Positions 1 through 64,000 of a stretch of 64,000 nucleotides of DNA are shown here, piece by piece. The DNA comes from Streptomyces rubrogriseus. Its GTDB lineage: Bacteria > Actinomycetota > Actinomycetes > Streptomycetales > Streptomycetaceae. The stretch covers positions 5,456,001-5,520,000 of the forward strand of contig NZ_CP116256.1 of NCBI RefSeq assembly GCF_027947575.1. Reading direction: 5' to 3'. A model generated the notes under the pieces. That model was not told the DNA's origin, made no database searches, and worked only from the letters and a program-made list of their open reading frames with translations. The position numbers and the translations under genes were made by a program. Every line of letters begins with the position of its first letter. Positions within the stretch are counted from its first letter, which is position 1.

Positions 1-2966
1 ACGACTTCGACCCGCCCGTCCTCCCGGCGGCGGATGTGCGCGAGGTTGGCCCGCAGCGTGCGGGGCAGGTCGAGGGGGCCGCCGGGGCGGCGGGTGGGGC
101 GCGGGGTGGTCAGGCCCGTCAGGGTGGGGCGCAGGCGGGTGGCGAGTTCCCTGGTGAGTTCCTCGACCAGCCGCTTCACGAGCGGCCGCAGGCTCGCCAC
201 CCGCTGCTCGGGCATTCCCCTGGCCAGGGTCAGCACGGCGGACAGCAGTTCCACGGAGGGCCGTGCGGAGGCCGGGTCGAGCAGGGTGATGGCGTCCGTA
301 CGGCCGTCGGCGACGGCGCGTTCGAGGACTTCCTCCCGGATCTCCGCGCCGAACAGCGTCCGGAGGTCCTCGGCCCAGTGCCGGACGCTGGGCCAGCTGC
401 GCGCTCCGCCGCCGGTCCGGTCGTCGTCGCTGCCTCCGGAGGGCCCGCTCGCGCCGGGTTCCGGTTCGCCGCCGTCCCCGCCCTCTTCGGTCTGCCGGCT
501 CTCCTCGTCCGCCTCCTCGCCCTCCCGGTCGAAGAGTTCGTCGAGTGCCCGGGCGTACGGCCGCAGGGCCGCGGGGAGTCTCGCGGTGTCGCGGCCGAGC
601 AGCAGCCGCCAGCGGTCCGCGGGCCCTAGCCGCGGGGCGCCGGCTCCGTGCGGGGTCTCGGCGCCGGAGGGCTCCGTCCGCGGCGCGGGAACCGACGTCT
701 CTCCCGCGTCCTTTGCCGCCGGGGCGCTCACCAGGTCCGCCAGGCCCAGCTCCCGGAGCAGAGTGAAGCCCTCTCCGTCGGCCGCGGCCCACCGCCCGAC
801 CAGCGCGGCCGGCGCCGGGAGCCGCAGGTCGGGCCGGTCGCCCAGGCGGTCGGAGACGGCCGCGAGGACACGGGTCCGGCCCTGCGGGGTGAGCGCCCGG
901 AAGCCGCCGCGCAGGGCGTACAGCCGGTCGAGGAAGCCGCGGTCGCTCATGGTCTCGACGCGCTCGAACAGCGGGTCGAGGGCGGTGGACGCGGACTCGA
1001 TCAGGAATCCGGCCGCGACCAGCACCCCGGTGAGCCGGCGTTCCAGCCGTCGCCGTCCGTCGGGCCCGGTCGCCGTGTCCACCCAGCCGGCGAGCCTCGT
1101 CCCGAGCAGGTCCGAGCCGTCGAGGTCCAGCAGTACCCGGGCGGCCTGGGCGGCGCCCTGGAGGAGCGGGGAGCCGCTGCGGGAGAGCGCGTACAGCTCG
1201 CCGTCCAGCCGCAGGCCGAGCCGGTCCGCGGCGCTGCGGACGGCGAGGGTGACGACCGCGACGGCGTCCCGGGTCTCGTCGCTGCCCGCCAGCCCCGGCA
1301 GGAGGCGGACGGCGGCGTCCAGCAGGAGGCCGGCGAGCCGGGCCGCCCGGATCCGGACGGGTTCGCTGGTGCCGGGCAGGTGCCGTCGGTGGATGGACTC
1401 CAACAGGTCCAGGGTATCGAGGAGTTCGGGCAGTGCGGCGGCGCCCGGCAGGACGCGCTCGGCCTCGGTGAGGCCGTCGTGGAGCAGGTCCGTGAGGGCG
1501 CACCGGGCCGCGGCCCCCAGAAGGGCGACGACCCGGGCGGGGGTGACCCGCCCGGCCTCGGCCGCCCTGCGGTGGTTTTCCCGGAGGGTGCCGTCGGCCG
1601 CCTGGGCGGCGGTCACCCCGCGCACGCCGACGAGGTCGAGGCGGGCGGCGACCGACGGGGTCCAGGCGGCCCGCCACCGGGTGGTGAGCGCACCGCCCTC
1701 CCCGGCAGCGGTCACCTCGACGGGCTCCGCGTAGCCCACCCCGCACTCCCGCAGGCGCTGGAGCAGGATCTCGCGCCGGGCGTCGAGCGTGGTGCGCAGC
1801 GGCGTGAGCCGGAGGTCCCGGCCGCCCGGGTCGGGCGGGCCGGGCAGCCGCAGCGCGGCCAGTTCGGCCTCAACCCAGGGCCCGAGTCCGGAGCGGGGGG
1901 TGCCGGGCGCGAGGCGGCCGCGTCCCGTGCCCACCAGGACGGCGCCCAACTCCCGGTCGAGGGTCCGGCCCCGGCCGAGTACGGACGTCACCGCCTCCAC
2001 CAGTTCCCGGCGGCCCGGTGCGGGCAGACCGCGCAGGGTGCCGAGGTCGCCGGCCATCCGCAGCGCCTCGACGGCCTCACCGGTGCCCGCCGTGTCGCCG
2101 GACGCGCGGATCTCCCGGCACACCTCGGTGAGGAACCCGGCGGCGGCGGCACGGACGCGGCCGGGGTCGCCACCGGCGTCGAGCACCGCCTGCCGCCAGC
2201 GCGGGGCGCGGATGCCGGCGGGGTACCCGGAGCCGGGGTCCAGCTGGGCGAAGGCGTACGGCACGAGGGACGTGACGACCGGGGAGCCCGGCCCCGGGTC
2301 CGGCGCGGTCTCGGCCACCGTCCCCCAGCCGCCCTCGTCGGACAGTCCGGGTACGTGGAAGGCGCCGATCACGGCCGCGACCCGGCGCTGCCCCCGGGCG
2401 GCGAGGGTCCGGCGCATGTGTGCCTCGCGGGCGAGGTCACCGGCACCGATCCCGGTGTGGGCCGCGGTGTCGTCGCGCAGCGCCCGCCCGAAGGCGAGGG
2501 CGGCGCGGCGCACGGCCTCGGGAGCGCTGCCCGGCGCCAGTGCCTCGACGGTGCGGTCCCACAACTCGTCGGCGTCGACCGCGGTTCCGTCCGGCGGTCC
2601 GCACGACCATGCCCGGTCCGCCAGCGGCAGGTCGCAGCAGACCACCTCTGCGCCCCGTTCCCGCGCCCAGCGGATCGCCGCCAGCTCCGGCGAGAAGTCG
2701 GCGAGCGGGTAGAGCTCCAGCCGGCCGTCCTGGTGGGCACCGCTCAGGGCCACCGGCGCCACGGTCCGCGGATCGGCGAGGTACGGCAGCCAGGGCTGGA
2801 AGTCGGTCGGCAGTTCCACGCAGACGACCTCGGCGTCCGCGGCGTCCAGCAACCGGGGGACGGCGACCGCCAGTGCGGGACTGTGGTGGCGTATGCCGAT
2901 CAGGTACGGCTGCGTGTCAGCCGTAGGCACCACCACATCGGTGGCGGTCTCTTTGCGTGCGGTCAT
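1..2966 (-). CDS. DUF5682 protein fused to a VWA-type module (3' end outside window)
   Basis: About 988 residues are visible and the frame is open to the left edge, so the C-terminus is missing. Residues 1-~700 resemble the DUF5682 family (YehM-like), starting with a conserved LIGIRHHSPALA segment near residue 22. After a Pro/Gly-rich linker, residues ~775-850 contain DRWRLLLGRD followed by an acidic tract. The last visible residues, LPRTLRANLAHIRRREDG, look like the stretch that precedes the VWA domain in YehP-like proteins. I therefore infer a DUF5682-VWA fusion; in E. coli yehM and yehP are separate neighbours. The ATG at 2966 is 75 bp after the upstream gene in the same operon. Such proteins work with a MoxR AAA ATPase, which is not in view. 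Function is unknown; conflict or chaperone roles have been proposed for the family. Confidence 0.7.
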   Translation of the reverse strand, partial: MTARKETATDVVVPTADTQPYLIGIRHHSPALAVAVPRLLDAADAEVVCVELPTDFQPWLPYLADPRTVAPVALSGAHQDGRLELYPLADFSPELAAIRWARERGAEVVCCDLPLADRAWSCGPPDGTAVDADELWDRTVEALAPGSAPEAVRRAALAFGRALRDDTAAHTGIGAGDLAREAHMRRTLAARGQRRVAAVIGAFHVPGLSDEGGWGTVAETAPDPGPGSPVVTSLVPYAFAQLDPGSGYPAGIRAPRWRQAVLDAGGDPGRVRAAAAGFLTEVCREIRASGDTAGTGEAVEALRMAGDLGTLRGLPAPGRRELVEAVTSVLGRGRTLDRELGAVLVGTGRGRLAPGTPRSGLGPWVEAELAALRLPGPPDPGGRDLRLTPLRTTLDARREILLQRLRECGVGYAEPVEVTAAGEGGALTTRWRAAWTPSVAARLDLVGVRGVTAAQAADGTLRENHRRAAEAGRVTPARVVALLGAAARCALTDLLHDGLTEAERVLPGAAALPELLDTLDLLESIHRRHLPGTSEPVRIRAARLAGLLLDAAVRLLPGLAGSDETRDAVAVVTLAVRSAADRLGLRLDGELYALSRSGSPLLQGAAQAARVLLDLDGSDLLGTRLAGWVDTATGPDGRRRLERRLTGVLVAAGFLIESASTALDPLFERVETMSDRGFLDRLYALRGGFRALTPQGRTRVLAAVSDRLGDRPDLRLPAPAALVGRWAAADGEGFTLLRELGLADLVSAPAAKDAGETSVPAPRTEPSGAETPHGAGAPRLGPADRWRLLLGRDTARLPAALRPYARALDELFDREGEEADEESRQTEEGGDGGEPEPGASGPSGGSDDDRTGGGARSWPSVRHWAEDLRTLFGAEIREEVLERAVADGRTDAITLLDPASARPSVELLSAVLTLARGMPEQRVASLRPLVKRLVEELTRELATRLRPTLTGLTTPRPTRRPGGPLDLPRTLRANLAHIRRREDGRVEV

Positions 2967-3041
2967 GGGTCCAGGTGCGTGGGCGTGCGGGGGAGGCGGT
3001 GGGGACGGCCGCCCGACGGCCGTCCCCACCGGTGGCGGAGG

Positions 3042-6000
3042 TCAGCGGCGGCGCCTGCCCGGCCGCGGCACCTCCAGTTCCTCCAGGCGCGGCCCGTCCC
3101 CGTCCTGGATGCGCTGCCAGGCCTCGCGGTACAGCCCGGCGACCGGCCGGGTGGGCACGACGACCCCCAGGACGGGCGCCTCGCCCTCCAGCAGGTCGTA
3201 CATCGGCAGCTTCCACCGCTCCAGGGGGAGGTGCGGGTTCGGCGGCTGGGTCCAGCCGCCGGGCAGGAACAGCGAGCGTCCGGCCTTGGCACGGCTGCCC
3301 TCGACCACGAGGTCGGTGGCGGCCAGTTCGGCGCGGGCCGCGCGGAGCCTGGCCGTTCCGCCGCGCTGCCCGCCCCAGCCGGTCCAGCGGGCGGTGTTGC
3401 GGTCGGTGGGGTCCGGCATGGCGAGCAGCATCAGGTAGAGGACGGCGGCGTCCTCGCCGATGCCGTACCGCTTGGCCGCCTCGCCGACCAGGTCGGGCAC
3501 CGAGCGGGCGGGGTCCTGGGGCCACCACAGCCCGTCCGCGTCGCACTCCCCCGCCATCGGCCGGCCCGGGTCGGCGAGCAGTTCGGCGAACGGCCGGTCG
3601 TGGACCAGGCGCAGTGCGGTCTCCTGGGCGTTCGGCCGCTCGCCGGTGTACAGCGCCGCGAGGTGGGGGTCGTGACCGGCGGCGTCCAGCAGCGCCGGTC
3701 GGATGGCGGGGAGCGGTTCCGTCCGCTCGGTGCCCAGGACGACCGCGCCGTGGCGTTCGAAGCCGTCGCCGGTCTCCGCGGGGTCTCCGGCGGCCCGCCG
3801 GAACGCCTCCCAGTCGATCCCGCGCCGGTCGACGGCGAGCAGCAGACCGGGGTGGGCCAGTCGCTCGCGCAGTGCGGTCAGTACGCCCGGCAGGATGGCC
3901 CGCAGCGGGTCGCCGGACGGGAGCCGGTGTGCGAGCCACGCGGCCAGGGCCACCGACCCCTTGAGGACCGAGCTGTCGAAGCGGGGTGCCTGCTCGGCGG
4001 TCTCCAGGTAGTAGCGGCCGAAGCTCCAGGTCAGGTCCGTCGTCAGACGGGGCTCGGTGGCCAGGTCCGCGAAGCCCCGCAGGGCGTCGGCGGGTGCCCA
4101 GCCGACGGGTTCGACGGCGCGGACGGCGTCGTGCAGCACGTCTTCGGGCAGCGGGGTGCGTCTGCCCAGCCGCTGGTTCCAGACCTCTGCCGCGCGGGCG
4201 GTGTCGGGGCCGTGCGTCCAGAGCCGGGAGGGTTCGGTGGGCAGCAGAGCGGCCACCACGGCCCGCAGGGCGGCGCTGTCGAGCTGTCTCAGCTCGTCCT
4301 TGGACACGCGGGCGTCGGCCGACTTCACCCCGATGACCTTGAGGGTCGCGGAGGGCACGCTCGCGCGCTTGTCGTCGGTCTGCGGCATGCCGGCGAGCAC
4401 CAGCCGGGCCATGGTCGGGGTGACGCCGGTGAGCCGGGAGAACTCCTCGGCGGCCTCGGGGCGCCAGGGCACGGGGCCGCGCTCGGCCAGTTCGGCGCGG
4501 AGGGCGGCGACCCAGCCGGGCGCCCGGGCCGGCTCCGGCACGAACGGCTCCTCGGACACCGGCGTGTAGGGGGCCGGCGTCTCGAAGCGGCCGGACGGGT
4601 CGTGGTAGGCCGCGCCGTAGTGCTTGCCCTTGACCTCGTGGGGTCCGTACTCGCGGACGAACTGGTACCAGTCGTCGGGGAAGACGAGGAACGCGCCGCC
4701 CTCCAGGTTGAGCACGGTCCCCCTCGTGTACCCGTAGGTGTCGCCCGGCCCGTCGAAGGTGTCGGGGTCGAAGGCCAGGTGCACCCGGCGCCAGTGGCCG
4801 GGGTCCAGCTCCGTCAGCCCGTGCGCGTCCAGTTCGCCGAGGAAGGTGTCCAGGGCCTGCCGGTGCTCCTCCACGGTGGCTTCCGAGGCCGCCCGGAGCG
4901 CCAGTACGGCGGGCAGTTCGGGCAGCGCCAGTCCGTTGAGGTGCTCCAACGGCTCCTGCTTGGCGAGCGACAGGTGAAATACGCCCGCGGGAGCCGGTTC
5001 GGCCAGTCCCTTCATCGACCGGGCGAGGAGCTGCGGCAGCTCGAAGAGGCTGTGCTGGAAGTCGTAGTACCAGCGTGCGTCGCGTTCGGTCAGGCCGACG
5101 CCGTTCAGCGCGGAGGCGAGCAGGCGGTCGCCGAGCGCGGGCCGCGGTTCCTCCGGGGTGACGCCCCGGACCGCCGAGTCCAGCCGGGCGAGCAGCCCGT
5201 CCAGGACGCGCTGCTGCTCGGCGGCGTAGCGCGCCACGCCGGTGATGCCCCGGAGCAGCGCCTCGTCGCCGACCTCGGGGAAGAGCGTGCGGACGGGTCC
5301 GAGCACCGCGTCCCGGTCCGCCGCCCCGTCCCCGGCGGTCTCGGCGACGGCCGCCGCCAGCAGTGCCGCCGCGACGTCGTCGCCGACCCGGCGGAGCGCC
5401 GCGGAGCCCTGCGGGTCGCGGGGCCGGAGCAGGTGCCAGTAGCGCAGGGGCGGCAGCAGAGGGGTGCCCGCGGAGAAGGGACCGGCTGTCTGATCACGAT
5501 TGAAGCGGGCGAGCACCGCGTGGTCGGAGTCTCGCAGTTGGAGGTCGCTCGACCATCGCATCACGGTGACGACCCGGTCGGAGCCGGGGAAGACCAGCGC
5601 GTTCTCCGGGCTCCCGCCCACGCGCCACGGTACGACGACCGAGCGGCCGGCCAGGTCCTCCCCCTGCTGCGAACCATCAGGCCGGATGATCACCCGCCAG
5701 CCGAGCAGCCCGTCCACCGGGGCGCACACCGGGCCCGGTTCGGCGGACGGGGCGGGCAGCAGCCACGTGGTGCCGAGGGTGCTGCCCTCCGGTGCGGCGC
5801 GCAGCCCCTGGGCGAACCAGTCCGGACCGCCGCGCTCGCCCATCGTGTCGTCGGCCGGGTCGTAGGCGTGCCAGGTGCTGTTCTGCCGGCGGGACCAGTC
5901 GTCGATCCAGACCCAGTACGAGGTGCCGTCACCGATCACCCGACGGCGCCACGGGACGTGGGTGTCCCCGGGCCGCAGCACGCGGTAGCCGCTGGTCCTG

Positions 6001-8072
6001 CCGCCCCCGGCGAACGGGAGGGAGACGGGCGGCATGCCGTTCGTCCCGCCGCTGCCGTCCGCGTGGCAGGCGTAGGAGGAGCGGACGTCGCCGACGAGTT
6101 CCGTGGGCGGCGAGATGCCCGTGTCGGGGTGGTACCAGTAGCCGTGCGAGGTGGACGTGGCGGACACGTACCAGGAGACGAGCAGTCCGCCGTCCACGTA
6201 CCGGACGTCGGGGCGGTCCGCGTCGTCCGGCAGGCGCAGTTCGTGACTGAGGACCGTGCCCCGCGCGCCGAGTACCCGCGCGTACGTGCCGTCGAGGACG
6301 ACGAGGTACGGCCATGCCTCGGCCACGCGTGTCGCGCGGGCCCTCTCCGGGGAGGCGGCGGAGCCGATCGCCTCGTCCCAGGCGGGCCAGCCCAGTTCGT
6401 CGACGATCCCGTTGCGCAGGGCGCGGGCGAGCACGGGCGCCATGCCGGTGCCCAGGGCGTCCCGGACCTCCTGCTCGGCGGTCGCCATGATCTCGCCCGG
6501 CAGCCAGTTCAGGGTCTCGAACGGGCCGCTGTTGAGGGCGAAGTCGCCCAGTCCACTGGTGAGGTAGCCGCGGCTGACCCCGGCCACCCATTCGGCGAGC
6601 ATCGGGCGGCCGCCCGGCGACTCGGCGAGCCGGGTCACGGTGCGCTTGTCGATGCCCTCGCGCTCGTAGGTGGGGCAGCCGCTCTGGAACACCTCCCGGA
6701 AACGGGTGTCGGCCTCCAGGGCGAGGAGGTCGCGCCGTTCGTCGAGGTCCGCCCAGTCCTGGAGGTTGAGCCACGGGCGCTCCTCGGGGTCCCCGACCGG
6801 GATGGCCAGGGCGAGGAGCTGGTCGAGGAGGTTGACGTCGCCGACGGGGGGCGGCAGCGTGCCGCCCTCGTCGTGCAGTTCGGCGCGGAGGGCACCGGCC
6901 ATGCGGTCGAGGAGGGGGTACAGCCCGGACGGCGCGATGCTCCGCTCGTGGGTGCGGCACAGGGCGAGGAACCGGCGGGTCCAGCCGGCGGTGCCGTCGG
7001 GCGACCGGGCCTCGGCGGGCAGCGTGGCGTCGCACAGTCCCTCGGTGGCGCCGGTCTTGTCCAGCAGGTCGAGCCACTGTCCCAGCTCCTCGTGCTCCCA
7101 CTCCGAGGGGAGCAGTCCGAGCAGGGTGCCGCGGGCGGCGGGTTCGCGCCGGGTCAGTTCCAGCAGGGCGGCCCGGTGCGCCTTCCACCAGCCGGGCGGT
7201 GCCTTGCGGGTGCCGGGCAGCGGCAGCACCTCGCGCAGGTAGGCCATCTCCTCGGCGAGGGCGTTCCTGCCCGCGACGGCCTTCGCCAGCCTGCGCAGAT
7301 CGCCCGCGCCGGGGCTGGACGGGGCCACGCCGTGCGCGGCGAGCCGGACGAAGAGCCCGCGCAGGTGCCGGAAGGCGGTGGCGGCCGGCACCCGGGACGA
7401 GAGTCCCTTGGCGTAACTGGAGAGCACCTTGGTCGGCATGGCGTCGGCGAGGGCGAACTCCAGGAACACCGCGTCCATGCGGGCCTCGTCGAACGGCAGG
7501 GCGTGGGCCGTCTCGGCCTTGCGCGCGTTGACGAACATCTGCGAGGCGTAGGCCTTCTCGCCGGCGGCCAGGAACACCCGGCCGGCCTCCTCGTAGAAGG
7601 TGGGCAGGAAGTGCGGCACGGAACCCGCGAGGCGGGCTCCGATCGACTCGTAGGTGGCGCGGGCCCGCTTCGCCCGGGAGCGCACCGTCCTGGCGACCTT
7701 GTTCATCTCCTCGACCAGGGACATCGCGAGGTGGCCGTCGGTGGGGTGGCGGACCAGCACCCACTCGGGGAAGCCCATGGCCCGGTGCTGTCCGACGCCG
7801 ACCTCGACCGGCTCGCCCACGGGCAGCAGCCCGAGGAACCCGCCGCCGTCCCCGCCTGCCGGGTCTCCCGCGGCGGGTTCCGTGCCGGACGGGTCGGCGG
7901 GCGTCAGGCGTACGACGATCCGGTCGTCCAGCCCCGGATGCCGGTAGGCCCGGGTGAACACGGGCACGGCGCGGTCGCCGCCCCCGGTGGTGCCCGGCGG
8001 CAGTACCGCACCGGCGCGCAGCAGCTCCTCCACCTCAGCCGCCGCCCCGTCCCGGGTCGTGCCGTCGCTCAT
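3042..8072 (-). CDS. Large uncharacterised protein (1676 aa) of the DUF5682/DUF4132 operon
   Basis: A single intact frame from ATG 8072, preceded by AAAGG. I do not recognise a catalytic domain. Residues ~100-350 are helical and repeat-like, reminiscent of an alpha-solenoid (for example FYEEAGRVFLAAGEKAYASQ). Residues ~570-900 are rich in Trp, Tyr and Gly with short strand-like segments (for example VSWYVSATSTSHGYWYHP), which could be a beta-propeller-like fold. The C-terminal third returns to helical sequence and ends in a basic RPGRRRR tail. No signal peptide or membrane segment is visible. Position between a DUF4132-like gene (46 bp upstream) and the DUF5682 gene (75 bp downstream) suggests co-expression as one complex. 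Homologues are often labelled 'DNA-binding protein', for which I see no direct support. Confidence 0.75.
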   Translation of the reverse strand: MSDGTTRDGAAAEVEELLRAGAVLPPGTTGGGDRAVPVFTRAYRHPGLDDRIVVRLTPADPSGTEPAAGDPAGGDGGGFLGLLPVGEPVEVGVGQHRAMGFPEWVLVRHPTDGHLAMSLVEEMNKVARTVRSRAKRARATYESIGARLAGSVPHFLPTFYEEAGRVFLAAGEKAYASQMFVNARKAETAHALPFDEARMDAVFLEFALADAMPTKVLSSYAKGLSSRVPAATAFRHLRGLFVRLAAHGVAPSSPGAGDLRRLAKAVAGRNALAEEMAYLREVLPLPGTRKAPPGWWKAHRAALLELTRREPAARGTLLGLLPSEWEHEELGQWLDLLDKTGATEGLCDATLPAEARSPDGTAGWTRRFLALCRTHERSIAPSGLYPLLDRMAGALRAELHDEGGTLPPPVGDVNLLDQLLALAIPVGDPEERPWLNLQDWADLDERRDLLALEADTRFREVFQSGCPTYEREGIDKRTVTRLAESPGGRPMLAEWVAGVSRGYLTSGLGDFALNSGPFETLNWLPGEIMATAEQEVRDALGTGMAPVLARALRNGIVDELGWPAWDEAIGSAASPERARATRVAEAWPYLVVLDGTYARVLGARGTVLSHELRLPDDADRPDVRYVDGGLLVSWYVSATSTSHGYWYHPDTGISPPTELVGDVRSSYACHADGSGGTNGMPPVSLPFAGGGRTSGYRVLRPGDTHVPWRRRVIGDGTSYWVWIDDWSRRQNSTWHAYDPADDTMGERGGPDWFAQGLRAAPEGSTLGTTWLLPAPSAEPGPVCAPVDGLLGWRVIIRPDGSQQGEDLAGRSVVVPWRVGGSPENALVFPGSDRVVTVMRWSSDLQLRDSDHAVLARFNRDQTAGPFSAGTPLLPPLRYWHLLRPRDPQGSAALRRVGDDVAAALLAAAVAETAGDGAADRDAVLGPVRTLFPEVGDEALLRGITGVARYAAEQQRVLDGLLARLDSAVRGVTPEEPRPALGDRLLASALNGVGLTERDARWYYDFQHSLFELPQLLARSMKGLAEPAPAGVFHLSLAKQEPLEHLNGLALPELPAVLALRAASEATVEEHRQALDTFLGELDAHGLTELDPGHWRRVHLAFDPDTFDGPGDTYGYTRGTVLNLEGGAFLVFPDDWYQFVREYGPHEVKGKHYGAAYHDPSGRFETPAPYTPVSEEPFVPEPARAPGWVAALRAELAERGPVPWRPEAAEEFSRLTGVTPTMARLVLAGMPQTDDKRASVPSATLKVIGVKSADARVSKDELRQLDSAALRAVVAALLPTEPSRLWTHGPDTARAAEVWNQRLGRRTPLPEDVLHDAVRAVEPVGWAPADALRGFADLATEPRLTTDLTWSFGRYYLETAEQAPRFDSSVLKGSVALAAWLAHRLPSGDPLRAILPGVLTALRERLAHPGLLLAVDRRGIDWEAFRRAAGDPAETGDGFERHGAVVLGTERTEPLPAIRPALLDAAGHDPHLAALYTGERPNAQETALRLVHDRPFAELLADPGRPMAGECDADGLWWPQDPARSVPDLVGEAAKRYGIGEDAAVLYLMLLAMPDPTDRNTARWTGWGGQRGGTARLRAARAELAATDLVVEGSRAKAGRSLFLPGGWTQPPNPHLPLERWKLPMYDLLEGEAPVLGVVVPTRPVAGLYREAWQRIQDGDGPRLEELEVPRPGRRRR

Positions 8073-8118
8073 GATCGTGTGCCTTTCGTGGGTGTGGTAC
8101 GTACCGCCGCTGTGGCGT

Positions 8119-8997
8119 TCACTCGGCGCCGTCCGTGGGCACGGTGCGCCCGGCGTGCAGGGCGGCTGCCATGCGCATGCCCTCGGACCAGGCGACCGGG
8201 CCGACCTCGCGCAGCGGGAGGTTTCGGTACTCGTCCTCGTGGCTCCAGACCAGAGCGCCGGTCCAGGCCTTCTCCTCGGTGTACGGGTCGCTCATGCCGA
8301 CGGAGACGGTGACGATGCGCCCCGCGTCCCGGACGCGGTCGACGATCCGGCCCCCGGAGACCTGGTAGCCGAGGGACGTGGCACGGGCGGAGAGGTGGAA
8401 CCACGAGCGGTACTCGGCACCCGCGAACTCGGTGACCACGTCGGTGTCGCCGTCGCAGGAGTCCCCGGGCGCCGGCCAGGTGGCCCGGTGGATCTGCTCC
8501 ACGCCCTGCACCACGCCCGACTCGGCGGCGAACGTGCGCAGTTCCTCCAGGTCGGGGAGGAGGACCGGGTGGGGCATGGTCACCGTGCGGGAGGTCAGGC
8601 GGACGGTCTCCCCGTCCAGGTTCACCACCCGCAGTCCCTGCGACTCGTCCGCGTCGCGCAGGAAGCCGACCTCGTCGGGGCCCTCGCCGACCACGACGAT
8701 GTCCCGCAGGGCCGCCTGCCATGCCTCGTCGGGCCAGACCCGCGCGAGCAGCCCGGTGGGCACCGGGAGCGAGGACACCATCCAGTTGTCGACCTGCGCC
8801 GCGCACTCGGCGGCGTGCCGGTCCAGCCACTCGGCGAAGCGCTGGAGTTCGACCACCTCGGGGCGGTCCCGTATCTCCGCGGGCAGCGTCCGCTCCCGCT
8901 TGCCCTCCGCCGGGGACTTCGCGGACGCGGGCCGCGCCACCACCCGGCCCTCCACCAGGGCGACTTCGTACGTGTCGCCCGCTGCCAGCCAACCCAT
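8119..8997 (-). CDS. DUF4132-like domain protein
   Basis: 292 residues, first gene of the minus-strand operon that continues into the 1676-aa and DUF5682 genes. The segment ARVWPDEAWQAALRD followed by FLRDADE, VNLDGETVRL and MPHPVLLPDLEELR matches the pattern I know from DUF4132 (a Trp-containing helix, an Asp-rich strand pair, then an H-P motif). In E. coli the YehI protein carries this domain and is encoded beside yehL/yehM/yehP/yehQ. The ATG at 8997 is preceded by GAGGCGAAGAGCTG, an acceptable Shine-Dalgarno stretch. Soluble, with no signal peptide. The biochemical role is unknown. Confidence 0.7.
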   Translation of the reverse strand: MGWLAAGDTYEVALVEGRVVARPASAKSPAEGKRERTLPAEIRDRPEVVELQRFAEWLDRHAAECAAQVDNWMVSSLPVPTGLLARVWPDEAWQAALRDIVVVGEGPDEVGFLRDADESQGLRVVNLDGETVRLTSRTVTMPHPVLLPDLEELRTFAAESGVVQGVEQIHRATWPAPGDSCDGDTDVVTEFAGAEYRSWFHLSARATSLGYQVSGGRIVDRVRDAGRIVTVSVGMSDPYTEEKAWTGALVWSHEDEYRNLPLREVGPVAWSEGMRMAAALHAGRTVPTDGAE

Positions 8998-9532
8998 CAG
9001 CTCTTCGCCTCTCCCACTACTAGGTACACACGGCACAGCACACGGGGCCCTGAATCGGCACGCTCCGCTGTGGCGTTGGCCAAAGACTAGGGGCACCCAC
9101 CGACAGCCACGGGAGTCGACCGCGCGGTGCCTTTCGCGCCAGATTGGACAGCGGCGGTTTTCGGCCGGGCCCGCTGCCGCCCGGACCGCGGGCCGGGCGG
9201 GCCCGGCTGGCGGGCGCGGCCGGCCCCGGGCGGCGGAACCCGCCCTGGCCAGGACGCCAGTGGCCGCGACGCGAAGCCGGCGGACTCTCGTCGGTTCCCG
9301 CACGGGCCGAAGCCGTCCGCGGATTGGTGTGTTATCCGCCCTTCTTCGCTGCCGCACCCGTCTCGACCGTCCCCCGACAAGGCTCTGACGACGGCGAATT
9401 GCCTCCGATGCGGTTCGCACGTGCGTACGTGTCGTGTTCCGCCGTCCCGGATGGGGGCACATGGCCGATGGCGCGGGGGCGCGCGGAGCCCGGCGGCCCG
9501 AACGGGGCCGCCGCTGACAAGGGGTGGGGGAG
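8998..9532. promoter_or_regulatory. 535-bp divergent intergenic region between the DUF4132 operon and ramR
   Basis: No convincing gene. It holds a GC-rich inverted repeat with perfect 9-bp arms CGGGCCCGC (9166-9174) and GCGGGCCCG (9197-9205), and a near-palindrome CACG-TGCGTA-CGTG at 9418-9431, about 100 bp before ramR. A long regulatory region is expected because ramR is developmentally controlled. I could not assign the -10/-35 elements with confidence. Confidence 0.45.
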
Positions 9533-10132
9533 ATGGTTCGTATTGCCGTGGTGCACGACGAGGAACTGCTGCGGTCGGCACTGGTGCAACTGCTCAGATC
9601 CGACGACACGCTGGACGTGTCGTCGCACTGTCTCGACGCCGACGGTCCGGAGCTGACCGGGGCGTTGCCCGCCGACGTCTGCGTCGTGGACGGAGAGTGC
9701 CTGACGGGGCCGGAGGACGCGGGAGCCGGACGCCTGCGGGCCCGGTACGGGGACCGGCTCGTGGTCCTGGCGACCGCCAAGCGGCCGGGAGTGCTGCGCC
9801 GGGCGTTCGACGGAGGCGCCCTCGGGCTGGTCGACAAGAACGCCCCGGCCCATCGGCTGATCACCGCCGTGCACACGGTCGCCCAGGGCGAACGCTTCCT
9901 GGACGAGACGCTCACCGTGGCCCTGCTGAAGGGCGCGGAGATGCCGCTGACCACGAGGGAACTGGGCGTGCTGGCCCTGGCTTCCCAGGGGGCGCCGATC
10001 GCCGAGATCGCGGCGCGTTTGCACTTGTCCCGGGGGACGGTCCGCAACTACATGGCCACGGCGGTCCGGAAGGTGGGTGCCCGCAACCGCGTCGACGCGA
10101 TCCGCATCGTCCAGAGCGCCGGCTGGACCTGA
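9533..10132 (+). CDS. ramR: RamR, orphan response-regulator activator of the SapB operon
   Basis: 199-residue NarL/LuxR-type regulator that activates ramCSAB transcription for aerial mycelium formation. The receiver domain is atypical: the acidic pocket reads H8-D9 instead of two or three acids, with D53 in VVDGE, T81 and K102 at the usual switch positions. A LuxR-type HTH occupies the C-terminus (TTRELGVLAL ... IAEIAARLHLSRGTVRNYM). No histidine kinase lies next to it. ATG 9533 was chosen because AAGGGG sits 8 nt upstream; the in-frame GTG at 9524 overlaps that ribosome site. This start also places the Asp at residue 53, as in published RamR work. It converges on ramB, with only 4 bp between the stop codons. 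Confidence 0.95.
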   Translation: MVRIAVVHDEELLRSALVQLLRSDDTLDVSSHCLDADGPELTGALPADVCVVDGECLTGPEDAGAGRLRARYGDRLVVLATAKRPGVLRRAFDGGALGLVDKNAPAHRLITAVHTVAQGERFLDETLTVALLKGAEMPLTTRELGVLALASQGAPIAEIAARLHLSRGTVRNYMATAVRKVGARNRVDAIRIVQSAGWT

Positions 10133-10136
10133 CGCG

Positions 10137-11930
10137 TCATGAGTTCCAGTGCCCCGTCAGGTCCCGGTAGAGAGGCGAACGGCCCAGCAGCTCGGCGTGC
10201 GTTCCGCACTGCGCCCGTACGCCGTCCAGCACCAGGATCCGGTCCGCACGGACGGCCGAGGACAGCCGGTGCGCCACCACGACCAGGGTTCCGGACCGCC
10301 CGGCGAGGGCCTCCTCCGCGCGGGCCTCGGAGGCCGGGTCGAGATGGCAGGTGGCCTCGTCGAGCAGCAGCAGGGGGGCGGGCGACAGGTACGCGCGGGC
10401 CAGCGCGACCAGTTGCCGCTCCCCCGGCGAGAGCTCGGCGGGGCGCACCGTGGCGTCCGGCCCGCCCAGCCGCTCGACCAGGGGCGCGAGACCGAACACG
10501 TCGATCGCCGCTCCGAGTTCGGCCCGGCTCGCGTCCGTCCTCAGGTACGCGAGGTTGTCGCCGACGGTGCCGGAGAACACGTAGGCGTCCTGCGGGACCA
10601 GCACCCGGAGTGCGGCCAGCTCGGCGGCGGGGCGCCCCGTCACCGCGCGGCCGGCCACGCGTACCTCGCCGCGGCTCGGCGCGAGCGTTCCCGCGACGAG
10701 GCGGGTGAGGGTCGACTTCCCGATGCCGCTCGGGCCCACGACGGCCAGGTGTTCGCCCGGCGCGACGCGCAGGTCGAGCGCGTCGAGCACGGGCTCGGCG
10801 CGGACGCCGTAGGACAGGGTGACGGCCCGCAGTTCCACCGCCGGGGCCGCGGCGGTGTGCACCGCGAAAGCCGCCGCCCCCGGTGCGCTCGCGGTGCTCG
10901 GCCCCGACTCCACCCCCGGCCCCAACCCCGACTCTGGCCCCAACTCCGGCTCCGGCTCCGGCTCCGGGCCGAGGATCCGGTCGAGGACGACCAGCAGCCG
11001 GGACCCCGCCGCGCCCAGTGCGGTCATCAGGGTGTGCAGGGCGGGCAGCAGGGACTGGACGAGGTAGGTGAACGCGCCGAGCAGCGCCCCCACGCTCACC
11101 CCGCGCCCGCGCAGCCACCCCACCGCCACCAGCAGCGCCAGCACGGGCAGGTGGCCCGCGACGCCGAGCGCCGCCGTGCGCACCGCCGCCCATCCGGCCA
11201 GCGTCCGGGCCGCCGCGGCGGCATCGGCGACCAGTTCCGCGCCGCGCCGCTCCACCCCGGGCCCGGTCCCGCAGGCGGCGAGGTCCCGCAACGCCGCCCG
11301 CGCGCTCGCCGCGTGCTCACCCAACGCCTCGTCGGCCGCCAGGGCCCGGCGCTGGGCGGCCGCCATGGGCCGCAGCGTGACCAGGAACAGCGCGAGCCCG
11401 GCCGCCAGCGGGGGCAGCACCACCACGAGCAGGGCCGGGTGCAGGGAGAGCAGGCCCAGCAGTGCGCCGGCGGCGGTGAAGACGAAGGACCGCAGGGTGA
11501 GGACGAGACCGGCGAAGCTGTCCCGGGCGATCTCGACCTGGTTCGTCAGCCGCGAGACGGCCGCGCGGTCCGTCCCACCGGGGCCGCCCGGCGCCGCCCG
11601 GGCCATGGACCGGTCGACCGCGCGCCGCACCAGGCCGTCGCGCAGCGGCTCCGTCACCCCGGCGAGCTGCGCGAACACGCCCCGGACGACCCGGGCGCCG
11701 GACAGCACGGCGACCAGCGCGACCCCGAGCCACAGCAGTCCCCGGCGCGGATCACCGGCGAGGAACCCCTCGTCGACGGAGCGCGCGACCGCGTGGCCGA
11801 CCAGGAAGGCCTGCCCCGCCTCGGCCAGCGACCAGAGCCCGAGCCGTACCAGCACTCCCTTGCGGTGGGCGAGGAAGCGGCGGGCCGGCGGCGCGAGGCG
11901 GCGCAGCGACCCGGCCTCGGCGGACGTCAC
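10137..11930 (-). CDS. ramB: RamB, ABC exporter half-transporter of the SapB cluster
   Basis: 597-residue fused membrane/ATPase protein, last gene of the ramCSAB operon. The N-terminal ~300 residues hold the hydrophobic transmembrane domain. The nucleotide-binding domain has Walker A GPSGIGKST (about residue 400), signature LSPGERQ (about 500), Walker B LLLLDEAT (about 523) and an H-loop AHR. The signature departs from LSGGQ (Gly to Pro), whereas Walker B keeps the catalytic Glu. A low-complexity Pro-Glu/Gly linker (GPEPEPEPELGPES) joins the two domains. The GTG start at 11930 overlaps the ramA stop (GTGA), so translation is coupled and a RamA-RamB heterodimer is likely. Its proposed role is export of SapB or its modified precursor. 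Confidence 0.93.
   Translation of the reverse strand: MTSAEAGSLRRLAPPARRFLAHRKGVLVRLGLWSLAEAGQAFLVGHAVARSVDEGFLAGDPRRGLLWLGVALVAVLSGARVVRGVFAQLAGVTEPLRDGLVRRAVDRSMARAAPGGPGGTDRAAVSRLTNQVEIARDSFAGLVLTLRSFVFTAAGALLGLLSLHPALLVVVLPPLAAGLALFLVTLRPMAAAQRRALAADEALGEHAASARAALRDLAACGTGPGVERRGAELVADAAAAARTLAGWAAVRTAALGVAGHLPVLALLVAVGWLRGRGVSVGALLGAFTYLVQSLLPALHTLMTALGAAGSRLLVVLDRILGPEPEPEPELGPESGLGPGVESGPSTASAPGAAAFAVHTAAAPAVELRAVTLSYGVRAEPVLDALDLRVAPGEHLAVVGPSGIGKSTLTRLVAGTLAPSRGEVRVAGRAVTGRPAAELAALRVLVPQDAYVFSGTVGDNLAYLRTDASRAELGAAIDVFGLAPLVERLGGPDATVRPAELSPGERQLVALARAYLSPAPLLLLDEATCHLDPASEARAEEALAGRSGTLVVVAHRLSSAVRADRILVLDGVRAQCGTHAELLGRSPLYRDLTGHWNS
10901..10970 (-). repeat. Simple-sequence tract encoding the RamB interdomain linker
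   Basis: Imperfect GGCTCC/GGCCCC-type hexamer repeats that encode Gly-Pro-Glu-Pro-Glu-rich linker between the membrane and ATPase domains. Each unit is a multiple of 3 bp, so length changes would keep the frame. Confidence 0.7.
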
Positions 11931-13726
11931 GGGCGTGCCTCTTCGGGCTCGGGACGCCGGACGGCCCCTGGGACGCTCCCGCCGACTCCGGGACCGGGAC
12001 CTGGACCTGGACCTGGACCGGCATCAGCACCGGCATCGGCTCCCGCGCCGGCGCCGGCGCCGAAGACCTCCCGGTACCCCGCCGTGTGCCACAGCTCGCG
12101 ATGGGTTCCCACGGCACGCACCTGCCCGTCCTCCAGCCAGAGCACCAGGTCGGCCCGGTCCGCGACCGACGGGCGGTGCGCCACCACGAGCCTGGTCCCC
12201 GGCCGCACCGAGCGACGCAGCGCCAGGTCCACCTCGTGCTCCGTGGCGGTGTCCAGACTGGACGTGGCGTCGTCCAGCACCAGCAGCCGCCCGGCGTGCG
12301 CGAAGGCCCGCGCCAGTCCGAGCCGCTGGTGTTCCCCGCCCGAGAGTGGTGCCCGCGGCAGCGGGGTGTCGTAACCGTGCGGCAACCGGCGTACGAAGCC
12401 GTCGGCGCCCGCCGCCCGGGCGGCTTGGCGTACCCGCTCACGCGACGGCCGCCGCGCCCCGGTGGCGATCGCCTCCGCGACCGTGCCGTCCCCCAGTACG
12501 GGGCGTTCGAAGGCGTACGCCACCTCGGTGCGCAGCGCCTCGTGCGTCAAGCGGTCGAGCCGGACGCCGTCCAGCAGTACGTGTCCCTCGTCGGGGTCGA
12601 TCAGCCGTCCCGCGACAGCCGCCAGGACGGACTTGCCCGCCCCGCTGCGGCCGACCACCGCGACCGTGCTGCCGCCCGGCACCCGCACGCCGTCGGCGCG
12701 CAGCACCTCCCTGCCGCCGCGCAGCACGCGCACCCCGCACAGTCGCAGTTCTCCCGGACCGTCCGGAGGCAGCCGCCGCGTGCCGTACGCCGTGGCGGGC
12801 ATCCGTTCCAGCTCCCGGGTCCGGCGCCGTGCCTCGCGGGCCCGGACGATCGCCCCGAGCAGGGACGCCGCCGCGCCGACACCGGCCGTGAGCTGCGCGT
12901 ACCGGCCGACGGCGAGCAGGTCCCCCACGCTCAGTTCGCCGGCCGCCAGCCGCAGCCCGCCGACGGCGGTGGCGGCCAGCGTCAGCAGCGGGACCAGCAC
13001 ACCGCTCCGGCCGAGCGCCCGTCCGTGCAGCGCCCACATGTGCCGGCCCTGGGCGGCCAGTTCCGCCAGCGGTGCCAGCACACGGGCCCGCTCCCGTCCG
13101 GCGGTTCCCGCGGCGCCGATCGTGTCCGCGCCCTCCAGGGCTTCCAGCAGCCGGGAGGCGATCAGGGACTGGGTGCGCTGGTAGGCGGCGACCGTGGCGC
13201 CGGTGTCGCGGGCGAAGGAACGCAGCAGCAGCGCCAGGGCGGGCAGACCGGTCAGCACGCAGAGCGCCACCCACACGTCGACGAACGCCAGCGCCACGAG
13301 GGCCCCCAGCGGGGTGATCAGTGAGGCGGCCAGCGCCGCGCGGGCCGCCGGAGCGCCGCCCGCGTCGGCGGCGTTGAGGGTCAGCCGGGTCCCGATGTCG
13401 CCCGGCGGGTACGGCCGCGCCTGGTCGGGGGCGGTGCGCAGCAGGCCACGCAGGGCGCGGGTGCGGACGGACGCCGTCCAGGTGGCGTTGCAGCGGCCGG
13501 TGAACAGCGAGGTCGCGCTGTCCAGCAGCAGTTCGCCCAGGAGCAGCCCGGCGCTCAGCGGGAGCCACCATCCGGCGTCGCCGTCGCGCAGGAGCAGATC
13601 CAGGGTGCGGCCGAGGGCCAGGGGCTGGGCCACCGCCGCCACGGCCGCCGCGGCCGAGCACAGCAGGACCAGGGCTTCCAGGGCTCGCCCCGGCGCCCGC
13701 GACGGCACGGGCCTGCTCTTTCGCAC
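11927..13726 (-). CDS. ramA: RamA, ABC exporter half-transporter of the SapB cluster
   Basis: 599 residues from the preferred GTG at 13726, which has GGAGG 9 nt upstream. An in-frame ATG at 13807 would add 27 residues but lacks a good ribosome site and would place a strong hairpin inside the coding sequence. The membrane domain comes first, then an ATPase domain with Walker A GRSGAGKSV (about residue 362), signature LSGGEHQ (about 460) and Walker B LLVLDDAT (about 482). The usual catalytic Glu after Walker B is Asp here. The C-terminus is a Gly-Ala-Asp and Pro-Gly repeat tail. Together with RamB (overlapping start) it should form a heterodimeric exporter with one degenerate and one canonical ATP site. 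Confidence 0.92.
   Translation of the reverse strand: MRKSRPVPSRAPGRALEALVLLCSAAAAVAAVAQPLALGRTLDLLLRDGDAGWWLPLSAGLLLGELLLDSATSLFTGRCNATWTASVRTRALRGLLRTAPDQARPYPPGDIGTRLTLNAADAGGAPAARAALAASLITPLGALVALAFVDVWVALCVLTGLPALALLLRSFARDTGATVAAYQRTQSLIASRLLEALEGADTIGAAGTAGRERARVLAPLAELAAQGRHMWALHGRALGRSGVLVPLLTLAATAVGGLRLAAGELSVGDLLAVGRYAQLTAGVGAAASLLGAIVRAREARRRTRELERMPATAYGTRRLPPDGPGELRLCGVRVLRGGREVLRADGVRVPGGSTVAVVGRSGAGKSVLAAVAGRLIDPDEGHVLLDGVRLDRLTHEALRTEVAYAFERPVLGDGTVAEAIATGARRPSRERVRQAARAAGADGFVRRLPHGYDTPLPRAPLSGGEHQRLGLARAFAHAGRLLVLDDATSSLDTATEHEVDLALRRSVRPGTRLVVAHRPSVADRADLVLWLEDGQVRAVGTHRELWHTAGYREVFGAGAGAGADAGADAGPGPGPGPGPGVGGSVPGAVRRPEPEEARP
11991..12060 (-). repeat. Simple-sequence tract encoding the RamA C-terminal tail
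   Basis: Hexamer GGACCT repeated from about 11991 to 12020 encodes alternating Pro-Gly. The adjoining repeats to about 12060 encode GAGAGADAGADAG. Frame-preserving low-complexity DNA, likely variable in copy number between strains. Confidence 0.65.
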
Positions 13727-13764
13727 CGGTGAGGACCTCCGTACGTCGTGCGCGGGCAGGCGTC

Positions 13765-13792
13765 GGCGCCCCGGGCCGGAACCCGGGGCGCC
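13765..13792 (-). terminator. Strong hairpin between ramS and ramA (attenuator or mRNA stabiliser)
   Basis: A perfect 11-bp stem, GGCGCCCCGGG and CCCGGGGCGCC, with a 6-nt loop; flanking GCGCGGGC/GCCCGCGC can extend it. It lies after the ramS stop (13843) and before the ribosome site of ramA GTG 13726. It has no U-tract, as is common in Streptomyces. The position suggests partial termination or 3'-end protection, giving more ramCS than ramAB transcript. It would also argue against the 13807 start for ramA. Confidence 0.75.
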
Positions 13793-13842
13793 CGCGCCCG
13801 GCGACATGGCTCACCACGTCGCCGTGGCCGTCAACCCCTGTG

Positions 13843-13971
13843 TCAGTTACAGGTGGTGATGCTCAGGCTGCTGTCGCCGCAGAGCAGGAGGCTCGCGCGG
13901 CTGCCGGTCTCGACGTCGCCCATGGCCTCTTCCTTGGGGGTCTCCATCGACTGCAGGTCGAACAGGTTCAT
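13843..13971 (-). CDS. ramS: RamS, SapB lanthipeptide precursor
   Basis: 42 residues beginning MNLFDLQSMETPKEE. The leader occupies the first half and the core the last 21 residues, starting TGSRASLLLCGD and ending SITTCN. The core carries Ser/Cys pairs arranged as two Ser-x-x-Ser-x(5)-Cys-like repeats, which RamC converts into dehydrated residues and lanthionine rings. SapB is a surfactant that lets aerial hyphae break the water surface. The sequence agrees with the S. coelicolor precursor as I remember it. ATG 13971 has AAAGGA upstream and lies 37 nt after the ramC stop. It is followed by a strong hairpin, consistent with high RamS expression. Confidence 0.98.
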   Translation of the reverse strand: MNLFDLQSMETPKEEAMGDVETGSRASLLLCGDSSLSITTCN

Positions 13972-14008
13972 GACGCATTCCTTTCGTTCGGCAAGGGGTG
14001 TGCTTTTC

Positions 14009-16729
14009 TCACGGCTCCTGGTGGAGCCGAGTCGGGGGGCCGCCGCTTCGGCGCGGCGGCGGCAGGAACGGCAGTCCGGCGGGCGAGTCGCCGAGGACGG
14101 AGGCGACGGCGAGCAGGCATCCGGCCGTTCCGGTGGAGAGGTCCATGGACAGGCGCATCATCTGCTCGCCGGGGAAGGCGAGCCGGTCGCGGTAGGACAT
14201 GGCGTGCCAGGACAGGGCGTCCAGTTGTCGCCGTACGGCCCGCGGCCCGGTACCGGGCGCCGTGGCCGTGGTGCGGCCCAGGTGCAGGACCATTCCGGCC
14301 ACGCCCCGGTAGAGCCCGGGCTGGGCGTAGAACATCGCCTGGGCCGCGGCCACGATCTCGTTGGCGGCCCGTGCGAACTCCTCGTCCGCCCGGTGCGCCA
14401 GGTAGTCGTCCAGCACCATGCCGATGCCCACGCTGCCGGCGCCCAGGTAGGGCATGGTGCGCCAGCCCTCGTCGACCTGAAGCGCGCCGCCCGCGCCGCG
14501 GACGCAGCGGGCGAGGTCCTGGCGCAGCGCGTCGCGCGCGAGGTCGAGGAGGGCGGAGTCCCGGGTGCGTTCGAATAGCCGGAGGAAGAACAGGGCCCGC
14601 CCCGCGCCGCCGTACAGCAGCCCGGCACGAGCGCGGCCGCGGTCGGCCGGCCCGCCTTCGCCCCGCAACCCGTCGGCGGCCAGTTCGGCGCAGTGCAGCG
14701 CCGCCGAGTGGAGCGCGGCCTGACCGGTGGTGGCGGCCAGCGACTCCAGGGCCAGGCCGAGACCGGCGGTGCCGCCGTGCAGGTCCGGACCCAGGTGGTC
14801 GAGCGGCTGGTCGAGGAGGAGTTCGGCGAGGTCGAGGGCGCGGTCGCGGTGACCGAGGCGCTCCAGGGTCCAGGCGAGTCCGGCGAGCCCGTCGTGGAAA
14901 CCGAGCGGCATGCCCGACGGCGGTCGCTTGGTCCGCTCCAGCAGCCACTGCTCGCCGTCCTCGTCCCGTCCGGCCCCGCTCTCGGCCAGGGCGTACAGCA
15001 CCCCCGCCGCACCGTGGGCGAAGGCCAGCCCGCCGCCCGCCGTGGCGAACTGCGCGATGTCACCGGGGAAGAGGCGGTCCGTGCGGGAGGGGGTCGCGGA
15101 GGCACGGATCGCCGCCACCATGGAGTCCCGGCTGCGCGGCCAGTCGTCCGGCCGGACGGGCGCCACCGGCCCGGCGGGCCGCCGCACCGCCGGGGCCCGG
15201 TGGACGCGCGTGGTCTCGTCGAGGCGCGTGACCTCGTCGCTGCGCGTGCCCCCGTCGCTGCGCGTGCCCCCGTCGACGCGCGTGCCCCCGTCGACGCGCG
15301 TGCTCCCGTCGACCCGCGTGATCTCGTCGACCGCCGCGTCCAGGAAGGCCCGGTCCACCGGGAACTGCTCCGCCACCACCTCCGCGAGGTGCGCCGCCTT
15401 GTGCCGGTCGACGGCCAGCAGACTGGTGAGCGGGAGGAACAGCGCGATCCGCAAGCACGCCAGCGCGTACCGGTCCACCGCCACCCCACGCCGGTCGGCA
15501 GGCGCCACGAACCCCGGGTTCGCCACGATCTGCCGTCCCGCCTCGTCGACGTGGTGGGCGGCCTCGAAGTCCAGCAGGGCGACGCTGTCGTCGTCCCGGA
15601 CCATGATGTTGAACAGGTGCAGGTCGTTGAAGACCACACCCCGGGCGTGGACCTCCGCGACGGCGCGTTCCACCCGCGCGTGGACGTCGAGGGCCCAGTC
15701 GGTGTACTCGGCCAGTCTCCGCTCGCCCGGGTCGGCCTCGATGAGCGGGTGCCGGCGGGCGAAGAACGTGTTGAGCGGCTTGCCGTCGATGTGCTCCAGG
15801 ACGAGGAAGTGGTGCTCCCCGACCGTGAGGTGGTCGAGCACCTCCGGTGTGCAGGCGAGCCCCGACAGCCGCTCCAGCGCCCGGCGTTCACGGTGCAGCC
15901 GGGTCACGGCGTCGGCGCCGTCGGCCGCCAGCCCGGCGTGCGGACGGGCCTCCTTGAGGACGACCCGCGCACCGGTGCGGGTGTCGCGGGCGAGGTAGAC
16001 GCCGCCGCCGTTGGAGAAGTGCAGCGCCGACTCGACGGTGTACGGCATGCCGGTCACGGTCACCGCGGAGCGGGCGTCGAGGTGCGGGCGCAGGAAGGCG
16101 GGCGGGTCGACCCACTCCGGGATGCGGAAGACCGGACCGCGCAGGTCCGGCACCAGCACACCGTCGGGGCCGGACACGGCCGGCCGCAGTTCCCCGTCCG
16201 CGTCGTAGCAGTCGCGCCGGGTGAAGCCGCCGTAGCGGACGTGCACGGGCCCGTCGCCGATCCGCAGGTCGCTCAGGATGTGCGGTCCGGGCTCGCCGGC
16301 CAGCAGCTCGGACAGCTCTCCCACGAGCCGCTCGAACTCCGCCTCGTCCGCCGGGTACACGGTGACGAACTTGCCGCTGCCCGCCCGGTCCGCGTACTTG
16401 GCGTTGCGCTGGTGCAGCAGGTAGCGGCTGGGCACGAACTTGAAGGCCGTACCGCCGTCGACGCAGTGCCGCCACACCCGGTCGAGCACGGACTCCGCGT
16501 TGTCGAGGCAGGCGGAGACGTGGATCTTCCATCCCTGGGCGGGCAGGTCGGCGTCGGCCGGACGCAGGGCGAGCCAGTCCCCGCTCTCGTGGCGCTGCCA
16601 CCCCTGCGGTACGGGCGAGGAGGCGGCGGCGTACCGGGAGCGCGCGGCCCCGGTCCGGTCGGCCGTGCGGTGCGGGGCGTCGTAGAAGTACGGGTCCGCG
16701 TCGCAGTACACGGCGTAGCCCTTGTTCAC
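14009..16729 (-). CDS. ramC: RamC, class III lanthipeptide synthetase
   Basis: 906 residues. RamC phosphorylates, dehydrates and cyclises RamS. The N-terminal third is the lyase region. A kinase-like domain follows, with VVLKEARPH (ATP lysine), FNDLHLFNIM (catalytic Asp/Asn) and LLDFEA (DFG equivalent). The C-terminal half is a LanC-like alpha-toroid with Gly-rich repeats (LHGGTAGLGLAL, LYRGVAGMVLHL, STGTAGCLLAVA). It lacks the zinc Cys/Cys/His of true LanC enzymes, as expected for class III. The GTG start at 16729 has GGAGGGAG 8 nt upstream. A hexapeptide repeat (T-R-V-D-G-G type) links kinase and cyclase domains. I recall S. coelicolor RamC as about 930 residues, so the shorter length may reflect the repeat count or start choice. 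Confidence 0.95.
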   Translation of the reverse strand: MNKGYAVYCDADPYFYDAPHRTADRTGAARSRYAAASSPVPQGWQRHESGDWLALRPADADLPAQGWKIHVSACLDNAESVLDRVWRHCVDGGTAFKFVPSRYLLHQRNAKYADRAGSGKFVTVYPADEAEFERLVGELSELLAGEPGPHILSDLRIGDGPVHVRYGGFTRRDCYDADGELRPAVSGPDGVLVPDLRGPVFRIPEWVDPPAFLRPHLDARSAVTVTGMPYTVESALHFSNGGGVYLARDTRTGARVVLKEARPHAGLAADGADAVTRLHRERRALERLSGLACTPEVLDHLTVGEHHFLVLEHIDGKPLNTFFARRHPLIEADPGERRLAEYTDWALDVHARVERAVAEVHARGVVFNDLHLFNIMVRDDDSVALLDFEAAHHVDEAGRQIVANPGFVAPADRRGVAVDRYALACLRIALFLPLTSLLAVDRHKAAHLAEVVAEQFPVDRAFLDAAVDEITRVDGSTRVDGGTRVDGGTRSDGGTRSDEVTRLDETTRVHRAPAVRRPAGPVAPVRPDDWPRSRDSMVAAIRASATPSRTDRLFPGDIAQFATAGGGLAFAHGAAGVLYALAESGAGRDEDGEQWLLERTKRPPSGMPLGFHDGLAGLAWTLERLGHRDRALDLAELLLDQPLDHLGPDLHGGTAGLGLALESLAATTGQAALHSAALHCAELAADGLRGEGGPADRGRARAGLLYGGAGRALFFLRLFERTRDSALLDLARDALRQDLARCVRGAGGALQVDEGWRTMPYLGAGSVGIGMVLDDYLAHRADEEFARAANEIVAAAQAMFYAQPGLYRGVAGMVLHLGRTTATAPGTGPRAVRRQLDALSWHAMSYRDRLAFPGEQMMRLSMDLSTGTAGCLLAVASVLGDSPAGLPFLPPPRRSGGPPTRLHQEP
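15201..15326 (-). repeat. 18-bp tandem repeat (7 copies) inside ramC
   Basis: Seven consecutive 18-bp units, 15201-15326, the inner ones nearly identical (plus strand TCGACGCGCGTGCCCCCG). On the coding strand each unit encodes a hexapeptide of the form D-G-G-T-R-V/S. The array lies in the linker between the kinase-like and cyclase-like domains, so copy changes would alter linker length without breaking the frame. Confidence 0.9.
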
Positions 16730-16750
16730 GCCTGCTCCCTCCCACCGGTG

Positions 16751-16807
16751 GCTGACGGAGACGACGCTGTCACGCGGCGTACCGCCTCGGACAGTTGCGG
16801 CTGTCAC
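16751..16807 (-). promoter_or_regulatory. Candidate RamR operator region upstream of ramC
   Basis: Two identical GCTGTCAC octamers (16766-16773 and 16800-16807) lie 34 bp apart, about three helical turns. A dyad GACAG-TTGCGG-CTGTC (16790-16805) overlaps the second, and a related GCTGACGG starts at 16751. RamR is known to bind repeated sites in front of ramC. That these are the sites is my inference. Confidence 0.5.
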
Positions 16808-16916
16808 CACTCCGAGGTGCGGAACGCACAGGTAACTTCGCGGCTGCGGGACTCCCGGAGGCGGAGAATTCCGTGTGGCGGAAGTGCTGTTGCCGGGGCG
16901 GGACGGCGTGGCGATG

Positions 16917-16928
16917 GTGTGACCACAC
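16917..16928 (+). promoter_or_regulatory. Palindrome upstream of the Rieske oxygenase gene
   Basis: GTGTGACCACAC, with 5-bp perfect arms, ends 26 nt before the ATG at 16955. Its size and position fit a repressor operator (GntR-like or similar), but no cognate regulator is adjacent. Confidence 0.35.
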
Positions 16929-16954
16929 GACGTCGAGGACGACGGGAGCCGCGC

Positions 16955-18028
16955 ATGCCGCACATGACCGCCTTCGCCAGGAACCAGTGGTACGTCGCCG
17001 CCTACAGTCACGAGGTGGGGCGCGAGTTGCTGGGCCGCACGGTCCTCGGCGAACCGCTCGTGCTCTACCGCGCCGAGGAGGACGGGAGCCCGGTGGTCCT
17101 GCACGACCGCTGTGTGCACCGCCGCTATCCGCTGTCCGAGGCGCCGACGCGGCTGGACGGGGACCGGATCGTGTGCGGCTACCACGGGTTCACCTACGAC
17201 ACGACCGGCACCTGCGTGTACGTGCCGGGCCAGAAACGGGTCCCGCGCACCGCCCGGGTCGCCTCGTACCCGGTGGCCGAGCGGGACTCCCTGGTGTGGG
17301 TGTGGATCGGCGACCCGGCGCTGGCCGACCCCGAGGCGGTGCCGCGGGCCCGGCACCTGGACGCGCCGGGCTGGGTCACGGTCCGGGGCATGGAGCCGAT
17401 CGACGCGGACTACGGGCTGCTGGTCGACAACCTGCTCGACCTCTCCCACGAGACCTATCTGCACGGCGGTTACATCGGCACGCCCGAGGTCGCCGAGACG
17501 CCGATCACCACCGAGGTCGACGAGGGCGCCGGGATCGTCCGGGTGAGCCGGCACATGGACGACGCCGAGTGCCCGCCGTTCTACGCCAGGTCGACGGGGA
17601 TCGTCGGGCGCATCGACCGCTGGCAGGACATCGAGTACCACGCGCCCTGTCTGTACCTGCTGCACAGCAGGGTCGCCCCGACCGGTGTGGTGCCCGCGCC
17701 CGACGGCAGCGACCCGGACGGTTTCCACACCGAGATCACCTACGCCATCACGCCGTCGGGCGACGGCAAGGTGTACGACTTCTGGGCGGTCTCCCGGGAC
17801 TGGGCGACGGACGACGCCGAGGTCACCGAGTTCCTGTACAAGAACAACCGCACGGTCGTGATGCAGGACGTCGACGCGCTGAACCTGCTCCAGCGCACGC
17901 TGGGCGGTGAGCGCACCGGCTATCAGGAGCTGAGCATCAACATCGACACCGGAGGCCTGGCGGCGCGCCGCATCCTGGCCCGGCTGGTCGAGGAGGGCGC
18001 CGGGGCCGGACCGCGGGCGGCCCGGTGA
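16955..18028 (+). CDS. Rieske non-haem iron oxygenase, VanA-like
   Basis: 357 residues. The N-terminal Rieske centre reads C-V-H-R and C-G-Y-H (CxH-x16-CxxH pattern), binding a 2Fe-2S cluster. The catalytic iron site is in NLLDLSHETYLHG (D-x2-H-x4-H). FARNQWYVAAYSHEVG at the start is typical of vanillate demethylase and related aromatic O-demethylases or hydroxylases. It needs electrons from a reductase, which is encoded two genes downstream. ATG 16955 has GGGAG 6 nt upstream. The stop overlaps the GTG of the next small gene. The real substrate cannot be read from sequence; an aromatic acid or methyl ether is likely. Confidence 0.9.
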   Translation: MPHMTAFARNQWYVAAYSHEVGRELLGRTVLGEPLVLYRAEEDGSPVVLHDRCVHRRYPLSEAPTRLDGDRIVCGYHGFTYDTTGTCVYVPGQKRVPRTARVASYPVAERDSLVWVWIGDPALADPEAVPRARHLDAPGWVTVRGMEPIDADYGLLVDNLLDLSHETYLHGGYIGTPEVAETPITTEVDEGAGIVRVSRHMDDAECPPFYARSTGIVGRIDRWQDIEYHAPCLYLLHSRVAPTGVVPAPDGSDPDGFHTEITYAITPSGDGKVYDFWAVSRDWATDDAEVTEFLYKNNRTVVMQDVDALNLLQRTLGGERTGYQELSINIDTGGLAARRILARLVEEGAGAGPRAAR

Positions 18029-18195
18029 GCGGCCGCACCGGCGAGGTCTACCGCGTCGACTGGCTGCCCGGCACCGACGTCCTGCGCGGCACCTGCCACT
18101 GCGGCGCCGAGCACACCGCCGAGGACCCCGTCGCGATGTGGGACTGGATGCTCGCCCACCCGCGAGGACACGACCTGCCCGGGGACGGTTCATGA
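18025..18195 (+). CDS. 56-aa linker protein between oxygenase and reductase
   Basis: Small protein starting at GTG 18025 (overlapping the oxygenase stop) and ending in an ATGA overlap with the reductase start. It contains GTCHCGAEHTAEDPVAMWDWMLAHPRGHD: a Cys-x-Cys pair, two His and a Trp-rich segment. Both junctions are 4-bp overlaps, so the three proteins should be made in matched amounts. It may be an accessory or metal-binding factor of the oxygenase; no function is established to my knowledge. Too compact for a ferredoxin. Confidence 0.75.
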   Translation: MSGRTGEVYRVDWLPGTDVLRGTCHCGAEHTAEDPVAMWDWMLAHPRGHDLPGDGS

Positions 18196-19139
18196 CCCGG
18201 TACGAAGCCGAACTCGTCGTCGCCCGCCGGGATACCGCGGCCGACGGCGTGCTCGTCCTCACCCTGCGCCACCCGCTGGACGAACGGCTCCCGGCCTGGG
18301 AGCCCGGCGCCCACGTCGACGTGGTCCTCGGTCCCGGCCTGGAGCGGCAGTACTCGCTGTGCGGCGACCCGGCCGACCGGGCCGAGTGGCGGATCGCGGT
18401 GCTGCACGAGAAGGGCGGGCGGGGCGGCTCGGCCTACGTCCACGGGGAGTTGCGGGCCGGGGACGAGGTCCGGGTGCGCGGCCCGCGCAACAACTTCCGG
18501 CTGGAGCCCGCGCCCCGCTACCGATTCGTCGCCGGCGGCATCGGCATCACCCCCGTCCTGCCGATGCTGGCCGCCGCCGAGGAGGCGGGCGCCGAGTGGA
18601 CCCTGCTGTACGGCGGGCGGACCCGGGCCGGGATGGCGTTCACGCAGGAGTTGGCGCGGTACGGCGACCGGGTCACGCTCGTCCCGGAGGACGAGTCGGG
18701 GCTGCTCGACCTCGCGTCCGTGCTCGACGACCTGTCCCCGGACACCCTCGTCTACTGCTGCGGGCCCGGCCCGCTGCTGGACGCCGTCGAGGCACGCTGC
18801 CCGGCCGGGAGCCTGCGCGTGGAGCGGTTCCGCCCGAAGGAGGCCGACGCGGACGCCCCGGCGGAGGGGGAGGCGGAGTTCGAGGTCGTGCTCGCCCGCA
18901 GCGGCCGTACGGTGGTCGTGCCGCCCGGTGTCTCGGTCCTGGACGCGGTCCGCGGAGCAGGCGTCGAGGTGCTCTACTCCTGTACGGAGGGCACCTGCGG
19001 CACCTGCGAGACCGAGGTCGTCGAGGGCGCTCCCGACCACCGGGACTCGGTGCTCACCGAGGAGGAGCGGGCCGCCGGGGAGACGATGCTCATCTGTGTG
19101 TCGCGGTGCCGCGGCCGACGGCTGGTGCTGGACCTGTGA
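18192..19139 (+). CDS. VanB-like oxygenase reductase (FMN/NADH, 2Fe-2S)
   Basis: 315 residues, phthalate dioxygenase reductase family. Order of domains: flavin-binding barrel (residues ~1-100, RQYSLCGDP motif for flavin), NAD(P)H-binding domain (AGGIGITPVLPML and CCGPGPLLDAV), and a C-terminal plant-type 2Fe-2S ferredoxin domain with CTEGTCGTCET and a final Cys in MLICVSRC (C-x4-C-x2-C ... C). It transfers electrons from NAD(P)H to the Rieske oxygenase encoded upstream. ATG 18192 overlaps the preceding stop. Confidence 0.92.
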   Translation: MTRYEAELVVARRDTAADGVLVLTLRHPLDERLPAWEPGAHVDVVLGPGLERQYSLCGDPADRAEWRIAVLHEKGGRGGSAYVHGELRAGDEVRVRGPRNNFRLEPAPRYRFVAGGIGITPVLPMLAAAEEAGAEWTLLYGGRTRAGMAFTQELARYGDRVTLVPEDESGLLDLASVLDDLSPDTLVYCCGPGPLLDAVEARCPAGSLRVERFRPKEADADAPAEGEAEFEVVLARSGRTVVVPPGVSVLDAVRGAGVEVLYSCTEGTCGTCETEVVEGAPDHRDSVLTEEERAAGETMLICVSRCRGRRLVLDL

Positions 19140-19194
19140 CTCCGCGGCGACACCTCCTCGGTTGAATCCTCAACGGCCCATCTCAGCAAGAGCA

Positions 19195-19268
19195 TTGACC
19201 ACGACTGAGCGCCGGCCCTACGTTCCCGCTGAGCACGTTCCCACTGAGCACGTTCCACTGAGCACGTT
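19195..19268 (+). promoter_or_regulatory. Candidate promoter with 15-bp direct repeats upstream of the ABC importer
   Basis: TTGACC at 19195-19200 and TACGTT at 19219-19224 are separated by 18 bp. Starting at 19221 are two 15-bp units and one 14-bp unit of the form CGTTCCCRCTGAGCA (19221-19235, 19236-19250, 19251-19264), plus a partial unit. The repeats cover the predicted transcription start and end just before the ribosome site, a position suited to repression. A short dyad GTTGA-ATCC-TCAAC lies at 19161-19174. Confidence 0.5.
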
Positions 19269-19283
19269 CCTCCAGGGGGAGTC

Positions 19284-20255
19284 ATGCGTCGTCTGCTCGT
19301 CGGCCTCACGGCCGTGTCCGTCCTGGCCGCCGCGACGGCGTGCGGCTCGTCCGACGACTCCGGGGGGTCGGACGGGTCCGGCTCCTCCGGGGGCACCACC
19401 GAGGTCGAGGTGGGCCTCATCCCCATCGTCGACGTCGCGCCCCTGTACCTGGGTCAGAAGAAGGGGTTCTTCGAGAAGCAGGGCCTGAAGCTGTCGTTCT
19501 CCAGCGCGCAGGGCGGCGCGGCGATCGTGCCGGGGGTGGTCAGCGGCCAGTTCCAGTTCGGCTTCAGCAACATGACGTCCCTGATGATCGCCCAGTCGAA
19601 CGACGTGCCGGTGAAGGCCGTGGCCAACGGCATCGCCTCGACCGGTGAGGTGGGCAAGGACTTCGAGGCGCTCACCGTGAAGGGGGACAGCCCGCTCCGG
19701 TCGCCGAAGGAGCTGGAGGGCAAGAAGGTCGCCATCAACACGCTGAAGAACATCAACGAGACGGCGGTGCGGGCCTCGGTGCGCAAGGCGGGCGGCGACC
19801 CGGACGAGGTGGAGCTGGTCGAGCTGGCCTTCGACCAGATGCCGGCCGCACTGGACGCCGGGCGGATCGACGCGGCGATGGTGGTGGAACCGGCACTGGC
19901 CACGATCAAGAGCCAGGGCGGCCGGGAGATCGCCTCCCCCATGATCGACGTCGCCCCGAAGCTGACCGTCGCCATGTACTTCACCTCCACCAAGTACGCG
20001 CAGGAGCACCCGGAGGTGGTGGAGAAGTTCCGGGCGGCCACCGCCGAGTCCCTCGCCTACGCGGACACGCACCCCGACGAGGTGCGCGAGACCGTCACCA
20101 CGTACACGAAGATCCCGGCGGACGTGCTGGCGAAGGTGACCCTGCCGAAGTGGCCGGCCGAGCCCGATCGCGCCGCGATCGAGGAGCTGGCGAAGCTCGG
20201 CGAGGCCGACGGTCTGTTCAAGCGGACGCCGGACCTGGACAAGCTACTGCCGTGA
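19284..20255 (+). CDS. NMT1/SsuA-type ABC substrate-binding lipoprotein
   Basis: 323 residues with a lipoprotein signal peptide: hydrophobic stretch, then lipobox AATAC around residues 20-25 and a Ser/Gly/Asp-rich spacer. The mature part begins VEVGLIPIVDVAPLYLGQKKGFF, typical of the NMT1/SsuA/TauA family that binds sulfonates, pyrimidines or aromatic acids. It delivers solute to the two permeases encoded next. Because a Rieske oxygenase and reductase precede it on the same strand, an aromatic substrate is a reasonable guess. ATG 19284 follows a GGGGGAG ribosome site. The stop overlaps the next gene's GTG. Confidence 0.9.
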   Translation: MRRLLVGLTAVSVLAAATACGSSDDSGGSDGSGSSGGTTEVEVGLIPIVDVAPLYLGQKKGFFEKQGLKLSFSSAQGGAAIVPGVVSGQFQFGFSNMTSLMIAQSNDVPVKAVANGIASTGEVGKDFEALTVKGDSPLRSPKELEGKKVAINTLKNINETAVRASVRKAGGDPDEVELVELAFDQMPAALDAGRIDAAMVVEPALATIKSQGGREIASPMIDVAPKLTVAMYFTSTKYAQEHPEVVEKFRAATAESLAYADTHPDEVRETVTTYTKIPADVLAKVTLPKWPAEPDRAAIEELAKLGEADGLFKRTPDLDKLLP

Positions 20256-21025
20256 GGGGCGAGAACGCCGCACTGGGTGCGGCCGGGCTCGCGGCCTTCC
20301 TCGCCCTGGGCGAGGCCGTGCCGCGGCTGGGCCTGGTCGAGGAGGAGTACTTCCCGCCCACCAGCCGGATCGCCGACGCGCTCGGCGCGGAACTCGCGGA
20401 CGGCGCCTTCTGGACCGCGCTCGGCGACACCCTGACCGGCTGGGCCATCGGCCTGGCCGTCGCGGTCGGCGCGGGGATCGTCGTGGGGGTGCTGCTGTCC
20501 GTGGTGCCGTACCTGCGTGCGGCGACGGCGTCCACGATCGAGTTCCTGCGCCCGATCCCGTCGGTCGCGCTGATCCCGCTCGCGGTGCTGCTGTACGGCA
20601 CCGAGCTGCGGTCGGTGCTGCTCCTGGTCGTGTACGCGGCCTTCTGGCAGGTGCTGATCCAGGTGCTGTACGGCGTCCGGGACGTCGACCCGGTCGCCGA
20701 GGAGACGGCGCGCTCGTACGGCCTGGGCACCTGGGCGCGGGTCCGGTACGTGCTGTGGCCGACCGCGCTGCCCTACGTCATGACCGGGGTGCGGCTGGCG
20801 GCGGCCGTGGCGCTGATCCTCGCCGTCACCGCCGAGTTGGTCGTCGGGGCGCCGGGTCTCGGTGCCCGGATCGCGGTGGCGCAGACCTCGCAGGCCGTGC
20901 CGGAGATGTACGCGCTGATCGTCGTCACCGGTCTGCTGGGCCTGCTGATCAACGTCGGCGCGCGGTCGGTGGAGCGGCGGGCGCTGGCCTGGCACCAGTC
21001 GGTGCGCGGGGAGGTGGCGGTGTGA
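20252..21025 (+). CDS. ABC permease 1 (SsuC/TauC type)
   Basis: 257 residues with about six membrane segments. The cytoplasmic coupling motif EETARSYGLGTWARVRYVLWPTALP (EAA loop) contacts the ATPase. The GTG at 20252 overlaps the upstream stop (GTGA), giving coupled translation. It should pair with the next permease as a heterodimeric channel. Confidence 0.9.
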   Translation: MRGENAALGAAGLAAFLALGEAVPRLGLVEEEYFPPTSRIADALGAELADGAFWTALGDTLTGWAIGLAVAVGAGIVVGVLLSVVPYLRAATASTIEFLRPIPSVALIPLAVLLYGTELRSVLLLVVYAAFWQVLIQVLYGVRDVDPVAEETARSYGLGTWARVRYVLWPTALPYVMTGVRLAAAVALILAVTAELVVGAPGLGARIAVAQTSQAVPEMYALIVVTGLLGLLINVGARSVERRALAWHQSVRGEVAV

Positions 21026-21801
21026 GGCGCCTGCTGCTGCGGCTGGTGCTCGTGCTCGCCCTGCCGGTGGTCCTCGTGGCCGTCTGGTGGGTCTCCTCGT
21101 CGGGCAGCGAGGACGTGTACTGGCCGCCGCTGCGGACGATCGTCGAGACCTTCCCGCAGGTGTGGACCGGCGAGCGGTGGCGCGGTGACGTGCTGCCCAG
21201 CGTGCTGCGGCTCGCCGCCGGTTACGCGCTGGCGGGCGTCGTCGGTGTCGCGCTCGGCACGCTGATCGGCTCCTACCGGCGGGTGCGGGCGGTGTGCGAA
21301 CCGGTGCTGGAGTTCCTGCGCGCCGTGCCGCCGCCGGTGCTGGTGCCGGTGATCATGCTGTTCGCGGGCATCGGCGACACGATGAAGATCGTCGTCATCG
21401 CCACCGGCTGTGTCTGGCCGGTGCTGCTCAACACGGTCGAGGGGGTGCGGGCGGTGGACGCGGTGACGGCCGAGACCGCCCGGTCCTACGGCATCACGGG
21501 TGCCGCGCGGCTGCGGCACGTGGTGCTGCGCTCGGCGAGCCCGCAGATCTTCGCGGGGCTGCGCCAGGCGCTGTCCGTCGGCATCATCCTGATGGTGATC
21601 AGCGAGATGTTCGCGGCCAGCAACGGGCTGGGCTTCACCGTCGTGCAGTTCCAGCGTTCCTTCGCCATCCCCGACATGTGGACGGGCATCCTGCTGCTCG
21701 GTCTGCTCGGCTTCGTGCTGTCGGTCCTCTTCCGGCTGGTCGAGCGGCGGGCGCTCGGCTGGTACCACGGCCTGCGCGCCGCCGCCCGGCGGTCCCGGTG
21801 A
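21022..21801 (+). CDS. ABC permease 2 (SsuC/TauC type)
   Basis: 259 residues, hydrophobic with about six membrane segments. The EAA loop is ETARSYGITGAARLRHVVLR. It starts at GTG 21022, overlapping the stop of permease 1. Forms the second half of the importer channel. Confidence 0.9.
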   Translation: MRRLLLRLVLVLALPVVLVAVWWVSSSGSEDVYWPPLRTIVETFPQVWTGERWRGDVLPSVLRLAAGYALAGVVGVALGTLIGSYRRVRAVCEPVLEFLRAVPPPVLVPVIMLFAGIGDTMKIVVIATGCVWPVLLNTVEGVRAVDAVTAETARSYGITGAARLRHVVLRSASPQIFAGLRQALSVGIILMVISEMFAASNGLGFTVVQFQRSFAIPDMWTGILLLGLLGFVLSVLFRLVERRALGWYHGLRAAARRSR

Positions 21802-21847
21802 AAACCGGTGAAACCCCCGTACCTCGTGACTCGTGAAAGGGCGGTCC

Positions 21848-22639
21848 ATGCTCGACGTACGTGGCCTGAAGAAGGTGTACGAGGGTGCGGGGCGGCGCGT
21901 CGAGGCGGTGCGCGATCTGACCTTCACCGTGGCGGCCGGTGAACTGGTCTGCATGGTCGGCCCGTCGGGCTGCGGCAAGACGACGCTGCTGAAGTGCGTG
22001 GGCGGACTGCTCGAACCGACGGCGGGCGAGGTCTTCCTGGCCGGCCGCAGGGTGACGGGTCCGCCGCCCGGGACGGCGTTCGTCTTCCAGGAGTACGGGC
22101 GCAGTCTGTTCCCGTGGCTGCGGGTCGGCCAGAACGTCGAACTCCCCCTGAAGCAGAAGGGATTGAGCAGGGCACGGCGCGGAGAGCTGGTCGCGGAGGC
22201 GCTCGCGTCGGTCGGGCTCGCGGACGCCGCCGGGGCCTACCCGTGGCAGTTGTCCGGCGGCATGCAGCAACGGGTGGCCATCGCGCGGGCGCTGGCGTAC
22301 GAACCCGAGGTGCTGCTGATGGACGAGCCCTTCGCGGCGGTCGACGCGCAGACCCGCGCCGACCTCGAGGACCTGGTCCGGGCGCTGTGGCGGGAGCGGG
22401 GTATCACGGTCCTGTTCGTCACCCATGACATCGACGAGGCCGTCTACCTGGGCGAACGGGTGATCGTGCTGTCCGCCTCCCCCACCGTCGTACGGGAGCA
22501 GCTCCGGGTCGACCTGCCGGACGCGCGGGACCAGGTGCACACCCGGGTGGCTCCCCGCTTCGCGGAGCTGCGCACCCACGTGTACGAGCAGATCCAGGCG
22601 GCGAAGCGCGGCGTGTCCGCCGCCCCGCCCCCGCCCTGA
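21848..22639 (+). CDS. ABC importer ATPase (SsuB/TauB type)
   Basis: 263 residues. Walker A GPSGCGKTT, Q-loop FQEYGRSLFPW, signature LSGGMQQR, Walker B VLLMDEPF and H-loop VTHD are all present, so the site is intact. It energises the permease pair encoded just upstream, 46 bp away. ATG 21848 was chosen because AAAGG lies 8-9 nt before it; an in-frame GTG at 21833 overlaps that site. The gene ends convergently, 7 bp from the next one. Confidence 0.92.
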   Translation: MLDVRGLKKVYEGAGRRVEAVRDLTFTVAAGELVCMVGPSGCGKTTLLKCVGGLLEPTAGEVFLAGRRVTGPPPGTAFVFQEYGRSLFPWLRVGQNVELPLKQKGLSRARRGELVAEALASVGLADAAGAYPWQLSGGMQQRVAIARALAYEPEVLLMDEPFAAVDAQTRADLEDLVRALWRERGITVLFVTHDIDEAVYLGERVIVLSASPTVVREQLRVDLPDARDQVHTRVAPRFAELRTHVYEQIQAAKRGVSAAPPPP

Positions 22640-22646
22640 CCACCCG

Positions 22647-23306
22647 TCACTCGGCGGCGGGAACGACTCTCAGGTGGGAGGGGGCGTGGCGGGCACGTGG
22701 TGCTCGGTGCGCGGTGCGGCGCGGCTCCCTGAGGACCAGCGTCAACCGCGTGTAGCCCAGCTCCTGGAGCGACGCGGGCGTTTCGACCACGACCCGGCAC
22801 TCGGTGGTGCCGCGGCGCGGGTCGGGGTGGTGCAGCGGCCGCACGGCACCGTCGTGTTCGACGGCCCGCGCTCCGACGGCGCGGATCCAGTGCGGCAGGC
22901 CCTGGCGGTAGGCCGCCTCCATGATGGGGTCCTGGGCGATGTCCCGGCGGACGGCCTGCAGTCCGGGGTCGTGGCCGTACCGCTCCAGGGTGGCGGCGAA
23001 GTGCGCCAGCATGGGCAGGCACCAGCTCGACTCGTGCTCGCCGAGGACCGTGGCGGCGTCCGGGTGGAAGAGGACGAACCGGAGGAAGTTGTCGTCCGGC
23101 ATGGCCGTCGGGTGCGGTCCGGCGCCCTGGAAGAGTGTCCGGAAGGCGCCGTTGGCCAGCACCACGTCCCAGCGGTGGTCGACGACGAGGGAGGGGAAGG
23201 GGACGGCCTCCAGGAGGGCGGTGTAGTCCTGGAGATAGGCCTGGGCCTCGGGGGTCGCCGGGGCGGGCCGCGGCGCCGGCCGCTGCCCACCTGCCTGAAA
23301 TGCCAT
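22647..23306 (-). CDS. MmyB-like ligand-binding domain protein without HTH
   Basis: 219 residues resembling the PAS-like ligand domain found at the C-terminus of XRE-MmyB regulators: SLVVDHRWDVVLANGAF near the start, then NFLRFVLFHPDAATVL and a conserved Trp/Tyr-rich second half. The usual N-terminal helix-turn-helix is absent; the first 40 residues are Pro/Ala-rich. Start ATG 23306 has GAGGGG upstream; a longer in-frame start exists at 23354. It could act as a sensor that partners another DNA-binding protein, perhaps the XRE regulator transcribed divergently. Function not known. Confidence 0.7.
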   Translation of the reverse strand: MAFQAGGQRPAPRPAPATPEAQAYLQDYTALLEAVPFPSLVVDHRWDVVLANGAFRTLFQGAGPHPTAMPDDNFLRFVLFHPDAATVLGEHESSWCLPMLAHFAATLERYGHDPGLQAVRRDIAQDPIMEAAYRQGLPHWIRAVGARAVEHDGAVRPLHHPDPRRGTTECRVVVETPASLQELGYTRLTLVLREPRRTAHRAPRARHAPSHLRVVPAAE

Positions 23307-23377
23307 CGGGAGGTCACCCCTCTTGCCTATGCGGCCTTCTCGCGGCGTCCGCATCCTGTCGCCCCGACGCGAGGCGT

Positions 23378-23409
23378 GTCAACTATCGTGGCATTTCGTG
23401 CCTGTTGAC
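23378..23409. promoter_or_regulatory. Nested dyad in the MmyB-like/XRE divergent region
   Basis: Outer arms GTCAAC (23378-23383) and GTTGAC (23404-23409) enclose an inner GGCA-TTTCG-TGCC. The 232-bp divergent spacer holds no gene, so this is a candidate operator for either neighbour. Confidence 0.4.
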
Positions 23410-23538
23410 GACTGAAATAGGCCACAGTTGTGGCGATGCCTGGATGTGAGTTCGAGCGGCAGGCTACTCTCCGGGAAGTTCACGGCAACTGCATGTGAGA
23501 AGCCTGTGAGGCCTGTGAGAGACGTAGGAGAGCTGTCG

Positions 23539-24195
23539 GTGACGGGTGGCTTCGAAGGTCCGGGCGCCAAGCCGACCACCACGCTGGCCGCCGTCGTCGC
23601 CCGGGTCGGCGCCCTCGCGGACCGGCTCGACGTACCGCACGCCGAGGTCTTCGACGTGGGCCGGCTGTCCGCCGCCTCCGGCGTCCCCGAGGCCGTCGTC
23701 GGGGCGCTGCTCGGGGGCCGGCCGACGGGCGAGGCCGACGTGCAGACCAGGTTCGTGCAGCGGCTGGACCTGCTGCGCCGCACCCGGCTGAAGCCGAACG
23801 GCCGCAAGTACACCCAGCAGGAGATAGCCGACGGCGCCGGGATGTCGCGGCAGCAGGCCGGTGCGCTCATCAACGGCGACCGGCGCCCCACCATGGAGCA
23901 CTGCGACGCCATCCAGCGCTTCTTCCGGGTGCACGCCGGATTCCTCACCGCCGAGGACCCCGAGGCGCTCGCGGGCGCCCTCCAGCGCACCGAGCAGGAG
24001 CTGCTCCAGCAGCTCGCCGACCGGGAGCGGGAGGCGGCGGCCCCCGCCGACGACCCGCTGGAGCGGCTGCTCCAGGACCACGGCGTGCGCGGCATCGCCT
24101 GGCGGGCCGCACAACTGCCCACCGACCAGCACCGCGACAAGGTCGCCGAGTGGCTGGACATGCTCCTGGAAAGCGTCAAGCGGCCCGAGTCGTGA
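23539..24195 (+). CDS. XRE-family transcriptional regulator
   Basis: 218 residues. The central HTH reads KYTQQEIADGAGMSRQQAGALINGDR followed by a recognition-type helix pattern, typical of XRE/Cro. The N-terminal 80 residues form a helical region (VARVGALADRLDVP), and the C-terminus is an acidic, Gln/Glu-rich helix (QRTEQELLQQLADRERE) that could mediate dimerisation. GTG 23539 is preceded by GGAGAG 6 nt upstream; the frame is open further 5' but without a comparable site. Divergent from the HTH-less MmyB-like gene. The target is unknown. Confidence 0.8.
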   Translation: MTGGFEGPGAKPTTTLAAVVARVGALADRLDVPHAEVFDVGRLSAASGVPEAVVGALLGGRPTGEADVQTRFVQRLDLLRRTRLKPNGRKYTQQEIADGAGMSRQQAGALINGDRRPTMEHCDAIQRFFRVHAGFLTAEDPEALAGALQRTEQELLQQLADREREAAAPADDPLERLLQDHGVRGIAWRAAQLPTDQHRDKVAEWLDMLLESVKRPES

Positions 24196-24290
24196 GGACG
24201 GCATTGTCAGTGGTGGACGGCAAGCTGGGAGGGTGCCGCCGCCGTGCGGGGGCGCGTGACCGCTGACGTCGTTGTGGGGAGAGCCGACCG

Positions 24291-24527
24291 ATGACCACCG
24301 CCGTACTGACCGACCACGAACGCACCGCCGTCCAGGCCTATCTGCGGCTCCTGCACACCGTGCGGGCCGGTTTCGACACCGGGGCGGGCCCCGGCGACTC
24401 TCCCCGCCCGCCCGTCGTCCCGCCCTCCGTGCTGGCCGAGGCGGAGCAGGCGCTGCGGGCCGCGGGACTGACGGGGAACGAGGAGGCGTTCTTCCGGCTG
24501 CTGCGGGACTGGTGCCCGCCCACCTGA
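24291..24527 (+). CDS. Small hypothetical protein (78 aa)
   Basis: Begins MTTAVLTDHERTAVQAYLRLL and ends FRLLRDWCPPT, with a Pro-rich middle. Mostly helical; no signal peptide, Cys motif or membrane segment. It lies 95 bp after the XRE regulator on the same strand and may be co-transcribed. GGGGAGAG lies just upstream of the ATG. I do not recognise a family. Confidence 0.6.
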   Translation: MTTAVLTDHERTAVQAYLRLLHTVRAGFDTGAGPGDSPRPPVVPPSVLAEAEQALRAAGLTGNEEAFFRLLRDWCPPT

Positions 24528-24549
24528 CCGGCGGGCGGGCGGCCGGAGT

Positions 24550-25230
24550 TCAGGTGCGCGGGACCGTGACCGCCGTGGTGACCAGGCCGTCCCGGGCGCT
24601 CCAGCGGCCGTCGAAGCGGCTCAGGCGCCTGCCGTCCACGGTCGGTCCCGGCACCAGGAGGGCGGCGTGCAGGGTGCCGCGGCGCGGGTCGACCGGGTCC
24701 ACGCGGATCTCGATGTCCGCCTCGGTGAAGTCCAGCCACTGCCCGGTGAGGGGGTACCACGCCTTGTAGACCGACTCCTTGGCGCTGAACAGCAACCGGT
24801 CCCAGTGGACGCCGGGCCGCTCGCCGCCCAGCCGCCGCAGCAGGGCCACCTCGGCGGGCAGGGCGATGCTCTCCAGGACGCCGTCCGGGAGCGGGCCGTC
24901 GGGTTCGGCGTCGATGCCCAGGGAGGCCAGGTCGGTCAGTCGGACCAGGGCGGCGGCGCCGTAGCCGTCGCAGTGGGTCATGCTCCCGGCGAGTCCCTCG
25001 GGCCAGCGCGGCGCCCCGCGCTCGCCGGTCGGCACGGGCTGCGCCGGCACGCCGAGCTTCTCCATGGCCCGTCGGGCGCAGGACCGCACCACGGTGAACT
25101 CGCGGCGCCGCTTGGCGACCGCCCGCGCGACGAGCGCCTCCTCCTCCGGATACAGGGGCAGGTGGCCGGCGTCGTCCTGGCCGAAGGCTTCCACGGCGAC
25201 GACCGTGCCGGGCAGCAGTTCCTCGATCAA
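24550..25230 (-). CDS. 4'-Phosphopantetheinyl transferase, Sfp/EntD type
   Basis: 226 residues. Transfers 4'-phosphopantetheine from CoA to Ser of carrier proteins. Motifs: TGERGAPRWPEGLAGSMTHCDGY (CoA binding), LGIDAEPDGPL (Mg ligands Asp and Glu) and FSAKESVYKAWYPLTG (the WxxKES-K signature). The start is TTG 25230 with GGAGG 7 nt upstream; the TTGA overlaps the stop of the upstream metallophosphoesterase, so the two are translationally coupled. Corresponds to the PPTase described from S. coelicolor as SCO6673. In mycobacteria the same gene pair is PptT/PptH. Confidence 0.93.
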   Translation of the reverse strand: MIEELLPGTVVAVEAFGQDDAGHLPLYPEEEALVARAVAKRRREFTVVRSCARRAMEKLGVPAQPVPTGERGAPRWPEGLAGSMTHCDGYGAAALVRLTDLASLGIDAEPDGPLPDGVLESIALPAEVALLRRLGGERPGVHWDRLLFSAKESVYKAWYPLTGQWLDFTEADIEIRVDPVDPRRGTLHAALLVPGPTVDGRRLSRFDGRWSARDGLVTTAVTVPRT

Positions 25231-26114
25231 CGGGACACCTCCTGGTGCGACGGCGCCGTGGACGGCTGCGTCGACGGCAGGATGCGGCGCAGCTGCCCCG
25301 GCGGCCCGGGCCGCTTGCGCCACTCGCGGGGATAGCCCACCGAGACCTCCTCGAAGCGGACCCCCTCGTGCCAGGTGGTGCGCGGGATGTGCAGATGCCC
25401 GTAGACCATGGTCTCCACCCGGAACCTGCGGTGCCAGTCGGCGGTCAGCGAGGTGCCGCACCACATGGCGAACTCGGGGTACCACAGGACGTCGGTCGGG
25501 TGCCGGTGCAGCGGGTAGTGGTTGACCGGGATCGTGGGCAGGTCCGCGGGGATCCCGGCGAGCCGGCGCTCGGTCTCGGCGACGCGCGCCCGGCACCAGG
25601 CCTCGCGGCTGGGATAGGGGTCGGGGTGCAGCAGGTACTCGTCGCTGCACACGACGCCGGTGCCCTGGGCGTACTCCAGTCCCTCGGCCTTGGTCGCACA
25701 CCCCGCGGGCAGGAACGAGTAGTCGTAGAGCAGGAAGAGCGGCGCGACGACCGCCGGGCCGCCCGCGCCCTCCCACACGGGGTACGGGTCCTCGGGGGTG
25801 GTCACGCCCAGCTCCCGGCACATCTCGACGAGGTACTCGTAGCGGGCGACGCCGCGCAGGTCGACCGCGTCCTTGGGATGCGTCCACAGTTCGTGGTTGC
25901 CGGGGGCCCAGACGACCCGGCGGAAGCGGTCCGCGAGGATGCCGAGCGCCCAGCGGATGTCGGCGACGGTCTCCGCCACGTCGCCGGCCACCAGGAGCCA
26001 GTCGTCGTCGGACTCGGGGCGCGTCCGCTCGACCAGGGCCCGGTTCTCCTCGTATCCGACGTGCAGATCGCTGATGGCCCACAGCTTCCCCCGAGCCCCG
26101 GCGCTCGTCGTCAT
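25227..26114 (-). CDS. Metallophosphoesterase, PptH-like (phosphopantetheinyl hydrolase candidate)
   Basis: 295 residues. Calcineurin-like motifs in order: ISDLHVG (D-x-H), VAGDVAE (GD), APGNHELW (GNHE), VNHYPLH and VYGHLHIP (GHxH). These bind a two-metal centre. First gene of a two-gene unit with the phosphopantetheinyl transferase. In Mycobacterium tuberculosis the metallophosphoesterase paired with PptT, PptH (Rv2795c), removes phosphopantetheine from carrier proteins; by synteny I infer the same here. ATG 26114 has GGGAGG about 9 nt upstream; a longer frame to 26156 adds no conserved sequence. Confidence 0.85.
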   Translation of the reverse strand: MTTSAGARGKLWAISDLHVGYEENRALVERTRPESDDDWLLVAGDVAETVADIRWALGILADRFRRVVWAPGNHELWTHPKDAVDLRGVARYEYLVEMCRELGVTTPEDPYPVWEGAGGPAVVAPLFLLYDYSFLPAGCATKAEGLEYAQGTGVVCSDEYLLHPDPYPSREAWCRARVAETERRLAGIPADLPTIPVNHYPLHRHPTDVLWYPEFAMWCGTSLTADWHRRFRVETMVYGHLHIPRTTWHEGVRFEEVSVGYPREWRKRPGPPGQLRRILPSTQPSTAPSHQEVSR

Positions 26115-26249
26115 CCCCCACCCCTCCCAGACACACGTTCGACGCCACGAGATCACATCCCCGCCCGGGTCACAAGGCGGCCCGGCCCGGCCGTGCGACG
26201 GCCCCGGGGACCGCCGAACGGCCGGGCCGAGGCATCCGTGTGACGCTCG

Positions 26250-26280
26250 TTGCGCTCGGGGCCGCGCGTACCCCTATGAT
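26250..26280 (+). promoter_or_regulatory. Possible promoter of the ATP-grasp gene
   Basis: TTGCGC (26250-26255) and TATGAT (26275-26280) with a 19-bp spacer, in the 283-bp divergent region between the metallophosphoesterase and ATP-grasp starts. Weak -35 and long spacer; nothing else seen in that region. Confidence 0.35.
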
Positions 26281-26397
26281 CGCCCCAACACCACCGCCAC
26301 GACTCTCCTTTCGCGCAGAGCGGCTCGGTGTCCCTCCAAACCCCTGGCCGGGCACGGCCCGCTTCGCCCTGCCCGCGAACCCTGGAAGGCGGCTTGC

Positions 26398-27537
26398 ATG
26401 GCTTCTCCCGTACGCGTCTGGCTCAACCGCACGTACGCGGAGAACGTCTTCTTCATGGATCAGCTGCGGAGAAATCCCGCCGACCGGGCCGTCGAGATCC
26501 ATGCCACGCACGGCGACCCGGACTCCCCCGTGCTGGCCGCCGCGGACACCGCGGAGCTGGAGCCCGAGGGGCTCTCCCCGGCCGGTTACGTCGAGTACGC
26601 CCTGGCCCAGTGCGCGCGGCGCGGCATCGACGTGTTCGTGCCCCGGCTGCACCAGTCCGCGATCGTGGCCCACCGCGCCGAGTTCGAGGCGCTGGGTACG
26701 GCCCTGCTCGCGCCGCCGCCCGAGGCGGTGGCCGTCTTCCGGGACAAGGTGATCGCCTACGAGGCGGTCCGGGCCGTCGGCGTGCCGGTGCCGCCGTGGT
26801 GGCGGGTGCGCACGGCCGACGAACTCGTCCTCGCCGTGGAGGAACTGGAGGCGGGCGGCCACCGGGCGTGCTTCAAGCCGGCCTCCGGCGCGGGCGGGGT
26901 GGGCTTCCGGACGGTCACCCGGGACCCCTTCTCCCTCGCTCACCTGAACGGCTTCCCCAGCCCGTCCGTGCCGCTGTCCCTGGTCGTCGAGGCGCTGCGG
27001 GCGGCCGAGGAGCCCGTGGACTGGCTGGTGATGCCGCGCCTGGAGCAGCCGGAGGTCTCGGTGGACTGCCTCACCGGGACCGACAACCGGGTCCGCCTCG
27101 CCGTGGGCCGCACCAAGAACGGCCGCCGCCGCGGGTTCACCCTGCACGAGCAGTGGCTGGCACCGGCACGGCGGATCGCCGAGACGTTCGGGCTGCACCA
27201 CCTGTCCAACGTGCAGTTCCGGATGTACGGCGACCGGCCCGTCCTGATGGACGTCAACACCCGCCCGGCGGGCGGACTGCACCAGCTGGCGCTGTGCGGG
27301 GTCAACGTGCCGTGGGCGGCGGTCCGGCTGGCCCTCGGCGACGACCCGGGCGAGCTGGAGCCGCCGTTCCTGGGTCAGGACTACGCGGTGGTGGCGGGAC
27401 CGCGTCCGCTGCGCCCGGTGACCTTGCCGCACCAGCGCGCGGACCTCCCGGCCGCCGCGCCGCCGGCACCTGCGACCGCACGGCCGGCGACGGCGACGGC
27501 GACGGCGGCGAAGTCCGCCCCCGTGGGACTCACCTGA
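26398..27537 (+). CDS. ATP-grasp domain protein
   Basis: 379 residues. The N-terminal 110 residues form a pre-ATP-grasp region (VRVWLNRTYAENVFFMDQLR). The ATP-grasp fold shows HRACFKPASGAGGVGF (ATP-binding lysine and Gly-rich loop) and NVQFRMYGDRPVLMDVNTRPAGG (Mg-binding Glu/Asn equivalents). Such enzymes join a carboxylate to an amine or thiol through an acyl-phosphate. No partner gene is close, so the substrate is unknown. The C-terminal 40 residues are an Ala/Pro/Thr-rich tail. ATG 26398 has GGAAGG 8 nt upstream. It converges with the GH4 gene and overlaps it by 8 bp. Confidence 0.85.
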   Translation: MASPVRVWLNRTYAENVFFMDQLRRNPADRAVEIHATHGDPDSPVLAAADTAELEPEGLSPAGYVEYALAQCARRGIDVFVPRLHQSAIVAHRAEFEALGTALLAPPPEAVAVFRDKVIAYEAVRAVGVPVPPWWRVRTADELVLAVEELEAGGHRACFKPASGAGGVGFRTVTRDPFSLAHLNGFPSPSVPLSLVVEALRAAEEPVDWLVMPRLEQPEVSVDCLTGTDNRVRLAVGRTKNGRRRGFTLHEQWLAPARRIAETFGLHHLSNVQFRMYGDRPVLMDVNTRPAGGLHQLALCGVNVPWAAVRLALGDDPGELEPPFLGQDYAVVAGPRPLRPVTLPHQRADLPAAAPPAPATARPATATATAAKSAPVGLT

Positions 27538-28867
27538 GGTAGGCCAGTCCCGGGTGCACCGCCCGGTAGCCGTCGACCAGGCGGCGGGCGACGTCGACCG
27601 AGTCGACGAGGGGGTGCAGGGCGAAGGCGCGGACCGCGGTCGCGCGGGAGCCGGTCCCGGCCGCGGCCAGGACGTCGCGCTCGACGCCCTTGACCGCGCG
27701 GACCAGGCCGGTGGCGTGGTCCGGCAGCGGATCGGCCGCCATCGGGTGGGCGCCGTTCGCGTCGACCAGGCAGGGGACCTCGATCACCGCGTCGGCGTCG
27801 AGGACGGAGAGCGTGCCGCGGTTGCGGACGTTGAGGATCAGGGTGGCGCGTTCGTCACGGGCGACGGCGCGCATCAGCGCCAGCGCCACCTTCTCGTAGC
27901 CGCCGGACAGGTCCTCGGCCTCGCGTTCGCCCGCGCCCGCCGTCTCGCGGTTCTCGGCCATGTAGGTGGCCTCGCGTTCGGCGCGGGTGCGGTCCCAGGT
28001 GGCGAGGGCCGGGGCGTCGGGGCGGCGCATCTCGTCGTAGAAGCGGGCCTGCTGGTCGCGCAGGAACGCGCCCCGGGTGAGGTCGGCCTCCCGGTAGGCG
28101 CGGACGGTCTCCCGGTTGAAGTAGTAGTAGTGCAGGTACTCGTTGGGGACGGCGCCGAGGGAGCGCAGCCACTCGGCGCCGAAGAGCCGGCCCTCCTCGA
28201 AGGAGCCGAGCAGTGCCGGGTCGGCCAGCAGCCGCGGCAGCTCGTCGCGTCCGTCGACGCGCAGGCCGCGCAGCCAGCCGAGGTGGTTGAGGCCGACGTA
28301 GTCGACGAAGGCGCGGTCCGGGTCGGCGCCGAGCACGCGGGCGACGCGGCGGCCGAGGCCGACCGGCGAGTCGCAGATGCCGACGACCCGGTCGCCGAGG
28401 TGCCGGGACATGGCCTCGGTGACCAGGCCCGCCGGGTTGGTGAAGTTGATGACCCAGGCGTCCGGTGCCAGCCGGGCCACCCGGCGGGCGATGTCGACGG
28501 CGACCGGGACGGTCCGCAGCCCGTAGGCGATGCCGCCCGCGCCGACCGTCTCCTGGCCGAGGACGCCCTCGGCGAGCGCCACCCGTTCGTCGTCGGCGCG
28601 TCCCTGGAGGCCGCCGACACGGATCGCGGAGAACACGAAGTCGGCGCCGCGCAGCGCCTCGTCGAGGTCGGTCGTCGCGGTGACGGCCGGCGCGTCGGGC
28701 ACCCCGGCCGCCTGTTCGGCCAGCACCCGGGTCACCGCCGTCAGCCGGGCCGGGTCCAGGTCGTGCAGGACGACGTCGGTCACGCGTCCCTCGGCGCGGT
28801 CGCCGAGGAGCGCCCCGTACACGAGCGGTACACGGAACCCGCCGCCGCCCAGCATCGTCAGCCTCAC
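27530..28867 (-). CDS. Glycoside hydrolase family 4 (6-phospho-beta-glucosidase-like)
   Basis: 445 residues. N-terminal NAD-binding loop GGGGFRVPLVYGALL, INFTNPAGLVTEAM, a metal-binding Cys in GICDSPVGL and the His in GLNHLGW are GH4 hallmarks. These enzymes need NAD+ and Mn2+ and cleave phosphorylated or free glycosides by redox-elimination. GTG 28867 starts the gene. A divergent IclR regulator begins 126 bp away and probably controls it. No PTS or transporter gene is adjacent, so substrate specificity is uncertain. Confidence 0.88.
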   Translation of the reverse strand: MRLTMLGGGGFRVPLVYGALLGDRAEGRVTDVVLHDLDPARLTAVTRVLAEQAAGVPDAPAVTATTDLDEALRGADFVFSAIRVGGLQGRADDERVALAEGVLGQETVGAGGIAYGLRTVPVAVDIARRVARLAPDAWVINFTNPAGLVTEAMSRHLGDRVVGICDSPVGLGRRVARVLGADPDRAFVDYVGLNHLGWLRGLRVDGRDELPRLLADPALLGSFEEGRLFGAEWLRSLGAVPNEYLHYYYFNRETVRAYREADLTRGAFLRDQQARFYDEMRRPDAPALATWDRTRAEREATYMAENRETAGAGEREAEDLSGGYEKVALALMRAVARDERATLILNVRNRGTLSVLDADAVIEVPCLVDANGAHPMAADPLPDHATGLVRAVKGVERDVLAAAGTGSRATAVRAFALHPLVDSVDVARRLVDGYRAVHPGLAYLR

Positions 28868-28993
28868 GTCCGCACCCTTCCGTCGCCCGGCCGCACTCCC
28901 GTCCGGCGCCGATCATGGCACGGCCGGTGCCCCCGCGCGCGCACCTCCCCTTCCCTCTGGCCGGGGAGCGGGCGGACACCTACCCTCGGCCCG

Positions 28994-29788
28994 GTGACCG
29001 CCCCTGCCGGCCCCACCGCCCCCGAACGGCTGCTCGCCGTGCTCGCCGCGTTCGACCACGCGCACCCGGCCCTGTCCCTGACGGACATCAGCCGCCGGGC
29101 CGGGCTGAGCCTGACCACGGCGCACCGGCTGGTGGGTGCCCTGACCCGGTGGGGTGCGCTGGAGCGCGACGGTGCGGGCGTCTACCACGTGGGCCTGCGG
29201 CTGTGGGAGATCGCCGCGCTCGCCCCGCGCGGTCTCGCGCTGCGGCAGGTGGCGTGGCCGTACCTGGAGGACCTGTACGAGGCGACCCACGAGAACGTGC
29301 AGCTGGCGGTGCGGGACGGCGGCGAGGTCGTCTACATCGAGTGGCTGGCGGCGCGGTCGTCCGTCGGCGTGCACATCCGCGTCGGCGCCCGCTGGCCGCT
29401 GCACGCCACCGGGGTCGGGCTCGCTCTGCTCGCGCACGGCGAACCGGAGTTCCAGGAGGCGTACCGCACCGGTCCGCTCGCCTCCTTCACCGCGTACACG
29501 ATCACCGACCCGGCACGCCTGCGCCGGGTGCTGGCCGAGGTCCGGCGCACCGGAGCGGCGGTGAGCGACCGGCAGATCACCGACGACGCCCTGTCGGTGG
29601 CCGCCCCGGTGCACGGCCCGGACGGCACGGTGACCGCGGCCGTGTCGGTCGTCGTGCCGCACGCCGACGCGCAGGTGCCGGTGCTGGTTCCGGCGGTCCG
29701 GCTGGCGGCCCGCGGCATCTCCCGGGCCCTGGGCTGGCGCCCGAATATCCCTCGCACCGGTGAGGACGGGCCCCCGTACTCCTCCTGA
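28994..29788 (+). CDS. IclR-family transcriptional regulator
   Basis: 264 residues. Winged HTH at the N-terminus (LSLTDISRRAGLSLTTAHRLVGALTRWGALER) and a C-terminal effector domain (HENVQLAVRDGGEVVYIEW ... HIRVGARWPLHATGVGLALLA). The GTG at 28994 has only a weak ribosome site but gives the expected family length. Divergent from the GH4 glycosidase, which it likely represses or activates. The stop is 31 bp before a two-component system on the same strand. Confidence 0.88.
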   Translation: MTAPAGPTAPERLLAVLAAFDHAHPALSLTDISRRAGLSLTTAHRLVGALTRWGALERDGAGVYHVGLRLWEIAALAPRGLALRQVAWPYLEDLYEATHENVQLAVRDGGEVVYIEWLAARSSVGVHIRVGARWPLHATGVGLALLAHGEPEFQEAYRTGPLASFTAYTITDPARLRRVLAEVRRTGAAVSDRQITDDALSVAAPVHGPDGTVTAAVSVVVPHADAQVPVLVPAVRLAARGISRALGWRPNIPRTGEDGPPYSS

Positions 29789-29819
29789 TACTGGGACGGC
29801 CCGTGCCCCAGGAGCCGCC

Positions 29820-31040
29820 ATGCCCGCCCGGTCCCCGCTGTCCTCCCCGCTCGCCCCCGTCCTCGCCCGGCTGCGTACGGCCAGCCCGTACGCGGTGGAC
29901 GCCGCCGTCGCCGCGCTGGTGCTGTTCGCCGTCTCGCTGCAGTGGCTGTTCCCCGACGAGGGGGACGATCCGCTGTCCTGGCGGGGCTGGCTGCTCGGGG
30001 CCGCGACCGCCGTGCCGTTGGTGTGGCGGCGTGCGGCGCCGTTCGCGACCGCCTGTGCCGTGTCGGTGGCCACCCCGGCCCAGGCGGTGCACCACGCGCC
30101 GCCGCCCGACCTGATGTACGGCGGCTTCGTCGTGCTCTACACGCTGGCCGCCCTCGCCCGGCCCTGGCAGCGGCGGGTGATGCTGACGGGCTGGCTGATC
30201 GGGGTCGCCGCCACCATCAGCCACAAGGAGGACGCCGAGCCCTTCGAGTACGCCTTCCAGCTGCTGAGCATCGGGTGCGCGTACGCGCTCGGCTCGCTCA
30301 CCCGGACCCAGCGCGCCTACACCGCCGAACTGGAGGACCGGGCGCGGCGGCTGGAGCGCGAGCGGGCGGCCGACACCGCGCGGGCCACGGCGCAGGAACG
30401 CGCCCGCATCGCCCGCGACATGCACGACATCCTGGCGCACGCGGTCAGCCTGATGGTGGTGCAGGCCGAGGCCGGACCGGTCGTCGTGCGCAGTGATCCG
30501 GCGCGCGCGGAGGCCGCGTTCGACGCGATCGCGACGGCCGGGCGGGACGCGATGACCCAACTGCGGCGCATTCTCGGGGTGCTGAAGGAGGAGGAACGCG
30601 AGCCGGGGCCGCGGCGGCTGCCCCAGCCGGGCCTGACCGCGCTGCCGGGGCTGGTCCGCGGGGTCGGCGAATCGGCCGGCCTGCGGGTGGAGTTGAGGAC
30701 GACGGGCGAACCGGGTGCCCTTCCCGCGGACACCGAGGTGGCCGCCTACCGCATCGTGCAGGAGGCCCTCACCAACACGGTCAAGCACGCGTACGCTTCC
30801 TGCGCGGTGGTCGGGCTCGACTGGGCGGAGGACGGGGTGACCCTGACGGTGACGGACGACGGGCGGGGTCCGGCGGCCCCGGGTGACGGGACGGGCGGCG
30901 GCGGGCACGGACTGATCGGCATCCGGGAGCGGGCCGCCGCCTGCGGGGGCGAGGCCGTCACCGGCGGCGGGCCGGACGGCGGTTTCCGGGTCGTCGTACG
31001 CCTGCCCGTCGCGGTCGGCCGGCGGACGGCCCTCGGGTGA
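29820..31040 (+). CDS. NarL-type sensor histidine kinase
   Basis: 406 residues. Four or five hydrophobic segments in the first 180 residues form a membrane sensor. Then the HisKA_3 box ERARIARDMHDILAHAVSLM with the phospho-accepting His, and an HATPase domain with EALTNTVKHA, DDGRGP and HGLIGIRERA. It phosphorylates the response regulator encoded next. ATG 29820 has AGGAG 6 nt upstream. The stop overlaps the regulator start. Confidence 0.92.
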   Translation: MPARSPLSSPLAPVLARLRTASPYAVDAAVAALVLFAVSLQWLFPDEGDDPLSWRGWLLGAATAVPLVWRRAAPFATACAVSVATPAQAVHHAPPPDLMYGGFVVLYTLAALARPWQRRVMLTGWLIGVAATISHKEDAEPFEYAFQLLSIGCAYALGSLTRTQRAYTAELEDRARRLERERAADTARATAQERARIARDMHDILAHAVSLMVVQAEAGPVVVRSDPARAEAAFDAIATAGRDAMTQLRRILGVLKEEEREPGPRRLPQPGLTALPGLVRGVGESAGLRVELRTTGEPGALPADTEVAAYRIVQEALTNTVKHAYASCAVVGLDWAEDGVTLTVTDDGRGPAAPGDGTGGGGHGLIGIRERAAACGGEAVTGGGPDGGFRVVVRLPVAVGRRTALG

Positions 31041-31705
31041 GCGTCCGGGTGGTCGTGGCCGACGACCAGGAGCTGGTGCGCAGCGGGTTCAGCATGATCC
31101 TGGAGGCGCAGCCGGACATCGAGGTGGTCGCGGAGGCCGGGGACGGCGCGGAGGCGGTCGCCGCGGTCGAGCGGTACGCGCCGGACGTCCTGCTCCTGGA
31201 CATCCGCATGCCGGTCATGGACGGCCTGGACGCGGCCCGGCGGGTGTGCGCGCGCTCCGCCTGCAAGGTCGTCATGCTGACCACCTTCGACCTGGACGAG
31301 TACGTGTACGAGGCGCTGTACGCGGGTGCCAGCGGCTTCCTGCTCAAGGACGTGCGCCGGGACGACCTGGTGCACGCGGTGCGGGTGGTCGCGGCGGGTG
31401 ACTCGCTGCTGGCCCCGGCGGTGACGCGCCGGCTGGTCGCGGACATCGTGCGGCGCCGGCGCGAGGAGGCGGCGGCCGACGTCACCCCTCGGCGCCTGGA
31501 GGTGCTGACCGCGCGCGAGGTGGAGACGCTGCGGCTGCTGGCGCGCGGGCTGTCCAACTCCGAGATCGCCACGACCCTGTTCGTGAGCGAGCACACCGTC
31601 AAGACGCATGTCAGCAACGTGCTGGGCAAGCTCGGTCTCCGGGACCGGGTGCAGGCGGTGATCTGCGCATACGAGACCGGTCTGGTGGCTCCCGGCTCCC
31701 CGTGA
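31037..31705 (+). CDS. NarL-type response regulator
   Basis: 222 residues. Receiver with the acidic pair in VVVADDQELVR, phospho-acceptor Asp in LLLDIRMPVMDGLD and the switch Lys in GFLLKDVRRDD, followed by a LuxR HTH (LTAREVETLRLLARGLSNSEIATTLFVSEHTVKTHV). GTG 31037 overlaps the kinase stop (GTGA). An MmpL transporter gene starts 146 bp downstream on the same strand and is a likely target. Confidence 0.93.
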   Translation: MSVRVVVADDQELVRSGFSMILEAQPDIEVVAEAGDGAEAVAAVERYAPDVLLLDIRMPVMDGLDAARRVCARSACKVVMLTTFDLDEYVYEALYAGASGFLLKDVRRDDLVHAVRVVAAGDSLLAPAVTRRLVADIVRRRREEAAADVTPRRLEVLTAREVETLRLLARGLSNSEIATTLFVSEHTVKTHVSNVLGKLGLRDRVQAVICAYETGLVAPGSP

Positions 31706-31851
31706 CGCTCCCCCTGCGGGGTGAGGCGGCGAGCGCTCTCCCCCGTGCGGGCGAGTCGGCAAACCGCTCTCTCCGGCGATCCGGCGGACCCCCGGCGGCC
31801 CCGACCCTGGTGGCGACGACACCAGACCGAGTCCGATTCCCGGGAGGGACC

Positions 31852-33969
31852 GTGCTGTCCACACTCGCCCGGGCGGCGACCCGCCGCCCGCTGACCGTGA
31901 TGCTCCTGTGGGGCCTGTTCCTGCTGCTCGGCTTCGGCCTCGGCACGGGCGTCTTCGGGAGACTCTCCGACGACGTGCCCGACATCCCGGGCACCGAGTC
32001 GCAGGTCGCCGCCGAACACCTGGACGGCCTGGACCCGGCGGGCGACTCGATCACCGGCGTGGTCGAGGCCTCCGCCGTCGCGGACCCCGCGGTCCGGGCC
32101 GAGGTGCGGCGGACCGTGGCCGACCTGCGGGAGGTCGCGGGCGTCGCCGAGGTCCCGGACCCGTACGCCACGCCCGGGCTGGTCGCCGAGGACGGGCGGG
32201 CCCTGGTCGTCTCCGTCACCCTGGAGGGCGGTCTCGACGACGCCGCCGAGGAGGCGGCGGTGGACGACGCGGCCGACCGGCTGCACGGGATCGACGGGAG
32301 CGAGGTGTCCGGGGTCCACGTCAGCGGCGGGCCGCTGCTGGGCCGGCAGCTCGGCGAGCGCGCCCAGGAGGACGTGCAGAACGCGGAGTTGATCTCGCTG
32401 CCGGTCGTGCTGGTCCTGCTGCTCGTCGTGTTCGGGGGGCTGCGTGCGGCCGGGCTGCCGCTGCTGGTGGCGGTGGCGGGGATCGCGGGCGCGTTCCTGG
32501 CGCTGTTCGGCTTCAGCCTGTTCACCGACATCTCCGTGTACGCGATCCAGGTCACGACGATGCTGGGGCTCGGCCTCGCCGTGGACTACGCCCTGCTGAT
32601 GCTGGTCCGCTTCCGCGAGGAGCGGCGGCACACCCCGGACGTCGTGGAGGCCGTGCACCGCACGGTCGCGGCTGCCGGGCGGACCGTGCTGTTCTCCGGG
32701 CTGACGGTGGCGGTGAGCCTGGCCGGGCTGCTGGTCTTCCCGAGCACGTTCCTGCGCAGCATGGGGCTCGCGGTGGCCGCGGTGGTCGTCGTCGACATGC
32801 TGGCGGCGCTGACCCTGCTGCCCGCGCTGCTGACCCGGTTCGGCGGCCGGATCCCCCCGGCGAAGGCGCGGCCGGAGGAGGAGGGGCGGCTCTTCGCCCG
32901 CCTCGCCCGCTTCGCCGCCCGGCGACGGGTGGCCGTCCTGGCGGTGGCCGTCCCGGCGCTGCTGGTGCTGGCGCTGCCCGTCACCGGCATGTCCATCAAC
33001 CTCGGGGACGCGCGGCAGCTTCCGAAGAGCACCGAGGCACGGCAGTTGTACGACGCGTTGGAGGCGCACTTCCCGCCGGGCACCGGCGTCTCACCGGTCA
33101 CGGTGGTCCTGCGGCCGGGCACCGACGCCGCGACCGCCGACCGGATCCGCGCGCTGGCCCCGGGCACCACCGTCCGTGACCTGTCCGGCGGCACCACCGT
33201 GCTCGAACTGCCCGCGGGCGGCGCGGCCGACGGTCCGGCGGCCACCGAACTGGTCGAACGGGTGCGGGACCTGCGCGGCGACGCGCCGGTCCAGGTCACC
33301 GGCGGCGCGGCCCAACTGGTCGACTTCCGGGAGATGCTCGCGGACCGGGCGCCCTGGGCGGCACTGACCGTGCTGGCGGGGATCTTCGTGCTGCTGTTCG
33401 CGTTCACCGGGTCGGTGCTGCTGCCGCTGCGCACCGTCGCGACGACGCTGCTCAGCCTCGGGGCCGCGCTCGGGGCGGTGGTCTGGGTGTTCCAGGACGG
33501 TCACCTGGCCGGGCTGATCGGCGCCGAGGGGCTGGGCGCGCTGAGCCTGACGGCGCCGCCGCTGATCATCGCCATCGCCTTCGGACTGGCCATGGACTAC
33601 GAGTTGTTCATCCTGGCCCGGATGCGCGAGGCCCGGGAGCGGACCGGCGACGACCGGGAGGCCGTGGTGACCGGCCTGCGCCGGTCGGGCCGGGTGGTGA
33701 CCTGTGCCGCGCTGCTCCTCGCGGTGGTGTTCGGCGCCTTCATGACGGGGGGCTTCTCGCCGATCCTGCAGATCGGGCTCGGCCTGACCCTGGCGGTGCT
33801 GATCGACGCCACGGTCGTCCGGATGCTGCTGGTGCCGGCCACGATGGCGCTGCTGGGCCGGCGCGCCTGGTGGGCCCCGAAGCCGCTGCGCCGGGCGCAC
33901 GAGAGGTTCGGGGTGCACGAGGAGGCCCCCGACCCCGCTCCCGTTCCGCCGCAGCCCGCGGCGCGCTGA
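31852..33969 (+). CDS. MmpL/RND-family transporter
   Basis: 705 residues with two repeats of one membrane helix, a periplasmic-side loop and five helices. Conserved RND residues are visible in GLGLAVDYALLMLVRFREER and IAFGLAMDYELFILARMREAR (the Asp-Tyr proton relay pairs). It probably exports a lipid or small molecule using the proton gradient. GTG 31852 follows GGGAGG closely; the frame extends to 31702 but the extra sequence is Arg/Pro-rich and lacks a ribosome site. Lies after a two-component pair, which may control it. Confidence 0.9.
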   Translation: MLSTLARAATRRPLTVMLLWGLFLLLGFGLGTGVFGRLSDDVPDIPGTESQVAAEHLDGLDPAGDSITGVVEASAVADPAVRAEVRRTVADLREVAGVAEVPDPYATPGLVAEDGRALVVSVTLEGGLDDAAEEAAVDDAADRLHGIDGSEVSGVHVSGGPLLGRQLGERAQEDVQNAELISLPVVLVLLLVVFGGLRAAGLPLLVAVAGIAGAFLALFGFSLFTDISVYAIQVTTMLGLGLAVDYALLMLVRFREERRHTPDVVEAVHRTVAAAGRTVLFSGLTVAVSLAGLLVFPSTFLRSMGLAVAAVVVVDMLAALTLLPALLTRFGGRIPPAKARPEEEGRLFARLARFAARRRVAVLAVAVPALLVLALPVTGMSINLGDARQLPKSTEARQLYDALEAHFPPGTGVSPVTVVLRPGTDAATADRIRALAPGTTVRDLSGGTTVLELPAGGAADGPAATELVERVRDLRGDAPVQVTGGAAQLVDFREMLADRAPWAALTVLAGIFVLLFAFTGSVLLPLRTVATTLLSLGAALGAVVWVFQDGHLAGLIGAEGLGALSLTAPPLIIAIAFGLAMDYELFILARMREARERTGDDREAVVTGLRRSGRVVTCAALLLAVVFGAFMTGGFSPILQIGLGLTLAVLIDATVVRMLLVPATMALLGRRAWWAPKPLRRAHERFGVHEEAPDPAPVPPQPAAR

Positions 33970-34027
33970 GACGCCGGGCGCGCAGCCGAGACGCCGGGCG
34001 CGCCGCCGAGACGCCGGGCGCGCGGCC
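33968..34027. repeat. Three 20-bp tandem repeats after the MmpL gene
   Basis: Units 33968-33987, 33988-34007 and 34008-34027 share GAGACGCCGGGCGCGC and differ at two positions near the end. The first overlaps the MmpL stop codon. Function unknown; directly followed by a terminator-like hairpin. Confidence 0.8.
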
Positions 34028-34035
34028 CGGCCGGT

Positions 34036-34074
34036 CCGCGGTTCCTCCCCGACGGGGGTGGGGAGGGACCGCGG
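34036..34074 (+). terminator. Terminator-like hairpin after the MmpL gene
   Basis: 15-bp stem with one G-T pair: CCGCGGTTCCTCCCC (34036-34050) and GGGGAGGGACCGCGG (34060-34074), loop of 9 nt. No T-tract, as is usual in Streptomyces. Confidence 0.75.
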
Positions 34075-34170
34075 TCGGGGCACGCCCGTCCGGCCCGGCA
34101 CTTTCGTGACGTTCACGACGTTCACGGGCTGAACTCCCCGGCCCCGCAAGGACTTTCTCGGCTTCACCTC

Positions 34171-34223
34171 TTGACGGCGGCGGCCTCCCGGAGCACATTG
34201 GCCGCACTCTGAGAGCGCTCTCA
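34171..34223 (+). promoter_or_regulatory. GH16 promoter with LacI-type operator
   Basis: TTGACG at 34171-34176 is followed after 17 bp by CACATT (34194-34199). A perfect 14-bp palindrome TGAGAGCGCTCTCA lies at 34210-34223, just downstream of the expected transcription start. It resembles the CebR-type box TGGGAGCGCTCCCA, so a LacI-family sugar-responsive repressor encoded elsewhere is likely. Confidence 0.75.
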
Positions 34224-34291
34224 AACGTCTCCCCGCGGAGCGCGCTCGGGGCGTAACGCTTCCCACTCCCGCATCGAGAGGCGACCCCCAC

Positions 34292-35692
34292 ATGAGTCAG
34301 ACATCCGGCAACCCGCCCAGACGCCGGCCGCTGCGCCGGGCGCTGGTGGCCGTCGTCGGCACGCTCGGCCTGGCCGCGGCGGCGACGACCGTCACGGGCC
34401 CGTCGGCGGGCGCGGCCGTTCCGCCGCCCCCGTCCGGCTGGACCCAGGTCTTCGCCGACGACTTCGACGGCGCGGCCGGCTCCGGCGTGAACACCGCGAA
34501 CTGGCAGTACGACACCGGCACCTCGTACCCCGGCGGCCCGGCCAACTGGGGCACCGGCGAGATCGAGACGATGACGTCGTCCCCGAGCAACGTCTCGCTG
34601 GACGGCGGCGGCAACCTGCGCATCACCCCGCAGCGCGACGGCGCCGGCAACTGGACCTCGGGCCGCATCGAGACCAAGCGGGCCGACTTCGAGCCCCCGG
34701 CCGGCGGCAAGCTGCGCGTGGAGGCCCGTATCCAGGTCCCGAACGTCACCGGGGCCGCCGCCAAGGGCTACTGGCCGGCGTTCTGGATGCTCGGCGCGCC
34801 CTACCGCGGCAACTACTGGAACTGGCCCGGTGTCGGCGAGATCGACATCATGGAGAACACCCAGGGCCTCAACACGGTCTGGTCCACGCTGCACTGCGGC
34901 ACCTCGCCCGGCGGCCCCTGCAACGAGACGAGCGGCATCGGCGGCAACACCCCGTGCCCCGGCGCCACCTGCCAGGCGGGCTTCCACACCTACCGGGTGG
35001 AGTGGGACCGCTCGACGAGCGTCGAGGAGATCCGCTTCTACGTCGACGGCAACAACTTCCACACCGTCCGCGCCAACCAGGTCGACGCGACGACCTGGGC
35101 GAACGCCACCAACCACGGCTACTTCATCATCCTGAACGTCGCGATGGGCGGCGGCTTCCCGGACGCCTTCGGCGGCGGCCCGGACGGCGGCACCCAGCCC
35201 GGCCACTCCATGCTCGTGGACTACGTCCAGGTGCTGTCGGCCGGTGGGAGCGGTACCACGCCACCGCCGACCGGCGGTGACCGCGACGCGTACAGCGCCA
35301 TCGAGGCGGAGTCGTACGACGCCCAGTCCGGCACCCTGACCGAGGGCACCTCGGACTCGGGCGGCGGCAGCAACCTCGGCGCCCTCGCCAACGGCGACTG
35401 GGTGCAGTACAAGGGCGTCGAGTTCGGTTCGAGCGCGGCGACCCAGTTCAAGGCCCGGGTGGCCAGCGGTGCCGCCGCCGGGGTCAGCGGCCTGGTCGAG
35501 GTGCGCCTGGACAGCCGCACCAGCACGCCGGTCGGCAGTTTCGCCGTGGGCAACACGGGCGGCTGGCAGTCGTGGCGGACGATCCCGGCGAACATGGCCT
35601 CGGTGACCGGCACCCACGACGTCTACCTGACCTTCACCAGCGGCCAGAGCGCCGACTTCGTCAACGTGAACTGGTTCGGCTTCGGCCACTGA
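34292..35692 (+). CDS. Secreted GH16 endo-beta-1,3-glucanase with CBM6
   Basis: 466 residues. A signal peptide with a twin-arginine-like basic start (RRRPLRRALVAVVGTLG) ends near an AGAA site around residue 41. The GH16 domain (about 48-315) carries the catalytic motif GEIDIMEN (nucleophile Glu, Asp, acid/base Glu) and substrate-binding Trps. After a short Gly/Thr/Pro linker a CBM6-like carbohydrate-binding module (about 335-466) begins DAYSAIEAESYDAQSG and ends VNWFGFGH. The enzyme should degrade laminarin or fungal glucan outside the cell. Controlled by the palindromic box upstream. Confidence 0.93.
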   Translation: MSQTSGNPPRRRPLRRALVAVVGTLGLAAAATTVTGPSAGAAVPPPPSGWTQVFADDFDGAAGSGVNTANWQYDTGTSYPGGPANWGTGEIETMTSSPSNVSLDGGGNLRITPQRDGAGNWTSGRIETKRADFEPPAGGKLRVEARIQVPNVTGAAAKGYWPAFWMLGAPYRGNYWNWPGVGEIDIMENTQGLNTVWSTLHCGTSPGGPCNETSGIGGNTPCPGATCQAGFHTYRVEWDRSTSVEEIRFYVDGNNFHTVRANQVDATTWANATNHGYFIILNVAMGGGFPDAFGGGPDGGTQPGHSMLVDYVQVLSAGGSGTTPPPTGGDRDAYSAIEAESYDAQSGTLTEGTSDSGGGSNLGALANGDWVQYKGVEFGSSAATQFKARVASGAAAGVSGLVEVRLDSRTSTPVGSFAVGNTGGWQSWRTIPANMASVTGTHDVYLTFTSGQSADFVNVNWFGFGH

Positions 35693-35719
35693 GCGGCGAC
35701 CGACCCCCCGCAGGAGAGG

Positions 35720-35752
35720 CGAAGGGGCTCCACGCACCGTGGGGCCCCTTCG
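35720..35752. terminator. Bidirectional terminator between GH16 and AraC genes
   Basis: Stem CGAAGGGGCTCCAC with GTGGGGCCCCTTCG (14 bp, one G-T pair) and a 5-nt loop, placed between two convergent genes. Confidence 0.85.
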
Positions 35753-35771
35753 TCGCGCCGTGCGGCGTCGC

Positions 35772-36677
35772 TCAGCGCAGCTCCGCCCGGAAGGCGGCCG
35801 GTGTCTGGTCGGTGTGCTGCTGGAAGAACTTGGAGAAGTTCGCCGCGTCCGGGAAGCCGACCGCCGCGCCGACCCGCCCGATCGGCAGCTCGGTGTGGGC
35901 GAGCAGCCGCTTGGCCTCCAGGACGACACGCTTGTCGATGAAACCCTTGGGCGTCTCACCGGTGGCGGCGCGCACCGCGCGCACCAGGGTGCGGCGGGAG
36001 TAGCCGAGCGCGTCGGCGTAGGCGCTGACGCTGTGGTTGGTGGCGAAGCCCCGCTCGACCGCGTCCCGGAAGAGGATGAAGGTGCTGTCCCCCGGCGTCT
36101 CCGCCCGCCCCTGCCGCGCCGCCCTCGCGGAACCGGCCGCGAGGTGGGCGAGGCGCAGCAGGAACGCGGAGAGCGTGTGGCGCAGTACGGCCGTGTGCAG
36201 GCTCAGCGGGAGTGTGGTCGCGTCCTCGTACTCGCGCCGCAACTGGTCGAGCGCCGCCGTCAGTCCGGCGAGCCGCGCCTCGTCGGGGTGGAGCAGGGGC
36301 GGCAGGTCGTAGCGGTAGAGGCCGGTGGCCTCCACGGTGGCGCGGGGCAGGAAGCCGGGCTGCATGGTGAGCACCGTTCCGCGGTACTCGGCCTCCGGCG
36401 CGAAGCGGTGGACCTGGCCGGGACGGATCCACAGCAGGTCGCCGGCCGACGCCTCGTACTCGGCGAAGTCGATCATGTGACGGACCGGTCCGCCGGTGAG
36501 GAGCATGACGATGTGGAAGTCGATGCGGTGCACGCGGTGCAGCGGCGCCTGCGCGTGCCAGGTGCGGCCGGCGCCCATGGGACCGACCTGCATGCCCACT
36601 CCGAGGAGGCTGAGATCGACCGGGAAGGGGAACGTTCTGATCCCGTCGCCGCCGCCTTGGCTTCTTTCGTCCGCCAT
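35772..36677 (-). CDS. AraC-family transcriptional regulator
   Basis: 301 residues. N-terminal cupin-like sensor domain (HRIDFHIVMLLTGGPVRHMIDF, DLLWIRPGQVHRF) and a C-terminal pair of HTH motifs (VSAYADALGYSRRTLVRAVRAATG and LPIGRVGAAVGFPDAANFSKFFQQHTDQTP). ATG 36677 starts it. It is divergent from the transketolase operon with 157 bp between, so it may regulate itself, the operon, or an unlinked target. Confidence 0.9.
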   Translation of the reverse strand: MADERSQGGGDGIRTFPFPVDLSLLGVGMQVGPMGAGRTWHAQAPLHRVHRIDFHIVMLLTGGPVRHMIDFAEYEASAGDLLWIRPGQVHRFAPEAEYRGTVLTMQPGFLPRATVEATGLYRYDLPPLLHPDEARLAGLTAALDQLRREYEDATTLPLSLHTAVLRHTLSAFLLRLAHLAAGSARAARQGRAETPGDSTFILFRDAVERGFATNHSVSAYADALGYSRRTLVRAVRAATGETPKGFIDKRVVLEAKRLLAHTELPIGRVGAAVGFPDAANFSKFFQQHTDQTPAAFRAELR

Positions 36678-36766
36678 GTCCGTCTCGTACCGTCCCGCCC
36701 GTGTGCCCCGCGGCCGGGGCGTGTCCCAGTTTCACCACAGGCTGACACACCACGACCTTCACTCCC

Positions 36767-36781
36767 AAAAGTCAGACTTTT
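36767..36781. promoter_or_regulatory. Perfect palindrome in the AraC/tkt intergenic region
   Basis: AAAAGTC-A-GACTTTT (7-bp arms) lies 54 bp before the tkt start in an otherwise GC-rich region. A strong operator candidate. AraC proteins usually bind direct repeats, so a different repressor may use it. Confidence 0.6.
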
Positions 36782-36834
36782 AAGTTTGAACGCGTCAGAC
36801 CAGCTACTTCGCTCCGATCGAGGATTTCTTGAAG

Positions 36835-38931
36835 ATGAGCACGCAGTCGAGCAAGCAGACAGTGGACGGCGCGGACCGCTTCGAATGGACCGAACTCGAC
36901 CGGCGTGCCGTGGACACCGCCCGGATCCTGGCGGCCGACGCCGTGCAGAAGGTGGGCAACGGTCACCCGGGTACGGCGATGGCCCTCGCCCCGGCCGCCT
37001 ACACGATCTTTCAGAAGGTGATGCGACACGACCCCGCCGATCCCGAGTGGACCGGCCGTGACCGCTTCGTCCTCTCCCCCGGCCACACCTCGCTGACCCT
37101 CTACACCCAGCTCTTCCTCGCCGGGTACGAGGTGGAGCTGGACGACCTCAAGGCCTTCCGCACGCACGGCTCCAGGACGCCGGGCCACCCCGAGTACGGG
37201 CACACGGCCGGCGTGGAGACCACCACGGGGCCGCTGGGCCAGGGTGTGGCCAACGCGGTGGGCATGGCGATGGCGGCCCGCTACGAGCGCGGCCTGTTCG
37301 ACCCCGAAGCCCCCGAGGGCGAGTCGCCCTTCGACCACACGGTCTGGGCGATCGTCAGCGACGGCGACCTCCAGGAGGGCGTCTCCGCCGAGGCCTCGTC
37401 GCTCGCCGGTCACCAAAAGCTCGGCAATCTGGTCTTCCTCTACGACGACAACCACATCTCGATCGAGGGCGACACCGTGACCGCGTTCTCCGAGGACGTG
37501 CTGAAGCGCTACGAGGCGTACGGCTGGCACACACAGCGCATCGAGCCCGCCGACAGCGGCGACGTGGACGTGCAGGCGCTGCACGCGGCGCTGACGGCGG
37601 CGAAGGCCGAGACCGGCCGCCCGTCCATCATCGCCATGCGCACGATCATCGCCTGGCCCGCCCCGAACGCCCGGAACACCGAGGCCTCCCACGGCTCCGC
37701 CCTCGGCGCGGACGAGGTCGCCGCCACCAAGCGCGTCCTCGGTTTCGACCCGGAGCAGTCCTTCGAGGTCGCCGACGAGGTCCTCGCCCACACCCGCCGG
37801 GCCCTGGACCGGGGTGCCGAGGCGCACGCCGCCTGGGACAAGCGGATCGCCGCCTGGCGCGACGCCGCCCCCGAGCGCGCGGAGCTGTTCGACCGGGTGG
37901 TCGCCGGCCGGCTGCCCGAGGGCTGGGAGGACTCCCTGCCGGTGTTCGAGACCGGCAAGGCGGTCGCCACCCGGGCCGCCTCCGGCAAGGTCCTCCAGGC
38001 GCTCGGCCCGGTGCTGCCCGAACTGTGGGGCGGCTCGGCCGACCTGGCCGGCTCGAACAACACGACGATCGACAAGACGTCGTCCTTCCTGCCGGAGGGC
38101 AACCCGTTGCCCGGCGCCGACCCGTACGGCCGCACCGTGCACTTCGGCATCCGCGAGTTCTCGATGGCCGCGGAGATGAACGGCATCGCCCTGCACGGCA
38201 ACACCCGGATCTACGGCGGCACCTTCCTGGTCTTCTCCGACTACATGCGCAACGCGGTGCGCATGTCCGCGCTGATGCAGCTGCCGGTGACGTACGTGTG
38301 GACGCACGACTCCATCGGCCTCGGCGAGGACGGGCCCACCCACCAGCCGGTCGAACACCTGGCCTCGCTGCGCGCGATCCCCGGCCTCAACGTCGTCCGC
38401 CCCGCCGACGCCAACGAGACCGCGACCGTGTGGGCCGAGATCCTGCGCCGCCACTCCACCCACCCGGCGCCGCACGGCCTCGCCCTCACCCGCCAGGGCG
38501 TGCCCACCTACGCCCCGAACCCGGACGCGGCACGCGGCGGGTACGTCCTCGCCGACGCCTCCTCCGGCGCCCCGGACGTCGTCCTGATCGCCACCGGCTC
38601 CGAGGTGCAGCTCGCGATGGCCGCGCGGGAGACGCTGGAGGCCGAGGGCACCGCGACGCGCGTGGTGTCGATGCCGTCCGTGGAGTGGTTCGAGGAGCAG
38701 CCCCGCGCCTACCGCGAGAGCGTGCTGCCGCCGTCCGTGCGGGCCCGGGTGGCCGTGGAGGCCGGGATCGGCCTGACCTGGCACCGGTACGTCGGGGACG
38801 CGGGACGCATCGTCTCCCTGGAGCACTTCGGCGCCTCCGCCGACGCGAAGATTTTGTTCACCGAGTTCGGCTTCACCGCCGGGCACGTGGCCGGCGCCGC
38901 CCGGGAATCCCTGGCCGCCGCTCGCGGCTGA
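36835..38931 (+). CDS. tkt: Transketolase
   Basis: 698 residues, full length. Transfers two-carbon units between sugar phosphates in the non-oxidative pentose phosphate pathway using thiamine diphosphate. Motifs: KVGNGHPGTAMALAP, the ThDP motif GDGDLQEGVSAEASSLAG with DDNHISIEG, and THDSIGLGEDGPTHQPVE in the pyrimidine domain. ATG 36835 was chosen to match known Streptomyces N-termini (MSTQ); a TTG 6 nt earlier is in frame. First gene of a six-gene sugar phosphate operon. Confidence 0.97.
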   Translation: MSTQSSKQTVDGADRFEWTELDRRAVDTARILAADAVQKVGNGHPGTAMALAPAAYTIFQKVMRHDPADPEWTGRDRFVLSPGHTSLTLYTQLFLAGYEVELDDLKAFRTHGSRTPGHPEYGHTAGVETTTGPLGQGVANAVGMAMAARYERGLFDPEAPEGESPFDHTVWAIVSDGDLQEGVSAEASSLAGHQKLGNLVFLYDDNHISIEGDTVTAFSEDVLKRYEAYGWHTQRIEPADSGDVDVQALHAALTAAKAETGRPSIIAMRTIIAWPAPNARNTEASHGSALGADEVAATKRVLGFDPEQSFEVADEVLAHTRRALDRGAEAHAAWDKRIAAWRDAAPERAELFDRVVAGRLPEGWEDSLPVFETGKAVATRAASGKVLQALGPVLPELWGGSADLAGSNNTTIDKTSSFLPEGNPLPGADPYGRTVHFGIREFSMAAEMNGIALHGNTRIYGGTFLVFSDYMRNAVRMSALMQLPVTYVWTHDSIGLGEDGPTHQPVEHLASLRAIPGLNVVRPADANETATVWAEILRRHSTHPAPHGLALTRQGVPTYAPNPDAARGGYVLADASSGAPDVVLIATGSEVQLAMAARETLEAEGTATRVVSMPSVEWFEEQPRAYRESVLPPSVRARVAVEAGIGLTWHRYVGDAGRIVSLEHFGASADAKILFTEFGFTAGHVAGAARESLAAARG

Positions 38932-38994
38932 TCCCACCGGATCCCATCCCGGTCCGGACCCGTTTCGACCTCGATCCGAGGGCAGAAAGAGAAG

Positions 38995-40140
38995 ATGATC
39001 ACTGTGACCGAAGCAACCGCCACCGCGGGAGCACTCCAGCGCCTGGCCGACCAGGGCGTGTCCGTCTGGCTCGACGACCTGTCGCGGCGGCGGATCGAGT
39101 CCGGCAACCTCGCCGAGCTGATCAGGACGAAGAACGTCGTCGGCGTCACCACCAACCCGTCCATCTTCCAGGCCGCCATAGGCTCCGGCGAGGGGTACGA
39201 GGAGCAGCTCGCCGACCTGGCGACCCGCGGTGTCACCGTCGACGAGGCGGTCCGCATGATGACCACCGCCGACGTCCGCGCCGCCGCCGACGTGCTGCGC
39301 GGGGTGTACGACGCGACCGGCGGGCGCGACGGCCGGGTCTCCATCGAGGTCGACCCCCGGCTCGCCCACGACACCCGGGCCACGGTCGCCGAGGCGCGGC
39401 AGCTGGCCTGGCTGGTCGACCGCCCCAACGTGATGATCAAGATCCCGGCGACGAGGGCCGGTCTCCCGGCCATCACCGAGGTCATCGGCGCGGGCATCAG
39501 CGTCAACGTCACGCTGATCTTCTCCCTGGAGCGCTACCGCGAGGTGATGGACGCCTACCTCGCCGGCCTGGAGAAGGCGCAGGCGGCCGGGATCGAGCTG
39601 GCCGGCATCCACTCGGTCGCGTCGTTCTTCGTCTCCCGCGTCGACAGCGAGATCGACAAGCGCCTGTCCCTGCTGGGCACCGAGGAGGCGCTCGGCCTGC
39701 GCGGCCGGGCGGCACTGGCCAACGCGCGACTGGCCTACGAGGCGTACGAGAACGTCTTCGCGGGCGACCGCTTCACCGCCCTCGCGGGGTCCCGCGCCAA
39801 CCCCCAGCGCCCCCTGTGGGCGTCCACCGGTGTGAAGGACCCGGCATTCCGGGACACCCTGTACGTGGAGGAGCTGGTCGCCCCCGGCACCGTGAACACG
39901 ATGCCGGAGGCCACCCTGGACGCCGCCGCCGATCACGGCGACGTACGGGGCGACACGGTCACCGGCGGGTACGCCCAGGCCCGGGCCGATCTCGCGGCCG
40001 TGGAGCGGCTCGGCGTGTCGTACGACGAGGTGGTGGAGCAGTTGGAGCAGGAGGGCGTGGCGAAGTTCGAGGCGGCCTGGCAGGAGCTGCTCGCCGCCGT
40101 GACGAAGTCCCTCGACAGCAAGGGAGTTGACGGGGAATGA
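38995..40140 (+). CDS. tal: Transaldolase
   Basis: 381 residues, long actinobacterial type. The Schiff-base Lys lies in [21 protein letters not shown] and [14 protein letters not shown] are typical. Transfers a dihydroxyacetone unit between sedoheptulose-7-P and glyceraldehyde-3-P. It is 63 bp after tkt; its stop overlaps the zwf ATG (ATGA). An alternative GTG start at 39004 exists. Confidence 0.97.
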
Positions 40141-41915
40141 GCGAGGAGCTTCCCGCTACGACGGTCCGGGAGACCAAGGCGACGAAGGAAGCCAAGGAGG
40201 CCCGGGCGGCGCAGGAGGCGGCCGGACCGCCGCTCGCCGAGGAGGCCGAGCAGGCCCGCGTCGCCGGAGCGGCGAAGGCCGCCGGCGCGTCCGGGTCGTC
40301 CCGGAGCGCGAAGAAGACCGGGGCGTCCCGCGCGGCCAGGGCGGCGAAGGGCAAGGGTGCGGCCGGCCGGGCCGTGGAGCCGGTGGCACCGCTCGACTGG
40401 AGCAACCCGCTGCGCGATCCCCAGGACCGCCGTCTCCCCCGCATCGCGGGCCCGTCCGGGCTGGTCATCTTCGGCGTCACCGGTGACCTGTCCCGCAAGA
40501 AGCTGATGCCCGCCGTGTACGACCTGGCCAACCGCGGCCTGCTGCCGCCCGGCTTCTCGCTGGTCGGCTTCGCCCGCCGGGACTGGGAGGACCAGGACTT
40601 CGCCGAGGTCGTGCACGACGCGGTCAGGGAGCACGCGCGCACGCCGTTCCGCGAGGAGGTCTGGCAGCAGCTCTCCGAGGGCATGCGCTTCATCCCCGGC
40701 GACTTCGACGACGACAACGCGTTCGAACAGCTGCGCAAGGCCGTCGAGGAGCTGGACGCGTCCCGCGGCACCAGCGGCAACTACGCCTTCTACCTCTCCG
40801 TGCCGCCGAAGTTCTTCCCGAAGGTCGTCCAGCAGCTCAAGAAGCACGGGCTGACCGACGCGCCCGAGGGTTCCTGGCGCCGTGCGGTCATCGAGAAGCC
40901 GTTCGGCCACGACCTGGACAGCGCCCGCGACCTGAACGCGCTGGTGCACGAGGTGTTCGACCCGGAGCAGGTCTTCCGCATCGACCACTACCTGGGCAAG
41001 GAGACGGTCCAGAACATCCTGGCGCTGCGCTTCGCCAACCAGATGTACGAGCCGATCTGGAACCGGTCCTACGTGGACCACGTGCAGATCACGATGGCCG
41101 AGGACATCGGCATCGGCGGCCGGGCCGGCTACTACGACGGCATCGGCGCCGCCCGCGACGTCATCCAGAACCACCTGCTCCAGCTGATGGCGCTGACCGC
41201 CATGGAGGAGCCGGCCGCCTTCGACGCGCGGTCGCTGCTCACCGAGAAGCTGAAGGTGCTGCGCGCCGTGCGGCTGCCCGACGACCTGGGCGAGCACACC
41301 GTGCGCGGGCAGTACGCGGGCGGCTGGCAGGGCGGCGCGCAGGTGCCCGGCTACCTGGAGGAGGACGGCATCGACCCGGCCTCCACCACGGACACCTACG
41401 CGGCCATCAAGCTCGGCATCGACAACCGCCGCTGGGCCGGGGTGCCCTTCTACCTGCGCACCGGCAAGCGCCTGGGCCGCCGGGTCACCGAGATCGCGGT
41501 CGTCTTCCAGCGGGCCCCGCACTCGCCCTTCGACTCCACGGCGACGGAGGAGCTGGGCGAGAACGCCATCGTCATCCGCGTCCAGCCCGACGAGGGCATG
41601 ACGGTGCGCTTCGGCTCCAAGGTGCCGGGCACGTCGATGGAGATCCGGGACGTGTCGATGGACTTCGCGTACGGCGAGTCCTTCACCGAGTCCAGCCCGG
41701 AGGCGTACGAACGGCTGATCCTGGACGTCCTTCTGGGTGACGCCAACCTGTTCCCGCGCCACCAGGAGGTGGAAGAGTCCTGGCGGATCCTCGACCCGAT
41801 CGAGGAGTACTGGGCCTCGCACGACAAGCCCGCGCAGTACGCGTCGGGCGGCTGGGGACCGCGGGAAGCGGACGAGATGCTCGCACGAGACGGACGGAGC
41901 TGGCGCAGGCCATGA
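40137..41915 (+). CDS. zwf: Glucose-6-phosphate dehydrogenase with long N-terminal extension
   Basis: 592 residues. The catalytic part starts near residue 85 ([11 protein letters not shown]) and has the NADP loop [12 protein letters not shown] and substrate motif [13 protein letters not shown]. The first ~85 residues are Ala/Lys/Glu-rich low complexity ([17 protein letters not shown]), longer than in the usual family member of about 500 residues. The ATG overlaps the tal stop, arguing that the extension is translated; a GTG at about residue 80 has no good ribosome site. First step of the oxidative pentose phosphate pathway; OpcA, encoded next, activates it. Confidence 0.95.
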
Positions 41916-42847
41916 GGATCGACCTGACCGACACCACGGCAAGCAAGATCAACAAGGCGCTGGTGCAGGGCCGCCGGGCCATCGGCACCCCGGCCGTGGG
42001 CATGGTGCTCACGCTGGTCATCGTCACGGACGAGGAGAACGCCTACGACGCGATCAAGGCCGCCGAGGAGGCCTCACACGAGCACCCCTCGCGCACCCTG
42101 GTCGTCATCAAGCGCCATCCCCGCAACCTGCGCGACCGCACCCGCTCGCACCTCGACGCCGAGGTCCGGGTCGGCTCCGAGGCCGGGACCGGCGAGACGG
42201 TCGTCCTGCGCATGTACGGCGAGGTGTCCGAGCACGCCGACTCGGTGGTGCTGCCGCTGCTGCTGCCGGACGCGCCGGTCGTCGTGTGGTGGCCGGTGGA
42301 GGCGCCGGACAACCCCGCGAAGGACCCGCTGGGCGCGCTGGCCCAGCGCCGGATCACCGACCTCTACACGGTCGAACGGCCGATGGAGGTCCTGGAGCGC
42401 CGGGTCCGCGCCTACGCGCCCGGCGACACCGACCTGGCCTGGACCCGGCTGACGCTGTGGCGCTCGATGCTGGCCGCGGCCCTGGACCAGGCCCGGGTAC
42501 CGGTGACCTCCGCGGTCGTGGAGGCCGAGGCCGACAACCCGGCCGCCGAGCTGCTGGCCCGCTGGATGGAGGCCCGCCTCGGCGTCCGCGTGGACCGCGT
42601 GGTCACCGACGGCCCGGTGGTGACGGCGGTCCGCCTCGGCACGGCGAACGGCGAGATCGTCGTCGACCGGCCGGAGGGCCCGCTCGCCACGATGACCCTG
42701 CCGGGTCAGCCCTCGCGCTCCGTCGCCCTGAAGGTGCGCCCCACCTCCGAACTCATCGCCGAGGAGCTCAGGCGCCTCGACGCCGACGAGATGTACGCCG
42801 TCGCCCTGCGCGGCAAGGCCGGCAAGGAGACCCCTGTCCATGTCTGA
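41912..42847 (+). CDS. opcA: OpcA, glucose-6-phosphate dehydrogenase assembly factor
   Basis: 311 residues. Begins [21 protein letters not shown]; contains [19 protein letters not shown], a signature of the actinobacterial OpcA family. It assists assembly or activity of Zwf. Its ATG overlaps the zwf stop and its 3' end overlaps pgi by 8 bp, so stoichiometric expression is expected. Confidence 0.95.
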
Positions 42848-44492
42848 CACCCCGAAGCTCAACCAGCGGCCCGAGTGGACCGCGCTCGCGGACCACGCCA
42901 AGGGCACGCTGCCCCACCCGGACCTGCGCGAGCTGTTCGCCCAGGACCCCGGGCGGGCGGAGCGCTACGTCGTGCGCGTCGGCGACCTGCGCATCGACTA
43001 CTCGAAGCACCTGGTCACCGACGAGACGCTGGCCCTGCTCCAGGAGCTGGCCGCAGCGACCGACGTGGCCGGGCTGCGCGACGCGATGTTCCGCGGTGAG
43101 CGGATCAACATCACCGAGGACCGGGCGGTGCTGCACACCGCGCTGCGGGCCCCACGCGACGCGGTGATCGAGGTCGACGGCGAGAACGTCGTCCCCAAGG
43201 TGCACGCCGTGCTCGACAAGATGGCCGGCTTCGCCGACCGGGTCCGCTCCGGCGAGTGGACCGGCCACACCGGCCGGCGCATCAAGAACGTCGTCAACAT
43301 CGGCATCGGCGGCTCCGACCTCGGTCCGGCGATGGCCTACGAGGCGCTGCGGGCCTTCACCGACCGCTCCCTCACCCTCCGCTTCGTGTCCAACGTGGAC
43401 GGCGCCGACCTGCACGAGGCGGTCCGGGACCTGGACCCGGCTCAGACGCTGTTCGTCATCGCGTCCAAGACCTTCACCACCATCGAGACGATCACGAACG
43501 CCACGTCCGCCCGCTCCTGGCTGCTGGACGGCCTCGGGGGTGACGAGAAGGCGGTCGCGAAGCACTTCGTGGCCCTGTCGACCAACGCCGAGAAGGTCGC
43601 GGACTTCGGCATCGACACGGCCAACATGTTCGAGTTCTGGGACTGGGTCGGCGGCCGCTACTCCTTCGACTCGGCCATCGGCCTCTCCCTGATGATCGCC
43701 ATCGGCCCGGACCGCTTCCGGGAGATGCTCGACGGCTTCCGCATCGTCGACGAGCACTTCCGCAACGCCGAGGCCCCGGCCAACGCGCCGCTGCTCCTCG
43801 GCCTGCTGGGCGTCTGGTACGGCGACTTCCTGGGCGCGCAGTCGCACGCGGTGCTGCCGTACTCGCACTACCTGTCGAAGTTCACCGCGTACCTCCAGCA
43901 GCTGGACATGGAGTCCAACGGCAAGTCCGTCGACCGCGAGGGCAATCCCGTGGAGTGGCAGACCGGGCCGGTGGTGTGGGGCACGCCCGGCACCAACGGG
44001 CAGCACGCGTACTACCAGTTGATCCATCAGGGCACGAAGCTGATCCCGGCGGACTTCATCGGCTTCGCGCGGCCCGTGGCCGAGCTGAGTGACGAACTCA
44101 AGGCTCAGCACGACCTGCTGATGGCCAACTTCTTCGCCCAGACCCAGGCCCTCGCCTTCGGCAAGACCCCGGACGAGGTACGCGCCGAGGGAGTGCCCGA
44201 GGAACTGGTCCCGCACAAGACCTTCCGCGGCAACCACCCCACCACGACCGTCCTGGCCGCCGAACTGACCCCCTCCGTCCTCGGCCAGCTCATCGCCCTC
44301 TACGAGCACAAGGTCTTCGTCCAGGGCGCGATCTGGAACATCGACTCCTTCGACCAGTGGGGCGTCGAACTCGGCAAGGTGCTCGCCAAGCGCGTCGAAC
44401 CGGCCCTCACCGAGGGCGCGGACGTGCCCGGCCTCGATCCGTCCACGGCCGCGCTGGTGGCCGCCTACCGCGAACTGAAGGAAGTGCACTGA
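42840..44492 (+). CDS. pgi: Glucose-6-phosphate isomerase
   Basis: 550 residues, full length. Both family signatures are present: [15 protein letters not shown] and [45 protein letters not shown] binds the phosphate. Interconverts glucose-6-P and fructose-6-P. In this operon it can return fructose-6-P made by transketolase/transaldolase to glucose-6-P for another oxidative round. Overlaps opcA by 8 bp. Confidence 0.97.
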
Positions 44493-44493
44493 C

Positions 44494-45375
44494 ATGCAGA
44501 TCGGTCTTGTGGGTCTCGGCAAGATGGGCGGCAACATGCGCGAGCGCCTGCGCAACGCCGGCCACACCGTCGTCGGATACGACACCAATCCCGACCGGGC
44601 CGACGTCGACAGCCTGGTCGAGCTGGTGGACCGGCTGGAGCGGCCGCGCGCGGTCTGGGTGATGGTCCCGGCCGGCGGTGCCACCCAGCACGTCATCGAC
44701 CAGCTGGCGACGCTGCTCAAGCCCGGTGACACCGTCATCGACGGCGGCAACTCCCGCTGGACGGACGACGAGCGGCACGCCGAGGACCTCGGCAAGCGCG
44801 GGATCAACTTCGTCGACGCCGGTGTGTCGGGCGGCGTGTGGGGGCTGGAGAACGGATATGCCCTGATGGTCGGCGGCGACAAGGAGACCGTCGACGACCT
44901 CAAGCCGATCTTCGACGCGCTCAAGCCGGACGGCCCCTACGGCTACGTCCACGCGGGCCGGGTCGGCGCCGGGCACTTCTCCAAGATGGTCCACAACGGC
45001 ATCGAGTACGCCATGATGCAGGCCTACGCCGAGGGCTGGGAGCTGCTGGAGAAGGTCGACTCCGTGGACAACGTCCGCGAGGTCTTCCGCTCCTGGCAGG
45101 AGGGCACCGTCATCCGGTCCTGGCTCCTGGACCTGGCCGTCAACGCCCTTGACGACGACCACCACCTGGAGAAGCTGCGCGGCTACGCCGACGACTCGGG
45201 CGAGGGCCGCTGGACCGTGGAGGCGGCGATCGACAACGCCGTGCCGCTGCCCGCGATCACGGCCTCCCTCTTCGCGCGGTTCGCGTCCCGCCAGGAGGAC
45301 TCGCCGCAGATGAAGATGGTCGCCGCGCTGCGCAACCAGTTCGGTGGCCACGCCGTGGAGTCGGCCAAGAAGTAG
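44494..45375 (+). CDS. gnd: 6-Phosphogluconate dehydrogenase, short (YqeC/GntZ-like) type
   Basis: 293 residues, the short form instead of the ~480-residue enzyme. NAD(P) loop GLVGLGKMGGNM is present as IGLVGLGKMGGNM; VDAGVSGGVWGLENGY and HFSKMVHNGIEYAMMQ carry the substrate Ser/Gly and the catalytic Lys and Asn. Oxidatively decarboxylates 6-phosphogluconate to ribulose-5-P. Starts 1 nt after the pgi stop. Last gene of the operon. Confidence 0.95.
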   Translation: MQIGLVGLGKMGGNMRERLRNAGHTVVGYDTNPDRADVDSLVELVDRLERPRAVWVMVPAGGATQHVIDQLATLLKPGDTVIDGGNSRWTDDERHAEDLGKRGINFVDAGVSGGVWGLENGYALMVGGDKETVDDLKPIFDALKPDGPYGYVHAGRVGAGHFSKMVHNGIEYAMMQAYAEGWELLEKVDSVDNVREVFRSWQEGTVIRSWLLDLAVNALDDDHHLEKLRGYADDSGEGRWTVEAAIDNAVPLPAITASLFARFASRQEDSPQMKMVAALRNQFGGHAVESAKK

Positions 45376-45394
45376 CCGCCCGGGAAGTGGGCGG
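45376..45394 (+). terminator. Weak hairpin after gnd
   Basis: CCGCCC (45376-45381) and GGGCGG (45389-45394) with a 7-nt loop immediately after the gnd stop; plausible end of the sugar phosphate operon. Confidence 0.45.
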
Positions 45395-45446
45395 TCCGGA
45401 AAGCGCGTTGACGTGCTCGGCCGGTTCGGGTCAGAGTCCCTCCCTG

Positions 45447-46937
45447 ATGGAGATCAACGACCTGACACCGGCCGAGTCGCGTCTTTGGCGGGCGTTCGCC
45501 TCGGGCACCGACGTGGACTTCCGCTCCGCGGACTCCTCCGCCGCGGACTCCTCCGCCGCGGACTTCGACGACCCCGCCGTGGGCGGCGCCTGGGGCCCGG
45601 AGCGGACCGTGCGCGCGAGCGTGCTGCGGTCCCTGCTCCTGGACGGCCCCCGGGAGGACGGCCGGGTCGCGGCGCTCAGCCTGGCCGGCGCCCGCGTCAC
45701 CGGACGGTTGGACCTGCAGTACGCCACGGTCGACCACCCCGTGCGGCTGCGGCACTGCCACTTCGACGAGGCCCCGAGGTTCTACGGAGCCCGGCTGCGC
45801 GAGCTGAACCTGAGCGAGTCCGTGCTGCCCGGGCTGATCTCGCACGCGGTCCGGGTGGAGGGCGTACTGCGGCTGACCCGGGCCCGGTTCAGCGGTACGG
45901 TGCGGCTTGCGGGGGCGGAGGTCACCGGCAGCCTGTACCTGGAGAGCACCCGCATCGAGACGCCGGACACCGAGTGGCCGGTGCTCCAGCTGAACCAGGC
46001 GGTGCTGGGCGCCGACCTGTGGGCGCCGGGTCTGCGCGCGGGTGGCGAGGTCCGGCTCACCGGTGCCCGGGTGGCCGGCACCGTCAACCTCAACGACTCG
46101 GTGCTGGACCGGCCGGGCGGCACCGCCGTCCAGGCCGAGACGCTCGCCGCCGAGGCCGACGTACTGCTGCGGCGCGCGGACGTCCGGGGCCGGCTGGAGC
46201 TGCGCGGTGCCCGGATACCCGGCCGACTGGACCTGTCGCACGCCCGGCTGGCCAACGCCGGGAACACCGCGCTGCGTGCCAGCAGTTGCGTGATCGGCGA
46301 ACTCTGGCTGCGGGAGGGCCCGGCGGTGCAGGGGGCGCTCAATCTGCGCCGCGCCCAGGTGGACGTGCTGTTCCTCCAGCCGGAGGTGGTGCCGGCCTGG
46401 GTCCAGCTCAACGACCTCACCTACACGTCGCTCGTCCCGCACGAGCCCGCCGAGCGTCGGCTGCCGATGCTGGAGAAGGGGGACAGCTACCTCCCCTTCA
46501 CCTACGAGCAGCTGACCGCCGCCTACCGGCGCATCGGTGACGACGACGCGGCCCGCCTCGTACAGCTCGCCAAGCAGCGGCGGCGCCGGCGCACCCTGCC
46601 CTGGTACGGCCGCCTGTGGGGGCACCTCCAGGACATCGCGGTCGGCTACGGCTTCCGTCCGCTGCGCGCGGGCGGCTGGCTGCTGTCGCTGCTCGCGGTC
46701 GGCTCGGTCGTCTACGGACTGCACCACCCGCCGCCACTCAAACCGGAGGAGGCCCCCGGCTTCAACCCGGTCTTCTACACGCTGGACCTGCTGCTGCCGG
46801 TGATCTCCTTCGGTCAGGAGAACGCGTTCTCGCCCAAGGGCGGGTATCAGACGCTCTCCTACGTCCTGGTCATCACCGGCTGGATCCTGGCCACGACCGT
46901 GATCACGGGTCTGACCCGCACCGTCAGCCGCCAGTGA
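45447..46937 (+). CDS. Beta-helix-like membrane protein (membrane-associated 'oxidoreductase' family)
   Basis: 496 residues. Residues ~80-330 are regularly spaced repeats (for example LSLAGARVTGRLDLQYA, LTGARVAGTVNLNDS, LRGARIPGRLDLSHA) that look like a right-handed beta-helix of the pentapeptide class. A charged segment (AKQRRRRRTLPW) precedes two hydrophobic segments near the C-terminus (GGWLLSLLAVGSVVYGL and TLSYVLVITGWILATTVI) separated by a pore-like loop. Relatives are labelled oxidoreductase without a recognisable cofactor motif. The N-terminus contains a small 15-bp duplication (ADSSAADSSAAD). Weak ribosome site; ATG 45447 matches the repeat start. Function unknown. Confidence 0.7.
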   Translation: MEINDLTPAESRLWRAFASGTDVDFRSADSSAADSSAADFDDPAVGGAWGPERTVRASVLRSLLLDGPREDGRVAALSLAGARVTGRLDLQYATVDHPVRLRHCHFDEAPRFYGARLRELNLSESVLPGLISHAVRVEGVLRLTRARFSGTVRLAGAEVTGSLYLESTRIETPDTEWPVLQLNQAVLGADLWAPGLRAGGEVRLTGARVAGTVNLNDSVLDRPGGTAVQAETLAAEADVLLRRADVRGRLELRGARIPGRLDLSHARLANAGNTALRASSCVIGELWLREGPAVQGALNLRRAQVDVLFLQPEVVPAWVQLNDLTYTSLVPHEPAERRLPMLEKGDSYLPFTYEQLTAAYRRIGDDDAARLVQLAKQRRRRRTLPWYGRLWGHLQDIAVGYGFRPLRAGGWLLSLLAVGSVVYGLHHPPPLKPEEAPGFNPVFYTLDLLLPVISFGQENAFSPKGGYQTLSYVLVITGWILATTVITGLTRTVSRQ

Positions 46938-47022
46938 GGATCTCCGTAAGGAGGGCGGGAGTTCCGAGCGGGCGGGTACGGGGTATGCCGGACGCGTCCC
47001 GAACGAACGATCAAGGAGAGCG

Positions 47023-48258
47023 ATGGCGATGCCACCCCTGCGGCAGGAGGTTGAGGCGGGTGCGGCCGGGCTGGACCCCGGGGCGCTGGCCCGGCTGGAC
47101 CTGCACTTCGCCCGGCAGGTCGACGAGGGCCGGCTGCCCGGGTTCCTGGTGGCCGTCGCGCGCGGCGGCCGCGTCGCCCATCTGACCGTGCACGGACAGC
47201 GGGACGTCGCGGCCGGACTCCCGGTGACGGCCGACACACTGTGGCGGATCTACTCCATGACCAAGCCCGTCACGTCCGTGGCGGTGCTGACCCTGGTGGA
47301 AGAGGGCCGGCTGGCGCTGGACGACCCCGTCGACCGGTACCTGCCGGCCTTCGCCGAGCCGCGGGTGTACGTCGGCGGGACCGGCGAGAACGTCGTCACC
47401 CGCCCCGCCTCCGGTCCGGTGCGGGTCCGGCACCTGATGACCCATACCGCGGGGCTGACGTTCGGCTTCTACCGCACCCACCCCGTGGACGCGCTGTACC
47501 GGGCGGCCGGGGTGGAGTCCTCGGTGCGGCCGGGTGCCGACCTGGCCGAGACGGTGGACCTCTACGCGAGCCTGCCCCTGCAGTTCGATCCGGGCACCGA
47601 GTGGAACTACTCCGTGGCCAGCAACGTACTGGGGCGGCTGGTGGAAGTGGTGTCCGGGCAGCCCCTCGACGTGTTCTGCGCCGAGCGCGTCTTCGGACCG
47701 CTCGGTATGACGGACACCGGGTTCCACGTCACCGACGCGCAGGCGGGCCGCCTGGCCGAGCTGTACGGCGAGACCGAGGACGGCGGCATCGCGCCGGTCC
47801 CCGGGCTGCCGCTGCGGGGCCGGCCGCGGTTCCTGTCGGGCAGCGGCGGTCTGGCCTCGTCCGCCCACGACGTGCACCGCTTCGCGGAACTGCTGCGGCG
47901 CCGCGGCGAACTCGACGGGATCCGGCTGCTCGCCCCGGCGACGGTGGACCTGATGACCCGCAACCACCTCCCGGGCGGCGCCGATCTGCGGTCCTTCGGC
48001 AGCCGCCCGGCGCACGACGAACCCGGCAACGACGGCGTCGGCTTCGGTCTCGGCGTCTCCGTGGTGACCGACCCGAGCCGCACGCGGTCGCCCTCCAATC
48101 TCGGCACCTACGGCTGGAGCGGAGTGGCGACGACCACCTTCTGGGTCGACCCGGGCCGTGATCTGACGGTGCAGTTCATGACCCAGGTGCGGCCGAGGTC
48201 GTCCCACACGGTCTACCCGGACCTGAAGCGGCTCGTGCACGAGGCCCTCACGGACTGA
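47023..48258 (+). CDS. Serine beta-lactamase-like hydrolase/esterase (class C fold)
   Basis: 411 residues. The nucleophile motif S-M-T-K (YSMTKPVTSVAVL) and Y-S-V in WNYSVASNVLG match the class C beta-lactamase and EstB esterase families; the third motif is not the canonical KTG. No signal peptide, so it is probably a cytoplasmic esterase or peptidase and not a resistance enzyme. ATG 47023 has AAGGAG 5-6 nt upstream. Converges with the GTP cyclohydrolase gene, 30 bp apart. Confidence 0.85.
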   Translation: MAMPPLRQEVEAGAAGLDPGALARLDLHFARQVDEGRLPGFLVAVARGGRVAHLTVHGQRDVAAGLPVTADTLWRIYSMTKPVTSVAVLTLVEEGRLALDDPVDRYLPAFAEPRVYVGGTGENVVTRPASGPVRVRHLMTHTAGLTFGFYRTHPVDALYRAAGVESSVRPGADLAETVDLYASLPLQFDPGTEWNYSVASNVLGRLVEVVSGQPLDVFCAERVFGPLGMTDTGFHVTDAQAGRLAELYGETEDGGIAPVPGLPLRGRPRFLSGSGGLASSAHDVHRFAELLRRRGELDGIRLLAPATVDLMTRNHLPGGADLRSFGSRPAHDEPGNDGVGFGLGVSVVTDPSRTRSPSNLGTYGWSGVATTTFWVDPGRDLTVQFMTQVRPRSSHTVYPDLKRLVHEALTD

Positions 48259-48288
48259 TCCGGCCCGGCGGTGTCCGGCTCCTCGCGG

Positions 48289-48954
48289 TCAGGACGAGAC
48301 GTGTGCCATCGCGGCGTCCAGGTGCGGCAGGTGGTGGTCGAGCCGCTCCCGCTTGGTGCGCAGGTAGGTGATGTTCGACTCGCACGGCGGTATCAGCAGC
48401 GGCACCTGCTCGGCGACCTGGATGCCGTGCCGCACCAACGCCTCGCGCTTGCGCGGGTTGTTGGACATCAGCCGCACCGAACGCACCCCGAGGTCGTCGA
48501 GGATCCGCGCGGCGACGCCGTAGTCCCGGGCGTCCACCGGCAGGCCGAGGGCGAGGTTCGCCTCCACCGTGTCCAGGCCCTCGGCCTGCAACGCCATCGC
48601 GCGCAGTTTGGCGAGCAGGCCGATGCCGCGCCCCTCGTGCCCGCGCAGGTAGACCACGACGCCACTGCCCGCGTCGGCCACCTGCCGGAGCGCGGTGGCG
48701 AGTTGGGCGCCGCACTCGCAGTGCTGGGAGCCGAAGGCGTCGCCGGTCAGGCACTCCGAGTGGAGCCGGGTGAGCACGTCTTCGGCGCCGAGGTCGCCGT
48801 ACACGAGGGCCACTTGCTCGTCGCCGCGTTCGTGGTCGAAATAGCCGAACGCCCTGAATTTCCCGTACACGGTGGGAAGCGGCGTCATCACGATCCGCTC
48901 CACGTCCGTGCGCTGTGCCGTCTTCTTGCCGAGTACACCGATTTTTTCTGTCAT
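48289..48954 (-). CDS. GTP cyclohydrolase II homologue, FAPy-forming variant (Met120)
   Basis: 221 residues. Zinc ligands C68, C79 and C81 ([16 protein letters not shown]), and [10 protein letters not shown]. The segment that reads RAYALQ in ordinary RibA reads RAMALQ here, placing Met at residue 120. In S. coelicolor SCO6655 the same Met120 changes the product: the enzyme opens GTP to the formylamino-pyrimidine nucleotide (FAPy) and does not remove the formyl group. I therefore infer FAPy synthesis and not riboflavin supply. ATG 48954 starts 53 bp from a divergent creatininase-family gene, which may carry out the missing deformylation. Counting to Met120 supports this start over the longer frame. 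Confidence 0.93.
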
Positions 48955-49007
48955 GATTCTCGCGTTCCTCAACAGTTTGCTCAACCGAGATGAAAGGCCG
49001 TGCCGGA

Positions 49008-49790
49008 ATGGATGTTTCACTGGTGCCGGCGGACACGAGCGACGATGTGCGCGAGCGTGGCTCCGGAGTCGCGGTGCTGCCGGTCGGGAGTTTCGAGCAG
49101 CACGGCCCGCACCTGCCGCTGGCGACCGACACCCTCGTCGCCTGCGCCGTCGCCCGGGCGGTGGCCGACGCGTATCCGGTGCACCTGCTGCCGCCGGTGA
49201 CGATCGGCTGCTCGCACGAGCACGCGGACTGGCCGGGGACCGTCAGCATCTCCGCCGTGACCCTGCACGCGGTGGTGCGCGACATAGCGGACTCCCTGCG
49301 CCGCTCGGGCGTCGGGGCCCTGGTCGTGGTCAACGGGCACGGCGGCAACTACGTGCTGGGCAACGTCGTTCAGGAGTCCTCGGCACGCGGCGAGCGGATG
49401 GCGCTGTTCCCGGCCGCGGAGGACTGGGAGACGGCGCGCCGGCGGGCGGGGGTGGTCACCTCGCTGCTCACCGACATGCACGCGGGGGAAATCGAGACCT
49501 CCGTTCTTCTGCACAAGCATCCCGAATTGGTCAGGCCCGGTTACGAGGCCGCCGATTTCGTCGCGGACGACCGGCGTCATCTGCTCTCCCTCGGTATGTC
49601 CGCCTACACCGATTCCGGTGTCATCGGGCGTCCTTCACTGGGTTCGGCGGAAAAGGGGAAGGAACTACTGGAAAGCCTGGCGGATTCCTTCGGGGAATAT
49701 TTCGCACTGCTGACGGCCGAGACGGCGGGGACGCCGTCCACGTACGACGACTCCGACGGCTCCGAGGGCTCCGACGGCGAGCGCGTGTAG
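49008..49790 (+). CDS. Creatininase-family amidohydrolase (candidate FAPy deformylase)
   Basis: 260 residues. Metal-binding pattern [15 protein letters not shown] (E30, H32, D41), VNGHGGN and MHAGEIETS, all creatininase hallmarks. In archaea the creatininase-family enzyme ArfB removes the formyl group from FAPy in riboflavin and F420 synthesis. Facing a FAPy-forming cyclohydrolase with only 53 bp between starts, it is a good candidate for the same step. ATG 49008 has AAAGG 9 nt upstream; ATG 48990 is an alternative. Its last 187 bp overlap the 3' end of the opposite-strand membrane protein gene. The C-terminal Asp/Ser-rich tail is unusual for the family. Confidence 0.88.
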
Positions 49791-50797
49791 CGCGCGGCGT
49801 ACCGACGTCCGACGAGGACGGCGACGCCGGGCAGGCTCGCCACGAGGCTGAGCACGCCGTACACCACCGCCACGCCCAGCCCGGTGCCCGCGCCGAGCCC
49901 CGCCGCGCCGAACGCCCACGCGGTGACGCCCTCCCGCGGGCCCCAGCCGCCGACGTTCAGCGGCAGCCCCATGGCGAGCAGCGCCAGCACGGCCAGCGGT
50001 GTGAGCGCGGCGACGGAGGCCGCGCTGCCGGCGACCCGGGCGGCGAGCACGAACATCGTGAGGTGTCCGGCGAGCACGACGGCGGAGGAGAGGGCGATGC
50101 CCGGCAGGTTCCGCCGGGACAGCAGCCCGTGCCGTGCCTCACCGAGCGCCGTCCGCACGGCCCGGCCCCGGCGCGCGGGGGCCCGGTTCATGCGCAGGGC
50201 GAGGACGACGGCGAGCGCGCCGGCCAGGGCGAGGGCCACGAGGGGTGCGAGGTGGCGTGCCTCGGCGCGCACCGGGGACGGCATCGTGAGCAGTACGCCG
50301 GCCCCGACACCCATCAACGCGAGCTGCCCCGCGACCCGTTCGAGGACGACGGCCCGCACGCCCCGCCCCAGGTCACCGGCGCTCCGCCCGTGCCGCACCG
50401 CCCGGTGCACGTCGCCGAGGACGCCGCCGGGCAGGGCCGCGTTGAGGAACAGGGCGCGGTAGTAGTCGGCGACGGCCGCCGCGAGCGGCAGCCGGATGCG
50501 CAGCCCGCGGGCGACCAGGGTCCAACGCCAGGCACTGAACACCGTGGTGACCAGTCCGATCCCGAGGGCCGCCAGCACGGTGGGCCCGTCGATCCGGCGC
50601 AGCCCGTCCAGGAAGGCGCCGGTCCCCAGCCGCCACACGAGCACGGCGAGGACGGCGGTGCCGGCGAGCGTGCCGAGGTGGGCGCGCAGGGCGCGGCGGC
50701 GGGGAGCCGCGACGCCGGTCGGGGCGTGCGGGCGTACCGGCGTCGGCAGTACCGCCGTCGGTGCGGTCGACACCGTCGGCAGAGTCGGTGCGCTCAC
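49604..50797 (-). CDS. Flippase-like integral membrane protein (UPF0104/LPG synthase TM family)
   Basis: 397 residues with about eight hydrophobic segments. Family marks: NAALPGGVLGDVHRAV and MGLPLNVGGWGPREGVTAWAF. Members flip or transfer lipid-linked groups. GTG 50797 overlaps the methyltransferase stop (GTGA). The C-terminal ~60 residues (from [15 protein letters not shown]) are Ser/Pro-rich and are encoded antisense to the creatininase gene; the two genes overlap by 187 bp. Probably handles a membrane-bound form of the product of this locus. Confidence 0.85.
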   Translation of the reverse strand: MSAPTLPTVSTAPTAVLPTPVRPHAPTGVAAPRRRALRAHLGTLAGTAVLAVLVWRLGTGAFLDGLRRIDGPTVLAALGIGLVTTVFSAWRWTLVARGLRIRLPLAAAVADYYRALFLNAALPGGVLGDVHRAVRHGRSAGDLGRGVRAVVLERVAGQLALMGVGAGVLLTMPSPVRAEARHLAPLVALALAGALAVVLALRMNRAPARRGRAVRTALGEARHGLLSRRNLPGIALSSAVVLAGHLTMFVLAARVAGSAASVAALTPLAVLALLAMGLPLNVGGWGPREGVTAWAFGAAGLGAGTGLGVAVVYGVLSLVASLPGVAVLVGRRYAARYTRSPSEPSEPSESSYVDGVPAVSAVSSAKYSPKESARLSSSSFPFSAEPSEGRPMTPESV

Positions 50798-52212
50798 GGG
50801 GCCCCGCCCGTCGGCCGGCACAGCGCCAGCAGGTCGGTGTGGTGGACGACGACACGCAACTCCCCGGCCGCGCAGGCCGCGAGGCGCTCCTCCAGGTACC
50901 GGTCCGCCCGCGCCCGCAGTTCCGGACGCTGTTCGACGGCCGCACCGACCCAGCCCCGCAGCCACTGGGCGGTGAGTCCGGCCTCGTCGGGGCCGAGCCG
51001 CCAGGGGCTGGGGTGCGTCCGTACGGTGGCGCCGTGCCCGGCGAAGGCCTCGGCGGCGGCGGTGACCGCGTCCGGACCGAGCATGCCGGTGCGCCGCTGG
51101 TGGTCGTTGAACGCCTCGGTGATCTCGGCGTCCAGGGGGTGGGCCGGGGTGAGGTCGACGCGTCCGGCGACGGAGAGGGTCAGCAGCGCCGGGCAGCCGG
51201 CCGCGGTGCAGGCGGCGGCGAGCTTGCCGACCTCCTCGGTGGTGAGGACGTCGAGCAGTGCGGACGCCGTCACCAGCGCGGCGCCGTTCAGGGCGTCCGG
51301 GGTGAGGCGGGCGAGGTCCCCGCGCCGCGTCTCGACGGTGACGCGGCTGCCGTCGGCGGCGGTGCGCGGGGCGGCCACGGCGGCGAAGTGCAGGAGGTAG
51401 GGGTCGCGGTCGTGCAGCACCCAGTGCTGGGCACCGTCGAGCAGCGGGGCCAGCCAGCGCCCCATCGACCCGGTGCCGCAGCCCAGGTCGTGCACCACCA
51501 GCCCGTCCGCCCGCCCCGGCAGGTTGGCGAGCCTGATCCGCAGCGGGTCGAGCAGGTCGTGCGCCCGCGCGGCGGCATCGGCGGGCTCCCGCAGCCGCAG
51601 CCATTCGGGCGCGTAGCGCGGGGGCTTTGCAGGGTGCTCGCGCACCGGCGCTCCGCGCAGACGGACGGTGGCACGCTCGCCGGAGGACTGCTCGAGGCCG
51701 TCGGCGACCGGCCCGTCGGAGGACCCCCCGGCCCCGAACCGCCCCTGCCCGTCGGTGACCGGCCCGTCGGAGGACCCCCCGGCGGCAGGCCGCCCCGGCT
51801 CGTCGTCGACCAGCCCGGCGGAGGACCCTGCGGCGCCGGACAGCCCCTGCCCGTGGGCGACCGGCCGTGCGAAGGGCCGCTCGGCGCGGTGCTCCGTGGG
51901 CTCGGCGGCGGCGTCGTCCGGCCGCCGCGTCGCGGGGCGGGCGGGGCCGTCTTCGGGCCGGTCGACGGACGGGACCGTCCAGTCCTCGCCCGGGCTGCCC
52001 CCGAGGCCGGCGGCAGGCCGCTCCACGGGGCGTCCGGCGCCCGGGCGGACCGGGCCCGCGACGTGGACGACGGCGTTCGGGGAACCGGTGGCGTTGGCGT
52101 CCGGCGGGCCGAGCCCGACCGGGCCAGTGCCCCCGGCCGCTGCCGGGACGGTGTCTACGGCCGCTGCCGGGACGGCGCTCTCGGCCGGTGCGGCGGGCTT
52201 GCCCGTGCTCAT
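50794..52212 (-). CDS. SAM-dependent methyltransferase with repetitive N-terminal extension
   Basis: 472 residues. Residues ~1-190 are a Gly/Pro/Asp-rich, low-complexity extension containing a 17-residue repeat. The methyltransferase domain starts near residue 215 with the SAM loop VVHDLGCGTGSMGRWLAPLL and continues to the C-terminus. ATG 52212 overlaps the glycosyltransferase stop (ATGA) and has GGAGG 5 nt upstream, so the extension is real coding sequence. The acceptor is unknown; the locus suggests a pyrimidine, pterin or sugar moiety. Confidence 0.85.
   Translation of the reverse strand: MSTGKPAAPAESAVPAAAVDTVPAAAGGTGPVGLGPPDANATGSPNAVVHVAGPVRPGAGRPVERPAAGLGGSPGEDWTVPSVDRPEDGPARPATRRPDDAAAEPTEHRAERPFARPVAHGQGLSGAAGSSAGLVDDEPGRPAAGGSSDGPVTDGQGRFGAGGSSDGPVADGLEQSSGERATVRLRGAPVREHPAKPPRYAPEWLRLREPADAAARAHDLLDPLRIRLANLPGRADGLVVHDLGCGTGSMGRWLAPLLDGAQHWVLHDRDPYLLHFAAVAAPRTAADGSRVTVETRRGDLARLTPDALNGAALVTASALLDVLTTEEVGKLAAACTAAGCPALLTLSVAGRVDLTPAHPLDAEITEAFNDHQRRTGMLGPDAVTAAAEAFAGHGATVRTHPSPWRLGPDEAGLTAQWLRGWVGAAVEQRPELRARADRYLEERLAACAAGELRVVVHHTDLLALCRPTGGAP
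51700..51875 (-). repeat. 51-bp tandem repeat inside the methyltransferase gene
   Basis: Units begin at 51700, 51751, 51802 and 51853 (partial). The first two share 32 of the first 33 bases; later ones are degenerate. Each encodes a 17-residue unit of the type V-T-D-G-Q-G-R-F-G-A-G-G-S-S-D-G-P. Confidence 0.85.
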
Positions 52213-53306
52213 GCGGCCCTCCTCGGTTCGCCCGGCAGCCGGTGCAGTACGCCGGCCAGGCTCTGGGCCGTGCTCGCCCAGCCGTTCAGGGCGGCGCGGC
52301 GACCACGGGCGGCGGCCTTGAGCCGCCGTCGTACGTCCGGCTCGCCGAACCAGCCACGCAGCTCCGCGGCGAGGGCGACGGGGTCCTCCGGCGGGACGAG
52401 GATGCCGGGCACGCCCCCGTCGGGCGCGCGTCCGACCGCCTCCGGCAGGCCGCCGACATCCGTGGCCAGCACCGGGATGCCGCGCGCGAGGGCCTCGGTC
52501 ACCGCCATGCCGTACGTCTCGGCGTACGAGGTGAGGACCATCAGGTCGGCGGCGGCGTAGGTGGCGTCCAGGTCGGCGCCGGCCCGCGGCCCGGCGAGCA
52601 CCAGCCGCTCCTGGAGACCGTGCCGCGCGATCAGCGACCGCAGCCGGTCGGCGTACTCCGGGTCCTGTGCGAGTCCGCCGACGCACACGCAACTCCACGG
52701 CAGGTCGGCCACGGCCGCCAGCGCCTCCACCAGCCGGTGCTGGCCCTTGCGCGGGGTGACCGCGGCGACGCAGACCAGCCGCGAGACGCCGTCGGTGCCG
52801 GGCGCGAGGGGTGCGATGTCGGCGCCGGGGGCGGCGACGTGGACCCGGCCCGGGTCGAGGCCGTGGTGGGAGACGAGGCGGCGCACCGCCCAGTCGCTGG
52901 TGGCGACGACGGCCGGGACGGCACGCAGCACCGAGCGCTCGCGGGCGTCCAGGGCGGCCGCCACGGCGGGGTCGAGGCCGGTCTCGTCGCCGAGCGGGAG
53001 GTGGACGAGGACGGCCATGCGCAGCCGTTCGGCCTCCGGGACGACGACCTCCGGCACTCCGCAGGCCACCAGACCGTCGAGGAGGACGACCGCGCCGTCC
53101 GGCAACCGTCGCAGAACGCGGGCGAGTTCCGCGCGGGCCGCGTCGTCCGGCCGGGGCCAGTCGCCCGGCACGGGCAGCCCCCGCACCCGCCAGCCGAAGC
53201 CGGGCAGGTCGAGCCGTACCCGCCGGTCGTAGGCGTTGCCGCCACTGGGCGCGGCCGGGTCGTCGACGCCACCCGGCATGACGAAGTGCACGGATCGCAG
53301 GGACAT
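52209..53306 (-). CDS. GT4-family glycosyltransferase
   Basis: 365 residues. GT-B fold: VHFVMPGGVDDPAAPSGGNAYDRR at the acceptor side, then LVCVAAVTPRKGQHRLVEAL and the donor motif TSYAETYGMAVTEALARGIPVLATDVGGLPE (E-x7-E). It should transfer a sugar from a nucleotide donor. ATG 53306 has a GGGGGG stretch upstream. An in-frame GTG at 53435 overlaps the PTPS-like stop (GTGA), as in the other junctions of this operon, and would add 43 Ala/Pro-rich residues; I cannot exclude it. Confidence 0.88.
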   Translation of the reverse strand: MSLRSVHFVMPGGVDDPAAPSGGNAYDRRVRLDLPGFGWRVRGLPVPGDWPRPDDAARAELARVLRRLPDGAVVLLDGLVACGVPEVVVPEAERLRMAVLVHLPLGDETGLDPAVAAALDARERSVLRAVPAVVATSDWAVRRLVSHHGLDPGRVHVAAPGADIAPLAPGTDGVSRLVCVAAVTPRKGQHRLVEALAAVADLPWSCVCVGGLAQDPEYADRLRSLIARHGLQERLVLAGPRAGADLDATYAAADLMVLTSYAETYGMAVTEALARGIPVLATDVGGLPEAVGRAPDGGVPGILVPPEDPVALAAELRGWFGEPDVRRRLKAAARGRRAALNGWASTAQSLAGVLHRLPGEPRRAA

Positions 53307-53431
53307 GGGGACGATCCCCCCGTTCCTCGGGCCCGGGATCCGGACCGGGGCCGCGGCCTGGGCCTGGGCCGTCCCCGGCAGCTGGGCGGGGACGTGGGCG
53401 AGCCGGGTCCGCCCCGCGGCGGTCGTGCCGG

Positions 53432-53944
<513 letters not shown>

Positions 53945-54955
53945 TCAGGCGCCGCTGCGGGCGTCCGTGCCGGTGTCCTCGTCGTCGTAGCGGATCCGGT
54001 GGCACAGTGCGGGGATCTCTCCGGATGCCAACCGCGGCATCAGCTCCGGCAGTTCGGCGAAGGCGGACTCACCGGTGACGAGCGCGTCGAGCGCCGGGTC
54101 GGCGAGCAGTTCGAGGGCGAGGGCGAGCCGGTCGGCGTAGGTGCGGGTGGCGGCACGGGCCGGGGAGACGGTGCCGACCTGGCTGCCCCGCAGGGTCAGG
54201 CGCCGGGAGTGGAAGGCCTCGCCCAGCGGCAGGGCGACGCGCCGGTCGCCGTACCAGCTCAGCTCGACGACGGTGCCCTCGGGCCGCAGCAGTTCCAGCG
54301 ACCGGGCGAGTCCCGCCTCCGTCGCGCTGGCGTGCACGACGAGATCGCGGTCGCCGACGGCCTCGCCCGGGGAGGCGAAACCGGCGCCGAGCGCCTCGGC
54401 GACCTCCGCGCGGGCCGGATCGGTGTCGACCAACTCGACGCGGACGCCCGGGAATCGGGCGAGCAGCGCGACGACCGAGCAGCCGACCATGCCTCCGCCG
54501 ACCACGCTGACCCGGTCGCCGACCAGCGGCGCCGCGTCCCACAGGGCGTTGACGGCGGTCTCGACGGTGCCGGCGAGTACGGCCCGCCCGGCGGGCACCG
54601 AGGGCGGTACCGGCGTCACGGCCGCGGCGGGGACGACGTACCGGGTCTGGTGCGGGTGGAGACAGAACACGGTGCGCCCGACGAGACGCTCCGGCCCCTC
54701 CTCCACCACACCCACGTTGAGGTAGCCGTACTTCACCGGCCCGGGGAAATCGCCCTCCTGGAACGGCGCGCGCATCGCCGTGTACTGGTTCTCCGGCACC
54801 CGGCCGCCGAAGACGAGGGTCTCGGTGCCACGGCTGACCCCGCTGAAGAGGGCGCGCACGAGCACCTCGTCCGCGCCCGGTACCGGCAGCTCCACCTCGC
54901 GGATCGCGCCCCGCCCCGGCGCTTCGAGCCAGAACGCACGTGCCATGCGTGCCAT
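53945..54955 (-). CDS. Zinc-type MDR dehydrogenase
   Basis: 336 residues of the medium-chain dehydrogenase family. GroES-like N-terminus with [14 protein letters not shown] and a cofactor loop [17 protein letters not shown]. The structural zinc Cys cluster is absent and the catalytic Cys/His are not obvious, so it may use an altered metal site. Members with SRGTE occur in secondary metabolism (BchC-like). ATG 54955 has AGGAGG 7 nt upstream. It precedes the PTPS-like gene on the same strand by 114 bp and probably oxidises or reduces an intermediate of this locus. Confidence 0.85.
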
Positions 54956-55064
54956 CGGAAGTCCTCCTGAACGATCGGGAAGCCACTCACGTACCGAGGG
55001 ATGCACAAGCCGCGCACAAGGTAGCGGCGTTGATCGACTCTGTCACACGGCCGGAGGATGTTCG

Positions 55065-55850
55065 GTGGCCCTGATCAACCTGAACCACACGGACGACGCG
55101 TACGGCGCCTGTCCCGCGAGGTCCGTTCAGCAGGAGACGGCGGTCGGCGCGGGCGCGCAGATCCTGCTCCTGGCGCTGCTCGGCACCGCGATCGGCATGG
55201 GCACGGCGGGCTGGCTGACCGGCCTGGCGTTCGCGTTCGCGAGCTGGGCGGTGCTCTCCCGGGCCCTGCACCGCTCCCGGCTGCCGTCGTTCGGCCCGGC
55301 CAACCGGGTCACCCTCGGCCGGGCCACCCTGGTCGGCGGGGTCACCGCCCTGGTCGCGGACTCCTACCGCAGCGCGCCGCCCGTCTCCCTCCTGGTCGGC
55401 CTGACGGCCGTGGCCCTGATCCTGGACGGCGTGGACGGCAAGGTCGCCCGCCGCACCGGCACGTCGACACCGCTGGGCGCGCGCTTCGACATGGAGGTCG
55501 ACGCGTTCCTCATCCTGGTGCTCAGCGTGTACGTCGCGCTGGATCTGGGCCCGTGGGTGCTGCTGATCGGCGGCATGCGGTACGTGTTCGTGGCCGCGGC
55601 GCGGGTGTGGCCGTGGCTGACGGCCCCGCTGCCGCCGAGCACGGCCCGCAAGACGGTGGCCGCGCTCCAGGGCGTCCTGCTGCTCCTGGCGGGCGCGGAG
55701 CTACTGCCGCACCTGGGGAACGCCGGGGTGGTGGCGGTGGCGCTGGGCCTGCTGGTGTGGTCGTTCGGCCGGGACGTGCGGTGGCTGTGGCGGCGGTCCC
55801 GGGTTCCCGCGACGCCTGCCACGGCAGTGCGGGAACTCGTCGCGCAGTGA
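55065..55850 (+). CDS. CDP-alcohol phosphatidyltransferase-family membrane enzyme
   Basis: 261 residues with about six hydrophobic segments. The CDP-OH-P motif is intact: LDGVDGKVARRTG followed by GARFDMEVD (D-G-x2-D-G-x2-A-R-x8-G-x3-D-x3-D). It transfers a phosphoalcohol from a CDP-linked donor. GTG 55065 has GGAGG 7 nt upstream; it is divergent from the MDR dehydrogenase with 109 bp between starts. It may attach a phospholipid or polyol to the product of this locus, or may make an ordinary phospholipid; context favours the former. Confidence 0.88.
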   Translation: MALINLNHTDDAYGACPARSVQQETAVGAGAQILLLALLGTAIGMGTAGWLTGLAFAFASWAVLSRALHRSRLPSFGPANRVTLGRATLVGGVTALVADSYRSAPPVSLLVGLTAVALILDGVDGKVARRTGTSTPLGARFDMEVDAFLILVLSVYVALDLGPWVLLIGGMRYVFVAAARVWPWLTAPLPPSTARKTVAALQGVLLLLAGAELLPHLGNAGVVAVALGLLVWSFGRDVRWLWRRSRVPATPATAVRELVAQ

Positions 55851-55857
55851 GTCCCTC

Positions 55858-56688
55858 CTAGGCCGCCGCGCCCACCGGCCCCGCGGAGCGCGCCGATCCC
55901 GAGGACCGCGCCGAGATCCGCCCGCTGATCAGGACGGACCGGCGGCGGGTGAAGAGACGGGGCAACGAGACCATGAGGGCGTTCAGACGCCCCGACTGCA
56001 CGCTCGGCCGCCGTCCGCGGTCCAGAGCGCGCATCGCGGTCGCGACCACCTGCTCGGGGGTCTGGTAGCTGCCTTGGTAGGCACCGCCCTCCAGACCGTC
56101 GAAGAACTCGGTGCGGGTGAGCCCCGGGGCCAGCGAGAGAACCCGCAGCCCGGTGCCGCGGGACTCGTACCACAGAGCCTCGGTGAAGCTGAGCACGAAG
56201 GCCTTGCAGGCGGCGTAGACCGCCATCCCGGGGCTGGGCGCGTAGGCCGCCGCGCTCGCGACGTTGACGAGCACGCCACGGCCGGAGTCGCGGAGCGGCT
56301 CGATGAACGCCCGGGTGAGGTCGACGAGGTTGGCCACGTCCACGTTGATCTCGTCGGTGAGTCGGTCGGGGTCCTCCTGATGGAAGGTGCCGCTGGTGCC
56401 GAATCCGGCGTTGTTCACCAGGCCGTCGACGCGGATGCCCCGCCCCGCCAGGTCAGCGGCGAGCCGACGCCCCGCCCCCGGCTCGCTCAGGTCCAGCCGC
56501 ACCGCCGTGGCGCGTACGCCGTGCCGCGCCCGCAGTTCGGAGGCGAGGTCCTCCAGGCGGTCGAGCCGCCGTGCGACGAGGACGAGGTCGGAGCCGCGGC
56601 GGGCCAGTTCGCGGGCGAACTCGGCGCCGATTCCGGAGCTGGCGCCGGTGACGACCGTGGTCTGACCGGAGAAGTCGATTGCAGTCAT
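55858..56688 (-). CDS. Short-chain dehydrogenase/reductase
   Basis: 276 residues. Classical SDR: cofactor loop TGASSGIGAEFA, LVNNAGFGTSG, catalytic Ser in NVASAAAYAPS and the Y-x3-K in VYAACKAF. The Arg near the cofactor loop suggests NADP. Start ATG 56688. The divergent TetR gene and operator between them indicate local repression. It converges on the CDP-alcohol transferase gene, 7 bp apart. Substrate unknown. Confidence 0.9.
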   Translation of the reverse strand: MTAIDFSGQTTVVTGASSGIGAEFARELARRGSDLVLVARRLDRLEDLASELRARHGVRATAVRLDLSEPGAGRRLAADLAGRGIRVDGLVNNAGFGTSGTFHQEDPDRLTDEINVDVANLVDLTRAFIEPLRDSGRGVLVNVASAAAYAPSPGMAVYAACKAFVLSFTEALWYESRGTGLRVLSLAPGLTRTEFFDGLEGGAYQGSYQTPEQVVATAMRALDRGRRPSVQSGRLNALMVSLPRLFTRRRSVLISGRISARSSGSARSAGPVGAAA

Positions 56689-56710
56689 GTCATGCACTGT
56701 AGGCAGCTCT

Positions 56711-56725
56711 TTGCACTCAGTGCAA
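56711..56725. promoter_or_regulatory. TetR operator between SDR and TetR genes
   Basis: Perfect palindrome TTGCACT-C-AGTGCAA. A half-site copy ACTGAGTGCA (56790-56799) overlaps the TetR start codon, and TGCAAAG occurs at 56777-56783. The arrangement suggests autoregulation and SDR repression. Confidence 0.8.
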
Positions 56726-56784
56726 GTAGTGCGCTTGATGTACGATCATGCGCACAGTGAAACCCTACGCGCTGCGTGCAAAGC

Positions 56785-56801
56785 TATAGACTGAGTGCAT
56801 G
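56785..56801 (+). promoter_or_regulatory. TetR -10 element and probable leaderless start
   Basis: TATAGA at 56785-56790 lies 8 nt before the TetR ATG (56799), so transcription should begin at or next to the start codon. No Shine-Dalgarno is present. No good -35 was found. Confidence 0.5.
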
Positions 56802-57386
56802 GCCGACACCCCCACGCTTCGAGAGCGCGCGCGCCGCGCCGCGCGCGCGGAGATCACCGCCACCGCCGTGCAGCTCTTCGCGGAGCAGGGCTTCGAGGCG
56901 ACGACGATCGACCAGATCACCAGTGCCGTGGGCATCTCGCGCCGCTCCTTCTTCCACTACTTCGGCAGCAAGGAGGACCTCGTCCTGGGCGACACCCAGG
57001 CGCTCGGCGAGTCGGTACGGGCCGCGCTGGAGGCCCGCCCGGACGACGAATCGGCCTGGACCGCCATCCGGGCGGCCCTCCTGACCATCCGTCCGGCGGA
57101 CAAGACCCCGGAGGAGCAGCTCACCCTCGCCCGCATCCACCACGAGGCGCCCTCCGTGCGCGCCCGGCACCTGGAGAAGCACCTGCGCTGGCAGGAACTG
57201 CTCGCCCCGGACATCCAGCGCCGCCTGGGCCTGCCCCCGACGGCGGCCCCGGACCCCAGGGCACTTGCCTTCGTCGCCGCCGCTCTGGCCTGCGTCGACG
57301 CGGCCGTCGACGCGTGGTACCGCTCCGGCGGCGCGGAGGACCCCGAGCACATCTTCGACGAGGCGGTGGCGACGCTGCGCCGCTAG
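56799..57386 (+). CDS. TetR-family repressor
   Basis: 195 residues. N-terminal HTH: TAVQLFAEQGFEATTIDQITSAVGISRRSFFHYFGSKEDLVLG. The C-terminal domain is helical and of the size usual for ligand-binding TetR proteins. Divergent from the SDR gene with a shared palindrome. ATG 56799 without ribosome site, consistent with a leaderless message. Converges with the MFS gene, overlapping by 4 bp. Confidence 0.92.
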   Translation: MADTPTLRERARRAARAEITATAVQLFAEQGFEATTIDQITSAVGISRRSFFHYFGSKEDLVLGDTQALGESVRAALEARPDDESAWTAIRAALLTIRPADKTPEEQLTLARIHHEAPSVRARHLEKHLRWQELLAPDIQRRLGLPPTAAPDPRALAFVAAALACVDAAVDAWYRSGGAEDPEHIFDEAVATLRR

Positions 57387-58690
57387 GACCGGACCGGCCC
57401 CGCCGTGGAGGGGGTTGGTGCGGCGGCCCCGGCACCCCGGTGCGGCCACCGGGGCAGCGTCGCCGCCGCCACCAGCGGTACGGCGGCCAGCACCAGCCAC
57501 GGCACCGCGACCGGCAGGCCGGTGTCCAGCAGCAGGCCGGTCGCGGAGCTGCCGGCCAGCACGACGATCCCGGAGACCGAGGACAGCGCCCCGGTGTACA
57601 GCCCGAGCCGCCCGTCCTCGGCGAGGTCCGGCACCCAGGCGCGGGCGACGGGCGCGACGAGCATCTGCCCGAGGGTGAGCAGGACGACGAACCCGGCGGC
57701 GGGCAGCAGCCCACCCGTCCCCGTCCACCCCGCGGGCCGCGCAAGCCCGACGACCGCGAACCCGACGGCGATCAGCACCAGCCCAGCCACCATCGACCGG
57801 CGCCGCGCCAGCCGCTCCCCCGCCCACCGGGTCACCGGCAACTGCGCGGTCACCACCAGCAGCGACGACAGCGCGAACAGCCAGGCCAGCGGCGCCTGCG
57901 AACCGGCGGCCCGCTCCACCTCGGCGGGCAGCGCCAGGTAGAGCTGGTTGTAGGCGAGGAGGTAGGCACCGTAGGCGCAGCACAGCGCGAGGAAGCGCCG
58001 GTTGCGCAGTACCAGCCGGGCCCCGCCCTTCATCCGGACCCGGACCCGGCCGGGAACGCGCTGCGGCAGCAGCCATGCGTGCCCGGCGAGGACCAGCACG
58101 AAGACCCCGGCCCCGGCGAGGCAGGCCGTACGGAAGTCGACGGCGAGCAGCAGCGCCCCCAGCAGCGGCCCGACGAAGGCACCGGCCTGCCCGGCGACGG
58201 TGAACAGCGCCAGGACCCGCGTCCGGTCCCCGGCGCCTTCCTCCTCCCACACGACGGCCTGCCGGGCGACCTCGGACTCGACGGCCGGCGAGAAGAGCGC
58301 GGCGGCGAACCCGATCAGCAGTACGGCACCGACGACGGCCCAGGTCCGCTCGGCGAAACCGAGCCACGCGAACCCGGCGATCCGCAGCACGCACCCGGCC
58401 AGCACGACGGGCCGGATGCCGTACCGGTCGGCGAGCGCCCCGCCGACCACGAACAGCCCCTGCTGGCTGAAGGTCCGCAGCCCGAGCACGAACCCGACCA
58501 GCCACCCCGCCATGCCGACGGACTGCCCCAGATGCTCGGCGAGGAAGGGCAGCACGGCGAAGAAGCCGATGTTGAAGGCGAGCTGGGTGAGGATGAGCAG
58601 CCGGAGCAGCGGGGAGAGCGCGACGAACGGGGCGGTACGACGGCCGGGTGCCTGCCCGGACCGCCCGCCGGCGGCGGACGTGGAGGTCAT
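57383..58690 (-). CDS. Major facilitator superfamily transporter
   Basis: 435 residues, about 12 hydrophobic segments. Motif A-like GGALADRYGIRPVVLAG follows the second helix. Last gene of a minus-strand unit after the peptide/nickel-type binding protein and fused permease; the ATG 58690 is 1 nt from the permease stop. In opine metallophore systems an MFS exporter (CntE) accompanies an ABC importer, so metallophore export is a possible role. Confidence 0.88.
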   Translation of the reverse strand: MTSTSAAGGRSGQAPGRRTAPFVALSPLLRLLILTQLAFNIGFFAVLPFLAEHLGQSVGMAGWLVGFVLGLRTFSQQGLFVVGGALADRYGIRPVVLAGCVLRIAGFAWLGFAERTWAVVGAVLLIGFAAALFSPAVESEVARQAVVWEEEGAGDRTRVLALFTVAGQAGAFVGPLLGALLLAVDFRTACLAGAGVFVLVLAGHAWLLPQRVPGRVRVRMKGGARLVLRNRRFLALCCAYGAYLLAYNQLYLALPAEVERAAGSQAPLAWLFALSSLLVVTAQLPVTRWAGERLARRRSMVAGLVLIAVGFAVVGLARPAGWTGTGGLLPAAGFVVLLTLGQMLVAPVARAWVPDLAEDGRLGLYTGALSSVSGIVVLAGSSATGLLLDTGLPVAVPWLVLAAVPLVAAATLPRWPHRGAGAAAPTPSTAGPVRS

Positions 58691-58691
58691 G

Positions 58692-60497
58692 TCACCGGAC
58701 TCCGACTCCGGCAGGTTCCTGCTCCGTCTGCGCCACTGACCGCCGCTCGACCGCCTCGGTGTCCCGAGGGGACGACCGGGTGGGCCGTCGGCGCAGCCCG
58801 CCCGCGGCGCTGACGGCCAGCGCGCCGAGCAGGGCCAGTACGGCGGCGGGGGCGAGGACGGCCCAGGGGGCACGCTCGGCGTAGGGCTGGTTCTCGGCGA
58901 GGAGCAGCCCCCACTCGGGGGACGGCGGCTGGGCGCCGAGTCCGAGGAACCCGAGCGAGGCGAGGGCGAGGGCGACACCGGGCAGCCGCAGCAGGGCGTG
59001 CCGGAGGACGGGCGGCACCACGGCGGGCAGCAACTCGTGCCGCAGCAGATGGACCGGTCCCGCGCCCAGGCCCTTGGTGGCGGTGATGTGCAGGGTGGCG
59101 CGCTCCTGCCGCAGCAGGGAGGAGGTGTGCGCGGCGAGCGGCGCCCAGGCGACGGCGCCCACGGCGAGCGCGGGGGTGGCCGCGCCGCTCCCGGCCACGG
59201 CGGTGACGAGCAGCGCGACGAGCACCGGCGGTACGGCGTTGACGGTGTCGACGAGGGGCGCGGAGACCCGGGGCACGAGCCCGAGCAGTACGCCCGCGAG
59301 GAGGGCGGCGGCACTGATGGCGGTGGCGAGGAACAGCGTGTCCAGTGCCCCGTGGCCGACCCGGGCGAGCAGGTCGCGCCCGAGGGCGTCGGTGCCGAAG
59401 GGATGGTCGAGGGAGGGGGCCCGCAGCCGCTGCCCCGTGTCGAGGGCGAGCGGATCACGGGCGAGGCCGAACCCGACGACGGCGAGCAGGAGGGCACCGT
59501 AGAGCACCGGCAGCACTCCCCCGGCGGGCGGGGTGGGCCGGTGCAGCGAGGACAGCGCGCCGTCGCGGAGCGCGGGCCCGGTGAGCAGCCGGGCGGCGAC
59601 GCGGGTGGCGCCGGTCGCGAGCGCGGCGAGCAGGACGAGGGCGAGGGTCCCGGCCTGGAGGACGGGCAGGTCCTGAGCGAGAGCGGCCTGAAGGGTGGTG
59701 CGCCCGAGCCCGGGAATGTCGAAGACCTGCTCGACGGCGACGGCACCACCGGTCAGCCCGACGACGAACAGTCCGAGGTTGGGCAGCAGCGCGGGCACGC
59801 ACCGCCGCACGGCCTGGCGGGCGATGGACCGCCCCGTCAGCCCGCGGGCCGCGGCGGCCAGCGCCCACGGTTCTCCGAAGGCACCGGGCAGCAGATCATC
59901 GAGCAGCCGCCCCAGCACGGCGCCCGCGGGCAGCCCGAGGGCGAGCGCGGGCAGCAGCGTCCACTGCGGCCCGTACCACCCCAGCGCGGGCAGCCACCCC
60001 AGCTGCACCCCGACGACGGTGGCGAGCACGGAGGCGACGAGGAACTCGGGCAGCGAGGCGAGTACGGCGGACAGGCTCCCGCCCCCGCGCCGCCCGCCGA
60101 GCCGGCGCCGCGCGCCGAGCCGCAGGGTGCGCGCGCAGATCAGCCCGGCGGTGAGCCCGGCGACGAGCAGCGCGACACCCATGAGCAGCAGCGAGACCCC
60201 GAGCGCCCGCGTGACGTCGGGCAGGACGTTCGCGCCGGAGATCCACGACCGCCCGGCGTCCCCGCGCACGAGCCCGCCCAGCCAGCCGGTGAGGACGTGC
60301 AGGGGCCCACCGTCGATCCCGAGCTGCCGCCGGATGTCGGCGAGCACCTCGGGCGTGGGCTCGCGCTCGGCGGACCGCGCCTTGAGGACGGTGTACGCGG
60401 GGTCGGTGCGGGTGAGCCAGGGCAGCAGCCCGACCCCGCACACGAGCCCGACCGCGAGCACGACCCGCCAGGCCAGGGCGGCCACCCGCTGCAGCAC
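58692..60497 (-). CDS. Fused ABC permease (DppB-DppC type)
   Basis: 601 residues containing two permease domains in one chain. The first half has LAAAARGLTGRSIARQAVRRCVPALLPN (EAA loop of DppB type), the second half starts around residue 330, carries HPFGTDALGRDLLARV (typical DppC N-terminus) and a second EAA loop ITATKGLGAGPVHLLRHELLP. In most bacteria these are separate genes. It is 3 bp after the binding-protein stop. No ATPase gene is adjacent, so ATPase subunits must come from elsewhere or the system works without one. Confidence 0.9.
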   Translation of the reverse strand: MLQRVAALAWRVVLAVGLVCGVGLLPWLTRTDPAYTVLKARSAEREPTPEVLADIRRQLGIDGGPLHVLTGWLGGLVRGDAGRSWISGANVLPDVTRALGVSLLLMGVALLVAGLTAGLICARTLRLGARRRLGGRRGGGSLSAVLASLPEFLVASVLATVVGVQLGWLPALGWYGPQWTLLPALALGLPAGAVLGRLLDDLLPGAFGEPWALAAAARGLTGRSIARQAVRRCVPALLPNLGLFVVGLTGGAVAVEQVFDIPGLGRTTLQAALAQDLPVLQAGTLALVLLAALATGATRVAARLLTGPALRDGALSSLHRPTPPAGGVLPVLYGALLLAVVGFGLARDPLALDTGQRLRAPSLDHPFGTDALGRDLLARVGHGALDTLFLATAISAAALLAGVLLGLVPRVSAPLVDTVNAVPPVLVALLVTAVAGSGAATPALAVGAVAWAPLAAHTSSLLRQERATLHITATKGLGAGPVHLLRHELLPAVVPPVLRHALLRLPGVALALASLGFLGLGAQPPSPEWGLLLAENQPYAERAPWAVLAPAAVLALLGALAVSAAGGLRRRPTRSSPRDTEAVERRSVAQTEQEPAGVGVR

Positions 60498-60500
60498 GGT

Positions 60501-62009
60501 TCAGCGCCGGGTGCCGGTACCGACGAGCGCGCGCTCGTACGGGTCGAGGACGACGCCCTGTACGGAGTCGGCGACGCCGGTGATGATGCGCTGGTGCACG
60601 AGCGGCACGACGGCGTCGCTGCCGATGATGCGTGCCTCGGCGGCCATGGCGGCGTCCTGGCGCTTCGCGGTGTCGGCGATCTGCTCGGCGTCGGCGACGG
60701 CACGGTCGACGCCCTTGTCGCACAGCTGGGCGATGTTGAAACCGCCGTCGCAGGTGTAGTCGCCGGCGAGGACGGCGACGGGGTCACCGGTGTCGAGGAG
60801 CGTGTTGCGGGCAAGCACGAAGGCGTCGAACTTCCCGTCCAGCGCGTCCGCTTCGAGCCGCGAGTACTCCCGCACGGTGAGCTTGACGGTGAACCCGGCC
60901 TTCTCCAGCTGCTGCTTGACGACCTGGGCGACCTCGGGCAGCTCGGGCCGGTTGTCGTAGGTGGCGAGGTCGATGGTGTCGCCGCCGGGCTTCTTGGCCG
61001 CCGCACGTCCGACGGGCGGGGTGCGCTTGCCTTCCGCCCAGGTCACGGCGGGCCCGTAGACACCGGCACCGGGATCTCCGTACCCCTCGTACACGTCCTT
61101 GGCGAACACGGAGGTGTCGAGCGCGCCTCGGGCGGCGGCCCGCAGTCCGGCGTCCTTGAATGGCCCGGAGGAGGCGTTGAGGAGCAGGCTGGTGGTCCGG
61201 GTGGTGGCGGTGTCGCGCCGGGTCTCCTCGTCCAGCGAGGCGGCCTGGGCGACGGGAACCGCCTCGGCGATGTCCAGCTCCCCGGTCCGCAGGGCGTTGG
61301 CACGGGCGGTGCCGTCGGCGATGAAGCGCGCGTCGATGCCGGAGGCCTGCGCGCGGCCGCCCCAGTAGTCGTCGAAGCGGTCGAGGGCGGCGGAGGTGGC
61401 GCCGTTGACCTCGGTCAGCTCGAAGGGGCCGGTGGCGTGACCGACGGGGTCGACGCGGTCGCTCTTGCCGTAGGCGCCCTTGGACAGGATCGCGAGGCTG
61501 GGGCTGGAGAGCCGCAGCGGCAGCACGGGGTCGGGCTCGGCCGTGGTGATGCGGACGATCCGGTCGCCGCCCGCCTCGGCGCTGAGGGTGACACCGGCGA
61601 GGGCGGCGGGCGCGGGCTCGGCGTCGGTGGCGTGCGTGAGGGACGCGGCCACGGCGGCGGGGGTCACTTCACCCCCGTCCTGGAACGTGGCGTCGCGGAG
61701 GCTGAACTCCCAGATCCTGTCCCCGTCCCGCCGCCAGGACTCGGCGAGCGCGGGCGCCGCGGACCCGTTGGCGTCCAGCGAGGTGAGTCCCTCGGTGACC
61801 CCGAGCCGGCTGAGCAGGGTGGCGTCGGCGCCGTACGGGGACAGGTTCTCGGCGGGCGGGAAGGCGAGGGCGACGCGGAGACGGGCGCCGTCACCGTCGC
61901 CACCGTCCCCGGACGCGGAGTCGTCGCCCCCTCCGGAGGCGAAGCAGCCGGCCATCAGCGGCACGAGCAGGAACGGGGCGAGCAGCCGGGGGCGGCGGTG
62001 GGAGCGCAT
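60501..62009 (-). CDS. Peptide/nickel-type ABC substrate-binding lipoprotein
   Basis: 502 residues, SBP family 5. Lipobox LMAGC at about residues 18-22, then a Gly/Asp/Ser spacer. The mature domain starts LRVALAFPPAENLSPYGAD and contains LAESWRRDGDRIWEFSLRDATFQDG, typical of DppA/NikA/CntA proteins. Two Cys (DYTCDGGFNIAQLCDKG) lie near the C-terminus. ATG 62009 with GAGG 4-5 nt upstream. A Zur-like box lies 99 bp upstream, so zinc or a zinc-metallophore is the likely cargo. Confidence 0.9.
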   Translation of the reverse strand: MRSHRRPRLLAPFLLVPLMAGCFASGGGDDSASGDGGDGDGARLRVALAFPPAENLSPYGADATLLSRLGVTEGLTSLDANGSAAPALAESWRRDGDRIWEFSLRDATFQDGGEVTPAAVAASLTHATDAEPAPAALAGVTLSAEAGGDRIVRITTAEPDPVLPLRLSSPSLAILSKGAYGKSDRVDPVGHATGPFELTEVNGATSAALDRFDDYWGGRAQASGIDARFIADGTARANALRTGELDIAEAVPVAQAASLDEETRRDTATTRTTSLLLNASSGPFKDAGLRAAARGALDTSVFAKDVYEGYGDPGAGVYGPAVTWAEGKRTPPVGRAAAKKPGGDTIDLATYDNRPELPEVAQVVKQQLEKAGFTVKLTVREYSRLEADALDGKFDAFVLARNTLLDTGDPVAVLAGDYTCDGGFNIAQLCDKGVDRAVADAEQIADTAKRQDAAMAAEARIIGSDAVVPLVHQRIITGVADSVQGVVLDPYERALVGTGTRR

Positions 62010-62107
62010 GGTCCTCGGATCGATCAAGTCAGGTGCGGGCACCTGGATTTCGGGCGACGGGCGTCGGGCGGGTGTGCGGGTGCGCAGCAGCGCACGGGGA
62101 GCCTACA

Positions 62108-62122
62108 TGGAAACGATTTTCA
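62108..62122 (-). promoter_or_regulatory. Zur-like box upstream of the SBP-permease-MFS operon
   Basis: Read on the minus strand: TGAAAATCGTTTCCA. It matches the 15-bp actinobacterial Zur operator pattern TGAAAATnnTTTTCA with one arm mismatch. It sits between the binding-protein start (62009) and the end of the GNAT gene (62126). Confidence 0.72.
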
Positions 62123-62125
62123 CGC

Positions 62126-62680
62126 CTACCTGGCCCCGCGCCATCCCGCCATGGGCACCTCGAAGTGCACGATCCCCTGCCCGCCCCCGGCGTCCTCCCG
62201 CTCGTCGTGCACCACCTTGGCCAACGACCGCCAGAAGGGCTCGGCCCCGGTGACGGCGGGGTCTGTGTGCAGATAGACGGCTCGATACCCGCCGTCGGCG
62301 ACGGCGAAAGCGAGCAACTCATCGACAAGTCGACGCGCGATCCCGTGCCGCCGGTGCTCGGGCCGCACGTACACCCGCCGCAACTGCGCGGTCACCCCGG
62401 AGGGGAACCGCTCGGCGACGTGCACGGGGTTCGGGGGGTGCGCGGGCCCCCGGGAGTCGAGAGCACCGGTGCCCACGACCTCGCCGTCGGCGGCGACAGC
62501 GACGAGGAGGGTGTGCCGGGCGGGGGTCAGGTAGGCCCCGGCCGGGTCGATGACGTCGCCGTGCCAGCGCGGAACGTACCCGGTACCGAAGTCGCGGTAG
62601 ACGGTGTCGAGCATGACGGCTCGGGCGGAGGGCACGTCGGCGGGGGTGGCGGTCCTGATGGTGTAGTCGGTGGTGCGCAC
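62126..62680 (-). CDS. GNAT-family acetyltransferase
   Basis: 184 residues from the chosen GTG 62680. GNAT fold with the acetyl-CoA loop VRPEHRRHGIARRLVDELL and the preceding strand VTAQLRRVYV. There is no clear ribosome site; TACGAT lies 12 nt before the GTG, so a leaderless message is possible. In-frame GTGs reach 62746. It precedes the Zur box and the ABC genes on the same strand and may be unrelated. Confidence 0.8.
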   Translation of the reverse strand: MRTTDYTIRTATPADVPSARAVMLDTVYRDFGTGYVPRWHGDVIDPAGAYLTPARHTLLVAVAADGEVVGTGALDSRGPAHPPNPVHVAERFPSGVTAQLRRVYVRPEHRRHGIARRLVDELLAFAVADGGYRAVYLHTDPAVTGAEPFWRSLAKVVHDEREDAGGGQGIVHFEVPMAGWRGAR

Positions 62681-62931
62681 TTGCACATCGTACGCATTAA
62701 GCCGGATCGCGCCGCCAATGGGGCCCCTCACCTGCACTGAAGCCACTCATCGAAACCTTGGCCGATGCCCGCGTAGCCCGCTCGTCGTACCCCTCTCGTC
62801 GTACATCTCGTCGCTACCGCAGCGGTTGCACTCAAGGCTCAACCCCTTGCGGGACGACTCGGCGGACTCAGCACCATACGGTCTCATTCGCACAGAGACA
62901 TGGACATGACTCCACCTACGGGAGGCGAACC
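62681..62931. other. Intergenic region between GNAT and small secreted protein
   Basis: About 250 bp, lower in GC than its surroundings, with no gene recognised. It must contain the promoter of the plus-strand gene at 62932; I could not pick a clear -35/-10 pair. Confidence 0.4.
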
Positions 62932-63360
62932 GTGAAACTCAAGAGCAAGATCGCGGGCACGTTGCTGGCGGCAGGCCTGGCGGTGTCCGCACTGCCCCTG
63001 ACCGCCTCGCCGGCGCAGGCCGCTTCCAAGCATGTCGGGCAGAACGGCAACGAGTCGCGTTGCTACTCGACGGGCTACTACGTCTGCTTCTACTACAGCA
63101 CCTGGAACTCGGCCTACTGGGGCGGCTGGAACGACAACGCCAACCTGGGCGACAACTACTACCGCGCGGGCACCGGGTCGGGCGCGGGCCAGGTCGTCCG
63201 CAACAACGCCCGGAAGATCCAATGCGACTCATGGGCCGCCTACTGCAGGAGCTACTACTCACCCAACTACTCGGGGAACTACGACTGGCTCTACGGCGGA
63301 CAGCGCGGGGAGCTCTACTACACGTGGAACAACAACGCGTCGGTGTACATCGGCGTCTGA
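62932..63360 (+). CDS. Small secreted Tyr/Cys-rich protein, peptidase inhibitor I36-like
   Basis: 142 residues. Signal peptide MKLKSKIAGTLLAAGLAVSALP with cleavage after AQA near residue 30. The mature part has Cys in ESRCYSTGYYVCFYY and again in QCDSWAAYCRSYY, suggesting two disulfides, and is rich in Tyr, Asn, Trp and Gly with two related halves, like the beta/gamma-crystallin-like I36 inhibitors of Streptomyces. GTG 62932 has GGAGG 6 nt upstream. Likely extracellular; target protease unknown. Confidence 0.78.
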   Translation: MKLKSKIAGTLLAAGLAVSALPLTASPAQAASKHVGQNGNESRCYSTGYYVCFYYSTWNSAYWGGWNDNANLGDNYYRAGTGSGAGQVVRNNARKIQCDSWAAYCRSYYSPNYSGNYDWLYGGQRGELYYTWNNNASVYIGV

Positions 63361-63386
63361 CCCCGAGCCGCCGACGCGTTCCTTCC

Positions 63387-63414
63387 GGGCCCGCGGGTGC
63401 CACACCCCGGGCCC
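63387..63414 (+). terminator. Terminator hairpin after the secreted protein gene
   Basis: Stem GGGCCCG-C-GGGTG with CACCCCGGGCCC (12 bp, one bulged base), 3-nt loop, 26 bp after the stop codon. Confidence 0.8.
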
Positions 63415-63485
63415 GGCAGCGCGGGGAGCGGCAGGCCCGCACTCCTCCGACGACTTCGACGGATCCGACGAAGTGGAATCACCTC

Positions 63486-64000
63486 ATGCCTCTGCGTCTG
63501 CCTCCCCCTCAGCGCCGAACGTCCGTGCCGACTGCATGGGCCGCGGTGGTCGTGATGACTGCGGTGGTCGCCACGTCGGCCACAGCCTGCTCCGGCCAGG
63601 ACTCCGCGGTTCCCGACTCGACAGTGGCACCGCCGACCGCCCCGCCCGCCCCGGGGGAGGTCGTTCTTCCCGTCAACACCTACCTGCCGACGGTTCATGA
63701 CCAGGCCCGGACAGCGCTCGCTCGTGCCGTGCTCATCGACCGCTGCATGCAGAAGTCCGGTTTCTCGTTCCCCCGGCCCGCCGACTCGGTCCTGAAGGCA
63801 GGCGTCGAGGACAACGGCGTCTACGGCAACAAGCGACGCTACGGGGTGGCCGACAAGGACACAGCACGGCGGTACGGATACCACCTGCCATCCGCAGTCG
63901 ACGAAGGGGCCGACGAGGACACCGAAGCAGCTGCCCAACGTGCCGACTGGATACGCGCCCAACGGAGCAACCCCGCTTACACCGCTTCTCTCAACGGCGG
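63486..64000 (+). CDS. Putative lipoprotein (3' end outside window)
   Basis: About 171 residues visible, open at the right edge. Basic start MPLRLPPPQRR, hydrophobic helix and a lipobox SATAC near residue 35, then a Pro/Thr-rich spacer and a soluble domain with CMQKSGFSFPRP, a pattern seen in many Streptomyces lipoproteins of unknown function. It follows the small secreted protein by 125 bp on the same strand, but a terminator separates them. Confidence 0.75.
   Translation, partial: MPLRLPPPQRRTSVPTAWAAVVVMTAVVATSATACSGQDSAVPDSTVAPPTAPPAPGEVVLPVNTYLPTVHDQARTALARAVLIDRCMQKSGFSFPRPADSVLKAGVEDNGVYGNKRRYGVADKDTARRYGYHLPSAVDEGADEDTEAAAQRADWIRAQRSNPAYTASLNG

Follow-up and report, generated by a model that had tools for sequence, protein, structure and literature searches.

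A conserved Streptomyces locus around a PTPS-IV protein with the probable genes for a GTP-derived, glycosylated molecule

The window analyzed here is a stretch of 64,000 nucleotides from Streptomyces rubrogriseus (contig NZ_CP116256.1, positions 5,456,001 to 5,520,000), and positions are counted from its first letter. Between 48,289 and 55,850 it holds the following genes.

48289..48954, minus strand: GTP cyclohydrolase II homologue (GCH2), predicted to form FAPy (PF00925, E 3.7e-65), with a switch Met (AMALQ)
49008..49790, plus strand: creatininase-family amidohydrolase, predicted FAPy deformylase (PF02633, E 4e-67)
49604..50797, minus strand: LPG_synthase_TM flippase-like membrane protein (FLP; PF03706, E 8e-33)
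50794..52212, minus strand: class I methyltransferase (PF13649, 25.6 bits, below the cut-off of 27)
52209..53306, minus strand: GT4 glycosyltransferase (PF00534, E 7e-29)
53432..53830, minus strand: PTPS-IV T-fold protein (PF01242, E 3e-23) with the FGPAQ signature
53945..54955, minus strand: zinc-less, BchC-like MDR dehydrogenase, in which S..S.GTE replaces the zinc Cys
55065..55850, plus strand: CDP-alcohol phosphatidyltransferase (PF01066, E 1e-13), divergent from the MDR gene

All eight genes proposed in the initial annotation were borne out by open frames, family matches and a high GC content at third codon positions (0.87-0.96 across all eight). The PTPS, GT4, methyltransferase and FLP genes form a minus-strand run, and the stop/start overlaps claimed for it were found at two junctions, each of four bases: ATGA between GT4 and methyltransferase (52209-52212) and GTGA between methyltransferase and FLP (50794-50797). 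A third is possible between PTPS and GT4, where an alternative GTG start of the GT4 gene at about 53436 may sit on the PTPS stop. An alternative start is also possible for the creatininase gene, at an upstream ATG at 48990. The 3' ends of the creatininase and FLP genes overlap by 187 nt (49604-49790).

The PTPS homologue had been called zinc-less, and its sequence agrees: the protein is zinc-poor, HGH is replaced by HGA, and neither the catalytic Cys nor the Asp-His pair is present. Assignment as a canonical PTPS or QueD was rejected, as the Cys of CxxxHGH or CxxxxxHGH is missing together with Asp-His; Cys-x3-HGH was present in 29 weaker PTPS matches among the matches listed. The pterin-anchoring Glu region is retained. 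We take the protein to be the orthologue of SCO6650, the protein of structure 3d7j, to which it is about 99% identical (phmmer E 3.5e-83), and by counting the six genes from PTPS to GCH2 presumably fit SCO6650-6655. Judged by sequence, the protein is a member of the named subfamily PTPS-IV of COG0720, whose FGPAQ signature it shares (PMC5445326; PMC5041015). The window protein has FGPAQ exactly, as do 22 of 79 cluster PTPS proteins, and FGPA followed by any residue was found in 77 of the 79; one of the two exceptions is truncated. In the portions consulted, the 2017 account of the subfamily lists GCH2 (PF00925) and RibD_C (PF01872) as neighbors, and these same portions mention no MDR, GT4, methyltransferase, FLP, CDP transferase or creatininase (PMC5445326; PMC5041015). 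Both listed neighbors recur across the loci studied here; of the two, the window itself has just GCH2.

Co-occurrence of the gene families in other genomes had been named beforehand as the check on which the claim of one locus would stand or fall. All eight families were found together, in the same order, in 15 of 15 Streptomyces regions picked among 31 PTPS-positive genomes. A core of MDR, PTPS and GT4 recurred in Rubrobacter and Chloroflexota, usually with RibD_C and often with methyltransferase, FolB or GCH2. The order common to the 15 Streptomyces regions and the presence of the core in two phyla rule out a chance grouping. Among 23 distinct Rubrobacter contigs (27 rows, with the duplicates L040/L065, L041/L051, L042/L060 and L048/L059 counted once), RibD_C and MDR were present in all 23, GT4, FolB and an acyltransferase in 22 each and the methyltransferase in 18; the five contigs lacking the last end before it. 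The 34 loci from Chloroflexota and other labels contained GT4 (31), MDR (29), RibD_C (27), FolB (17), GCH2 (17) and methyltransferase (15). Mirror-tree correlations, obtained without an unrelated-gene control, ranged from r 0.68 to 0.96. The only FolB (except in R. taiwanensis) and mostly the only GCH2 of the Rubrobacter and Chloroflexota genomes checked sit in this cluster; since these single copies must also serve folate and riboflavin, their presence is weak evidence.

The GCH2 SCO6655 is reported to convert GTP to FAPy, and the window GCH2, which we take to be its orthologue, has Met where the aligned position of the E. coli enzyme (2bz0) has Tyr. Met accompanied the creatininase in 15 of 15 cases, and Tyr was present without creatininase in 19 distinct others (Fisher 5e-10; 19 contigs from 20 rows, two of which, L041 and L051, come from a single contig). 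Locus L090 is truncated, and L043 and L046 were left out as QueD loci. The link between Met and creatininase probably reflects one event in one clade. Because Met occurs only in versions with creatininase and Tyr otherwise, both versions should yield the same pyrimidine, APy (2,5-diamino-6-ribosylamino-4(3H)-pyrimidinone 5'-phosphate). The organism's own genome holds three GCH2 genes, and the window copy is thus not a sole GCH2 that would have to supply riboflavin.

The creatininases of all 15 Streptomyces regions belong to the family and keep its metal-ligand motifs. In a survey of 81 Streptomyces genomes, a creatininase scoring 339 bits or more was detected in 31 of 31 genomes with PTPS and in none of 50 without (Fisher 4e-23, a value that ignores phylogeny). 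Seven Streptomyces genomes had a creatininase but no PTPS, and none of the other cluster genes was found in them; an HTH-like frame was seen by eye upstream in some of the seven. A creatininase-family FAPy deformylase is known from Sinorhizobium and Brucella; BrbF and ArfB, enzymes of this family, turn FAPy into APy and, in the portions of the source consulted, serve riboflavin or F420 (PMC9478397). The window enzyme is of the same family but lies far under the curated ArfB cut-off (NF033501; 33.3 vs. 180 bits), and its nearest curated family was MftE (142 vs. a cut-off of 172 bits).

The MDR protein scored just under the ADH_zinc_N cut-off (31.3 vs. 31.8 bits), and its model (pLDDT 88) has the predicted fold of polyol and secondary-alcohol dehydrogenases. 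In 67 of 67 sequences, Ser stands at both positions of S..S.GTE, and the catalytic zinc Cys is absent. A stand-alone RibD_C reductase is a usual cluster member elsewhere and lies between the creatininase and FLP genes in 5 of 15 Streptomyces regions. It is absent from the cluster in the window's clade, and no orthologue was found in 10 genomes of that clade (best identity 31-40%). MDR and PTPS nonetheless persist in this clade, which counts against MDR depending on RibD_C. Among solved structures, the cluster RibD_C matched best with 2,5-diamino-pyrimidinone-phosphate reductases of archaeal/fungal type (ArfC, 2azn; 6p8c). Arg183, Arg206, Asp199 and Glu290 (RibG numbering) were kept in 60 of 60 aligned proteins and Lys151 in 0 of 61, a lack shared with the ArfC type. 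Unlike the ArfC type, the cluster RibD_C adjoins glycosyltransferase and PTPS-IV genes, and frames of RibD size occur at other places in the same genome.

The solved structures nearest to GT4 were of the MshA type (E ~1e-20), and GT4 and methyltransferase are fused in five Rubrobacter loci. The window methyltransferase carries a low-complexity N-terminal extension of about 190 residues; its relative in L032 scored above the family cut-off (32.1 bits). The Streptomyces methyltransferases showed no relation to those of Rubrobacter and Chloroflexota (hhalign probability 0.14%) and, as the two types cannot be aligned, the site of methylation may differ between them.

The CDP-alcohol transferase motif D-x2-D-G-x2-A-R-x8-G-x3-D-x3-D is exact in the window. 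Genes for this enzyme were present in 15 of 15 Streptomyces regions and in L032, and FLP genes in the same 15, L032 and L034; both were confined to actinomycetes, with none detected among the Rubrobacter and Chloroflexota loci examined. Rubrobacter and three Chloroflexota loci have a PlsC-like acyltransferase instead, which is suggestive only. Membrane linkage was hence the weaker part of the original claim, and a lipid link of the product is plausible.

We conclude that the locus is probably a dedicated cluster for one coherent small molecule that derives from APy and is glycosylated and methylated, a judgment that applies to the whole and not to each step. The eight families in all 15 Streptomyces regions support the earlier view of one GTP-derived, glycosylated locus, which, as far as tested, is distinct from the riboflavin, folate and F420 routes. 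The Met-type GCH2 would open GTP to FAPy-5'-monophosphate, and the neighboring creatininase would strip formate to give APy; in loci lacking creatininase, the Tyr-type GCH2 should reach APy in a single step. In most lineages an archaeal/fungal-type RibD_C, judging from its residues, would reduce APy to the ribityl compound, and the zinc-less MDR and the PTPS-IV protein would then rework the substrate. Our preferred guess for this step, a speculative one with the chances well against it, is that MDR oxidizes the 2'-hydroxyl and that the ring closes on PTPS-IV to give a dihydropterin. GT4 would add a sugar, and the methyltransferase would methylate, probably the glycoside. Tentatively, FLP and the CDP-alcohol transferase in actinomycetes, or the acyltransferase and MFS proteins in Rubrobacter and some Chloroflexota, may anchor or export the product.

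The product may instead be no pterin but a glycosylated, methylated ribosyl- or ribityl-diaminopyrimidine that PTPS-IV only binds or isomerizes. PTPS-IV lacks the catalytic triad, the RibD_C residues indicate a phosphoribosyl pyrimidine substrate, and no obvious ring-closing enzyme is present among the cluster genes, all consistent with such a product. Free diaminopyrimidines, however, readily close or oxidize, and this counts against it together with the pterin-anchoring Glu region of PTPS-IV and the FolB inside the operon in many Chloroflexota loci; we consider this product unlikely, although deserving of serious weight. The cluster could also provide riboflavin or folate precursors as a reserve or regulated source, next to unrelated glycan and lipid genes, as might be expected where, as in Rubrobacter and Chloroflexota, most GCH2 and FolB genes are single copies that must serve vitamins. 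Such a supply is improbable given that both Rubrobacter and Streptomyces have RibBA-sized GCH2 and RibD-sized frames outside the cluster, that MDR, PTPS and GT4 occur together in nearly all loci, that GT4 and methyltransferase can be fused, and that GTP cyclohydrolase I was present in 18 of 19 sequence sets searched. A replacement for GTP cyclohydrolase I was set aside on that same count.

A role in F420 biosynthesis would accord with APy being an F420 precursor and with a statement, citing unpublished work, that PTPS-IV is involved in archaeal F420 synthesis (PMC5041015, portions consulted). CofH scored above the cut-off in 4 of 4 Streptomyces with PTPS and in 5 of 5 Rubrobacter, but also in 8 of 8 Streptomyces without PTPS and the cluster, and no CofH turned up in any of the 6 Chloroflexota genomes with the cluster, of which some are draft or metagenome assemblies; this distribution makes the role very improbable. 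The pterin-type genes might also suggest a cofactor for aromatic amino acid hydroxylases; Biopterin_H (PF00351) was detected in 5 of 31 Streptomyces genomes with PTPS and in 5 of 50 without it (Fisher p 0.49), leaving such a cofactor disfavored for Streptomyces and scarcely credible.

To call the locus undescribed was too strong. SCO6655 and SCO6650 of Streptomyces coelicolor were reportedly characterized in 2006 and 2008, as single enzymes, and GCH2 and RibD_C were already listed beside PTPS-IV. What stands is that a search of the open-access literature, with most subscription journals outside its scope, found neither a pathway or product nor an account of the cluster as a whole. Cyanopterin and other bacterial pterin glycosides are alike in their GTP-derived heterocycle and their glycosyltransferase, a likeness of enzyme type, and cyanopterin bears a methylated sugar where the window has GT4 and a methyltransferase (PMC3546692). 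In the portions of that source consulted, these systems use GTP cyclohydrolase I with a known PTPS or sepiapterin reductase, whereas the window has the GCH2 branch and PTPS-IV (PMC3546692).

The conserved cluster gives PTPS-IV a tight gene context in two phyla, and the distribution of CofH argues against the stated link of PTPS-IV to F420 in these bacteria. A deformylase partner would account for Streptomyces keeping a GCH2 that stops at FAPy. A bolder proposal, which we hold to be quite unlikely, is that an ancient GTP route shared across phyla replicates GTP cyclohydrolase I stepwise: GCH2 (helped by a deformylase where required), RibD_C, MDR and PTPS-IV would reduce C1', oxidize C2' and close the ring to a dihydropterin phosphate. 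Glycosylation, methylation and a membrane tie would then yield lipid-linked pterin glycosides, which Streptomyces, Rubrobacter and green non-sulfur bacteria would have in common. The locus points to a GTP-derived glycoside, and the genetically tractable S. coelicolor is a species in which to look for it.

That the cluster constitutes one pathway is well supported. Its genes are arranged in the window as follows:

48289-48954, minus strand, GCH2
49008-49790, plus strand, creatininase (CRE)
49604-50797, minus strand, flippase-like protein (FLP)
50794-52212, minus strand, methyltransferase (MT)
52209-53306, minus strand, GT4 glycosyltransferase
53432-53830, minus strand, PTPS
53945-54955, minus strand, MDR dehydrogenase
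55065-55850, plus strand, CDP-alcohol phosphatidyltransferase (CDP)

The GT4/MT and MT/FLP junctions each overlap by 4 bases and a possible GTG start of GT4 sits on the PTPS stop, bearing out the initial annotation, which had described overlapping stops and starts at two junctions and possibly a third. GCH2 with CRE and MDR with CDP form divergent pairs, and CRE and FLP overlap tail to tail by 187 nt (49604-49790). In several relatives the match to the window's CRE crosses a stop close to the CRE end, so the C-terminal tail of CRE is not conserved. The MT has an N-terminal extension of about 190 residues (51640-52212), rich in Pro, Gly, Ala and Asp and containing short repeats. In several relatives the cluster MT measures about 280-300 residues, counted from approximate starts. 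A divergent pair, an SDR gene (minus) and a TetR-like regulator gene (plus), adjoins the cluster at 55858-57386.

PTPS of the window type was detected in 31 of 81 Streptomyces genomes, the window's among the 81, and a creatininase scoring at least 339 bits was present in the same 31 genomes and in none of the other 50. Seven of these 50 contain a more distant creatininase (260-314 bits), and by identity alone the groups split less cleanly (64% vs. 62%). The creatininase of these seven cluster-less Streptomyces (loci L158-L164) matched at 54-64% by tblastn, and no other cluster gene was found within 20 kb of it in any of the seven. Fifteen of the 31 regions were examined (the window, L031 and 13 picked by hand, L165-L177), and all contained GCH2, CRE, FLP, MT, GT4, PTPS, MDR and CDP in identical order; the proposed co-occurrence of the eight families in other genomes thus held. 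One Streptomyces genome has a second PTPS copy, 78% identical (G420:C53:12295-12684).

A PTPS search of the window's phylum matched 84 of 396 genomes, many with the QueD kind. MDR adjoined PTPS in 28 of the 30 best short loci, the exceptions being L010, at a contig edge, and L029, of the QueD kind. Locus L032, from an actinomycete of another family, contained CDP, MDR, PTPS, GT4, MT, FLP, GCH2 and RibD_C; L034, at a contig end, contained GCH2, RibD_C, FLP, GT4 and PTPS; and L033 contained MDR, PTPS and GT4 only. Scanning genome contigs with ten Rubrobacter PTPS queries turned up 225 relatives, and the listing covers the best 80 of them. Among the matches listed, 23 distinct Rubrobacter contigs had RibD_C and MDR (23 each), GT4, FolB and a PlsC-like acyltransferase (22 each), MT (18), MFS (13) and GCH2 (1), and the five contigs lacking MT end before its place. 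Thirty-four listed loci have Chloroflexota or other labels, some being metagenome bins with doubtful names and two coming from one bin; these had GT4 (31, some matches weak and possibly other GT4 enzymes), MDR (29), RibD_C (27), FolB and GCH2 (17 each), MT (15), and acyltransferase and MFS (3 each). With starts approximate, MDR and PTPS were in order on the same strand in 68 of 69 loci, PTPS and GT4 in 66 of 71, and RibD_C and MDR in 47 of 55. Pairwise distances of MDR, PTPS, GT4 and RibD_C correlated (r 0.74-0.96 overall, 0.68-0.86 within groups) in a comparison limited to these four genes.

Among the matches listed, the acyltransferase adjoins the cluster in L072, L074 and L079 as well as in the 22 Rubrobacter contigs; its NHx4D motif was present in 29 of 29 loci, repeats included, and an MFS transporter often lay beside it. 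PHP-like and AlaX-like genes, named by eye, lie downstream of the cluster in 12 of the 23 Rubrobacter contigs listed (e.g., L041:5246-6750).

The window's GCH2 aligns a Met with the Tyr of E. coli GCH2, the switch that is reported to halt the reaction at FAPy in SCO6655. Met-type GCH2 and creatininase occurred together in 15 of 15 Streptomyces, and a further 19 distinct cluster GCH2 sequences carry Tyr and lack a creatininase within 9 kb; this association probably goes back to a single evolutionary event. For Sinorhizobium and Brucella, PMC9478397 describes a formamidase of the creatininase family that acts on FAPy, and the Met/creatininase and Tyr versions should therefore converge on APy.

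RibD_C lies between CRE and FLP in five of the 15 Streptomyces regions. No orthologue was found elsewhere in the ten genomes with a RibD_C-less cluster, the window's included, where the best matches were 31-40% identical, compared with 73-75% among cluster copies. The nearest solved structures to the cluster RibD_C are 6p8c and ArfC (2azn), which are 2,5-diamino-6-ribosylamino-pyrimidinone phosphate reductases. Across 61 sequences, among which four contigs are counted twice, places aligned to RibG Arg183, Arg206, Asp199 and Glu290 were conserved in 60 of 60, and the Lys151 equivalent was present in 0 of 61. APy would fit as the RibD_C substrate, judging from these structures and from the roles of these residues. 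A scheme in which RibD_C reduces APy before MDR oxidation and PTPS-IV ring closure is counted against by the loss of RibD_C in the window's clade.

MDR lacks the zinc Cys, since both places of S..S.GTE are Ser in 67 of 67 sequences; its model (pLDDT 88) resembles polyol, threonine and idonate dehydrogenases, with TM scores of about 0.75, a resemblance that is not specific. By motif census the cluster PTPS lacks the catalytic triad; FGPA was present in 77 of 79 sequences, and the HGH motif, retained in the Rubrobacter and Chloroflexota proteins, reads HGA in those of Streptomyces. Streptomyces MTs were not alignable with those of other lineages. A single GT4-MT frame of 632-642 residues was observed in five Rubrobacter loci (L038, L039, L061, L063, and L064), and this fusion suggests that glycosylation precedes methylation.

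The 2017 AGeNNT paper names the FGPAQ group PTPS-IV and places PF00925 and PF01872 among its neighbors, and PMC5041015 has PTPS-IV acting in F420 synthesis, citing an unpublished source. CofH, of the F420 pathway, was above the cut-off in four of four Streptomyces with PTPS, five of five Rubrobacter and the genome of L032, with a weak match only in genome G008. An F420 role for the cluster is disfavored by CofH being present in eight of eight Streptomyces without PTPS and not being found in any of the six Chloroflexota cluster genomes searched, some of them drafts. GCH1 was detected in 18 of 19 genome handles (18 distinct genomes, R. taiwanensis being entered twice) and was not found in the Thermoflexus bin. 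RibD-sized and RibBA-sized frames, judged by length and position, lie outside the cluster in Rubrobacter and Streptomyces. A cofactor for biopterin-dependent hydroxylases was rejected, as these hydroxylases show no association with the cluster in Streptomyces.

We consider it fairly probable that APy is an intermediate of the pathway and that the end product is glycosylated and methylated, with a pterin and an open pyrimidine as candidate cores; a lipid link of that product is a more tentative proposal. Searches of open-access literature found no description of the whole cluster. The window's PTPS is about 99% identical to 3d7j, the solved SCO6650 protein, so the window would come from Streptomyces coelicolor or a near relative. 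SCO6655 appears as a GCH2 in a table of PMC2853524, and by counting from one to the other the window's MT is the counterpart of SCO6652. PMC3610822 reports SCO6652 raised by 4.3 log2 units in aerial and 4.1 in spore-stage mycelium; through this one gene, the cluster may therefore belong to late development.
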